From: Bacteroidaceae bacterium
Lineage (GTDB): Bacteria > Bacteroidota > Bacteroidia > Bacteroidales > Bacteroidaceae
DNA: 39,632 bases
Assembly: GCA_017521285.1 (NCBI GenBank)
Contig: JAFXDG010000078.1
Span: 1 to 39,632, forward strand
Direction: 5' to 3'
Within the stretch, counting starts at the first letter, position 1. The number at the start of each line of letters is the position of its first letter. This document shows, piece after piece, positions 1 to 39,632 of the stretch. The position numbers and the translations under genes were made by a program. Under the pieces are notes generated by a model. That model saw only the letters and a list, made by a program, of their open reading frames with translations. It had not been told where the DNA came from and did no database searches.

Positions 1-2289
1 CAGGGCCACGAGGAGGAAGATGCCGACGTATATCCACCACGGGATAGAGGTCTGCACCACATATTGCTCCAGCCACGGCTTCATGCAGGCATAGCCGATG
101 GGGAAGGCCACGAGAGCGGCCACTCCTTGCAGCGCCATGTATTCAACGATGAACATGTCCAAGATGTCTTTTGTCGTAGCACCGAACACCTTGCGTACGG
201 CAATCTCTTTCCGGCGTTGCTCACAGGTGAGCATTATCATCGACCACACACCGAACAGGGCGATGAGGATGCAGACGATGATGATGACATTGAGGAGCGT
301 TTGCAGGTTGTTTTCTGACACCAGCATGGGAGCATAGTAGTCATCATAAGTCCACGGCTCTACAGTTCCCCCCTCCTGCTCTTTATAGTAATCAATAATC
401 TTTTGCCGCAACGACGACCATGTGCCGGGCTTGAACTTGAAATGTACTTCACCTCTATTATCCATATTTATGAACGGATAAGCAACAATGGAAGGAACTG
501 CCTTTTCGGTCGGTGAGCCGTTGAGGATGTCCTTATAGACTCCTATGATAGTAAATCTTTCCCCCCTTTCTGTAATGAAACTTTTGCCGACAGGATCTTC
601 CCATCCCAAACGGCGGGCGAACGATTCGTTGATGCACACATTGCCATATTCAACAATGCCATTCCTTACTATAGATCCTTGACCGCTACCATAATCCCCC
701 GGACGAGGCCAACGCCCTTGCAACAAGGTCAATCCATAGAATTGGGCAATTGTTTCATCTATTCTCTCTTTGCCCACTCCAAAATCCTCATTCAGTTGCG
801 GATTCTCTTTTTGCCTGATTTTATAGAAGAGGTGGCTATAACTTATTGGGAATATGGGTCTCACTATAGCTATGGCCGTATCCACCTCAGGTAGTTGGTT
901 CAGGAATGAAAGGACTTTTACAGCTTTTTGCTCATGCCGGAAATAAGAGAGAGTCCCCCGATTCTCGCGTTCGAAGCCGATGTCTCCGTGACGCAGGGTG
1001 TCAATCTGTTTCATCATCACCACCACACAGAAGATGCAGAAAATAGAAATGCTTATCTGCACCCCCGTGCTGATACGGCGGAAAATTTGGTAACGCATGA
1101 GCCCGTTCACACCAACAATGCCGCTCAGCAACGACTGGCGCTGGAAATACATGATGACGGGAACGGACACCAACAGGGAAAGCAGCAATACGACGGCAAA
1201 GTAGATGGCCGTTTCCTGATAGATGTACTCCGGGTTGACGGGAAGTTGGGACATTTGGAAGAACCAATCCATGGACAACTCCATTGTGACCAACCCGAAG
1301 GCGAGTGCGATAACCAACAACAGGCCATATTCGGTGAGGAATTGTACCGTCAGATTCCACCTCGATGCACCGAATACCTTACGCAAAGCCATCTCGCGCC
1401 TGCGGATAAAGAGACGGTTGATGAACAGGGTCAGGTAGTTCAACAAGCCACACACAATCAACAACAGGCTGGCCACGGAGAACAGATAGATGTGATTCAC
1501 CTGGAATTTGGCCGTATCATTGTATTGTTTGGTGTAATGTCGCATCCGGGTAATGGGAAGAACTTTCAGATTCCAATTCAGTTCATAGTAAGGATTATCC
1601 CTATTTATCATCATGTTCCACAATTTGTTATACACGGTATCGGTCTTTGCCGTGGGATGATACCGCATGACACAGGTTGCTCCTCTGTTACCCCATTCCT
1701 CATATCGTTCAGCCGAAATTTTACTCAGCAAATCCATGGGGAAATTGCTGTGATTGTCCCAACTCTTGAACACTGCTGTGACCATGCGTGTACGTTCAGT
1801 CTCATTGTATTCATCGACCAATTCTTTGCCAATGGGCGATTCGTCGCCCCATAAGTGACGAGCCAACCTGTCACTGACGGCCACTTGACCTTCGTCATGC
1901 ATAAAGCCCGAATTACCCTCCAAAAGCTCCATACCAAAGATGGACAAGAAGTTTTCATCGAGCAACAGATGTTCACGGAAATAGTTCTTCTGATTCACAG
2001 GTTTGCAAAATGTTCCTTGGAAAAGGGTGTATTCCGTAATCTCGGGGATTTGCTCCAGATATTCCACTTTTATTACCTCTTCATCAAGGTAGAGATATCC
2101 ATCCAACAGAATGGTGTAGAGGCCGTCCGCATCCTTATGAAACGCATCGTACGTCATTTCATACTTTATCCACATGCTTGCCAGTGCGAAGCAGGCGAAG
2201 CCGATGGCCAGGCTGACGATGCTGACTACGGATTGCAGGCGGTATTTGGTGAGTTGTTGCCAGGCAAGGTTCAAATAGTGTCCAATCAT
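1..2289 (-). CDS. MacB/FtsX-type ABC transporter permease (C-terminus cut by window edge)
   Basis: The minus-strand frame starting at the ATG at 2287-2289 stays open for 763 codons to the window edge, so the C-terminus is missing. The start reads MIGHYLNLAWQQLTKYRLQS, followed by a first transmembrane helix (SIVSLAIGFACFALASMW), then a MacB-type periplasmic domain. About residues 290-350 hold a transmembrane segment followed by RREMALRKVFGAS, and near residue 700 the matching motif RRKEIAVRKVFGAT recurs. This pair of motifs marks the two FtsX domains of the approximately 780-800 aa Bacteroidetes permeases of the MacB_PCD-FtsX family. Members usually work in the inner membrane with a separate ATPase, exporting an unknown substrate or driving lipoprotein or cell-envelope processes; no ATPase is visible here. 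The family assignment is firm and the substrate unknown. A 308-codon antisense frame at 928-1854 is a shadow. Confidence 0.88.
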   Translation of the reverse strand, partial: MIGHYLNLAWQQLTKYRLQSVVSIVSLAIGFACFALASMWIKYEMTYDAFHKDADGLYTILLDGYLYLDEEVIKVEYLEQIPEITEYTLFQGTFCKPVNQKNYFREHLLLDENFLSIFGMELLEGNSGFMHDEGQVAVSDRLARHLWGDESPIGKELVDEYNETERTRMVTAVFKSWDNHSNFPMDLLSKISAERYEEWGNRGATCVMRYHPTAKTDTVYNKLWNMMINRDNPYYELNWNLKVLPITRMRHYTKQYNDTAKFQVNHIYLFSVASLLLIVCGLLNYLTLFINRLFIRRREMALRKVFGASRWNLTVQFLTEYGLLLVIALAFGLVTMELSMDWFFQMSQLPVNPEYIYQETAIYFAVVLLLSLLVSVPVIMYFQRQSLLSGIVGVNGLMRYQIFRRISTGVQISISIFCIFCVVVMMKQIDTLRHGDIGFERENRGTLSYFRHEQKAVKVLSFLNQLPEVDTAIAIVRPIFPISYSHLFYKIRQKENPQLNEDFGVGKERIDETIAQFYGLTLLQGRWPRPGDYGSGQGSIVRNGIVEYGNVCINESFARRLGWEDPVGKSFITERGERFTIIGVYKDILNGSPTEKAVPSIVAYPFINMDNRGEVHFKFKPGTWSSLRQKIIDYYKEQEGGTVEPWTYDDYYAPMLVSENNLQTLLNVIIIVCILIALFGVWSMIMLTCEQRRKEIAVRKVFGATTKDILDMFIVEYMALQGVAALVAFPIGYACMKPWLEQYVVQTSIPWWIYVGIFLLVAL

Positions 2290-2318
2290 GGTAAGTTGTA
2301 TTCATTTCTTCAATGTTG

Positions 2319-2326
2319 CAAAGGTA
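2319..2326 (-). promoter_or_regulatory. Probable -7 promoter element for the FtsX permease
   Basis: On the minus strand this reads TACCTTTG, matching the Bacteroidetes -7 consensus TAnnTTTG, about 30 bp before the ATG at 2289. The leader would be short. Confidence 0.55.
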
Positions 2327-2503
2327 CGATTAATAAGTGAACTGGGCAAGGGAAAGTTTTTCTTTCTTGTTTTTCTTCCTGATAGTTGGGATGCCCTGGG
2401 GAAGAAACCTTGAATTTGCCAGGCTTGTCAATAAAATGTAAGGTAATCGGTTGGATTTGTTGAAATGTGCAAAGCATTTTTATAAATGACTTGCTCATTT
2501 CTT

Positions 2504-2587
2504 CATTTCACGTCGCGAAATGTTCATTTCACGACGTGGAATGAGTATTCCAAAGCGTGAAACAGTCATTTCGCGACGTGAAATAAA
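2504..2587. repeat. Tandem array of four 21-bp near-palindromic units
   Basis: Units begin at 2504, 2525, 2546 and 2567, exactly 21 bp apart. Unit 1 holds CATTTCACGTCGCGAAATG; unit 2 CATTTCACGACGTGGAATG; unit 3 is degenerate (TATTCCAAAGCGTGAAACAG); unit 4 is CATTTCGCGACGTGAAAT. Each unit is itself close to palindromic, and units 1 and 4 form a perfect 18-bp inverted repeat (2505-2522 with 2567-2584). The array lies in the spacer between the permease promoter and the insertion sequence, 18 bp outside the IS end (8 bp from its target duplication), so it is not part of the IS. It could be a protein-binding array or an intergenic repeat family. I do not recognise it. Confidence 0.75.
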
Positions 2588-2595
2588 AAAGTGAG

Positions 2596-2605
2596 CAGGT
2601 ATGTT
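2596..2605. repeat. Target site duplication, left copy
   Basis: CAGGTATGTT is immediately outside the left inverted repeat of the insertion sequence and recurs exactly at 4167-4176. A 10-bp duplication fits the ISAs1 family (8-10 bp). Confidence 0.88.
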
Positions 2606-4166
2606 CAGAGAAAACGCATGAATTAAAACACTTTTAGCCAGCTGATTAATAAACCTCTAAGATAATCTTCGTCCCATGCGGCTTTCATTCTTTTTCTTTT
2701 TATGGAAGCTTTCTTGTCTTTGTGGGGTTGGTTCTTCAATATGTTCAGTGCCATCTTGTTTATCAGGGAATAGTTCTGCGCCGAGTTCTTCCTTTTCCTG
2801 TCATCATCTTCATTGAACGTTATGTCCAGTTGCCAATGCAGTCCGTTTTCAATTCCCCAATGCTTTCTTTTGAATTGGAGGATTCTTTCGGGGTCATTAT
2901 CCAACGAAGTGATGAAATAATGCCTTTCGCACGTATCTTCTCCTGTACGTTTTTCAATCCTCCAGTTGTCGATGAATCCGAATGTGCGTACCCCTTCCCA
3001 TTCCTTAAAGACCTTTCCCAGATAATACAGGTCGGAGCAGGTGCGGCATTTGCGGTTCACAATGAGTCCGTGCCCTTCTTCCCTTTGGGAAAATTCTTTC
3101 ACGTATTCATTTTCCCGGTTATTCTCTACGGCTTCCATGGCATCTTCAATCCGTTTCATGAGGGTCGGCTGGTTTCCTTTGACCTCAAAGAGGTAATCAG
3201 CCTGTTTTCCTATGATTTGTGAAGCTATCTGCTTTTGTGTGCCGATTGCGTCGATTGTTATCACATCCCCTTGGGAAAGTTCCAGACTGTCCAGTAATCT
3301 GGGAATGGCGACAATCTCATTCTCTTTACAGTCCACCCTTTCCTGGCCGATGGACAGGCACTGGTCAACGAGAAAGGCACTGACCAGATGCAATTTTTCC
3401 ATTGCTCCGGCCTTTCCTTTTGGAATGCGGAAGCCTTCACTGTCATATTCCGCCCTCTCATTCATTGCACTACAAATGGTCTTTCCGTCAATGGCTATCT
3501 GCCTCCCCATACCCGTATTTTTTTCCCTGTCATTGTCCTGTCCATATCCCTCTTCCCAATCCGTCTCCATGGATTTGCGCATTGAATGGGCCCAATCCCT
3601 GTAACAGCCTTCAAGCGCAGAGGTGCTGATAAGGCAGAAGAATCTCCTTATCGTATCATGTGAGGGGCTTTCCGTTAAATCGGGAAAGAATGACCTGAGA
3701 AAATCCAATCTGGCTTCAGCGAAGTCTGCTATCTCATTCCAGGTCTGACAATTTGCGAAAACACCGAGCAGGGCCGACATCATGATTACCGGTGCCGGAT
3801 GCACCACTTTTGCCAATTGTCTCGGGTCAATACTTGTGACGGCATCAGACATACTTTCAATGTGTCTCTCCAACTCTTCACGCAATAGAAAATCTTTAGC
3901 TACTTTATCCATAATAAATTGATTAACAGTTTGTAAAGATACTAAAACTTCCGGACATGGACAAATATTTGAGTCTCTTTTATACAGTTCAGGCAAACTT
4001 TTTTTGCACTATTTCTGAATACTATGACAAGCCTTCAATAATGGTTTGTCATGGAAGAACAAACTTGGAATTATTCTGGAGAATTCTTAAAAAGAGCCAA
4101 AATAATTATTTCGGACAAACAAATATTGTTGGAAAATAGAGAATTATCATTCATGCGTTTTCCCTG
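2606..4166. mobile_element. Complete ISAs1-family insertion sequence, 1561 bp
   Basis: The left end reads CAGAGAAAACGCATGAAT and the right end, reverse complemented, reads CAGGGAAAACGCATGAAT: 17 of 18 bases match. Both ends are flanked by the same 10-bp sequence CAGGTATGTT (2596-2605 and 4167-4176). One transposase gene runs on the minus strand, its stop codon 17 bp inside the left end. Intact ends, an exact duplication and an intact transposase suggest a recent insertion and a potentially active copy. It landed in the spacer between the FtsX permease and the 3' end of the GH43 gene, so no gene is visibly broken. Confidence 0.9.
2623..3912 (-). CDS. ISAs1-family DDE transposase
   Basis: The 429-residue product carries the hallmarks of ISAs1 transposases: an N-terminal DDE_Tnp_1-associated domain (TSIDPRQLAKVVHPAPVIMM, then TWNEIADFAEARLDFL), the first catalytic Asp in AIDGKT, the second in TIDAIGTQ, the motif DYLFEVKGNQP, and the C-terminal HWGIENGLHWQLDITFNED with the catalytic Glu. 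It would cut and rejoin the ends of its own element. The frame can also be opened at 3996, giving 28 more residues (MPELYKRDSN...), but the ATG at 3912 starts a typical MDKVAKDFLL N-terminus and is preferred. No frameshift or internal stop is visible, so the enzyme may be functional. Confidence 0.9.
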   Translation of the reverse strand: MDKVAKDFLLREELERHIESMSDAVTSIDPRQLAKVVHPAPVIMMSALLGVFANCQTWNEIADFAEARLDFLRSFFPDLTESPSHDTIRRFFCLISTSALEGCYRDWAHSMRKSMETDWEEGYGQDNDREKNTGMGRQIAIDGKTICSAMNERAEYDSEGFRIPKGKAGAMEKLHLVSAFLVDQCLSIGQERVDCKENEIVAIPRLLDSLELSQGDVITIDAIGTQKQIASQIIGKQADYLFEVKGNQPTLMKRIEDAMEAVENNRENEYVKEFSQREEGHGLIVNRKCRTCSDLYYLGKVFKEWEGVRTFGFIDNWRIEKRTGEDTCERHYFITSLDNDPERILQFKRKHWGIENGLHWQLDITFNEDDDRKRKNSAQNYSLINKMALNILKNQPHKDKKASIKRKRMKAAWDEDYLRGLLISWLKVF

Positions 4167-4176
4167 CAGGTATGTT
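4167..4176. repeat. Target site duplication, right copy
   Basis: CAGGTATGTT, identical to 2596-2605, directly follows the right inverted repeat of the insertion sequence. Confidence 0.88.
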
Positions 4177-4225
4177 TGCGATTTTCCTTTGTATGTTAAT
4201 GGTTTCTTGTCTGTCAAAAATAAAA

Positions 4226-4320
4226 TTAGGCGCGGATTACGCGGATTACACGGATTTATATTTTACTTTATTATCAAAAAGCTATAATTTATCCGTGTAA
4301 TCCGCGTAATCCGCGCCTAA
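4226..4320. repeat. Long inverted repeat built from GCGGATTAC words; likely 3'-end hairpin
   Basis: Two perfect 30-bp arms (4226-4255 and 4291-4320) face each other across a 35-bp AT-rich loop. Each arm is built from the word GCGGATTAC repeated with slight variation. The hairpin lies 27 bp downstream of the GH43 stop at 4348, a position that fits a transcript-end or mRNA-protecting structure. A related but diverged hairpin lies at 16129-16204, downstream of the GH8 gene. Confidence 0.85.
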
Positions 4321-4347
4321 GAAAATCGGAGTCTCTTCACGCCCGCA

Positions 4348-5799
4348 TCAATGAGCGCGGAAGTTCCATTTCGAGTTGTCGGTATTGAAGTCCCATTCAG
4401 CCAATGTGGGGGTACTGTCGGCGATAGAGTAGAGCACATACTTGGTGTTCAAGCCCTGCTGTCCGGGGATAGCCTTGGGCATGATGCGGAATGTGCCGTC
4501 GATAGCCTGCTCGATGCGCCAGAGTTGTTCGTCGGCTCCGTTGAACTCGGCAGCTGTGCTCAGTTCCAAATCGGCAGTAGCAGCCAAGGCACGGTTGGTA
4601 CCTTCGATAACAATCTTGTAGTAAGGGCCGCCCAAATAACCGCCGGCTTCAGCCACTGGAGTGATGGTCCAACGCTGGTGGGGACGGAACATGTAGTCAC
4701 CGATGCGCACGGGGATGTCACCCTTTGGCCATGTATCGATAACCTCTTCCAACTTTTGGGTAGCGATAGGCTTCACGGGTGTGTTGTTGTTGGCTCCCCA
4801 GAATCCCTGACGCTGATGTTGTTGGCGTACGAAATCGACAGCCAGTTCGAGGGCATAGCCACGACGCTCTGATTCAATTTCGAACGTGCCACCCTTGAAG
4901 CGGTCGCCTGCCACGGGCCAACCTTTCTTCCACAGCAAGGGACGGATACCCAGCACGCTGCGTCCGCTCTGTCTGTAGTCTGCCTCGTAGTGGCACGACA
5001 TGATTTCGATTCCCTCGTCGATGACGGTGCGTCCGAAGTGTCCGGGGCCTGTCACACTGTCGCCGGCAGCAATCACCATGCGTCCGCCACCGTGATACAT
5101 GTCGCGGCCTACATTGTCGAGGTAGGGACCGGTAACGGTGCGCGAGCGTCCGACAACAATGTTATAGGTAGAGTTCACTCCGTCGCAGCAGGTGCCGTGG
5201 GTACCGAGCAGGTAGTACCAACCGTCGCGGTATATGAGGTCGGTAGCTTCGCAGTCAATGGCAATGTCACGCTCCTTGTTTCCCTTCACACGTTCGCCTG
5301 TGTTGGGATCCAACTCAATAAGGCGGATGGTGCCGAAGTATGTACCGTAGCACACCCACAAGCGGCCCGTTGTGGGGTCGAGCAATAGCCCCGGGTCAAT
5401 GGCATCGTTGTCCTCCAATCCGTCTGATGCTGCCACTTCGACAGCGTCGGTATATTTGAAATCGGGTGAATTGGGGTCGAGTGTCTTGTTCCACATGGTG
5501 AGGATGCGTCCGTTGTGTCCGCCGCCCAATCCGCCACCGGTGGCTCCGTAGATAACCAGATAGCGGTCGCCAATCTTCATGGCATCGGGGGCAGCACCGC
5601 CACCAGGGCGTACGGCTCCGCCTTTCCATGTCCAACCGTCTTCGGAGATGAGGCCTCCGCCGCCGGTTCCGAAGGTGTAGTACTTGCCATCGCACTCAAC
5701 GATGGTCGATGGGTCGTGGATGAAGGGTTGTCCCACTTGGGAGAATGCTGTGGTGAGCGAAAGGCTCAGCAGGGTGAGGGTGGATGTTATTTTGTTCAT
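4348..5799 (-). CDS. GH43 glycoside hydrolase with C-terminal ricin-like domain
   Basis: A 483-residue exported protein with signal peptide MNKITSTLTLLSLSLTTAFS. The GH43 five-bladed propeller catalytic residues can be placed: base Asp29 in FIHDPST, pKa-tuning Asp135 in NDAIDPGLL, and acid Glu184 in IDCEATDLI. About residues 325-483 lie beyond the propeller and look like an all-beta ricin-type (CBM13-like) module ending in LAEWDFNTDNSKWNF. Family members hydrolyse alpha-L-arabinofuranosyl or beta-xylosyl bonds; this sequence is closest in feel to arabinan endo-1,5-alpha-arabinosidase-type GH43s. It lies downstream of a second GH43 gene on the same strand, separated by a 144-bp spacer filled with repeats, and is probably cotranscribed with it. 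Exact substrate is uncertain. Confidence 0.85.
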   Translation of the reverse strand: MNKITSTLTLLSLSLTTAFSQVGQPFIHDPSTIVECDGKYYTFGTGGGGLISEDGWTWKGGAVRPGGGAAPDAMKIGDRYLVIYGATGGGLGGGHNGRILTMWNKTLDPNSPDFKYTDAVEVAASDGLEDNDAIDPGLLLDPTTGRLWVCYGTYFGTIRLIELDPNTGERVKGNKERDIAIDCEATDLIYRDGWYYLLGTHGTCCDGVNSTYNIVVGRSRTVTGPYLDNVGRDMYHGGGRMVIAAGDSVTGPGHFGRTVIDEGIEIMSCHYEADYRQSGRSVLGIRPLLWKKGWPVAGDRFKGGTFEIESERRGYALELAVDFVRQQHQRQGFWGANNNTPVKPIATQKLEEVIDTWPKGDIPVRIGDYMFRPHQRWTITPVAEAGGYLGGPYYKIVIEGTNRALAATADLELSTAAEFNGADEQLWRIEQAIDGTFRIMPKAIPGQQGLNTKYVLYSIADSTPTLAEWDFNTDNSKWNFRAH

Positions 5800-5821
5800 G
5801 ATTGTTTTATTTATTATTGGG

Positions 5822-5930
5822 AAGTTCAGGAGTTCAGGAGTTCAGACAATAGTCATGTTCCTGAAGAGTGCACGGAGCGCAGCAGAAGTATTGTCTGAAC
5901 TCCTGTAACTTCTGAACTCCTGTAACTCCT
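5822..5930. repeat. Inverted repeat built from AGGAGTTC words between the two GH43 genes
   Basis: The left arm carries the 9-mer AGTTCAGG(A) in tandem; the right arm carries the complementary words with 9-10 bp spacing. Perfect 16-bp arms AGGAGTTCAGACAATA lie at 5836-5851 and, inverted, 5889-5904. The repeat fills almost the whole spacer between two genes of the same strand, so it could form an mRNA hairpin separating their expression. Confidence 0.8.
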
Positions 5931-5943
5931 AATGAATACTGAT

Positions 5944-7950
5944 TTACTTTATCTCAAATCCTGTTACCGGTTTCTCATCTTCATCAATGAAGCGTACGCA
6001 GAAGTCACTCATGCCCGGACCATTGATGACGGCACCGCGCAGAATGTTGAGTCCCTTCTTCAGGGTGATGCGGGGCGATACGGCATCGTCCTTCACCATG
6101 CGGCGGTCGCCTGAGAGGAGGAGAACCTCTTCACCATTGAGCCACCACATTGAGGCTGAGTTGGAGCCTACGGCCAGACGTACGTCCTTGATCTCTTCGG
6201 GACAATCAATCACGGTGACAGCCCAGAAGAGCACGCCATAAATCTGTTTTTGCAATCCGTCGGCAAAGCGGAAGAGTTTCACGTTGAAGCGCTCGCTGTC
6301 CAGCTTGTGCCATGTCAGGCGCTGCTTGCCGGCCTTTACCTTTTGGCCGTCTTCGGGCAGGATGGTGAATTGGTTGGGGAAGTACTCGGTGTTGAAGTGC
6401 TCGCGCAGATAACTGTCGGTGAACACCGTGTTCGAGCGGTTGGGCTTGTCAATCGGTTCGAGCAGTGACCAACGGCGGATGAATCCTTCGCTGTCGGGCT
6501 TGGCCGGTGTGGCCGAAGCAGCGGTGAAGTACTTCTCAGGTGTCTTGAACTGCAACCAGTCGATGCTTGCACCTTCGCCTTCGCAAGAGATGTAGAGATT
6601 GGTTACTCCCTTTGGAATGTAGTTCAACTGAGCGGTTACAGCGTGCCATTGTCCTACATAGCTGCGACGGCGCATCATCGTACCGCCATTGTTGCCACCT
6701 TCGGGTTCAACTTGTAATTTAAGGGTGGCAATCACCTTACCGCTCTTGTTGTTCTCGCGGATGACAATCTTTGTGTTCTTGTCAGCCTTTACATTGGCAG
6801 TCATGTAAGCCTTGCCGCTGATGTTGCTGAAATCAACATCGTTGTAGGTCAGCCATGCACCCTTCTTGGGGAGCTTCACTTCCCAACCACGGAACGTGTT
6901 GGTGGTGTCGAGGTAAGCCAGTTCCACTCCGTTGGCAGCAGCACTGTAGCGGTCAACATCGATGCGTGAGTTGGCTTGGTTGATACCTACACCGCGCAAT
7001 GTGGGCTTCACCTCCTGAATGGTTCCGTCAGCATTGAAGTACAACTTTTCAATCTGGGCAGAACGACGCTTGTCATCCTTGGGAGAGTAAGCATTGTGGT
7101 GATAGAACAGATACCATTGACCTTTATAATTGACGATACTGTGATGATTTGTCCAGCATCCGTTTGCGTGCTCGGCCATGATGATTCCCTTGTATTCGTA
7201 TGGACCCATGGGATTCTTGCTCATGGCGTATGCGAGAACTTCGGTGTTTTCTCTCACGTATGGATAGGTCAGATAATAGTTGCCGTTGTACTCGAAAGCA
7301 AATGGCCCTTCTGCCTGGCGGTTAGGCAAGTCTTTGAGACAGTTTACGCCCACCATCTCCATTTCGCGATTACCCCACTTGACCACTTCTTTGGGATTGT
7401 CGTCAGCAAGTTCCTTCATGTTATCCTTGAGTTTGGCACAGCGGCCTGCCCCCCAAAAGATGTAAGCATTGCCGTCTGAAGCAAGGAGCACACACGGGTC
7501 GATGCCATTGATGCCCTTGATTGGTTCCGGTTCGGGGATGAATGGTCCTTCCGGATTGTCTGCTATGGCAACACCGACACCAAAGCCTCCACCCTTCGCT
7601 GGAGCGGATGGGAAATAGAAATAGTACTTCCCGTTTCTGTAAACGCAGTCAGGCGCCCACATAGAATAAGAGTTGGGTCTTACCCAAGGCACTTTATTCT
7701 GGGTGACAATCACACCATGGTCCTGCCAGTTCACCAGGTCTTCAGAAGAGAACACGTGATAGTCTTCCATACTGAACCAGTCTTGACGAGTACCTTCAGG
7801 GGGGAAAATGTCGTGCGACGGGTACATATATACCTTATTATTAAATACGCGCGCGGTAGGGTCCGCTGTAAATTGCCCGCTGATAACGGGATTCTGTGCC
7901 GCAGCAGTAAGCGGTACAGAAAGCAGGAATAGCTTCAGAATTTGTTTCAT
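5944..7950 (-). CDS. GH43 glycoside hydrolase with CBM6-like and extra C-terminal domains
   Basis: A 668-residue exported enzyme with signal peptide MKQILKLFLLSVPLTAAAQ. The propeller domain spans about residues 20-330, with Asp30 (TADPTARV), Asp151 (GIDPCVLL) and Glu214 (QAEGPFAF) in the expected GH43 catalytic positions. About residues 335-475 form a CBM6-like beta-sandwich ending in ASIDWLQFKTPE, a typical end for this module. The last 190 residues are a further beta-rich domain with MWWLNGEEVLLLSGDRR and a DFCVRF end, which I cannot name. It is probably an arabinofuranosidase or xylosidase acting on arabinoxylan fragments. It is the first gene of a minus-strand block, divergent from the GH97-led block. 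Confidence 0.85.
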   Translation of the reverse strand: MKQILKLFLLSVPLTAAAQNPVISGQFTADPTARVFNNKVYMYPSHDIFPPEGTRQDWFSMEDYHVFSSEDLVNWQDHGVIVTQNKVPWVRPNSYSMWAPDCVYRNGKYYFYFPSAPAKGGGFGVGVAIADNPEGPFIPEPEPIKGINGIDPCVLLASDGNAYIFWGAGRCAKLKDNMKELADDNPKEVVKWGNREMEMVGVNCLKDLPNRQAEGPFAFEYNGNYYLTYPYVRENTEVLAYAMSKNPMGPYEYKGIIMAEHANGCWTNHHSIVNYKGQWYLFYHHNAYSPKDDKRRSAQIEKLYFNADGTIQEVKPTLRGVGINQANSRIDVDRYSAAANGVELAYLDTTNTFRGWEVKLPKKGAWLTYNDVDFSNISGKAYMTANVKADKNTKIVIRENNKSGKVIATLKLQVEPEGGNNGGTMMRRRSYVGQWHAVTAQLNYIPKGVTNLYISCEGEGASIDWLQFKTPEKYFTAASATPAKPDSEGFIRRWSLLEPIDKPNRSNTVFTDSYLREHFNTEYFPNQFTILPEDGQKVKAGKQRLTWHKLDSERFNVKLFRFADGLQKQIYGVLFWAVTVIDCPEEIKDVRLAVGSNSASMWWLNGEEVLLLSGDRRMVKDDAVSPRITLKKGLNILRGAVINGPGMSDFCVRFIDEDEKPVTGFEIK

Positions 7951-7979
7951 GTTAGATTCTTTTTAGAGTTATCTTGTTG

Positions 7980-7987
7980 CAAATCTA
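7980..7987 (-). promoter_or_regulatory. -7 promoter element for the GH43 block
   Basis: On the minus strand this reads TAGATTTG, a match to TAnnTTTG, about 30 bp upstream of the ATG at 7950. Confidence 0.6.
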
Positions 7988-8093
7988 CAGAAAACAATCT
8001 ATAGAAAAGAGAAAAAAAGTATCAAAATTGGCAAATGTAACGTAAACTAAACCATCTGCAACAATTTAGCAAGCGCCAATGGAAAAGAAAGCC

Positions 8094-8101
8094 TACTTTT
8101 G
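8094..8101 (+). promoter_or_regulatory. -7 element of an upstream promoter (small RNA or leader)
   Basis: TACTTTTG matches TAnnTTTG. A TTTAG at about 8065-8069 could serve as a weak -33 element. The transcript would run into the terminator at 8258-8297 before reaching GH97. Confidence 0.5.
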
Positions 8102-8107
8102 CAATGT

Positions 8108-8297
8108 TTTTAAGATAAAGGAGTTTATCGGAGAGAAAAACAGTGTTCTGAGTGAACAAATCCAACTTTCGTTGGTATTATAGAACGATAGTTTAGTTAT
8201 GGAATTAGTTATATTAGTTGTTTTTATCTCAAAATGGTATTAGTTTAAGTAAATTCCGGGTTCATGCCTTGTGAAAGGCGTGGACCCACTTTTTTTT
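8108..8297 (+). ncRNA. Candidate small RNA or attenuated leader upstream of GH97
   Basis: About 190 nt lie between a -7 element (8094-8101) and an intrinsic terminator (8258-8297). Internal structure includes the hairpin CCAACtttcGTTGG at 8162-8175. GH97 has its own closer promoter at 8395-8402, so this transcript may be an independent small RNA; alternatively it is a leader whose terminator is conditionally read through into the GH97 block. The exact 5' end is inferred, and no known RNA family is recognised. Confidence 0.5.
8258..8297 (+). terminator. Strong rho-independent terminator upstream of GH97
   Basis: A 13-bp stem (8258-8270 GGGTTCATGCCTT with 8275-8287 AAGGCGTGGACCC, two G-U pairs) closes a GTGA loop and is followed, after AC, by eight Ts (8290-8297). 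The T tract is on the plus strand only, so it terminates rightward transcription. Confidence 0.75.
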
Positions 8298-8394
8298 ACC
8301 CAAACCTGTGAAAAATAGGACGAAAGAAGGGAAGTGGAAACAGATTCTAAAATGTTTTGCAACAAAAAGCAAAGGATTTTCGGAATATATATTG

Positions 8395-8402
8395 TATTTT
8401 TG
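8395..8402 (+). promoter_or_regulatory. -7 promoter element for the GH97 block
   Basis: TATTTTTG matches TAnnTTTG, 50 bp upstream of the ATG at 8453 and downstream of the terminator at 8258-8297. Confidence 0.6.
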
Positions 8403-8452
8403 CGAATCATAATACCGGAAATCAATATCATAATCAAATAAAAAGAGAAAAT

Positions 8453-10462
8453 ATGACGAAAAAGTATGCAACATTGTGCCTTGCACTGATGGCTTTTGCC
8501 TCAGCCCGGGCCGAAGTGATTGTCAGCAGTCCCGACGGACGTATCAGTGTGGATTTTGAAATGAAGGATGGCAAACCGACCTATTCTGTCCTCTACGACG
8601 GACAGGTGGCCATTGAACCTTCAGCCCTTGGATTGAAGACCAATATGGGAGACTACACACAGAACCTGACTTGGGATAAGACGAAGGAACTGACAGGAGA
8701 AGTGGTGGGAAGCTATATCCTGCCCAGTATCAAAGAAGGTCAGGAACACAACTACAAGTATAACAAACGGACATTGCAACTGGCGAGAATTCCGCGTCCG
8801 GCAGCTGAGGGCAATAATAACCGCCCCCAAAGAAGACGAGGAAATAATGGCCCGGTTATGGAGGTTGAGTTCTGTGTGAGCAATCGCGATGTGGCTTTCC
8901 GCTACACGGTGCTGACTCAGGGCGAGACCCGCAGTTGTGTGATTACCGAAGAGGCTTCCACTTTCCAACTTCCCGATAATGCACTCACCTTTATGCCTCC
9001 GCAGAGCAATCCGATGACAGGCTTTGCCCGCACCATGCCCAGTTACGAAACCAAATACACTCTTGGCGAACCCGTAGGAAAGAACGGATGGGGCAATGGC
9101 TATACCTTCCCCTGTCTGTTTGAAGTGCCCAATGCTGAAAAAGAGAAAGCTCTGTGGGTACTGGTGTCAGAAACAGGTACCGATGGCAACTATGTAGGTT
9201 GTCGTCTGTTGGGTGGAAACGGTGGTGAGTACCGCATCGGCTTCCCGATGGAAGGCGAGTTGAACGGCTGGGGAAGCACTACGGTGCAGATGGCTCTTCC
9301 CGGCAAGACTCCGTGGCGCACCATCACCGTAGGTCACACACCGGCCAACATCATCGAAACTACTGTCACTTGGGACCTCGTGGAAGCAAAATATCCAGCC
9401 AGCAAAGACTACTCCAAGGACTACGGCAAAGGCATGTGGTCATGGATTATCGGTATGGACTCCAGCTGTAACTTCGACGAGCAGAAGCGTTACATCGACT
9501 TTGCCGCTGCCATGGGCTACCGTTCTCTGTTGGTTGATGCCCTGTGGGATGTGCAGATTGGCCGCGAACGCATTGCCGAGCTTGCCCGTTACGGTAAGTC
9601 TAAGGGCGTTGGTCTCTATTTGTGGTACAACAGTAATGGAAGCTGGAACGATGCTCCCCAGTCACCCAAAGGCATTATGAATAGCTCTCGCGAACGCCGT
9701 AAGGAAATGAAGTGGATGCAGGAGACTGGTATCCTCGGTATCAAGGTTGACTTCTTCGGTGGTGACAAACAGCCCGTGATGCAACTCTATGAAGACATCC
9801 TCACCGATGCCAACGATTTCGGTATCATGTGTATCTTCCACGGATGTACGCTGCCTCGTGGATGGGAGCGGATGTACCCCAACTATGTGGCTTCTGAAGC
9901 TATCCTTGCTTCTGAAAACCTCCACTTCTCACAAGGTTTCTGCGATGAAGAGGCTCGCGATTGTGGTGCTATGTACCCCTTCACCCGTAATGCGGTAGGT
10001 TCTATGGACTTCGGTGGTTCAGCCCTCAACAAGTTCTATAGCGCTTCCAATGACCGTGGCTCACGCCGTGTGACCAGTGATGTATATGCTTTGGCCACAG
10101 CAGTCATTTTCCAAAGCCCCGTGCAACACTTTGCTTTGGCTCCCAACAACCTGACCGATGCACCTGCCTACGCTATCGATTTCATGAAGAGCGTTCCTAC
10201 CAAGTGGGACGAAGTTCGTTTCATTGACGGTTATCCCGGCAAATACATCATCATGGCCCGTCGCTCTGGTGACAAGTGGTACATCGCCGGTGTGAATGCT
10301 ATGGAGACTCCGTTGAAGCAGACGTTGACATTGCCCATGCTTGAAGGCAAGAGCACCGTCAGCCTCTACCAGAATGGCGAAGTGAAACCCGTCAAGGTGA
10401 CTAAGAAACAGACCGTCAAGATTGAGATTCCGACCAATGGCGGAGTGGTGATTGTAGAATGA
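8453..10462 (+). CDS. GH97 family glycoside hydrolase, probably retaining type
   Basis: A 669-residue exported enzyme. The ATG at 8453 gives the signal peptide MTKKYATLCLALMAFASARA; an upstream in-frame start at 8357 would put unlikely residues in front and overlap the promoter. Residues to about 280 form the N-terminal beta-supersandwich, followed by a TIM barrel (GMWSWIIGMDSSCNFDEQKRY onward) and a C-terminal beta domain. Asp433 in GIKVDFFGG sits where retaining GH97s have their nucleophile, and Glu482 in VASEAI is the likely acid/base. Retaining GH97s such as BtGH97b are alpha-galactosidases, while the SusB type inverts and cleaves alpha-glucans; here alpha-galactosidase on hemicellulose side chains is more likely. 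It leads a four-gene plus-strand block, with GH115 starting 26 bp after its stop. Confidence 0.85.
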   Translation: MTKKYATLCLALMAFASARAEVIVSSPDGRISVDFEMKDGKPTYSVLYDGQVAIEPSALGLKTNMGDYTQNLTWDKTKELTGEVVGSYILPSIKEGQEHNYKYNKRTLQLARIPRPAAEGNNNRPQRRRGNNGPVMEVEFCVSNRDVAFRYTVLTQGETRSCVITEEASTFQLPDNALTFMPPQSNPMTGFARTMPSYETKYTLGEPVGKNGWGNGYTFPCLFEVPNAEKEKALWVLVSETGTDGNYVGCRLLGGNGGEYRIGFPMEGELNGWGSTTVQMALPGKTPWRTITVGHTPANIIETTVTWDLVEAKYPASKDYSKDYGKGMWSWIIGMDSSCNFDEQKRYIDFAAAMGYRSLLVDALWDVQIGRERIAELARYGKSKGVGLYLWYNSNGSWNDAPQSPKGIMNSSRERRKEMKWMQETGILGIKVDFFGGDKQPVMQLYEDILTDANDFGIMCIFHGCTLPRGWERMYPNYVASEAILASENLHFSQGFCDEEARDCGAMYPFTRNAVGSMDFGGSALNKFYSASNDRGSRRVTSDVYALATAVIFQSPVQHFALAPNNLTDAPAYAIDFMKSVPTKWDEVRFIDGYPGKYIIMARRSGDKWYIAGVNAMETPLKQTLTLPMLEGKSTVSLYQNGEVKPVKVTKKQTVKIEIPTNGGVVIVE

Positions 10463-10488
10463 TTTTTGAAAAATGATAACAACCTTAT

Positions 10489-12969
10489 ATGAAAAAACTA
10501 ATTCTTTCCCTCATTGCCCTGCTGTGCCTTACTACTGTGCAGGCCGCTGAGCAATTTGTCAGCTTCGTGAAGCAAGCTGATGCCATCAATATTACCAATG
10601 CGACCATTGGTTACAGTGAAAACGAGTATGAAGGCGTGAAAATCGCCATCAAGAATCTGCAGACCGATATGCAGAATGTGTTGGGCAAAACTCCCGCCCT
10701 TGTTGAGAAAGAGGGTGGGGCAGCTACCATCCTTGTGGGAACAATCGGCAAGAACAAGGCCATCGATGCCTTGAAGTTGGCCGACTTGAAAGGCAAACGC
10801 GAGAAGTTCATCATCACCACCACTCCTGAAGGACAAGTGGTGATTGCCGGTAGCGACAAGCGCGGTACCATCTACGGTGTGTACGAACTCAGCCGCCAGT
10901 TGGGTGTATCGCCCTGGTACTGGTGGGCCGATGCGCCGGTTGAGAAGCAGAGCGAAGCCTATATACTAAAAGGTACATACACCGACGGTGAACCTGCCGT
11001 TGAGTATCGTGGACTTTTCCTCAATGACGAAGCTCCTTGCCTCACCTCGTGGGTGAAGAATACATGGGGAACCAACTATGGCGACCATCGCTTCTATGCC
11101 CGTGTGTTCGAACTTATCCTCCGCTTGCGTGGAAACATGCTTTGGCCAGCCATGTGGAGTTGGGCTTTTTATGCCGACGATCCCGAGAACGGTCCGACAG
11201 CCGACAAGATGGGGGTCATCATCAGCACCAGTCACCACGAACCTATGGCACGTAACCATCAGGAGTATGCCCGCAAGCGTGGAGAGTGGGGACCTTGGAA
11301 CTATGCCACCAATCAGAAAAAACTCGACCAGTTCTTCCGTGAAGGTATCGAACGCATGAAGGGGACCGAGGACATCGTTACCATCGGTATGCGTGGTGAC
11401 GGTGACGAAGCCATGAGTGAAAGTACGGATACCCGTTTGATGGAGCGCATTGTGGAGAACCAGCGTAAGATTATCCGTAAGGTGACAGGACGTCCGGCCA
11501 AGGAGACTCCGCAAGTATGGGCCTTGTATAAGGAGGTGCAGGATTACTATGATGCCGGATTCAGAGTGCCCGACGATGTGACCATTCTGGTGAGCGATGA
11601 CAACTGGGGTGACATTCGCCGTGTACCCAATGCGGAAGAGCGCAAGCGCAAAGGTGGATGGGGTATCTATTACCACGTGGATTATGTGGGAGCGCCGCGT
11701 AACTCAAAGTGGCTGAACATTACCCAGACACAACAGATGTTCGAACAACTCTCGTTGGCCTATGATTTCGGTATCGAAAAGTTGTGGATTCTGAACGTGG
11801 GCGACCTGAAGCCGATGGAGTACCCCATCTCGCTCTTCATGGACATGGCATGGAGTCCCAAGAAGTATCAGGTGCAGAATGTGACCGACCATACACGTGC
11901 CTTCTTTGCAGAGCAACTGGGCGAACAGTGGGCACAGGAAGCTGCTGACATCTATAACTTGAATTGCCAATATATGGGTCGTGTGACACCCGAGATGTTG
12001 GATGCAAGAACTTATAACATCACAACCGGAGAGTGGAAACAGGTGGCTGATGAGTATCAGCGCTTGGAAGCCCGTGCTTTGAGATTGTTCCTGGAAATCC
12101 CCGCTGAATGTCACGATGTGTATCGCCAACTGTTGTTGTTCCCCATACAGGCAGTGGCCAATCTGTATGACATGTACTACGCCCAAGCCATGAACCAGCA
12201 CCTGGCACAGGCAAACAATCCCGATGCCAACGTATGGGCCAAGCGTGTGAAGGAGTGCTTTGTGCGTGACTCTCTGCTCTGTCTCTCATACAACAAGGAC
12301 ATTGCCGGTGGCAAATGGGATGGCATGATGACTCAGAAACACATTGGTTATACCAATTGGAACGACAACTTCCCCAAGGATATGTTGCCCAGAACCAAGC
12401 AGGTTGAAAACACCGGTAAGGCTGGAGGCTTCACCTTCGGACACAGCGACGGATATGTGGCTATGGAAGCCGAACATTTCTATCAGTGCAATGCTCCCGA
12501 GGGAACCCAATGGACCGTTTATCCCTACTACGGACGTACCCGTAGTGCTGTGGCACTGACACCTTACACTGAGGAAACAGGCGATGCAACCCTGACGTAC
12601 CGCTTTGCCCTGCCCGAAAAGGGAGTTGACAAGGTGAAGGTGCATGTGATAGTGAAATCGACACTTGACTTCTTGAACGTGGGCGGACATGAATATACCG
12701 TAAGTCTGGACGGTTCGGAGGCTACGACTGTCAACTTCAATAAGACTCTTCTCGACCGTCAGCCTTACATGTATTCCGTATTTTATCCCACAGTTGCCCG
12801 CCGCGTAGTGGAATCGGTGGTAGAGTTGCCCGTTACCCGTAATGGAAACATGCACGAACTGACTATTCATCCGTCTCATCCGGGCATCGTGTTCGAGAAA
12901 ATCGTAGTTGATTTTGGTGGTTATCAGAACCAATATCTCTTTGGCGAGGAGTCACCTGTCAGAAGATAA
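10489..12969 (+). CDS. GH115 xylan alpha-1,2-glucuronidase
   Basis: An 826-residue exported enzyme with signal peptide MKKLILSLIALLCLTTVQA. The GH115 signature regions are intact: PWYWWADAPV near residue 140, RGLFLNDEAPCLTSWVKNTWG near 170, MLWPAMWSWAFYADDPENG near 215, VTIGMRGDGDEAMSE near 297 and YYHVDYVGAPRNSKWLN near 395. The C-terminal third continues with a helical region and a beta-sandwich ending EKIVVDFGGYQNQYLFGEE, as in full-length members. GH115 enzymes remove (4-O-methyl-)glucuronic acid from both internal and terminal xylosyl residues of glucuronoxylan. It sits 26 bp after GH97, with the same strand and presumably the same mRNA. Its presence points to glucuronoxylan or glucuronoarabinoxylan as the target of the cluster. 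Confidence 0.93.
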   Translation: MKKLILSLIALLCLTTVQAAEQFVSFVKQADAINITNATIGYSENEYEGVKIAIKNLQTDMQNVLGKTPALVEKEGGAATILVGTIGKNKAIDALKLADLKGKREKFIITTTPEGQVVIAGSDKRGTIYGVYELSRQLGVSPWYWWADAPVEKQSEAYILKGTYTDGEPAVEYRGLFLNDEAPCLTSWVKNTWGTNYGDHRFYARVFELILRLRGNMLWPAMWSWAFYADDPENGPTADKMGVIISTSHHEPMARNHQEYARKRGEWGPWNYATNQKKLDQFFREGIERMKGTEDIVTIGMRGDGDEAMSESTDTRLMERIVENQRKIIRKVTGRPAKETPQVWALYKEVQDYYDAGFRVPDDVTILVSDDNWGDIRRVPNAEERKRKGGWGIYYHVDYVGAPRNSKWLNITQTQQMFEQLSLAYDFGIEKLWILNVGDLKPMEYPISLFMDMAWSPKKYQVQNVTDHTRAFFAEQLGEQWAQEAADIYNLNCQYMGRVTPEMLDARTYNITTGEWKQVADEYQRLEARALRLFLEIPAECHDVYRQLLLFPIQAVANLYDMYYAQAMNQHLAQANNPDANVWAKRVKECFVRDSLLCLSYNKDIAGGKWDGMMTQKHIGYTNWNDNFPKDMLPRTKQVENTGKAGGFTFGHSDGYVAMEAEHFYQCNAPEGTQWTVYPYYGRTRSAVALTPYTEETGDATLTYRFALPEKGVDKVKVHVIVKSTLDFLNVGGHEYTVSLDGSEATTVNFNKTLLDRQPYMYSVFYPTVARRVVESVVELPVTRNGNMHELTIHPSHPGIVFEKIVVDFGGYQNQYLFGEESPVRR

Positions 12970-12970
12970 A

Positions 12971-13137
12971 AAGTGAAGAACGAAGAGGGAAGAGTGAAGA
13001 ATCATAATGTACAGACTATTGGATTCTTCGTTCTTCACTCTTCGTTCTTCACTCTCTTCACACTCTTTACTTTTCACTCTTCATTTATTCTATATGATTT
13101 TTCGTTCTTCACTCTTCACTCTTCATTCTTTTCTGTG
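12971..13137. repeat. TTCTTCACTC-word repeat with inverted copy, extending into the GH35 signal peptide
   Basis: The spacer after GH115 is made of short words such as TTCTTCACTC and TTCGTTC in tandem, with a complementary stretch at its left end. Perfect 16-bp inverted arms are AGTGAAGAACGAAGAG at 12972-12987 and its complement at 13038-13053. The word array continues past the likely GH35 start codon at 13094 and encodes most of the first 13 residues of its signal peptide. Confidence 0.8.
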
Positions 13138-14824
13138 CGTGGTGCTTCTGTGTTGTACATCTTCAGTTCATGCACAACCTCGCCTTGTCAAGCAAGGCTC
13201 TGCCACCCAACTGGAAGTAAGTGGGAAACCTATGCTGATTATTGGTGGTGAACTGAGCAACTCGGCCACAACCAGTGTGGCCGATATTGATGACGTGATG
13301 CCCCGCATGAAGGCTTTGGGACTTAATACCGTGTTGGCTCCCATTTGTTGGGACCTCTTCGAACCTGTAGAAGGGGAGTACGATTTCACGTTGGTTGACC
13401 GTACTATCCAACAAGCCCGCCAGAACAATCTGAAAGTGGTATTCCTCTGGTTTGGTGCCTGGAAAAATTCCATGAGCTGCTATGCCCCCCTTTGGCTGAA
13501 AGAAAATGTGAAGAAATATCCCCGATGCCTCACCCGTTCAGGGAAACCGTTGGAGATTGCCAGTCCCTTCTCGACGGAAGTGCTGCAAGCCGACAAGCGT
13601 GCCTTTGCCAGACTGATGCAACGCATTGCCGACACCGACCGCGAAGCACAAACGGTTATCATGGTGCAGATAGAGAACGAAATTGGTATGCTCGAAGATG
13701 CCCGTGACCATTCCCCTGTTGCCAACAAATTGTTTGCCGATGCCGTGCCCGATGAACTGGTCGATTACCTGAAAGCCAACAAACGGACGCTTCATCCTTG
13801 GCTGAAACAGAAACTGGACGGACAAGCATCCCTTCGTCGGGGAAACAATTGGTCGGTCACTTTTGGCGACGATATTTACACCGATGAAATCTTCATGGCT
13901 TATCACTTTGCCAAATATGTCGAGCAACTGGCTCAGACCGCCCGTTCCATTTACAATCTTCCCCTTTACGTCAATGCTGCTATGAACAGTCGTGGACGCA
14001 AGCCCGGAGAATATCCGTCGGCCGGTCCGTTGGCTCATCTTATCGACATCTGGCATTGTGGTGCTCCAAGCATTGATTTGTTGGCTCCCGACCTTTACGA
14101 TGACGGATTCAAAGATTGGGTGGCACAGTACCATCTGCCCAACAATCCACTCTTTATTCCCGAATGCCGGTTGAACGACGAGACGGCCGCCAAGGCTCTC
14201 TACGTCTTTGGAGAGCACGATGCTATTGGCTTTTGTCCCTTCTCTGTTGATAATACATCCGAGAGTTACACCTCCCGTTTGTCGCAAAGTTACGCCTTGC
14301 TTCACCAACTCTCTCCTCTGTTATTAAAATATCAAGGCGAGGGACGCACACACGGTCTGTTGCTCAATCAGCAAGAACCTCGTCGTGTCATCCGCGAGAA
14401 CGGCATGGAGATTACGGCCAGCCATGTCTTCACCCTTGGGTGGGATCCTCGTAGCAAGTCCGATGCTCCGTGGCCTCATGCCGGAGGCATTCTTTTGCGA
14501 TTGGCCGACGATGAGTATCTCGTGGCAGGTGCAGGTGTTGTCCTGACCTTTGCTACCGACGAAGAGCGTGCTTTCGTTTCGCAACAGAAGTTGGGTGAAG
14601 ATGGTTTTGCTGAAAAGGGAGTGGGGGACACCGCTCAATCTAAAACTTCCCGTTTCAAGGGACAAAGAGTCGGTCTTGGTTTTGTTGACCAAGTGGCAGT
14701 CGATGCCCAAGGCCACCTTTCTTATGTGCGCCGTGACAATGGTGACCAGAACCATCAGGGCCGTCATGTACGCATCGAGATGGACGATTGGCGCATCCTG
14801 CATATCAAATTATATCGGTATTGA
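13094..14824 (+). CDS. GH35 beta-galactosidase-like enzyme with C-terminal DUF5597-like domain
   Basis: A 576-residue exported enzyme. The start at 13094 gives MIFRSSLFTLHSFLCVVLLC, a usable signal peptide ending SSVHA; the longer frame from 13007 would be repeat-encoded and is not favoured. The TIM barrel begins with RLVKQGSATQLEVSGKPMLI and GLNTVLAPICWDLFEPVEG. Glu196 in VQIENEIGML is the acid/base, and the Glu of FIPECRL (about residue 358) the nucleophile. From about residue 410 the sequence YQGEGRTHGLLLNQQEPRRV starts a domain resembling DUF5597, seen in GH35 proteins of this size. It likely removes beta-galactosyl or similar side-chain sugars from xylan fragments. It follows GH115 by 124 bp and precedes GH8 by 40 bp. 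Confidence 0.83.
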   Translation: MIFRSSLFTLHSFLCVVLLCCTSSVHAQPRLVKQGSATQLEVSGKPMLIIGGELSNSATTSVADIDDVMPRMKALGLNTVLAPICWDLFEPVEGEYDFTLVDRTIQQARQNNLKVVFLWFGAWKNSMSCYAPLWLKENVKKYPRCLTRSGKPLEIASPFSTEVLQADKRAFARLMQRIADTDREAQTVIMVQIENEIGMLEDARDHSPVANKLFADAVPDELVDYLKANKRTLHPWLKQKLDGQASLRRGNNWSVTFGDDIYTDEIFMAYHFAKYVEQLAQTARSIYNLPLYVNAAMNSRGRKPGEYPSAGPLAHLIDIWHCGAPSIDLLAPDLYDDGFKDWVAQYHLPNNPLFIPECRLNDETAAKALYVFGEHDAIGFCPFSVDNTSESYTSRLSQSYALLHQLSPLLLKYQGEGRTHGLLLNQQEPRRVIRENGMEITASHVFTLGWDPRSKSDAPWPHAGGILLRLADDEYLVAGAGVVLTFATDEERAFVSQQKLGEDGFAEKGVGDTAQSKTSRFKGQRVGLGFVDQVAVDAQGHLSYVRRDNGDQNHQGRHVRIEMDDWRILHIKLYRY

Positions 14825-14864
14825 ATTATATAGGTATTAGAATAACTTTCAAAAGAAAAAAACA

Positions 14865-16109
14865 ATGACTTTCCAATGTATTTCCCGATGGACGTTGATG
14901 GCCGTAGTGGCAACGATGGTCCTTACATCGTGTGGTAAAAAACAGGTGGCTGAAGAGCCGAGTCCCAATAATTTGTTTGCTTCGCTCTTGGGTAAGAGCG
15001 GGCAGGAGGTACAGGCGCGTATGGACAGCCTGTGGACTCACTTTTTCACTCCCGGTGACCTGAGCCGCTACGAGGCCGATGGTGAAAGCACCGTCTATTA
15101 CGAAGTGGGTGATTCAATGGGAATCATCCTCGATACAGGTAATAATGATGTGCGCTCCGAAGGCATGTCGTATGGCATGATGATAAGCGTACAGCTGGAC
15201 AAGCGTGATGTGTTCGACCGCCTGTGGCGTTGGGCCAAATGCTATATGGCCTATCCGGACGGTGGCGATTGGGACGGATACTTCTGCTGGCAATGCGGTA
15301 TTGACGGTTCACAGATTGGCACCAGTAATGCTTCTGATGGCGAGATATACTTTGCCACCGCACTCTATATTGCTGCCGAGAAGTGGGGAGAACCGCGCTA
15401 TGCTCGCGAGGCTGACGAACTGTTGCGCAAGGCTCAGTCTAAAGACGGCCCACGGACAGGTGTCTATAATCTCTACGATGTGGAGACGAAGCTCGTGACT
15501 TTTGTGCCTAACGAAGAGGTGCATTGGTACAGCGACCCCTCGTACTGTCTGCCTGCCTTCCTCGAACTGTGGGCAAAGAAGGCCGATACGAACAACGCCT
15601 TCTGGAGCGAAGCGGCCGACCGTGCCCGTTGGTTACTCTTTGCTTCGGCCGATTCAGTGACGGGACTTTTCCCCGACTATTGCTTGTTCGATGGTACGCC
15701 TTACGAGCGTCCGGAGTTTTTCTATAACACCACGCGCTATCAGTACGATGCCATCCGTTGCGCCATGAACGTAGGTATGGACTACTACCTTACGGGGAAG
15801 GACAAGGAACGTCAGCGCACCATGATGCGTCGCCTGCTCCGCTTCTTCAAGAACGACGGTTTCCGTCACGGTCAGTTCAACCTCGACGGTTCGGGAGCTG
15901 CCGACACCTACACCGAAGGTATGGCCGGAGCCAATGCCGTAGGAGCTTTTGCCCTGGCCGATAGCGAAAGTGAAGAAGACAGAGCGTTAGCCCGTGAGTA
16001 TGTGCAGCGCTTGTGGGATGTACGTCCGCCCACCGGTAAGTGGCGCTACTACGTCGGTATGGTCTATTTCCTCTCCAACCTCCATGTAGCGGGAGAGTTT
16101 GAAATGTAG
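14865..16109 (+). CDS. GH8 reducing-end xylose-releasing exo-oligoxylanase-like lipoprotein
   Basis: A 414-residue protein with a lipoprotein signal (VVATMVLTSC, lipid-bearing Cys23), so it should be membrane anchored. GH8 (alpha/alpha)6-barrel motifs are clear: Glu99 in RSEGMSYGMM is the proton donor, Asp158 in NASDGEIYFA is the conserved substrate-site residue, and the Asp of RYQYDAIRCAMN is the likely base. Length and motifs fit the Rex group, which releases xylose from the reducing end of xylooligosaccharides, better than endo-glucanases of the same family. It is the last gene of the GH97-GH115-GH35-GH8 block and converges with GH10. Its anchored location suggests it works on oligosaccharides in or at the periplasm. 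Confidence 0.85.
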   Translation: MTFQCISRWTLMAVVATMVLTSCGKKQVAEEPSPNNLFASLLGKSGQEVQARMDSLWTHFFTPGDLSRYEADGESTVYYEVGDSMGIILDTGNNDVRSEGMSYGMMISVQLDKRDVFDRLWRWAKCYMAYPDGGDWDGYFCWQCGIDGSQIGTSNASDGEIYFATALYIAAEKWGEPRYAREADELLRKAQSKDGPRTGVYNLYDVETKLVTFVPNEEVHWYSDPSYCLPAFLELWAKKADTNNAFWSEAADRARWLLFASADSVTGLFPDYCLFDGTPYERPEFFYNTTRYQYDAIRCAMNVGMDYYLTGKDKERQRTMMRRLLRFFKNDGFRHGQFNLDGSGAADTYTEGMAGANAVGAFALADSESEEDRALAREYVQRLWDVRPPTGKWRYYVGMVYFLSNLHVAGEFEM

Positions 16110-16128
16110 GTGTATCATAATTGATTTC

Positions 16129-16204
16129 TTAGACGCAGATAACGCGGATGATGCGGAAAATTATTAGTAAATAAATCCGTGTTATCCGCGTTATTTGCGT
16201 CTAA
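16129..16204. repeat. Imperfect inverted repeat, relative of the 4226-4320 hairpin
   Basis: Arms 16129-16157 and 16176-16204 match at 25 of 29 positions, mismatches being mostly of the kind that leave G-U pairs in RNA. The word core (GCGGATAAC-like) is close to the GCGGATTAC words at 4226-4320. It lies 20 bp after the GH8 stop, again at a transcript 3' end. Confidence 0.75.
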
Positions 16205-16260
16205 AAAGTTAATTGTAACATCCCCTCATTTCAGTTTCTTTTGTCTTTTCGCGGACATGC

Positions 16261-16305
16261 AAAGTGCGGATTACGCAGGGGCGTTCCCTTTGTAATCCGC
16301 ACTTT
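16261..16305. terminator. Bidirectional terminator between convergent GH8 and GH10
   Basis: Perfect 14-bp arms AAAGTGCGGATTAC (16261-16274) and GTAATCCGCACTTT (16292-16305), with A/T runs at both outer edges, suit termination from both directions. The stem again contains the word GCGGATTAC. Confidence 0.75.
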
Positions 16306-16344
16306 TTCAGAGGTTAAGAAAGGACTTTTTACATCCTTCGTCTG

Positions 16345-19026
16345 TTATTTGTTCCAGAACTTCTTACCGTTCTTGATGACGATACCCTTGTAGCTGTAAT
16401 CTACCTGGACACCGGCAGGGGTGTAGAGGGGAGCGTTGTCGGAAGACGGGTCGGTTGTGATGGCTCCGATGCCATTGCTCTGGATGCATTTCAGTTCAAC
16501 CTTGTCGATGTTGCACAAGGCGGTGTTGATGGTGAAGCGGAGTATCTGTTCGCCAGCTTCAAGGTTGGCTCCCAAGTTTCCAGTCACTACCTTGTAGGTG
16601 TTCTTGTTCTTGGTGTTGGGGATGGTCACTTTACACAGGTTGGTGAGTGTTCCGTCCTTGTTCACCAGTTGGATGTAGAAGGTAGAACCTGTAACGGTAG
16701 ATGAAACGGTGGCTTCGTAGGCATACAAGCCCGGATCGGTGACGTTTACGGTATATTCCATCCATTCCTTGGGAGTGGTGTTTCCGATGGCATAGCCTCC
16801 ATCAGTGGTGGCAATGATGTCCATACCTTCATTGTCGGTGCGATAGTTAGTGCCTCCTTGGTCAAGGGCATCCTTGTCGTGGAAGGTGCTTTCTTCGCCT
16901 CCCTTATCGAAGTTTTCAGCTTCGATGATACCCGGCAGACTGATGACCCCCTTGTAAGGCGAACGCTTGTTGTTGACACGCAGGGCGTAGGTGGCCACGT
17001 TGGATTCGTATCCTTCGGCATCGGTGGCTACGGCGGTCACTTGGTAAACTCGTTTTGCCGTAGGTTTGTAGGCGATTTCGAAGGGAGCGTCGGTGAAGGT
17101 CTTCAACAGGACGTCATCGACATAAAGTTTCACGTTGGCAATCGTGCTGGTGGGTGAAGAGGCTTCGACACGAAGGGTGGTGGTTTCATTGATAATGGCC
17201 GGTGCGGGATCGGACGTGATGTTCACTTGGATGTCGTCGTCCAGCATCATTTGCTTGAACACTACTTTGTCGATGTTGCAAGTGCTACCGGTGATGTTCA
17301 GACGGATAATCTGTTCACCCTTTTCCAATTTCACCAACAAGCGTCCGTGCAATGCGCGGTAGTTGTCCCAATTGTTGGATGTGACGCAAGGCACTGACAA
17401 TGACTCTGTCAGTGGAATCAGGTCGTCGCCCTTTCTCAAAGAGAGGCTGAATGAAGATGTGGTGACTCCGGAAGAAGCATACGCATCGTAGGTGTAATAA
17501 CCAGCCTTGGTCACATTCACCGTATATTCCAACCATTCACCAGCGTTGGTGTAGCCGATGGCATAGTTTCCATTTCCGTTCACGATATCTACGCCACCTC
17601 CGTCTGTACGGTAAGCGGTAGTACCTTCGTTGCGGGTATCGGAGTCGTGGAAGGAGATTCCTTCTGCACCGGCGTCGAAGTTCTCGGCTTGCAGGGTACC
17701 CGGCAATTGTGTTCCTCCCTTGAAGGGCACTCGGGGATTATAGGCGGTGAATCCACCCCTGCGCTCATATTCAGAACCATCGGTGGTCACTACTATGGCC
17801 TTCAAGTCGTAGCGTCCCAATGCAGAGGGGGTATATTCCGTCTCGTAGGGGGCTTCGGTCAGTGTACAGTACAATTGGTTCTTCACATAGAGGTCGATGT
17901 GGTCGATGGTCTTTGTCTTCATCTTTGCACGCACGGTGATGGGCATAGCTTCACCTTTGGTGGCAATGATTGAGGCGGGCTTGATATAGACCGATGCCTC
18001 TTTGACCATGCCGGGGTAGGGGCTCTTGGCATTCTTGGCCTTGTCGCTCTGCATGTATTCGCGCAACCAGGTCATGGCGGGGCGGTCTTTGCCATTCTTG
18101 ATGATGCCGGAGTTTCCGTCGGTTGTCCAGGTGCTTCCGTAGATGTATCCCCACAGGGTGATACCGGCGCAATAGTCGGCTTCCCACATGTAGGGTATCT
18201 GCTCCTTATAGCGCTGGAGCTGGAGGGCATCGTCGGACGTGCCGATGTCGTACTCTGTACTGTACATAGGCATCTTCAAGGCATTCTGAATTTCCACCAT
18301 GGCCGACTTGAAGCTGCTCACGTTCATGTCTGTCAGGTCGTGCGACTGGCATCCGTAAGCATCCACGGGGGCACCGGCATCGCGCAAAATCTTCACCAAA
18401 TCGATGAATTGTGAGCGTTGCCATTGGAAGGTGTTGTAGTCATTATATATAAGGATAGCATCCGGCCAACGCTCGTAAGCCATTTCGAAGGCTTTGATAA
18501 TCCAGTCGTAACCCGTCTTTCCGTCACCTCCAAGGGCATTCTTGTAGGGAGCCGGTGCATGGCCGGGCACAGCTTCGTTCACTACGTCAATCATCGGCAG
18601 ATTGGGATAGCGCTGTTTGATGGCATCCATCCACTCGACAATTTCCTTGTATTGCTCTTCGGCAGAGAGGTTGTCCATCCATCCCGGATATTGAGAACCC
18701 CATATCAGTGTGTGAAACTTGAAGGGGAAGCCATGTTGCTTGGCATAGTTGTAGGCATTGTCGCATCCTCCCCAATTGTAGCGGTCGCGTCCTCCTTCAA
18801 TGGATGACCACTTCGACTCATTCTCGGGGGTAATCTGATTCCACAGGGTGTAGTATTTCTCACCTCCGGATTCTACCTGACCGCGAGTGGTGATGTTGCC
18901 CAAGAATTTGTCAGGGTTCGACGACAATTGGGCACGGGCATCCACGGACGGAAACAGGGCTGCACATGACAACAGGCAAGCGGAAACGGCCTTTTGCCAA
19001 TGGCTGATAGTAAACATTCGGTTCAT
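16345..19026 (-). CDS. GH10 endo-beta-1,4-xylanase with two CBM6 modules
   Basis: An 893-residue secreted modular enzyme. Signal peptide: residues 1 to about 32 (ends DARA). The GH10 barrel spans about 35-330, with acid/base Glu151 in IDVVNEAV and nucleophile Glu258 in YSTEYDIG; TLWGYIYGSTW follows. Then come an Ig-like domain (about 345-430), a CBM6 (about 440-590, opening LPGTLQAENFD and closing CNIDKVVFK), a second Ig-like domain (about 600-695), a second CBM6 (about 700-850, LPGIIEAENFD to CNIDKVELK), and a C-terminal tail ending GIVIKNGKKFWNK, a form common in secreted Prevotella/Bacteroides proteins. CBM6 modules usually bind xylan chains. It is transcribed alone, convergent with the GH8 block, and is the depolymerase that would feed the other enzymes. 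Confidence 0.95.
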   Translation of the reverse strand: MNRMFTISHWQKAVSACLLSCAALFPSVDARAQLSSNPDKFLGNITTRGQVESGGEKYYTLWNQITPENESKWSSIEGGRDRYNWGGCDNAYNYAKQHGFPFKFHTLIWGSQYPGWMDNLSAEEQYKEIVEWMDAIKQRYPNLPMIDVVNEAVPGHAPAPYKNALGGDGKTGYDWIIKAFEMAYERWPDAILIYNDYNTFQWQRSQFIDLVKILRDAGAPVDAYGCQSHDLTDMNVSSFKSAMVEIQNALKMPMYSTEYDIGTSDDALQLQRYKEQIPYMWEADYCAGITLWGYIYGSTWTTDGNSGIIKNGKDRPAMTWLREYMQSDKAKNAKSPYPGMVKEASVYIKPASIIATKGEAMPITVRAKMKTKTIDHIDLYVKNQLYCTLTEAPYETEYTPSALGRYDLKAIVVTTDGSEYERRGGFTAYNPRVPFKGGTQLPGTLQAENFDAGAEGISFHDSDTRNEGTTAYRTDGGGVDIVNGNGNYAIGYTNAGEWLEYTVNVTKAGYYTYDAYASSGVTTSSFSLSLRKGDDLIPLTESLSVPCVTSNNWDNYRALHGRLLVKLEKGEQIIRLNITGSTCNIDKVVFKQMMLDDDIQVNITSDPAPAIINETTTLRVEASSPTSTIANVKLYVDDVLLKTFTDAPFEIAYKPTAKRVYQVTAVATDAEGYESNVATYALRVNNKRSPYKGVISLPGIIEAENFDKGGEESTFHDKDALDQGGTNYRTDNEGMDIIATTDGGYAIGNTTPKEWMEYTVNVTDPGLYAYEATVSSTVTGSTFYIQLVNKDGTLTNLCKVTIPNTKNKNTYKVVTGNLGANLEAGEQILRFTINTALCNIDKVELKCIQSNGIGAITTDPSSDNAPLYTPAGVQVDYSYKGIVIKNGKKFWNK

Positions 19027-19071
19027 AATATGTTATTCAATGGTTAATTAATATTTCCGTAAATGTGTCTG

Positions 19072-19079
19072 CAAATATA
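19072..19079 (-). promoter_or_regulatory. -7 promoter element for the GH10 xylanase
   Basis: On the minus strand this reads TATATTTG, matching TAnnTTTG, 46 bp before the start codon at 19026. Confidence 0.55.
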
Positions 19080-19250
19080 TGAAATAACTGATAAATGCCC
19101 TAACCATAAGCCGGATATTCATCTTTGAGAAACACAGAAACAACAACTTGAAACAAAAAGGAGGGTCAAGAAGAACTATTATTCGGCAAGAAGAACACGC
19201 TAAAGACTATTTTTGTGGTCGCTATACGTGGTAGATTCAATCAGATTCTC

Positions 19251-19258
19251 TATTTTTG
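19251..19258 (+). promoter_or_regulatory. -7 promoter element for the SMR exporter
   Basis: TATTTTTG matches TAnnTTTG, 19 bp before the ATG at 19277. A second TATTTTTG occurs at 19208-19215. The leader is too short to hold a guanidine riboswitch. Confidence 0.5.
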
Positions 19259-19276
19259 CAGACAAAAACAAATCGT

Positions 19277-19597
19277 ATGAATTGGATTATCCTTATCATT
19301 GCCGGCTTGTGTGAAGTGGGCTTTACCTTTTGCTTGGGCAAGGCGAAAGATGCCGTTGGGGTGGCTTACTGGGAGTGGATGGGCGGATTCTTGGCCTTTA
19401 CCGTGGCCAGTATGTGGCTATTGGCCAAGGCTACACAGACATTGCCCATTGGTACGGCTTATCCCGTATGGACGGGTATTGGTGCCGTTGGTACGGTGTT
19501 GGTGGGCATCTGCTTTTTCCACGAACCGGCTACCTTTTGGCGCCTGTTCTTTATCACTACACTGATAGCGTCCATTATCGGATTGAAGATGGTGTAA
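19277..19597 (+). CDS. gdx: Small multidrug resistance family exporter, Gdx/SugE-like
   Basis: A 106-residue, four-helix inner-membrane protein. MNWIILIIAGLCEVGFTFCL holds the essential membrane Glu of the SMR family (Glu13), and LPIGTAYPVWTGIGAVGTVL is the signature loop shared with SugE/Gdx rather than EmrE. Gdx proteins exchange guanidinium for protons as antiparallel dimers. The ATG at 19277 is chosen because the upstream in-frame codons at 19256 lie over the promoter. It is a single gene with no SMR partner beside it, consistent with the homodimeric Gdx type. No guanidine riboswitch is apparent upstream. Confidence 0.88.
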   Translation: MNWIILIIAGLCEVGFTFCLGKAKDAVGVAYWEWMGGFLAFTVASMWLLAKATQTLPIGTAYPVWTGIGAVGTVLVGICFFHEPATFWRLFFITTLIASIIGLKMV

Positions 19598-19611
19598 GGG
19601 GAACTTGGCCT

Positions 19612-19680
19612 TGTTTTTTCCCCTACCTGCAAAATATTTTTTCCCTACCTGCAAAAAAATATTCTCAGGTAGGGCCGTAA
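19612..19680. repeat. CCCTACCTG direct and inverted repeats ahead of fetAB
   Basis: CCCTACCTGCAAAA occurs at 19621-19634 and again at 19643-19656 (22 bp apart), and an inverted CAGGTAGGG lies at 19666-19674, forming a 9-bp stem with the second copy. No T tract follows, so it is a poor terminator. Position just upstream of the fetAB promoter allows an operator role, unproven. Confidence 0.6.
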
Positions 19681-19697
19681 AAACGGATAAATATTCG

Positions 19698-19705
19698 TAC
19701 CTTCG
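19698..19705 (+). promoter_or_regulatory. Possible -7 element for fetAB
   Basis: TACCTTCG is one base from TAnnTTTG and lies 27 bp upstream of the ATG at 19733. Confidence 0.4.
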
Positions 19706-19732
19706 CACGACCATTTGAAAACAGAACAAGAA

Positions 19733-20374
19733 ATGCTGCGGATTGAAAACTTGGGAGTACGGTTTGGACAGAAGGAACTCTTCTCCGACATGAATTTGCA
19801 TGTCGGCAGGGGAGAGGTGGTTTGTCTTACCGGACCTTCGGGATGTGGGAAAACCACGTTGTTGAAAGCCGTCATGGGATTTGTCTCTCCGTTTCAAGGG
19901 ACGGTGGTGGTGGATGGTATTCAGCTGACTCCTCAGATGGTTCACATTATCCGTCATCGTATCGCATGGATGCCTCAGGGACTTTCGTTGCCTTGTGAAT
20001 GGGTCAGAGAAATGGTGCGCCTGCCTTTCGACCTGCGGGTGAATAGGGGGACTTCCTTTTCGGAGGAAAAATTGCAGGAGTATTTCTGTACATTAGGGCT
20101 GGATACGAGTCTGTTGGACAAACGCCTGCATGAGGTATCTGGTGGACAACGCCAGCGCATCTTGTTGGCTATCACGGCTATGCAGGAGAAACCACTCGTC
20201 GTTATCGACGAACCGACATCAGCTCTTGATCAGGCATCCACCCAAAAAGCTCTGCAATTTGTGCAACGGTTGGCCACAGAGGGTAGGGGCAGAGCCATAT
20301 TGTCCGTCTCTCATGACCCTCGCTTTATGGAAGGGTGCGACAAAGTTATTGATTTCACAAATCACAAATCATAA
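19733..20374 (+). CDS. fetA: ABC transporter ATPase, FetA-like
   Basis: A 213-residue cytoplasmic ATPase with the full ABC set: Walker A GPSGCGKTT, Q-loop WMPQGLSLP, signature VSGGQRQRI, Walker B VVIDEPTSAL and switch His in VSHDPR. The short form and the following UPF0014-type permease identify the FetA/FetB (YbbL/YbbM) pair, which is associated with iron export and oxidative-stress resistance in Escherichia coli. The start is the ATG at 19733 (MLRIENLGVRFGQ); an upstream TTG at 19715 adds six residues. Its stop is 16 bp from the permease start, so the two form an operon. Function is assigned by pairing; the metal specificity is not proven. Confidence 0.85.
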   Translation: MLRIENLGVRFGQKELFSDMNLHVGRGEVVCLTGPSGCGKTTLLKAVMGFVSPFQGTVVVDGIQLTPQMVHIIRHRIAWMPQGLSLPCEWVREMVRLPFDLRVNRGTSFSEEKLQEYFCTLGLDTSLLDKRLHEVSGGQRQRILLAITAMQEKPLVVIDEPTSALDQASTQKALQFVQRLATEGRGRAILSVSHDPRFMEGCDKVIDFTNHKS

Positions 20375-20390
20375 ATTATAAATTATAAAG

Positions 20391-21179
20391 TTGGGTACAA
20401 CGATAGACATCAGCTATTGGGGATTGGGTATCGGCATGTTACTCCTGCTCATACCTCTCTATTTCTTTCACCGGTTCAAGACGGGATTGGTGAAGGCTAC
20501 CATCGTAGGAGCCATCCGCATGGTGGTGCAACTCTTTCTTATAGGTATCTACCTGAAGTACCTTTTTTTGTGGGATAATCCCTGGATTAACTTTCTGTGG
20601 GTCTTTATCATGGTGTTTGTGGCGACCGAAACGGCTCTTTCGCGCACTCGTCTCAAACGTAATATCCTGATGATTCCCATTGTTGTAGGCTTTTTGGCTT
20701 CGGCCATATTGGTCGGACTTTACTTCTTGGGAGTTGTGCTCCAGTTGGACAATATCTTTGGTGCCCAATACATGATTCCCATTTTCGGTATCCTGATGGG
20801 CAACATGCTTTCGAGCAATGTGGTGGCATTGAACACTTTCTATACCAATCTGATGCGTGAGCAACAGCTCTATTATTATCTGTTGGGCAACGGTGCCACC
20901 CGCCACGAAGCTACCGCTCCCTTTGTGCGCGAAGCCATCATCAAAGCCTTTAGCCCTGCCATTGCCAACATGGCGGTCATGGGGCTTGTGGCCTTGCCGG
21001 GCACTATGATTGGCCAGATACTTGGAGGTTCGTCTCCCAATGTTGCCATCAAGTACCAGATGATGATTATAGTCATCACCGTCACCGCCTCTATCCTTTC
21101 ACTAATGATAACCCTCTGGATGGCAGCCCGCAAGACTTTCGATTCTTACGGATGCATCCGTCAAGTCTTCAAGGAGTGA
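20391..21179 (+). CDS. fetB: ABC transporter permease, FetB/UPF0014 family
   Basis: A 262-residue inner-membrane protein with about seven hydrophobic segments. The motifs AIRMVVQLFLIGIYLKYLF, TALSRTRLKRN, GILMGNMLSSNVVALN and NGATRHEAT are typical of UPF0014 (FetB/YbbM). Together with the ATPase immediately upstream it would form the exporter. The start is a TTG at 20391 (MGTTIDISYWGLGIG); the next in-frame ATG would remove most of the first membrane helix, so the TTG is preferred. Length matches the family. Confidence 0.85.
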   Translation: MGTTIDISYWGLGIGMLLLLIPLYFFHRFKTGLVKATIVGAIRMVVQLFLIGIYLKYLFLWDNPWINFLWVFIMVFVATETALSRTRLKRNILMIPIVVGFLASAILVGLYFLGVVLQLDNIFGAQYMIPIFGILMGNMLSSNVVALNTFYTNLMREQQLYYYLLGNGATRHEATAPFVREAIIKAFSPAIANMAVMGLVALPGTMIGQILGGSSPNVAIKYQMMIIVITVTASILSLMITLWMAARKTFDSYGCIRQVFKE

Positions 21180-21310
21180 CATATATTAATTAATGTATAT
21201 GCTCTGTTTCTACAAACGAAAAATCTATGCGAATTATTAAATAATCTTAAATAATTGTGCGTATTTGAAAAAAATATCAGTTGAATGATTCTTATATGAA
21301 ATATAAGCAT

Positions 21311-21318
21311 TAAATTTG
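21311..21318 (+). promoter_or_regulatory. -7 promoter element for the LruC-like lipoprotein
   Basis: TAAATTTG matches TAnnTTTG, 63 bp upstream of the ATG at 21382. The rest of the 200-bp spacer is AT-rich, with nothing else recognised. Confidence 0.5.
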
Positions 21319-21381
21319 CAAATCAAAACCAATTTTATGTGAATTTTAAAACCAATTATTTATATTAAACAACAAATTCAA

Positions 21382-22605
21382 ATGAAAAAAGTCTTTTTCA
21401 AATCAATGGTAGGTGTCGCTTTTGTCGGCATGGCTATGTCTTCATGTGTGGAGGTTGAAGACCTGTATGACCCTTCTTATTTTGCTAAGAAGAAACAGCA
21501 GTATGAAACTCAATGGAAAATTCAATTCGGTTCAATCGATCCTGAACATAATTGGGGATTTTCTTATGATGCTTCTGGAGATGAGGCTGTGACTCGTTGG
21601 GCAAATACAAACAGTAATGAATGGGAGAATTATGTTATAAAACCAGATGAGGTAAATGATGTTGAAATATCAAATGTTCTGGAAGTGTTCAATAAGCCTA
21701 TAAACAAATCGGCATCAAAGCAAGTAAATTGGAGCGATTTTTGGGTGCAGCAGGTTTATCAAGGAGACAATTCGTATGTGACAGAACCTGACCAGAATGG
21801 TCATACGCAGAATTTGACAAATGTTAAGCTTGATCAATTGCTTACAGCTTATTATGACGCAAACGGTGAATTGATTTATGAGCATGTTAGCAATTTCAAT
21901 GCTTCATTGGGATGTGTCATGCTGATGCAGAATAGCGGAACTGTTAGCTTTGCTTATCGTAATAATCAAGATAGTGGAAATCTTTATAGTGACTATGTTA
22001 TTATGGAGGTGAACGGTGAATATTATGTAGGATTTGATTTCAGTTGTAATGATCCAAATAGAAAAGTAATAGCCGATGGTATATATAATGATTGGATTGT
22101 AAAAATTATCCCTGCAGAATATAAGAATACTCAGCGTATCATTTGCGAAGACCTTGGAAATATAGGTGATTTCGATTTCAATGATGTTGTATTTGATGCC
22201 TATATAACTTGGGGAAATAATGGTCAAGAAGCTGTTGTTACTGTTAAGGCTGCGGGTGGTACATTGCCTATATATATAGGTGGTGTGGAGATTCACAAAG
22301 CTATGGGGGTTGCAGCTAACGTAATGGTAAATACAGGTGCAGGTGTAAGTTGTCCTCCCGCAATTTTCCGTATCCCTGTTTCAAGTTCTAATATTGCTGA
22401 TATTGAAGTTTCGGTGAATAATGCGATAGTACTTGAGGCTCCTCAAGGAGATGCTCCTCAAAAGATTTGTGTACCCTCTACATTCAAATGGTGTACTGAA
22501 CGTACTAACATTAAGGATGCTTACCCTGGTTTCATGGAGTGGTCACAGAATCAGAATGCTAATGTTGGATGGTACAGTAATCCAACTGATGGAAATGTGA
22601 TGTAG
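21382..22605 (+). CDS. LruC/DUF4842-like surface lipoprotein
   Basis: A 407-residue lipoprotein: signal peptide MKKVFFKSMVGVAFVGMAMS with lipid-bearing Cys22, followed by VEVEDLYDPSYFAKKKQQYE. The central motif CEDLGNIGDFDFNDVVFDA (about residues 256-273) is the Asp/Asn-rich signature of LruC-type (DUF4842/DUF4114-like) domains, probably calcium binding; AAGGTLPIYIGG follows, as in related Bacteroidales lipoproteins. It is likely displayed on the outer membrane; its role is unknown. The gene is AT-richer than the flanking fetAB and xylan genes and uses different codons, which may reflect transfer or surface-gene bias. It stands alone, with a terminator shared with the convergent DUF5103 gene. 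Confidence 0.65.
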   Translation: MKKVFFKSMVGVAFVGMAMSSCVEVEDLYDPSYFAKKKQQYETQWKIQFGSIDPEHNWGFSYDASGDEAVTRWANTNSNEWENYVIKPDEVNDVEISNVLEVFNKPINKSASKQVNWSDFWVQQVYQGDNSYVTEPDQNGHTQNLTNVKLDQLLTAYYDANGELIYEHVSNFNASLGCVMLMQNSGTVSFAYRNNQDSGNLYSDYVIMEVNGEYYVGFDFSCNDPNRKVIADGIYNDWIVKIIPAEYKNTQRIICEDLGNIGDFDFNDVVFDAYITWGNNGQEAVVTVKAAGGTLPIYIGGVEIHKAMGVAANVMVNTGAGVSCPPAIFRIPVSSSNIADIEVSVNNAIVLEAPQGDAPQKICVPSTFKWCTERTNIKDAYPGFMEWSQNQNANVGWYSNPTDGNVM

Positions 22606-22624
22606 AATAAATTGATAAAAAAGT

Positions 22625-22660
22625 AAAAATGGGGGTGTTGGAATGCATCCCCATTTTTTT
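22625..22660. terminator. Bidirectional terminator between convergent genes
   Basis: AAAAATGGGG (22625-22634) pairs with CCCCATTTTT (22649-22658), followed by further Ts. It serves the lipoprotein gene from the left and the DUF5103 gene from the right. Confidence 0.8.
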
Positions 22661-22662
22661 AT

Positions 22663-23919
22663 TCATTCCTGCTCAAATTTCACCGAACTCATTCCTACTA
22701 ATTTGTCATATCGTCCACCGAAGGGGCGGTGATATACAAGAATGAGGTATTCGTTTTCCGTTTCATAAAAATTTCCAGCAGAAGGAGCAGTTTGTCCTAC
22801 TTGGTTTCCTTCGGGCACAAACAGATACAGCCAGTTATACACACCTTGTTTCAGTAATTGGACACCTTCGTATGCGTGGGTTTGTTCGTTGTAGGTGAGT
22901 GCAAATGAAGGGGTAAACTGATTGTACGTAAAGGCTCCGCTGAGGTAAAAGTTGCCATTGGGTAATGGATTATCAAAACCTTCGAGGGTGAAGTGAACGA
23001 AGAGGTAATCGGCTTCGGTATTTGTGTCTTGTGCCATGTCATATCGGATGAAATAGCGGCCATTTTGATCCTGATCGTAGCTGTAATTTGTCCGTGGTTG
23101 ATCAGGAAAGAGGGTTGCATGGTAATAAGGGTTGAAGAATTGCATTTGCTCAACGTCTTGATAACCATAGTGCATATTGAAAACCTCAAAGCGACGGTAT
23201 TCATTTCCTGCGGGAAAAATGAGTTTCCGGTTATGGACAAATTGCATTTGTCCGGGTTGTAGGTATGTGGGTTGCAAGTCACTCACGCAATTGTCGGTAC
23301 GTTGGTTTTGATAAACCCGCACGTTGAATTCTGATTGTGGAGAGGTGACATTCATGCCCGGATAATTTACTGTGAAGCTTACTTGTTGGTGACTTTCGTT
23401 AGTATCAATATCCGTGTTACTACTCACCTCTGCAGATACTCCCACACGTGGTTCGATGACCGAAAAGCAGGCTTGTGCTACGGGCGTTTCTTCGTCATCT
23501 TCGCCATAGATGTTTACCTGATAATTTCCGGAAATGAGAAGTTGCGCTTCTCCGTTTGGGAGTTGGAAACTATAGTGTGTATATAGCATGGTGGTGTTGA
23601 GCGAATTTTCATAATTCTCTATCACATTGTCGTTGAATCCTTGCAAATAATCTGTATCGAAAAGGTCACTGGGTGTCCAATCGGCATTGCAATGGATGAT
23701 TTTGTATGTATAGCGATGGTATTCGTGCGTCAGTTCGTCGAACGAAATCTCCACTTTGTCCGTTGTGCTCAAGTGGATGATGGGAGGAGCCATCCAATTA
23801 CCGTTGGCTATTACTTGTAAAGTCTTGATGTGAGGCACATTCACGCATGTGTTTTGTGCCATTGCCATGTGGAGGCTCATCCATGTGAACCATATTATGG
23901 AGAATAATGCTTGTTTCAT
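22663..23919 (-). CDS. DUF5103 family protein (type IX secretion plug-like)
   Basis: A 418-residue exported protein with signal peptide MKQALFSIIWFTWMSLHMAMA. The conserved DUF5103 features are present: LSTTDKVEISFDELTHEYHRYTY, IHCNADWTPSDLF, the EYRRFEVFNMHY region, and the GNFYLSGAFTYNQF and GVYNWLYLF blocks near the end. In Flavobacterium, a DUF5103 protein plugs the type IX translocon SprA; homologues persist in Bacteroidales that lack the full system, where their role is unclear. It lies 55 bp downstream of uvrB on the same strand and may be cotranscribed with it. Family assignment is good; function in this organism is inferred only. Confidence 0.8.
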   Translation of the reverse strand: MKQALFSIIWFTWMSLHMAMAQNTCVNVPHIKTLQVIANGNWMAPPIIHLSTTDKVEISFDELTHEYHRYTYKIIHCNADWTPSDLFDTDYLQGFNDNVIENYENSLNTTMLYTHYSFQLPNGEAQLLISGNYQVNIYGEDDEETPVAQACFSVIEPRVGVSAEVSSNTDIDTNESHQQVSFTVNYPGMNVTSPQSEFNVRVYQNQRTDNCVSDLQPTYLQPGQMQFVHNRKLIFPAGNEYRRFEVFNMHYGYQDVEQMQFFNPYYHATLFPDQPRTNYSYDQDQNGRYFIRYDMAQDTNTEADYLFVHFTLEGFDNPLPNGNFYLSGAFTYNQFTPSFALTYNEQTHAYEGVQLLKQGVYNWLYLFVPEGNQVGQTAPSAGNFYETENEYLILVYHRPFGGRYDKLVGMSSVKFEQE

Positions 23920-23974
23920 ATTTCGTATCTTTTAATCGATAGAGTAAACAATGGTTGGATATAAAAGGATTGCC

Positions 23975-26011
23975 TTATTCCTTACCTTTTAATATATCTT
24001 CCAATTTCAACAATTCGTCGCGATACTGGGCTGCTTCAAGGAAGTCGAGACGCTTGGCGGCTTCGGTCATCAATTTGCGTGTACGTTCTATGCTCTTCTC
24101 CAGTTGCGGGCGCGACATGTATTCAACAATCGGATCAGCAGCTATGGACATCACCTCAGGGATGTTCTTATCATAGCCCTGGGATGAAGTGGGTTCATCC
24201 ATGGCCTGAGGTTGGGCATTGATCAGGTTACCCATCTTCCGTTCTTTTTTGATTTGTTGGGGCACAATGCCATTCGCTTCATTGTAGGCAAGTTGCTTTT
24301 CGCGTCGCCGGTTGGTTTCGTCGATGGTCAGTTGCATGCTTTCAGTGATTTTGTCGGCATACATAATGACGCGTCCGTTGATGTTTCTGGCCGCACGACC
24401 AGCCGTTTGGGTGAGTGAACGGTGGCTTCTGAGGAATCCTTCCTTGTCGGCATCTAAGATAGCGACAAGCGAAACCTCTGGCAGGTCCAATCCTTCGCGT
24501 AATAGATTCACTCCGATGAGGACATCATAGAGACCGGCTCGCAAGTCATCCATAATCTTTACTCGTTCAAGGGTGTCCACATCGCTATGAATATAATTGC
24601 AACGGACTTGATTGTCAAGCAGATATTCGGTCAGTTCTTCGGCCATTCGTTTGGTCAAGGTAGTTACTAATACACGTTCGTCCCTTTCCACTCGTTGTTG
24701 GATTTCTTCCATCAGATCGTCAATCTGATTGAGGCTTGGACGCACATCAATTATGGGATCAAGCAATCCGGTAGGGCGGATAACCTGATCAACCACAATT
24801 CCTTCGCTACGTACCAATTCATAATCGGCCGGTGTGGCACTCACGTAGATGGTTTGTGGAGTCATGGCCTCAAATTCTTCAAACTTCAAAGGTCGATTGT
24901 CAAGGGCGGCAGGTAAACGGAAACCATATTCTACCAGATTGATTTTTCGGGCACGGTCGCCACCATACATGGCGCGTATCTGAGGTACGCTGACGTGGCT
25001 CTCGTCAATGACCAGCAGGAAATCTTTTGGGAAGAAGTCGAGCAGGCAATAGGGGCGGGTGCCTGCTTCGCGTCCGTCGAAGTAGCGAGAGTAATTCTCA
25101 ATGCCCGAGCAATGTCCCAATTCGCGAATCATCTCCATGTCATACGTCACACGTTCGTGCAGGCGCTTGGCTTCAAATTCCTTTCCTATTTCACGGAAAT
25201 AGTTTTCTTGTGCAAACAGGTCGTCTTCAATCTGATGGATGGCTCTCAGTGTGCTCTCTTTGGTGGTCATGAAAAGGTTGGCCGGATATATCTTGTATTC
25301 ATCAAAAGAACCGAGTTTCATTCCCGATACGGCATCCACCTCTTCAATAGCATCAATTTCATCATCCCAAAACATAACCCTCAGCAGGTTGTCCGCATAC
25401 GCTAAATAGATATCTACCGTATCGCCCTTCACACGAAAGTTTCCGCGTTGGAAAGTAATGTCGTTTCTACTATATTGCATATCAACCAAACGGCGTAAGA
25501 ATACATTGCGGTCGAGTAATTTCCCACGTTTTATTTCAATTACATTTTCATAGAAGTCGGCAGGATTACCCATACCGTAGATGCATGATACGGAAGATAC
25601 AACAATGACATCTTTCCGACCTGATAGCAAAGATGAGGTGGCTGCCAGACGTAACTTGTCAATCTCGTCATTGATGGCCAGATCCTTCTCGATGTAAGTG
25701 TCGCTACTGGGCAGATAAGCTTCGGGTTGATAGTAATCATAGTAGGAGACGTAGTACTCCACCGCATTGTTTGGGAAAAAGCTCTTGAATTCACCATACA
25801 ATTGGGCTGCCAGTGTCTTGTTGTGACTGAGGATGAGGGTTGGCTTGTTTATGTTTTTAATGACATTGGCAATGGTGAATGTTTTGCCCGACCCGGTCAC
25901 TCCCAATAATGTTTGTGCCGGAAGTCCCTGTTTGATGCCTTCGGTCAGTTGCCTGATGGCTTCGGGTTGGTCGCCAGTGGGGTGATAGTCTGAGATAAGT
26001 TCAAAATTCAT
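23975..26011 (-). CDS. uvrB: Excinuclease ABC subunit UvrB
   Basis: A 678-residue nucleotide-excision-repair helicase that verifies damage and positions UvrC. The start is the ATG at 26011 ([19 protein letters not shown]), the standard UvrB N-terminus; the frame stays open upstream to 26119 but those codons encode an atypical extension. Walker [12 protein letters not shown], the beta-hairpin region [33 protein letters not shown], helicase motifs V and VI ([23 protein letters not shown]) and the C-terminal UVR domain ([22 protein letters not shown]) are all intact. Full length, with no anomalies. Confidence 0.97.
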
Positions 26012-26146
26012 GTTTGCAGAGTGGTTTGCGGTGAATCCTTTTGAAAAACGGTGTAAAAATACGCATAAAATCCATAGGAAACCGCATGTATAGCCTTTTT
26101 TTGCATTAAAAAACATCAATTGATTGTTTAATTCACTGAATCTCCG

Positions 26147-26154
26147 TAAATTTG
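26147..26154 (+). promoter_or_regulatory. Promoter for bamD-rpb6-DUF4293
   Basis: TAAATTTG (-7) at 26147-26154 with TTG at 26124-26126 (-33), a 20-bp gap, fits the Bacteroidetes consensus. It lies 21 bp before the bamD ATG. Confidence 0.65.
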
Positions 26155-26174
26155 CACACTATTTTGAACGTGTG

Positions 26175-27032
26175 ATGAAGAAAACGATAGGATTTTGCCT
26201 CGGATTAGCGTTGATGTTGTCTTCGTGCAACAGCTACAACAAGATTCTGAAAAGTACAGATTATGATTATAAATACGAGGCTGCGAAAGAATATTATATG
26301 ATGGGGAAGTATTCAAAAGCTGCAGTGCTTTTGGATGAACTCATTTCAATAATGAAGGGTACGGATAAGGCCGAAGAATCTCTTTTCATGGTCGGAATGT
26401 GTTATTATGGCATGGGTGACAATGAGACAGCTTCGCATTATTTCACTACCTATTATAATAGTTATCCTCGGGGCGTGTATGCTGAGGAAGCCCGTTTCTA
26501 TACGGGCAAGTCTCTTTACATGGCTGTACCTGAACCTCGTTTGGACCAGACCGCTACGGTGAAGGCGATTAAGGAATTGCAACTGTTTCTGGAATATTAT
26601 CCCCAAAGTGATTATTCTGAAACGGTGCATAACATGTTGTATGACTTGCAGAATAATTTGGCTCAAAAGGAGTATGAAACAGCCAAGTTATATTACAACT
26701 TAGGTCCTTATACAGGTAACTTTAATTATGCATCTACCTCGCCTGATGCGAATGCCAACAACTATGAGTCATGTGTCATAACGGCTCAAAATGCACTCAA
26801 AGAATATCCTTATTGTATTCAGCGTGAAGAATTTGCCATACTGATTCTGCGGGCCAAATATCAAATGGCAATCCAAAGTGTGGATGAAAAGAAGCGTGAC
26901 CGTATGCGCAATGCCATTGATGAGTATTATGCCTTCAAGAATGATTATCCCGAAAGCTCTTATATGGATGAAGCCAATCAGATGTTGAAGAAGATGAATA
27001 AGGAAAACGGTGGTCTTGTTACAGAAGATTGA
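26175..27032 (+). CDS. bamD: Outer membrane protein assembly lipoprotein BamD
   Basis: A 285-residue lipoprotein: MKKTIGFCLGLALMLSSC with lipid-bearing Cys18, followed by NSYNKILKSTDYDYKYEAAK, the usual N-terminus of Bacteroidetes BamD (YfiO). Tetratricopeptide-like helical repeats follow (KEYYMMGKYSKAAVLLDELI, EESLFMVGMCYYGMGDNETA, KAIKELQLFLEYYPQSDYSE). It is a component of the complex that folds beta-barrels into the outer membrane. The start at 26175 is chosen over 26124 because only it gives a lipoprotein signal directly. The neighbours rpb6 and the DUF4293 gene form a conserved Bacteroidales operon with it. Confidence 0.92.
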   Translation: MKKTIGFCLGLALMLSSCNSYNKILKSTDYDYKYEAAKEYYMMGKYSKAAVLLDELISIMKGTDKAEESLFMVGMCYYGMGDNETASHYFTTYYNSYPRGVYAEEARFYTGKSLYMAVPEPRLDQTATVKAIKELQLFLEYYPQSDYSETVHNMLYDLQNNLAQKEYETAKLYYNLGPYTGNFNYASTSPDANANNYESCVITAQNALKEYPYCIQREEFAILILRAKYQMAIQSVDEKKRDRMRNAIDEYYAFKNDYPESSYMDEANQMLKKMNKENGGLVTED

Positions 27033-27068
27033 AAGTTAGAATATAAATCATTAAAATAAGAATTATAT

Positions 27069-27419
27069 ATGGATTACAAAAAAACAAATGCTCCCTCGAA
27101 CACAGTGACTCGTAATTTGATGGATTTGTGTGAAGACACAGGTAATATTTACGAAACTGTGGCCATTATTGGTAAGCGTGCCAATCAGATTTCAGTAGAA
27201 CTTAAGAATGAACTCTCAAAGAAATTGTCAGAGTTTGCCTCTTACAACGATAGTTTGGAGGAAGTGTTTGAGAATCGCGAACAGATTGAGATTTCACGTT
27301 TCTATGAGAAATTGCCGAAGCCTTCTTTGATTGCGGCTCAGGAATATGCTGAGCACAAGGTTTACTTCCGTAATCCGTCAAAGGAGAAGGAGAAAATGCA
27401 GCCGAACGTCAACTTCTAA
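27069..27419 (+). CDS. RNA polymerase omega subunit, Rpb6 family
   Basis: A 116-residue protein of the Bacteroidetes omega/Rpb6 type. MDYKKTNAPSNTVTRNLMDL and GNIYETVAIIGKRANQI are characteristic, the latter holding the conserved omega motif that packs against the beta' subunit. It lies 36 bp after bamD and is followed 9 bp later by the DUF4293 gene, a conserved arrangement in the order. It should bind RNA polymerase and help its assembly. Confidence 0.9.
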   Translation: MDYKKTNAPSNTVTRNLMDLCEDTGNIYETVAIIGKRANQISVELKNELSKKLSEFASYNDSLEEVFENREQIEISRFYEKLPKPSLIAAQEYAEHKVYFRNPSKEKEKMQPNVNF

Positions 27420-27428
27420 AGCAATTGT

Positions 27429-27905
27429 ATGGCTCAGCGTTTATATCTGTTGGTGTCAGCTGTGTTGATGGCTATAGTTTCACAAAGCCAGTTGGCACAG
27501 TTTGTCACTCGTGACTATGTTACGTATGATTTGACATGCTGGACGTTGTCTGAGAGTACCACAGGTGAAGTCATCAGTAATGCACCTTGGGCGCTGATGG
27601 TTTTGGCGATAGGTCTTTCGTTATTGTCATTGTTCACGTTGTTTTTGGTGTTTTTTCAGAATTATGCTTTGCAGAAGCGTATGACTATCTACACGATGTT
27701 GGTGACAGTTGGCTTTCTATTGACCTATACAGCGTTCTTCTTCTATTACAAGAGTCATTTGGACGTTCTCCTGTTTGATGTCACTTGGTGGGCTTTGGTT
27801 GCTCCAGTCATTGTGCTGATTTTGTTGTTCATGTCTTTTCTTGCTATACGCAAAAAAGAGGCATCGATAATTTTTGAAGCATCTTCATTCCGCTTGCGTG
27901 ATTAA
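27429..27905 (+). CDS. DUF4293 family membrane protein
   Basis: A 158-residue protein with four hydrophobic segments (about residues 5-20, 53-75, 85-107 and 115-138), a DVTWWALVAPVIVLILLFMSF block, and a charged tail IRKKEASIIFEASSFRLRD. This is the standard form of DUF4293, found directly after rpb6 in many Bacteroidetes. Biochemical function is unknown. It is the last gene of the bamD operon and is followed by a terminator. Confidence 0.85.
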   Translation: MAQRLYLLVSAVLMAIVSQSQLAQFVTRDYVTYDLTCWTLSESTTGEVISNAPWALMVLAIGLSLLSLFTLFLVFFQNYALQKRMTIYTMLVTVGFLLTYTAFFFYYKSHLDVLLFDVTWWALVAPVIVLILLFMSFLAIRKKEASIIFEASSFRLRD

Positions 27906-27926
27906 GGCAAGACTAATGGAAAATAT

Positions 27927-27968
27927 AAAAAAGGATTGTACACATTGATTTGTTACAATCCTTTTTTT
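27927..27968 (+). terminator. Terminator of the bamD-rpb6-DUF4293 operon
   Basis: AAAGGATTGTA pairs with TACAATCCTTT (27954-27964) across a 13-nt loop and is followed by further Ts to 27967. The A run on the left makes it partly bidirectional. Confidence 0.85.
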
Positions 27969-28115
27969 GTCAGAATCGATAAAATAATAGAGTGGGTAGC
28001 GCAATTTACTTTCATTAACTGAAAGGATAGACACATCTTTCGGAGGTCAACTGAAAATCTTTACACTTTCCCTGTTTCCGTACTGATATGGTTTACATTG
28101 TGTTTGGCTGAACAG

Positions 28116-28167
28116 AATTAACTCCGTTCGCGAACCGTGTTTGTTCGGCAGACGAGCGGAGTTAATT
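28116..28167. terminator. Hairpin downstream of the BspA-like remnant
   Basis: Perfect 11-bp arms AATTAACTCCG (28116-28126) and CGGAGTTAATT (28157-28167), 24 bp beyond the minus-strand stop at 28192. T runs are weak, so it may be a terminator or an mRNA-stabilising hairpin. Confidence 0.5.
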
Positions 28168-28191
28168 GGATCTTAAGTGTATTGCGAAGAC

Positions 28192-28989
28192 TTACTTCAT
28201 CACCACCTTCACACTCTTGGCACCCGCCTTCACAATGGCGATGTCGCCTTTCTGGAGGTTGGTTTCAAGAGTGAGTGTGACATCTTCTTCTGCCACACCA
28301 TTTGCCACTTCTGTTCCTGTGGTGGTATATACAACAACAGGCGTACCTTTTTCTAATCCTTCGATGGTAAGAGTGCCTCCAAAGGATTGAATGGAGAATA
28401 TAGCTGTATTTAATTTAACAATATTGTCAATAGGCCTACTACCTGGAATTGGTACAATTTCTGCAAATTTATTCCAAGGAGCTACCATCTTAAAATTATT
28501 GAGGGATGTCTCAGGCACATGTAATGTAGTATTACCAATATATGGTCCACTAAATGCTGTTAGAGAAGAGATTTCTGGATTTTCTGCATAACAATAAAAA
28601 TCTGTAAGACTTGGACAGCCCGAGAATGCCACATCTCCAATATATGTTATCGATTTAGGGATTGCGACATTAGAAAGTCTTACACAATACATATAAGCCG
28701 CATCCCCTATATACGTCACAGAATCAGGAATTACAACATCGGAAAGACTGGAACAACCATAAAAAGCAAAATCTCCAATGTTTGTTAATGAATTTGGAAG
28801 TTCAATCTTTTCAAGACTTGTACAATTATAAAAAGCATCTGTTTCAATGCGCTCTATTGATTTCGGCAAAGATATATTTTCTAAATTTATACATCCATAA
28901 AAAGTACGTTTTTTAATTTCTTTCACCTGCTCTGAAATAACAATATCAACAAGCCCTATACACTCATTGTATTTGTAAATCGTTTTATA
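28192..28989 (-). pseudogene. BspA-like leucine-rich repeat protein, 5'-truncated remnant
   Basis: The minus-strand frame is open from the stop at 28192 back to an in-frame TGA at 28990-28992, and encodes BspA-type repeats of about 23 residues (TFYGCINLENISLPKSIERIE, AFYNCTSLEKIELPNSLTNIG, and similar). A final repeat is followed by a beta domain and a C-terminal tail ending IVKAGAKSVKVVMK. The repeat reads back through NECIGLVDIVISEQV with no ATG, signal peptide or N-terminal domain; the first usable codon is a GTG at 28926, in mid-repeat. Intact members carry a signal peptide and more repeats and are surface proteins that bind host or bacterial ligands. This copy is most likely a 3' fragment, possibly cut off when the neighbouring accessory genes arrived. 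Confidence 0.65.
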
Positions 28990-29291
28990 TCAACCACTTG
29001 CACTTTAAACGGTGGAAAATTGATGACGTAGATTCTATAGCTGAGAGAAAATGATAAAGATTTAACGTATTTAACTTTTTATAACGATGTATGGTTGATA
29101 GATATATTTTCGTTGAATTCACTTTCTAACCATTTTACTTTATCGTTCAAGAATTATAGTTTAAAAACTTAAAAAACGCCTGTTTAATATCAATTTTATG
29201 CAAAAAATCGCAAAAAATCGCAATAAGGCGACCAATATTAAGAAAAATAACGTAACTTTGCAAAAGAAATCACGGCTTAAAAGAAACAAAT
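28990..29291. other. AT-rich junction between core genes and accessory island
   Basis: About 300 bp with no protein gene. It holds two tandem copies of CAAAAAATCG (29201-29220) and the promoter at 29253-29260. No insertion-sequence ends or attachment repeats were found. Confidence 0.5.
29253..29260 (+). promoter_or_regulatory. -7 promoter element for the AbiL-like pair
   Basis: TAACTTTG matches TAnnTTTG and lies 31 bp upstream of the ATG at 29292. Confidence 0.55.
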
Positions 29292-30587
29292 ATGTTAGTA
29301 CAGTTTTCATTTAGCAACTACAAAAGCTTCAAAGATGAAGCAATTCTGAATCTTGTCGCTTCGGGGACAGGGAAGAAAGACCTCTATTGCCATGAAGTAG
29401 ATGGTAAGACGAGCCTATTAAGAACAGCTGTGGTATATGGTGCTAACGCAAGTGGTAAAACAAAGCTGTTTGACGCTTTTAACTTCATGAAGTCGTTTAT
29501 AAGTCCACCAAAGCGTGACAACCGTATTCCTATATTAGATTACTGGCAGACAAAGTATGATGCTTTCCGTCTAAATACAGCTTCTGAGAAGGAATGCTCA
29601 TTTTTTGAGGCTGTGATGATAATTGATGGAACTCAGTACCGATATGGTGTAGAGTTGAACAACAAGGAAGTGCTGAGCGAATGGCTCTATTTGAAGAGAC
29701 AAAGAGAAATTAATGTGTTCTCGCGAGATGGAGCAGACATAAAATTCAATAAGGAGCAAATCAACGTCAAGGTTGCGAACAATATTATTTCAGCAGATAT
29801 GGTGTCTCCATCATCGAGTTTCCTTGCAGTGCTGAAGACATTTAATGAACCTTTAGCTACAAAAATAGTAAGCTGGTTTGACGATGCCATCGTGATTTCT
29901 GCTAATGACATTCGCTCGGCAGTACCTTTACAGTATCTGGCTGATGAAGAAAGGAAAAAGGTTATCACAAAGTTCATGAAGGCTTTCGATTTCAACATTG
30001 AGGACATGAACCTCCATGAAATAAGAATAGAGGATGTGCCAGAGAAAGTGAAAGCTATGATTGGGGAAGAAAATCTGGCCGGCCCCTTGTACGACGGCAT
30101 CAGCACCTCGCACAGACAGTATAATGAGCTATATGAGCGTGTTGGTGATGTGTGGTTTTCATTGGAGAAGGATGAGTCATATGGTACGAATCGGCTGTTC
30201 TGGTTGAGTTGGGCCATTATTTCTGCACTTGAGAAAGGAACTGTGCTGTTTATTGATGAGTTTGACAGCGGTCTTCATCCATTTATTTCCCGCCAGGTAG
30301 TGGATATGTTTTATCGTTGCCACACTAAGGCGCAGTTGATTATCAACACCCAGAATGCCTCTCTTCTTAGATATAAAACAGAGGATGAACAAAAGTTGTT
30401 TGTGAAGAATCAGGTTTATATCGTGGACAAAAACCGTTATGGCGAATCAGTACTCACTCCACTGACAGACTTTGGTGGTGACATGCGGTCGAATCTGGAG
30501 AATCTCTACCTTGATGGTGACTTTGGCGGAGTTCCTTATGTGAGCATAAAGAGTCTGATGGAGTTAATACAGCGTGAGAAGAAGTGA
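29292..30587 (+). CDS. AAA/OLD-type ATPase, AbiLi/RloA-like abortive infection protein
   Basis: A 431-residue SMC/OLD-like ATPase. MLVQFSFSNYKSFKDEAILN is the typical AAA_15/AAA_21 start; Walker A is GANASGKT (residues 50-57), and Walker B is VLFIDEFDSGLHP (about 318-330), followed by an H-loop-like region (QLIINTQNASLL). The next gene, 1 bp after its stop, encodes an RloB-family protein, so the pair matches AbiLi-AbiLii/RloA-RloB, an anti-phage system of two genes. By analogy with PARIS and related ATPase-TOPRIM pairs, the ATPase would sense infection and control the nuclease-like partner. GC is lower than in the xylan genes. PARIS itself is less likely because the partner is RloB-type rather than DUF4435. 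Confidence 0.8.
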   Translation: MLVQFSFSNYKSFKDEAILNLVASGTGKKDLYCHEVDGKTSLLRTAVVYGANASGKTKLFDAFNFMKSFISPPKRDNRIPILDYWQTKYDAFRLNTASEKECSFFEAVMIIDGTQYRYGVELNNKEVLSEWLYLKRQREINVFSRDGADIKFNKEQINVKVANNIISADMVSPSSSFLAVLKTFNEPLATKIVSWFDDAIVISANDIRSAVPLQYLADEERKKVITKFMKAFDFNIEDMNLHEIRIEDVPEKVKAMIGEENLAGPLYDGISTSHRQYNELYERVGDVWFSLEKDESYGTNRLFWLSWAIISALEKGTVLFIDEFDSGLHPFISRQVVDMFYRCHTKAQLIINTQNASLLRYKTEDEQKLFVKNQVYIVDKNRYGESVLTPLTDFGGDMRSNLENLYLDGDFGGVPYVSIKSLMELIQREKK

Positions 30588-30588
30588 T

Positions 30589-31293
30589 ATGGCAAGGAAT
30601 CATTCTCGAGTAGTCACTTCACGGAGGAACCAGGGTACAAAAAAGGTTACTAAGGTTATCCTGTACTGTGAGGGAAGAAATACAGAGCCGAGTTACTTTG
30701 AGTTGTTGAAGAAGAACAATTGCAAAGTCGTTCCAGTTGTCGTGCCAGGCCATGGCATAGGCTCATGTGTGGAGTTTGTAGAAGAGGCTAACAAAAAATA
30801 TAATTGTCTGCCGAGGACACAACGCGATAAATACAGTCAGAAATGGCTGGTGTACGATTGTGATGGCCATGAGGATTTTGCTGTCAGCATCAGGATTGCC
30901 CGGCAGTATGGGTTCAGAGTGGCCTTCTCAAATATGTGTATTGAGTATTGGTTCGTTTTACATTTCTACAATTTGGACGGTCAACCGATTCCGATGAAAA
31001 ACAACAGCCATTCACAGGCACAGATAGACCTTGTCAACAGGGCTATCGATTTGTACAACAGAAGTGCGTCAGTGAAGGTGAAACCCTATGATAGCGAGAG
31101 CAAGGCTGTGGAAGAAGACTTCTTTGACTTGATGATGGCTATTCATCCAGAAACTCACAACCAGAGATTGGTAGATGCCTACAATCGAGCTAAAGCAATC
31201 CACGAAACAAAGAAAGCGCAAGGGGCAGAATTTACAGAATCGGTAACCACTTTGTATGAGCTGATGAAAGAATTAGGGGTGGTGAAAGAATAG
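30589..31293 (+). CDS. RloB-family protein (AbiLii-like, TOPRIM-fold)
   Basis: A 234-residue protein starting MARNHSRVVTSRRNQGTKKV at the ATG at 30589; a start at 30574 would add five residues and overlap the upstream gene. VTKVILYCEGRNTEPSYFELL carries the conserved Glu of the TOPRIM-like fold, and KWLVYDCDGHEDF carries the DxD pair. NMCIEYWFVLHF is the RloB block that follows. It is translationally coupled to the ATPase and is the likely effector, perhaps acting on RNA or DNA, of an AbiL-type abortive infection system. Catalysis is inferred from fold motifs only. Confidence 0.8.
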   Translation: MARNHSRVVTSRRNQGTKKVTKVILYCEGRNTEPSYFELLKKNNCKVVPVVVPGHGIGSCVEFVEEANKKYNCLPRTQRDKYSQKWLVYDCDGHEDFAVSIRIARQYGFRVAFSNMCIEYWFVLHFYNLDGQPIPMKNNSHSQAQIDLVNRAIDLYNRSASVKVKPYDSESKAVEEDFFDLMMAIHPETHNQRLVDAYNRAKAIHETKKAQGAEFTESVTTLYELMKELGVVKE

Positions 31294-31294
31294 T

Positions 31295-31477
31295 TTGGAA
31301 CAGAAGTTGAAGATATCAGACAATGGTACTAACCTGCGGGTGCTGCGAGAGTTCTGCATGAAGGAGGGCGAGGCGGTCGCTTACTGCAAGGGCGACCAGT
31401 TGGAGCACGAGGGCATCCCTGCATGGTATTTTGCTTACGTGGAGTGCAGGCACTTCAAAAAGCAGCGAAACAGCTAA
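31295..31477 (+). pseudogene. N-terminal stub of a Crp/Fnr-like (cyclic-nucleotide-binding fold) regulator, copy 1
   Basis: A 60-codon frame opening with a TTG one base after the rloB stop. The segment LRVLREFCMKEGEAVAYCKGDQLEHEGIPAWYFAYVECRHFKK resembles the first strand set of the cNMP-binding domain of Bacteroidales Crp/Fnr-type regulators, which normally run on for about 150 more residues including a helix-turn-helix. The frame stops right after HFKKQ. It is clearly richer in GC than the genes around it. A second stub with the same cut point lies at 33891-34115 (19 of 44 aligned residues identical). It may be a degraded gene or a short expressed protein; I favour a fragment. Confidence 0.5.
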
Positions 31478-31494
31478 AAAAAATAGACAGCGCA

Positions 31495-32580
31495 ATGACT
31501 TATTATACACGAAGAAGGAAGAGAGCCAAAAGACGGCAATATGAACTAAGAAGACTTCGAAGATTGGCCAAGATCAAACCTCGGAAGAAGTCTTACCACA
31601 ATTCTTTGCATGTTCAATCCAAGATAATAAGTGGAGGCATTACTTCTCATGAAGAACGGACTCCTTTTTTCCAGTTGACAGCACCTCCTGATTTCAGACT
31701 GCTAAAAAATACTGAGGGATGTATATCCTTCTTTAAAAAACTGAGAAGTAGGGATTATGCCTATAAGTCAGAAGATGGAATTTTAAGATTATTGATTGAT
31801 TTAAGATATGTTCAGCATATAGATTTTGCATCGACAATGTTACTTGAATCTATCTGTGATGAATTAGAAAAAACCAAACCAATTTGTCTTATATATGGTA
31901 ATGCACCAGTTAGATCTTCATGTAGACAGTATCTGAAAGATTCTGGATTTCTGAATAATAAAGTTGACATGACTGGAAGGCCATATGAACTATCAACTAC
32001 TAGTGAAAACATGAAGATTGCCAAAGGTAACGAGAAACTAAAGGATGACCAAATAAAGAAATTTGCTGATATGGAGAAACGAATATACAAACACATTTCT
32101 GGTTGTGAGGGTCAAGAATATAAAAGAATTGAGATTATCAAAGAAATATGTGGAAACACGGTAGACTGGAGTAAGGCAGAACATGACCAATGGTCATTTG
32201 GCATGAAATTTGAGGAGGACAAAGTAATTGTAGTAGCTCTTGACCTCGGGCAAGGAATTTTGGAATCCATCAGCAGGAATTTCACCGAATATATAAAAGA
32301 CATGTTAGACAACAATTCGCATGTGGACATATTAGAGGGGGCCTTTAATAGAAAATACGGCTCTAAATCAAAACAAACTTACAGAAACAGGGGGTTGCCT
32401 AGTATTAAGCATGCTAATACACTAGGGCACATTAAAGATTTGATTGTATTGACAAACAATGTAATATTAGACTTTACAACTTCAGAAAAGAGCAGGAAGT
32501 TTGCTAATCACAGAAACAGAGCTTTTAGTGGAACACTATATAGTTGGATTGTAGATTCATCGTGTATTAAATCAAAGTAA
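31495..32580 (+). CDS. STAS-like plus GHKL-ATPase fusion protein with basic N-terminus
   Basis: A 361-residue soluble protein. Residues 1-33 are extremely basic (MTYYTRRRKRAKRRQYELRR), as in nucleic-acid- or ribosome-binding tails. About 68-155 look like a STAS domain (ILRLLIDLRYVQHIDFASTM, then KPICLIYGNAPVRSSC). About 190-355 look like a GHKL/HATPase domain: N-box Glu217-x3-Asn221 in IIKEICGNTVDW, G1 box ALDLGQGILESI (Asp250), G2-like RNRGLPSI (297-304), and a final GTLYSWIV strand. STAS and HATPase modules usually act as partner-switch pairs (anti-anti-sigma and anti-sigma kinase); here they are fused. It heads a tight operon with a DUF4325 gene and two membrane-protein genes. The start at 31495 is preferred over 31423, which overlaps the Crp-like stub. 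Confidence 0.65.
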   Translation: MTYYTRRRKRAKRRQYELRRLRRLAKIKPRKKSYHNSLHVQSKIISGGITSHEERTPFFQLTAPPDFRLLKNTEGCISFFKKLRSRDYAYKSEDGILRLLIDLRYVQHIDFASTMLLESICDELEKTKPICLIYGNAPVRSSCRQYLKDSGFLNNKVDMTGRPYELSTTSENMKIAKGNEKLKDDQIKKFADMEKRIYKHISGCEGQEYKRIEIIKEICGNTVDWSKAEHDQWSFGMKFEEDKVIVVALDLGQGILESISRNFTEYIKDMLDNNSHVDILEGAFNRKYGSKSKQTYRNRGLPSIKHANTLGHIKDLIVLTNNVILDFTTSEKSRKFANHRNRAFSGTLYSWIVDSSCIKSK

Positions 32581-32584
32581 AATT

Positions 32585-33019
32585 ATGAAAACTTATATTA
32601 TTTCAAAAGACTATTCGCCACTGACGGGACTAAGATATTGTAACCGCAGTGATCATTCTGGTGAAGATTTTTACCACCAAAAGTTGAACGGATGGTTTAA
32701 AGAGGCCTACGAGACAAAAGAGCAAATGAAAATAGTTCTTGACGGAGGAGAGGATGGATATGGTCCTTCTTTCCTTGATGAGTCATTCGGCAACTTAGTA
32801 TACGACTTTTCATTAGAAGAAGTTGAAAAATGGCTCGTAATAGATTCAACTATTGAACCAGATTGGCAAGAGGCTATTGAAAACGAAACTTTTCCGGCGT
32901 GGCAGGAACTAAGAGATAGTGGAAAAAAACCAATTAAAACTGAAAATCATACAGCCTGGTATAGGCTAGAAGATGGTGAATTGAAACAAAAGAATTGGAT
33001 ACAGCCTAATACGAAATAA
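32585..33019 (+). CDS. DUF4325 STAS-like domain protein
   Basis: A 144-residue protein starting 4 bp after the STAS-GHKL gene. Residues 49-75 (KIVLDGGEDGYGPSFLDESF, then GNLVYDFS) match the core of DUF4325, a STAS-like fold whose hallmark is a Ser-Phe-Leu-Asp/Glu-Glu-x-Phe-Gly helix. The first 45 residues and the C-terminal 50 are unassigned. DUF4325 proteins are often encoded next to HATPase proteins, suggesting a switch in which the kinase-like partner binds or phosphorylates the STAS helix. A target is not visible. Its conserved Ser62 is the natural candidate for regulation, by analogy with SpoIIAA. Confidence 0.65.
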   Translation: MKTYIISKDYSPLTGLRYCNRSDHSGEDFYHQKLNGWFKEAYETKEQMKIVLDGGEDGYGPSFLDESFGNLVYDFSLEEVEKWLVIDSTIEPDWQEAIENETFPAWQELRDSGKKPIKTENHTAWYRLEDGELKQKNWIQPNTK

Positions 33020-33028
33020 CTAATTGAG

Positions 33029-33520
33029 ATGAATTGGACAGTTGCAGATTATCTTCAAGCTTCATCTGTATGCCTAACTGCCATGAGTATCCTTGTGACA
33101 GCTTTTATGGCTTGGTGGGTGGTGAAGTCTGTTCAGCGTAAACTGGATACAGAGAGAACACTTAAGGATCATTTTGCACATGAAGTCATCGACTTACGTA
33201 AAGAAACGAGAGACTTTATAACCAAAGTGATTAATGGTGGGATGAAAGCAAAAGACATAAAGTATAATCATTACCATCTTAGAGCGCATATCAGAGACCT
33301 TCAAAATGTTCTATTCCAAAAGTACAAGATAAACAAGACACTTCTGAAGGCATACAAAATGAATATGTTTAATATCATAGAAAAAGATAGTGAATATGAA
33401 AATGCCTTTAAGGAAAATCTCCCCGTATCCCTTTGCAGCGAAACGATATTCGCTCTTCATAAACTGGGACAAGATAATGACCATTTGTTTAACGAAATAC
33501 TATTGAAGATATATGAGTAG
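33029..33520 (+). CDS. Single-pass membrane protein of unknown function
   Basis: A 163-residue protein with one N-terminal membrane helix (about residues 9-33, ASSVCLTAMSILVTAFMAWW) and a helical, charged cytoplasmic part (KLDTERTLKDHFAHEVIDLR onward). I do not recognise a family. It lies 9 bp after the DUF4325 gene, and the next gene overlaps its end by 8 bp, so it is part of the same operon. In this setting it may be the membrane effector or anchor of the upstream switch proteins, which is inference from position and topology only. Confidence 0.6.
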   Translation: MNWTVADYLQASSVCLTAMSILVTAFMAWWVVKSVQRKLDTERTLKDHFAHEVIDLRKETRDFITKVINGGMKAKDIKYNHYHLRAHIRDLQNVLFQKYKINKTLLKAYKMNMFNIIEKDSEYENAFKENLPVSLCSETIFALHKLGQDNDHLFNEILLKIYE

Positions 33521-33782
33521 GCCAATTAAGTTAACAATTGCAATTGTAGGTGGTATTTTGCTATTATTGTCACTTGGTTTGTTCTGCATTGCCATAGGGA
33601 AAGGTTTTTCTCATGAAGAAAAATTATCTCCATCTGTTGTAGTTTTTTTTAATGAAAATGACAGTATCGTTAACGAACTACAGATGGATGTAAAACGACT
33701 AACAGATCTCATAGAAGAGATGAAATCAGATTCTATCACTATTTGCGTGAATAAAGTGCCAAGGCATAATAATATCAAGTAG
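33513..33782 (+). CDS. Small single-pass membrane protein
   Basis: An 89-residue protein: MSRPIKLTIAIVGGILLLLS begins one membrane helix (to about residue 29), followed by a 60-residue tail with a short coiled-coil-like stretch (ELQMDVKRLTDLIEEMKSD). Its ATG lies inside the 3' end of the previous gene (8-bp overlap), which suggests coupled translation. Unknown family; no homologue recognised. It closes the four-gene operon. Confidence 0.55.
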   Translation: MSRPIKLTIAIVGGILLLLSLGLFCIAIGKGFSHEEKLSPSVVVFFNENDSIVNELQMDVKRLTDLIEEMKSDSITICVNKVPRHNNIK

Positions 33783-33890
33783 AAACATTATATTAACATA
33801 AGAAATGATCCCTCAAATATATTTGGCATTTAGTAATTCTATTTATACAAACTTCCAGTCGCAGACTGACATAATCAGAGATAAGCAAAG

Positions 33891-34115
33891 ATGGACGGCA
33901 TTATGACCCACCAACAGAACAAGCAATTCAACACCTACAAGGAGGGACTCGATTTGGAGTTCCTGCGGGAGTACTGCATGGAGCACGGGGAGCGGTGTAC
34001 GTTCCTGCGCGGCGAGACGTTGGAGGATGCAGGCGAGCCTGCGCAGTGGGTAGCATTCATGGAGCGCAGATGCTTCAAATACGTGACGCGTAGCTACAGC
34101 AAGGCTGGCACCTGA
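33891..34115 (+). pseudogene. N-terminal stub of a Crp/Fnr-like regulator, copy 2
   Basis: A 74-codon frame, GC-rich compared with its surroundings, encoding LEFLREYCMEHGERCTFLRG, then ETLEDAGEPAQWVAFMERRC and FKYV. This matches the first 45 or so residues of the cyclic-nucleotide-binding domain of Bacteroidales Crp/Fnr-type regulators. The rest of that domain and the helix-turn-helix are missing: the frame runs TRSYSKAGT and stops. It is cut at nearly the same point as copy 1 (31295-31477). It stands alone between the STAS/GHKL operon and the convergent AbiC-like gene. Confidence 0.5.
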
Positions 34116-34178
34116 ACACATCAATGGCAAAGTTTTTGATGGCCATAAGCATCCGTTGAAACACCAATTCAAATCAAC

Positions 34179-35075
34179 TTAAAGGACATTTGCGATTTCG
34201 TCTCTATTCAAAAATTTGAATATCGTATGAGGATACAGCTTATAATGTTTCCTATCCAATAAGAACGACGGATCAATGTTTTCCAAGAAATGCGTTTCAT
34301 CAAGTATCTCTCTAAAATAATAATGACCTTCCTTATTTTTGCCATATTTCGAAATGGCATCATAGAAAATCAAACAGAGTTCTTCGTTCGATAATTGAGC
34401 TTGAAGAAGGTTCAAATATCTGTCTCTCAATTTAATATCATTCTTGTTGTATTCATCGTCAATTACAAACTTAATTGTATTGAAGATATATCTATACATG
34501 TATCCAACATTACAATCGATAGACTCTATATAGCTTTCATATTCTGCTGCCAACAATCCTTGTAACTGTTCAATGGAAGCAATGTTGGCACTAACAGGAA
34601 CAAATGAAGATGTAAATTCGGCCAGATTGTTATCCGAGTTGAGATGAGTTCTATACGAGTCCCTGAAGTTATTGTAATACTCAATCAGGTTCCTAGCATT
34701 AGTATGATTATAGTTTGAGCCAATATTTGCATTTACGGTATCCTGTACCTGTTTGAGCATTCCTAGAATGTTGAAATAGGTGGTTTCAAAACGCGCTTTA
34801 TCACTTTGCTCTTTGGTTACGCGGAGTTGTTCTCTTTGCTCCCTGAATGTAATGAATAAGAATAATGTGGCAGTAAAAGTAAATATAATTCCTATAGTGC
34901 CCCACAAGAAATCACCTATATTGTCAGATAATTGTTCATACACATTTTTACTAACAAATGCCCAAGAATAATCATGTAACTGCCATTGTTTAAAAACAAT
35001 ATATGTATAGAAACCCCAAAGTGCAACTCCTATAATAATACTTGCTAATGCAGTCTTTGTCAACAAATTTTTCAT
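34179..35075 (-). CDS. AbiC-like putative phage abortive infection membrane protein
   Basis: A 298-residue protein with two membrane helices (about residues 8-28 and 57-77), followed by a coiled-coil linker (TFREQREQLRVTKEQSDKA) and the motif RFETTYFNILGMLKQVQDTV, the recognisable core of the putative AbiC family (PF16872-type). The remainder is helical and cytoplasmic (YRYIFNTIKFVIDDEY, LLQAQLSNEELCLIFYDAI). AbiC proteins abort phage infection late in the cycle by an unresolved membrane-linked route. The gene starts 4 bp after the stop of the 334-residue gene upstream, so the two are one operon, and the partner may be a sensor or modulator. Confidence 0.75.
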   Translation of the reverse strand: MKNLLTKTALASIIIGVALWGFYTYIVFKQWQLHDYSWAFVSKNVYEQLSDNIGDFLWGTIGIIFTFTATLFLFITFREQREQLRVTKEQSDKARFETTYFNILGMLKQVQDTVNANIGSNYNHTNARNLIEYYNNFRDSYRTHLNSDNNLAEFTSSFVPVSANIASIEQLQGLLAAEYESYIESIDCNVGYMYRYIFNTIKFVIDDEYNKNDIKLRDRYLNLLQAQLSNEELCLIFYDAISKYGKNKEGHYYFREILDETHFLENIDPSFLLDRKHYKLYPHTIFKFLNRDEIANVL

Positions 35076-35079
35076 GTTT

Positions 35080-36084
35080 TTATCTTACATTGAATTGTTC
35101 TTGAATGAAACTAATCAACTCGTTGGCCTTACCGTCTACAAAAGAATATGTAGGATACCTGTTCGGTCCAAAAACCACATCGGTTGAAATATCCATACTC
35201 ATACCTAAAGATTGAACATCTTGTAATGAAAGTACTTTGTCTTGTCCATCTATTTTTACAGTTATCGCAATATCACTACAAGACAAGTCCTCCTCTATCA
35301 CATAGAGTGTATTAGCGTCATTTCTCTTATTTCTAATCCAATTGAGAAACTCGGAAATGCGCATATATTGATTAATTCCAACATTATATGTTACTGTCGT
35401 AGAGATACCTTCGTTGTTTATTGTATTACCAGATATTCTTGAAATACTAAGGTCGTCTTTGGTAACTTTACGCAATTCTATCTTTTTTGCTTCATATCGA
35501 AGTGTTTGCATCTTTCGTTGAACTAATGCATCTATTGATAGAGGAGCTATTCTTAGAGTATATAGTCCTTCACTTGGACTTGCTTGATAAAACTTAAGAA
35601 TCGCATTATTCAATACTGTCATAATTCCATAATTACTGATTTTTTCAATCAATAGAAAACCAACATTTGAATTCTCTGGAATATAGAACATGAAATAGAA
35701 TGGTTTCATTAACGCCTCTTCAGCACCTTTTTGAAATTTTAGCTCGCCTGTTGATATGTCAACCCCATCTTCTTGAGTACCATATTCCCCAGATTCAATT
35801 ATACCAGATAAGTAACGACCTCTTCGGTATAAATGATATGTGCCGTCAGGATTACGCGAAAGTCTATAAGCGTTACCTTGTTGCGCATTGGGTTCAGCAT
35901 CCGTATTAACTGGAACATATTGATCACCACGTGCCACATCTTGTTTCCACGATGTTATCATAGTGTCCATATACTCCAAAAAATCTTGTCCATTGTTAAA
36001 GTCTGATAGAACTTGTCTATCATTCTTATTTCCATATGTATGGATTGTAATTGCGTAAACCGCTAATGAAAATGTTTTAGCCAT
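35080..36084 (-). CDS. Unrecognised 334-residue protein cotranscribed with AbiC-like gene
   Basis: A soluble-looking protein without signal peptide or membrane helix, starting MAKTFSLAVYAITIHTYGNK at the ATG at 36084; the frame can be extended to a TTG at 36105, which is less likely. Blocks include YHLYRRGRYLSGIIESGEYG, PFYFMFYIPENSNVGFLLIE, a basic middle (QTLRYEAKKIELRKVTKDD) and a C-terminal PTYSFVDGKANELISFIQEQ. The opening beta-strand pattern (FSLAVYAITIH) and the FYFMFYIP and GFLLIEKI strands suggest a mixed alpha/beta enzyme or nucleic-acid-binding fold, but no catalytic motif stands out. It sits 4 bp from the AbiC-like gene, so it is a likely functional partner. Confidence 0.6.
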   Translation of the reverse strand: MAKTFSLAVYAITIHTYGNKNDRQVLSDFNNGQDFLEYMDTMITSWKQDVARGDQYVPVNTDAEPNAQQGNAYRLSRNPDGTYHLYRRGRYLSGIIESGEYGTQEDGVDISTGELKFQKGAEEALMKPFYFMFYIPENSNVGFLLIEKISNYGIMTVLNNAILKFYQASPSEGLYTLRIAPLSIDALVQRKMQTLRYEAKKIELRKVTKDDLSISRISGNTINNEGISTTVTYNVGINQYMRISEFLNWIRNKRNDANTLYVIEEDLSCSDIAITVKIDGQDKVLSLQDVQSLGMSMDISTDVVFGPNRYPTYSFVDGKANELISFIQEQFNVR

Positions 36085-36467
36085 AAAAATAAATTTTAAT
36101 CTCAACGCAGTATTGTTCTGCGCATCCCGTCATATTGAAAGAGAAAAGAACTGAGGGCTTGTTTCATCCCTCAGCCGGCCGATTCAGCCTTTGGTTATCT
36201 GTCTGATGTAGTGGTATATTGTTCTGATATCGTCTGAAACGGATATCATTTCCATTATATCTGGCTTGCCAACATATAACTACCCACCTACATAAAGTAG
36301 ATGCAATATTGAACATACAAACTTCGCAGAGTCTTCAAAGCTCTGCCCTTTCACTCTTTGAGCTAGTTGGGCAAACATTTGCCCAATCTAACATAAAATT
36401 TTTTTTGTTTTCATGTTTCAAACTTATTTATTTTTATTCCTGCAACCTATGTCCCGCAGTAAGGACT
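36085..36467. other. Spacer with hairpins and a 20-bp palindrome
   Basis: No protein gene is supported. It holds a hairpin CTGAGGG/CCCTCAG (36151-36174) in the leader of the 334-residue gene, an imperfect inverted repeat TGATATC/GATATCA (36225-36248) and the palindrome at 36367-36386. Confidence 0.5.
36367..36386. promoter_or_regulatory. Perfect 20-bp palindrome, operator-like
   Basis: TTGGGCAAA-CA-TTTGCCCAA has perfect 9-bp arms with a 2-bp centre, the shape of a dimeric repressor site. It lies about 280 bp upstream of the 334-aa/AbiC operon and about 80 bp beyond the 3' end of the deleted AlbA_2/HTH gene. No regulator can be assigned. Confidence 0.5.
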
Positions 36468-36989
36468 TCATGAATATCTCCTTCTACTGTCCGCCCATCC
36501 ACCCAGCTCTTGCTGTCTATCCAGAGACTTCAATCTATTTTCTGTAACAAAGGATACGGCTTTAATGTTAACATGTTTTTTGGAAGCTGCGTACATCATC
36601 CACGCCCCATCATTGTCTTTGCCTTCATGTTTCAGAACACCTTTCTTCTGCATTGTAGAGAGGTCGCGTTCGATGGTACGTTGGCTCACCGACAAAGTAT
36701 CCGACATTTGTCGGCCGGTGATTGTCGGAGATTCTTTGATGAGATTGAGGATTTTCTGCTGACGCTCAATGAGTTTCGTCTCCGACATGTCTCCGTCATG
36801 ATCTCCGACATTGGGAGTGTCGGTGGAAGCGAAGATGATCCCATCGTTATCTATACCGAAGAAAAGGGAGCCACCCAAGCCATTGGCAAAGGCGCTTACA
36901 CTCTTCAGCCAACTCTTAGGTTTCTTCTCTTCAAGCATCACCTTGAAGTCGTATGCAGTACATTCTGCTATCAAAGTATTTAATTCCAT
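36468..36989 (-). CDS. Internally deleted AlbA_2/HTH regulator (Schlafen-like N-term joined to winged HTH)
   Basis: A 173-residue protein. Residues 10-55 (DFKVMLEEKKPKSWLKSVSA, FANGLGGSLFFGIDNDG) match the AlbA_2/Schlafen-type N-terminal domain of a common Bacteroidales regulator, and residues 72-128 (RQQKILNLIKESPTITGRQM, SVSQRTIERDLSTMQKKGVL) are its C-terminal winged HTH. Full-length members have about 250-300 residues between these parts, so this gene looks like an in-frame internal deletion, or a minimal form. The last 45 residues (KHVNIKAVSFVTENRLKSLD, ending GGWADSRRRYS) are not from the usual family end. It diverges from the structured RNA and protease genes. Confidence 0.55.
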   Translation of the reverse strand: MELNTLIAECTAYDFKVMLEEKKPKSWLKSVSAFANGLGGSLFFGIDNDGIIFASTDTPNVGDHDGDMSETKLIERQQKILNLIKESPTITGRQMSDTLSVSQRTIERDLSTMQKKGVLKHEGKDNDGAWMMYAASKKHVNIKAVSFVTENRLKSLDRQQELGGWADSRRRYS

Positions 36990-37031
36990 TCTTATGACTT
37001 TCCTATAATAGGATTCCTATACATTACCTTG

Positions 37032-37039
37032 CAAAGGTA
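37032..37039 (-). promoter_or_regulatory. -7 promoter element for the AlbA_2/HTH gene
   Basis: On the minus strand this reads TACCTTTG, 43 bp before the ATG at 36989. The surrounding TTGCAAAGGTACA is a perfect inverted copy of the element at 37155-37167. Confidence 0.55.
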
Positions 37040-37155
37040 CACTTTTTTATTGAGAAGATGGCATAAAATCATTGTTTCGTACATAATTTAAGCAAATTTT
37101 ATCTAAAAACAAACCTATACAACACTAAAAGTTGCGATAATTGAAGTTTTTTATG

Positions 37156-37163
37156 TACCTTTG
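37156..37163 (+). promoter_or_regulatory. Promoter for the structured RNA
   Basis: TACCTTTG (-7) with TTG at 37132-37134 (-33), gap 21 bp, fits the Bacteroidetes consensus. The predicted 5' end is near 37170. Confidence 0.6.
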
Positions 37164-37169
37164 CAAAGC

Positions 37170-37353
37170 ATATTGGCGACATGCCATCTTTGCAAGACAT
37201 TTTGCTCACATCCTGCCAAATTACCACACCGAAAGGATTAAAGAGCAAACACCAATCATCGTGAAGTCGCGCCATAGGCGCAGACTTCCCCGTAGATGAT
37301 TGGAGGCTGTGGTAAGCCTGGCAGGATTATGGTGGCGGTCTGCGCCATTTTTT
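37170..37353 (+). ncRNA. Candidate rod-like structured RNA, about 184 nt
   Basis: Downstream of a good promoter, nested complementary segments fold into one long rod: GCCATC (37183-37188) with GGTGGC (37331-37336); ATCCTGCC (37210-37217) with GGCAGGAT (37320-37327); TTACCACA (37221-37228) with TGTGGTAA (37308-37315); CCAATCATC (37252-37260) with GATGATTGG (37295-37303); and an apical arm GAAGTCGCGCC (37263-37273) with GGCGC-a-GACTTC (37277-37288). A 23-nt bulge with a CCGAAAGG mini-hairpin opens the 5' side. The RNA ends in a terminator-like hairpin TGGCG/CGCCA followed by TTTTTT. That terminator loop (GTCTG) complements CAGAC in the apical arm. Overall length and rod shape recall 6S RNA, but no family is recognised; a leader of the protease gene is the alternative. 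Confidence 0.55.
37333..37353 (+). terminator. Intrinsic terminator ending the structured RNA
   Basis: A 5-bp stem TGGCG (37333-37337) with CGCCA (37343-37347), loop GTCTG, then six Ts (37348-37353). The stem competes with the 9-bp pairing of GGCGCAGAC (37277-37285) to GTCTGCGCC (37338-37346). Confidence 0.55.
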
Positions 37354-37406
37354 CGAAGAAAAGACACATAGTGATTTTAAGAATAGTTATGGTAAAAAAT
37401 AGAATT

Positions 37407-38534
37407 ATGAAGAATTTAAAGTTTATCCTGTGTGCGCTGCTTTTGAGTTGCGTATGTTGTGTTTGGGCTTCGGAGTATAGTGTCCGAAACTATTTGGATA
37501 ACCATAAAGGTAATTTGCATCCTGTTGAAGGTATATGGCAGAGTACGGATGGCTATAAATATGGCATTATTTCTAGTGGCTACAGAAATGGAATCAAAGT
37601 ATACAGCATGGAAATTTTAGCATCGCCTCATAAAGTCTTTAGGGTTGGGGAAAACAAAGGATATATCTCTGAAGGGAGCGCGACTGGTGTTTATTCTCTT
37701 GAATACAATGTCAAAGAGTGGTATGAGGATATATATGGGAATATCGATAGAATTACAAAAAGCTACTCGGAGAATCTTATATTAGCGCAAGAATCACCTA
37801 TTCTTATGACATTCCAACGGTTAGATGGCAAGACAATCTCTTTATATAAACTATATCCAAAAGACGAACCTAATCAATCTGGCAGTACAACTCAACAATC
37901 AAGTGGGAAAAGTTCTGGAACAGGCTTCTTTGTTAGCATTAACGACTACATCATCACAAATTACCATGTCGTAGATGGTGCAAGGAACATAAAGGTTACC
38001 AAAGTAAATGGGGATAGTTACAAGAAATATTCTGCAAAAGTAGAAGTCAGTGACAAACAGAATGATTTGGCTATAATAAAGATTACTGACCCATCTTTCT
38101 CTACAATTGGCACTTTGCCCTATGCTTTCAAATTCTCAGCTGCAAATGTCGGTGAGGATTGTTTTGTCTTAGGCTATCCATTAGTAAGTACTATGGGAAC
38201 AGATATAAAACTAACAAATGGAATAATAAGCTCAAGAACAGGGTTTAATGGAAGTGTTTCGGAATATCAGATGTCGGCTCCTGTTCAGCCAGGAAATAGC
38301 GGTGGCCCCTTATTTGATAAAAGTGGAAATGTGATAGGTGTCGTTTGTGCTAAACACGTGGGAGCTGAAAATGCGGGATATGCAGTAAAAGCAAGTTATA
38401 TCAGAAATCTTGTTGAACTTCTTCCCCAAAATATCACATTCCCACAAACAAATCAACTTGCAGGAAAAACTCTACCAAAGCAGGTGGAATTAGCAAGCAA
38501 GGCCGTATGTCTGATTATAGTAAATGGTGATTGA
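37407..38534 (+). CDS. Exported trypsin-like (S1C/HtrA-type) serine protease
   Basis: A 375-residue protein. The ATG at 37407 gives a signal peptide, MKNLKFILCALLLSCVCCVW followed by AS; frames from 37296 or 37389 would add residues coded inside the structured RNA or just after it. Residues 24-150 form an N-terminal beta-rich domain (EGIWQSTDGYKYGI) that I cannot name. The protease domain follows a Ser/Gln/Gly-rich linker: His187 in IITNYHVVDGA, Asp220 in DKQNDLAIIKI and Ser298 in QPGNSGGPLF form the triad. No PDZ domain follows, unlike classical DegP/HtrA. It should act in the periplasm or at the surface. The next gene starts 53 bp later; whether the two cooperate is unknown. Confidence 0.8.
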   Translation: MKNLKFILCALLLSCVCCVWASEYSVRNYLDNHKGNLHPVEGIWQSTDGYKYGIISSGYRNGIKVYSMEILASPHKVFRVGENKGYISEGSATGVYSLEYNVKEWYEDIYGNIDRITKSYSENLILAQESPILMTFQRLDGKTISLYKLYPKDEPNQSGSTTQQSSGKSSGTGFFVSINDYIITNYHVVDGARNIKVTKVNGDSYKKYSAKVEVSDKQNDLAIIKITDPSFSTIGTLPYAFKFSAANVGEDCFVLGYPLVSTMGTDIKLTNGIISSRTGFNGSVSEYQMSAPVQPGNSGGPLFDKSGNVIGVVCAKHVGAENAGYAVKASYIRNLVELLPQNITFPQTNQLAGKTLPKQVELASKAVCLIIVNGD

Positions 38535-38587
38535 TAATTTATATAAACCCAAAGATAGAAAATACTATTTATATTAAATATTAGAAT

Positions 38588-39226
38588 ATGGATTACGCAA
38601 CAGAAATAAGAGAGGCTTTTCAAAAGAAGTACGTAAAAGTGTTTCTAAAAGATTCCGATGATATTGAATTGGTCAAATCTACACTTGAGCAAATAAAATC
38701 GATTCACAAAGTGAATATTACGGAAAGCCAAAGTAGTCAAAACGATTCTTTAACACTAACTGTATATCCAAAGAAGATGTGTACAGCAGAATCAGTTGAA
38801 AAGGATATTAAGAAGTGCTTGTCCGGCATGGATTTAGGGAAATCCAATCTGGACGAAGTAGAGAAGACAAAGGTGCTTGGTAAATTAGACAGTTGTCCTG
38901 AAGCAAAAAGGCTATTTAATCAAGCTTTAGAGAAATGCAGCAGGGGTGGCCATGAAAGAAATGCCTTAGATGATATGCGATTGAGTTTGGAACTTTTCTT
39001 AAAGCAAAAATTAGGAAACAGCCAATCTTTGGAAAACCAAATTAAGAATATCGGTAAATATCAAAAGGAAAAGGGCCGCTCGGCAGAATTTACGAATATG
39101 TTTAAAAGCTTGCTCGATTACTATAGTAAATACCAAAATGAGCATGTTAAGCATAATGACAACGTAAACCAAGGTGAAATGGACTTCGTTATCAAACTAA
39201 CATCTGATTTTATAGATTGTTTTTAA
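38588..39226 (+). CDS. Unknown protein with HEPN-like C-terminal half
   Basis: A 212-residue soluble protein. The N-terminal 90 residues (MDYATEIREAFQKKYVKVFL, then VNITESQSSQNDSLTLTVYP) are predicted alpha/beta and unassigned. Residues about 110-212 are all-helical (PEAKRLFNQALEKCSRGGHE, ALDDMRLSLELFLKQKLG, SLLDYYSKYQNEHVKHNDNV, DFVIKLTSDFID) and resemble HEPN-type helical domains seen in abortive-infection and toxin proteins, where a polar N-x-H/K-H motif lies near the start of the last helix. A complete R-x4-6-H RNase motif is not certain. The low GC content and position in the island fit a defence effector or accessory gene. Function is inferred weakly. Confidence 0.55.
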   Translation: MDYATEIREAFQKKYVKVFLKDSDDIELVKSTLEQIKSIHKVNITESQSSQNDSLTLTVYPKKMCTAESVEKDIKKCLSGMDLGKSNLDEVEKTKVLGKLDSCPEAKRLFNQALEKCSRGGHERNALDDMRLSLELFLKQKLGNSQSLENQIKNIGKYQKEKGRSAEFTNMFKSLLDYYSKYQNEHVKHNDNVNQGEMDFVIKLTSDFIDCF

Positions 39227-39284
39227 CTCACAAAGATGCCAACTACAAGTACAGGCGAATCTTTGTTCAGACACAAAGCACCAA

Positions 39285-39317
39285 AGCCCCGCCTCATCGT
39301 GATGACGTGACGGGGCT
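39285..39317 (-). terminator. Hairpin downstream of the minus-strand membrane gene
   Basis: AGCCCCG (39285-39291) pairs with CGGGGCT (39311-39317), with a secondary TCATC/GATGA pairing inside. On the minus strand the stem is followed by TTTGG and TGCTTTG, a weak T tract. Confidence 0.45.
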
Positions 39318-39361
39318 GCTCAGTTATAGGAAGGTGGTGCTTGCCGCTCATGTCATTGAAT

Positions 39362-39632
39362 TCAGTGGAAATATACATAGAACGCGATCTCCATTACAAT
39401 CGTTATGATTGAAAGAAGTGATAGTGAGCCGACAATGTAGAACAGTTTCGTAGAAATCCAAACACCCTCGTTGTTCTTCACAATGTTGGAGAGTCTGTGA
39501 CTCTGCTTCTGCCATAGCGCTTCCTGCTGTTTGTATTGGTCGGCAAGCATCTGTTTCTCCTGTCCCAGCCATTGGGTATGGAGTCTGGAAGTCATGAGCT
39601 GCAGTATGGAAGTGTAGCGATGGAGTCTGGAA
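39362..39632 (-). CDS. C-terminal part of a coiled-coil membrane protein (cut by window edge)
   Basis: The minus-strand frame is open from the window end to the stop at 39362. An internal ATG at 39595 could give 77 residues, but the frame continues upstream without a stop (SRLHRYTSILQL), so the start probably lies outside. The visible part has a Gln-rich helical stretch (QWLGQEKQMLADQYKQQEAL) and one C-terminal membrane helix (STKLFYIVGSLSLLSIITIV). This resembles C-terminal tails of mobilisation or conjugation-associated membrane proteins in Bacteroidales, but no family can be named. Confidence 0.5.
   Translation of the reverse strand, partial: SRLHRYTSILQLMTSRLHTQWLGQEKQMLADQYKQQEALWQKQSHRLSNIVKNNEGVWISTKLFYIVGSLSLLSIITIVMEIAFYVYFH

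What the first reader, a model, noticed from the sequence alone, without database searches (positions are those of the whole stretch)
31495..33782. Four-gene STAS/GHKL - DUF4325 - membrane - membrane operon inside a defence island
Seen: four tightly packed genes (4 bp, 9 bp, then an 8-bp overlap) between an AbiL-like pair and an AbiC-like pair. The first fuses a very basic tail, a STAS-like domain and a GHKL-ATPase-like domain; the second has the DUF4325 STAS-like core with a conserved Ser; the third and fourth have single membrane helices. Established: STAS and HATPase modules form partner switches in sigma-factor control. Inference: a nucleotide-dependent switch controlling a membrane effector, possibly an undescribed immune system.
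Basis: partly seen in the sequence, partly recalled or inferred. Interest (0 to 1): 0.75.

Follow-up and report, generated by a model that had tools for sequence, protein, structure and literature searches.

The report
Kinase–STAS–membrane three-gene immune-type switch
A small set of neighbouring genes, carried between bacteria by prophages, plasmids and defence islands, looks like an alarm in which a protein kinase releases a membrane protein when a virus attacks; its design matches a switch described in 2026, but with a membrane protein where that one has an RNA-cutting toxin.

Summary
The operon is real; coordinates and spacings are right. Genes 1-3 form a conserved, mobile module; gene 4 does not belong to it. 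Gene 1 is a STAS plus GHKL protein whose nearest solved relatives are the serine kinases RsbW and SpoIIAB. Gene 2 is a DUF4325 protein whose nearest solved relative is VapS, antitoxin of VapKSC (EMBO J 2026). Gene 3 has one membrane helix continuing into a helical bundle. Starting from DUF4325 alone, the kinase lay upstream in 21 of 21 assessable genome loci and 79 of 80 viral loci, and a membrane ORF downstream in 23 of 23 and 68 of 79; a profile search of 394 genomes added 17 new loci, all with kinase, serine and membrane ORF. Neighbours include phage repressors, integrases and defence genes. Most likely the kinase, perhaps sensing phage-made single-stranded DNA, phosphorylates a near-invariant DUF4325 serine, which then releases the membrane effector. 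This is inferred from homology and conservation; no activity was tested. It is a new variant of the CapK/VapK switch.

The parts
31495..32580 (+). Gene 1: basic N-terminal helix + STAS + GHKL (RsbW/SpoIIAB-like) predicted protein kinase, 361 aa
   Evidence: Motif columns E217/N221, D250xG252, G300, G346 invariant in 88 rows; model me6967587aaf4; PDB profile search; phrog_3364 E 1.4e-18
32585..33019 (+). Gene 2: DUF4325 STAS-like protein, 144 aa; candidate phospho-acceptor Ser62 (preceded here by Pro)
   Evidence: PF14213 E 4e-7; family profile to Escherichia VapS 9z7o E 3.1e-4; Ser conservation
33029..33520 (+). Gene 3: predicted single-pass membrane protein with helical bundle, 163 aa; candidate effector
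   Evidence: Model mb167724322d2 mean pLDDT 93.0, helix 5-68 then four more helices; more Lys/Arg after than before the membrane helix in 94 of 103 rows; 29.5% identity to the same-position gene of Bacteroides ihuae
33513..33782 (+). Gene 4: 89-aa single-helix membrane ORF overlapping gene 3; not part of the conserved module
   Evidence: No relative in the loci held nor in 300 other genomes of the family

Best explanation
Genes 1-3 are a mobile, VapKSC-like partner switch with a membrane protein as output. At rest the DUF4325 protein (gene 2) binds the cytosolic helical bundle of the membrane protein (gene 3) and keeps it inactive. Infection or DNA damage activates the kinase (gene 1), probably through nucleic acid bound by its basic N-terminal helix and/or the STAS-GHKL junction. 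The kinase phosphorylates the conserved serine of DUF4325, which lets go of the membrane protein, and that damages or depolarises the inner membrane and stops growth before phage release. Shown here by computation: the conserved order, kinase motifs, the near-invariant serine, relationship to RsbW/SpoIIAB and to VapS, predicted membrane topology, and mobile or defence settings. Inferred: phosphorylation, the activating signal, inhibition of gene 3 by gene 2, membrane toxicity, and anti-phage effect.
For: Co-occurrence from DUF4325 alone: kinase upstream in 21 of 21 assessable genome-contig loci (20 by rule plus L017; the other 2 of 23 are cut by contig ends) and 79 of 80 viral loci; membrane ORF downstream in 23 of 23 and 68 of 79. 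Already the first, five-row profile found the kinase in 104 of 105 upstream ORFs; control ORFs of similar size have such a helix in 126 of 440. Profile search in an order: 18 of 394 genomes carry DUF4325, the centre genome known beforehand; in all 18 loci kinase, Ser and membrane ORF are present. Kinase: E217, N221, W233, D250, G252, G300, G346 invariant in 88 rows; RsbW E 4.6e-4, SpoIIAB about E 1e-3. Substrate: VapS is the best solved relative of gene 2 (E 3.1e-4), and a VapS stretch is itself DUF4325 (E 8.5e-16). The gene-1 profile aligns over both domains with a VapK-like protein in L112 (probability 96%, E 2.5e-9; unrelated ATPase 0.5%). Ser: 107 of 108 rows; of the 70 rows without the Ser-containing search pattern, 69 have it. 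In 39 further loci, 31 of 33 beside a kinase have it; without a kinase, 1 of 4 lineages. Setting: of 144 immediate neighbours in viral loci 21 match a phage-repressor family and 12 and 10 two integrase families. PADLOC models matched at E 1e-15: 129 for 118 neighbours, 23 for 118 control ORFs. Precedent: VapKSC gives about 2-log protection that needs the VapS serine (PMC13373217).
Against: No experiment. The kinase family is far from VapK (outgroup branch over 4 changes per column), and the gene-2 profile aligns only moderately with the VapS-type protein of L112 (probability 48%, E 1.9e-4; unrelated control 0.1%). The aromatic ssDNA contact of CapK/VapK is not evident in the STAS part. The conserved serine lies one residue further on than the VapS residue that I take to be S48. 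L140 has the kinase but Ala at the site; L165 has the serine without a kinase. A strict ExxxN...DxGxG pattern fits 91 of 105 upstream ORFs. Gene 3 has no significant structural match and is poorly conserved (9% mean column identity). IMG/VR holds only viral contigs, so the viral count shows co-occurrence, not enrichment in phages. PADLOC counts are models, not genes, and some models (mad3: 3 neighbours, 4 controls) are not enriched.
Confidence: 0.6

Rival explanations
1. The membrane protein is the sensor, not the effector: gene 3 detects an envelope event and, through DUF4325, controls the kinase; the output lies elsewhere in the cell.
For: Gene 3 is the least conserved of the three (mean column identity 9% against 18% and 29%), as expected of a rapidly changing input part; a single membrane helix with a long stalk resembles receptor layouts, and NarQ sensor fragments are among the non-significant structural matches.
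Against: In VapKSC and CapKS the output is the protein or promoter held by the STAS partner (PMC13373217); the gene order kinase-STAS-third gene is that of VapKSC; no other gene recurs beside the module in the family counts in a way that would make it the output.
Confidence: 0.2
2. A selfish maintenance (toxin-antitoxin) module that stabilises prophages and plasmids, with no dedicated anti-phage role.
For: Found on plasmids and prophages; the VapKSC relative is a toxin-antitoxin system.
Against: It does not exclude defence; a kinase suggests stimulus-driven release rather than simple addiction; it also lies beside defence genes, as in the window.
Confidence: 0.13
3. A DNA-damage switch that serves the prophage's own lysis-lysogeny decision.
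For: It can sit beside CI-like repressors and integrases (L136; L109; Francisella phage KIRK table).
Against: It recurs outside prophages (conjugative and other plasmids); RexAB-type superinfection systems also lie near CI (PMC12894663, passages).
Confidence: 0.05
4. Ordinary sigma-factor partner switch.
For: RsbW and SpoIIAB are the closest solved relatives of the kinase; 2 of 118 neighbours carry sigma-70 domains.
Against: No sigma gene is part of the recurring module; the third gene is a predicted membrane protein.
Confidence: 0.02

Closest known systems
VapKSC (Chambers et al., EMBO J 2026, PMC13373217)
   Same: Three genes in the order STAS-GHKL kinase, DUF4325-type STAS protein, effector; conserved Ser/Thr in the STAS protein; found near defence genes.
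   Different: Third gene is a predicted single-pass membrane protein instead of the VapC PIN nuclease; the kinase has a basic N-terminal helix; the candidate acceptor serine is one residue further on; the kinase family is deeply separate.
CapK+CapS (same paper)
   Same: STAS-GHKL kinase followed by its STAS substrate; defence-linked.
   Different: No HTH found on the kinase and no wHTH on the substrate, so transcription control is unlikely.
SpoIIAB/SpoIIAA and RsbW/RsbV
   Same: GHKL serine kinase and STAS partner; shared N-box region.
   Different: Kinase carries its own STAS domain; a membrane protein takes the place of the sigma factor.
Lambda RexAB and RexAB of Pseudomonas putida (PMC12894663, passages)
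   Same: Prophage-borne, near the CI repressor, a soluble part plus a membrane effector.
   Different: Two genes; 'STAS' does not occur in that paper. Resemblance in position and logic only; homology was not tested.

Membership tests
VapKSC | Kinase with STAS and GHKL domains, no N-terminal HTH | tested here: met
   no HTH match in Pfam for gene 1 or for five relatives (one of them, L110, is annotated without an N-terminal extension)
VapKSC | Second gene a DUF4325-type STAS protein | tested here: met
   Gene 2 PF14213 E 4e-7; VapS stretch PF14213 E 8.5e-16; family profile to 9z7o E 3.1e-4; weaker against the L112 protein
VapKSC | Conserved Ser/Thr at the VapS S48 position | tested here: inconclusive
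   A near-invariant Ser lies one residue nearer the conserved Phe; that S48 is the Ser before Pro in 9z7o is inferred from numbering
VapKSC | VapC-like PIN nuclease as third gene | tested here: not met
   Gene 3 is all-helical with a membrane helix, no PIN match; the third gene of the VapKSC-like L112 operon matches PIN at E 4.3e-4, just below its cut-off
VapKSC / CapK | Aromatic residue equivalent to CapK W68 or VapK F54 that contacts ssDNA | tested here: inconclusive
   Between columns 30 and 215 only columns 79 and 103 are mostly aromatic, and neither was shown to be that position; an invariant Trp233 lies after the N-box; the paper's own CapK and VapK sequences were not in hand
VapKSC / CapK | Kinase activation by ssDNA | not testable with these tools
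   Needs biochemistry
CapK+CapS | HTH on the kinase and wHTH on the substrate | tested here: not met
   No HTH in gene 1 or gene 2 (Pfam)
SpoIIAB/RsbW sigma switch | Cognate sigma factor in the operon | tested here: not met
   No sigma gene among genes 1-4 nor in the recurring three-gene order; sigma-70 domains in 2 of 118 neighbours
Known PADLOC systems | Match of genes 1-4 to a PADLOC model | tested here: not met
   No match up to E 1

The most novel reading that the evidence does not exclude
A third, separate branch of kinase-STAS immunity, spread over Pseudomonadota, Bacteroidota, Bacillota and Spirochaetota by prophages and plasmids, in which infection-driven phosphorylation releases a membrane-killing effector. 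A jumbo phage may answer it with a lone DUF4325 decoy (L070) whose acceptor serine is cysteine, so that it could hold the effector without being switched off.
Probability: 0.4. Interest if true: 0.75.

Novelty: new variant of a known kind. Interest (0 to 1): 0.62.

Why it matters
Together with CapKS and VapKSC it would make the kinase-STAS pair a general, swappable immune switch: one sensor logic with a transcription, RNase or membrane output. DUF4325, a term found in only two papers of the library searched, would gain a testable role as phospho-switch antitoxin in many prophages. The serine, which is nearly always there beside a kinase and mostly gone without one, gives a single-residue test.

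Tried and rejected
Gene 4 as a fourth component: rejected. Known PADLOC or NCBIfam systems for genes 1-4: no match up to E 1. Sigma-factor control: no sigma gene in the module. tblastn of the window's genes 1 and 2 found one plasmid record each and gene 1 no phage record, and gene 2 none in viral contigs, so the more typical L003 DUF4325 was used. The VapS stretch found no relative in viral contigs and one record each in plasmids and phages (the Leptotrichia one is a short, possibly broken copy). Exceptions, all told: Vibrio parahaemolyticus and V. vulnificus records (L133, L134, L167) hold DUF4325 plus a membrane ORF without the kinase; Pseudomonas silesiensis L165 holds DUF4325 alone with the serine kept; L143 and L070 hold it without a kinase; L144 has kinase and DUF4325 without an adjoining third ORF; L140 has the kinase but Ala at the site. 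In the Acinetobacter wuhouensis plasmid (L132) and in L168 only part of gene 1 is read in one frame; L146 is reported with one TGA inside the match. Gene 3 fold search: only generic helical bundles. The gene-1 Foldseek list is led by E-value by a Leptospira response regulator at probability 0.63. Flanking Crp-like fragments as insertion repeats: too diverged (43% protein identity; best DNA match 80% over 35 bases). Promoter and terminator scan: 13 promoter-like sites against 8.8 expected and 2 terminator-like against 1.4. Rows dropped: 2 of 23 genome loci for the kinase count (contig ends); L017 was missed by my distance rule and restored (E 2.3e-84); near-identical rows were dropped from alignments A5-A7; L070 was left out of the gene-1 and gene-3 alignments; L002-L005 were left out of A9 and A10 because the folding tool admits only window sequences and loci of certain tools; one of 145 viral-locus neighbours (a very long ORF) was left out of A13. 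97 of 108 gene-2 rows are distinct over their last 90 residues.
Full report
What is there. The window is one contig (G000:C103) of a 3.38-Mb draft genome. Upstream stand AbiLi/AbiLii-like genes; downstream on the other strand a putAbiC gene (PADLOC: AbiP) and an unassigned gene. Genes 1-4 match nothing in PADLOC or NCBIfam up to E 1. In PHROGs, gene 1 falls in phrog_3364 (E 1.4e-18) and gene 2 weakly (E 0.0011) in the C-terminal end of phrog_5816, both without function.

The unit is three genes. I searched with the DUF4325 protein only and then looked at what stands beside it. Sources: 23 loci from genome contigs, the best 80 of 171 from viral contigs, and five others including the window; two of the five repeat genome loci. 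A gene-1 profile built from five rows found the kinase in 104 of 105 upstream ORFs. By set: 20 of 20 genome loci with an upstream ORF in range, plus L017, whose ORF lay just beyond my distance limit; two more are cut by contig ends; in viral loci 79 of 80. The downstream ORF has a membrane-type helix in 23 of 23 genome loci and 68 of 79 viral loci, against 126 of 440 control ORFs of similar length in the same loci; with a milder threshold 103 of 106 rows have one. Genes 1 and 2 are within -40 to +30 bases of each other in 95 of 104 cases and genes 2 and 3 within -60 to +30 in 99 of 103. Because those collection scans used short peptide patterns, I repeated the test with a profile search: 18 of 394 genomes of the order of Vibrio comitans have a DUF4325 match, the centre genome known beforehand, and all 18 loci have kinase, serine and membrane ORF. 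The profile was itself built from serine-bearing rows, so it is less bound to the serine but not blind to it. In the window's own family 4 of 301 genomes have a match and in a phylum sample 7 of 395, the window's genome counted in both. Gene 4 was found in none of the loci held and in none of the 300 other genomes.

Gene 1. Across 88 rows E217, N221, W233, D250, G252, G300 and G346 are invariant, the pattern of a GHKL N-box and G-boxes (motif names recalled). The profile's best solved relatives are the serine kinase RsbW (E 4.6e-4) and SpoIIAB (about E 1e-3), with the STAS part matching MlaB only at E 0.66. The AlphaFold model (mean pLDDT 83.2) has a long N-terminal helix, a STAS part and a GHKL part. 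Foldseek gives SpoIIAB 1tid_C (probability 0.97, target TM 0.66) and SLC26A9, which holds a STAS domain (0.97); nothing reaches E 0.001, and the top row by E-value is a response regulator at probability 0.63. The N-terminal segment is strongly basic in 70 of the 71 rows (of 88) that have at least 25 residues there (median net charge +14; rest of the protein +5). No HTH of the CapK kind was found.

Gene 2. The deep family profile's best solved relative is Escherichia VapS, 9z7o (E 3.1e-4). The VapS stretch printed is itself a DUF4325 by Pfam (E 8.5e-16). A serine just before the conserved Phe is present in 107 of 108 rows. Since one search pattern contained that serine, I counted the 70 rows whose sequence does not contain the pattern: 69 have it, the exception being L070 (Cys), which also lacks the kinase. 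In 39 further loci (3 of them repeats of earlier ones), 31 of 33 with a kinase have the serine (exceptions: L140 with Ala, and the VapS-type L112); of four lineages without a kinase (L133/L134/L167, L143, L070/L164, L165) only L165 has it. The serine thus tends to follow the kinase, as expected of its substrate. The register is not settled: in 9z7o the Ser that I take for S48 lies one residue earlier.

Gene 3. The model (mean pLDDT 93.0) is all helix: residues 5-68 form one helix that holds the membrane segment and a stalk, followed by four helices. Lys and Arg are more numerous after than before the membrane helix in 94 of 103 rows, so the bundle should be cytosolic. No significant structural match. 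The sequence is the least conserved of the three.

Known relatives. PMC13373217 (abstract, introduction and sections 7, 11-14 and 17 read) shows that CapK, an HTH-STAS-GHKL kinase, is activated by ssDNA and phosphorylates Ser54 of the repressor CapS. It reports that VapKSC uses the same logic to release a VapC nuclease, giving about 2-log protection against one phage; ssDNA activation of VapK was predicted there, not shown. A VapKSC-like operon was found here in a gut phage contig (L112; third gene PIN-like). The window family's kinase profile aligns with that VapK-like protein over both domains (probability 96%, E 2.5e-9); an unrelated ATPase gives 0.5%. The gene-2 profile against its VapS-type protein gives a weaker 48%, E 1.9e-4 (control 0.1%). 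In a tree the VapK-like row sits on a branch longer than four changes per column, so the two are related in kind but separate families. The paper's main text does not contain 'transmembrane' and uses 'membrane' only in other senses. Literature searches listed no description of the membrane version; one search listed one further paper, on Paenibacillus larvae prophages, with one mention of a STAS-like domain protein, not read. bioRxiv, most subscription journals and all supplements were not searched.

Setting and spread. Annotated records: Marinobacter phage AS1 with the module near a Cro/CI gene, a Helicobacter prophage, a Pasteurella plasmid record with phage genes and the module right after an XRE repressor, a Leptospira plasmid, a conjugative Vibrio scophthalmi plasmid, a Vibrio alfacsensis plasmid, an Acinetobacter indicus plasmid. 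The Francisella phage KIRK table lists a 293-aa protein, DUF4325 and a TM protein in a row between CI and integrase (PMC7924643, one passage). Of 144 immediate neighbours in viral loci, 21 match the repressor family phrog_4 and 12 and 10 the integrase families phrog_1 and phrog_216. Of 118 neighbours in the 23 genome loci, PADLOC matches 129 models at E 1e-15 (first 25 shown), including R-M methyltransferases and Druantia DruE. A control of 118 ORFs, drawn from far-off stretches of 7 of these genomes, matches 23 models, many of them generic helicases and E1-E2. Models overlap, one gene can match many, and mad3 is as frequent in the control; so this is a trend, not a gene count. Pfam shows transposases, an integrase and N6 methylases among the neighbours, and housekeeping families in the control. 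The tree puts a Methylobacter row with Flavobacterium (100/99), a sign of transfer between phyla; the window row pairs with Bacteroides ihuae (100/99).

Verdict. A real, conserved, mobile kinase-DUF4325-membrane module; most likely an infection- or DNA-damage-triggered abortive system that works like VapKSC with a membrane effector. It is not filed as VapKSC, because the PIN effector is absent and the aromatic contact was not found.

Noticed in passing
L070:7977-8333 (L164; 287,660-base viral contig): A lone DUF4325 in a jumbo-phage-sized contig, without kinase or membrane partner, with Cys instead of the conserved Ser: possible phage-borne decoy. No second lone copy was found.
   Followed up: partly
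window 31295-31477 and 33891-34115: Two short ORFs on either side of the operon resemble the N-terminal part of one Crp/FNR-like regulator (43% identical to each other; a longer relative of 191 aa, just below Pfam's cNMP_binding cut-off, lies in contig C51). They may be relics left by past insertions at this site.
   Followed up: partly
L133, L134, L167: Vibrio DUF4325 followed by a membrane ORF of 126 aa but without a kinase, Gly at the serine site: a possible kinase-free derivative.
   Followed up: partly
window 32585-33019 (phrog_5816 profile positions 343-441): DUF4325 matches only the C-terminal quarter of a 441-position phage family, which hints at phage proteins in which another domain, perhaps the kinase, is fused to it.
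   Followed up: no
window 36468-36989, - strand: A Schlafen AlbA_2 segment running straight into a winged HTH in 173 aa; looks like an internally shortened regulator.
   Followed up: no
window 23975-26119, - strand: A UvrB-like gene lies a few genes upstream of the island; CapK/CapS de-repression is reported to need UvrA and UvrB, but the neighbourhood is probably coincidence.
   Followed up: no
L112:1420-3192: A VapKSC-like operon in an unannotated human gut phage contig (MT837343.1), with a PIN-like third gene.
   Followed up: partly
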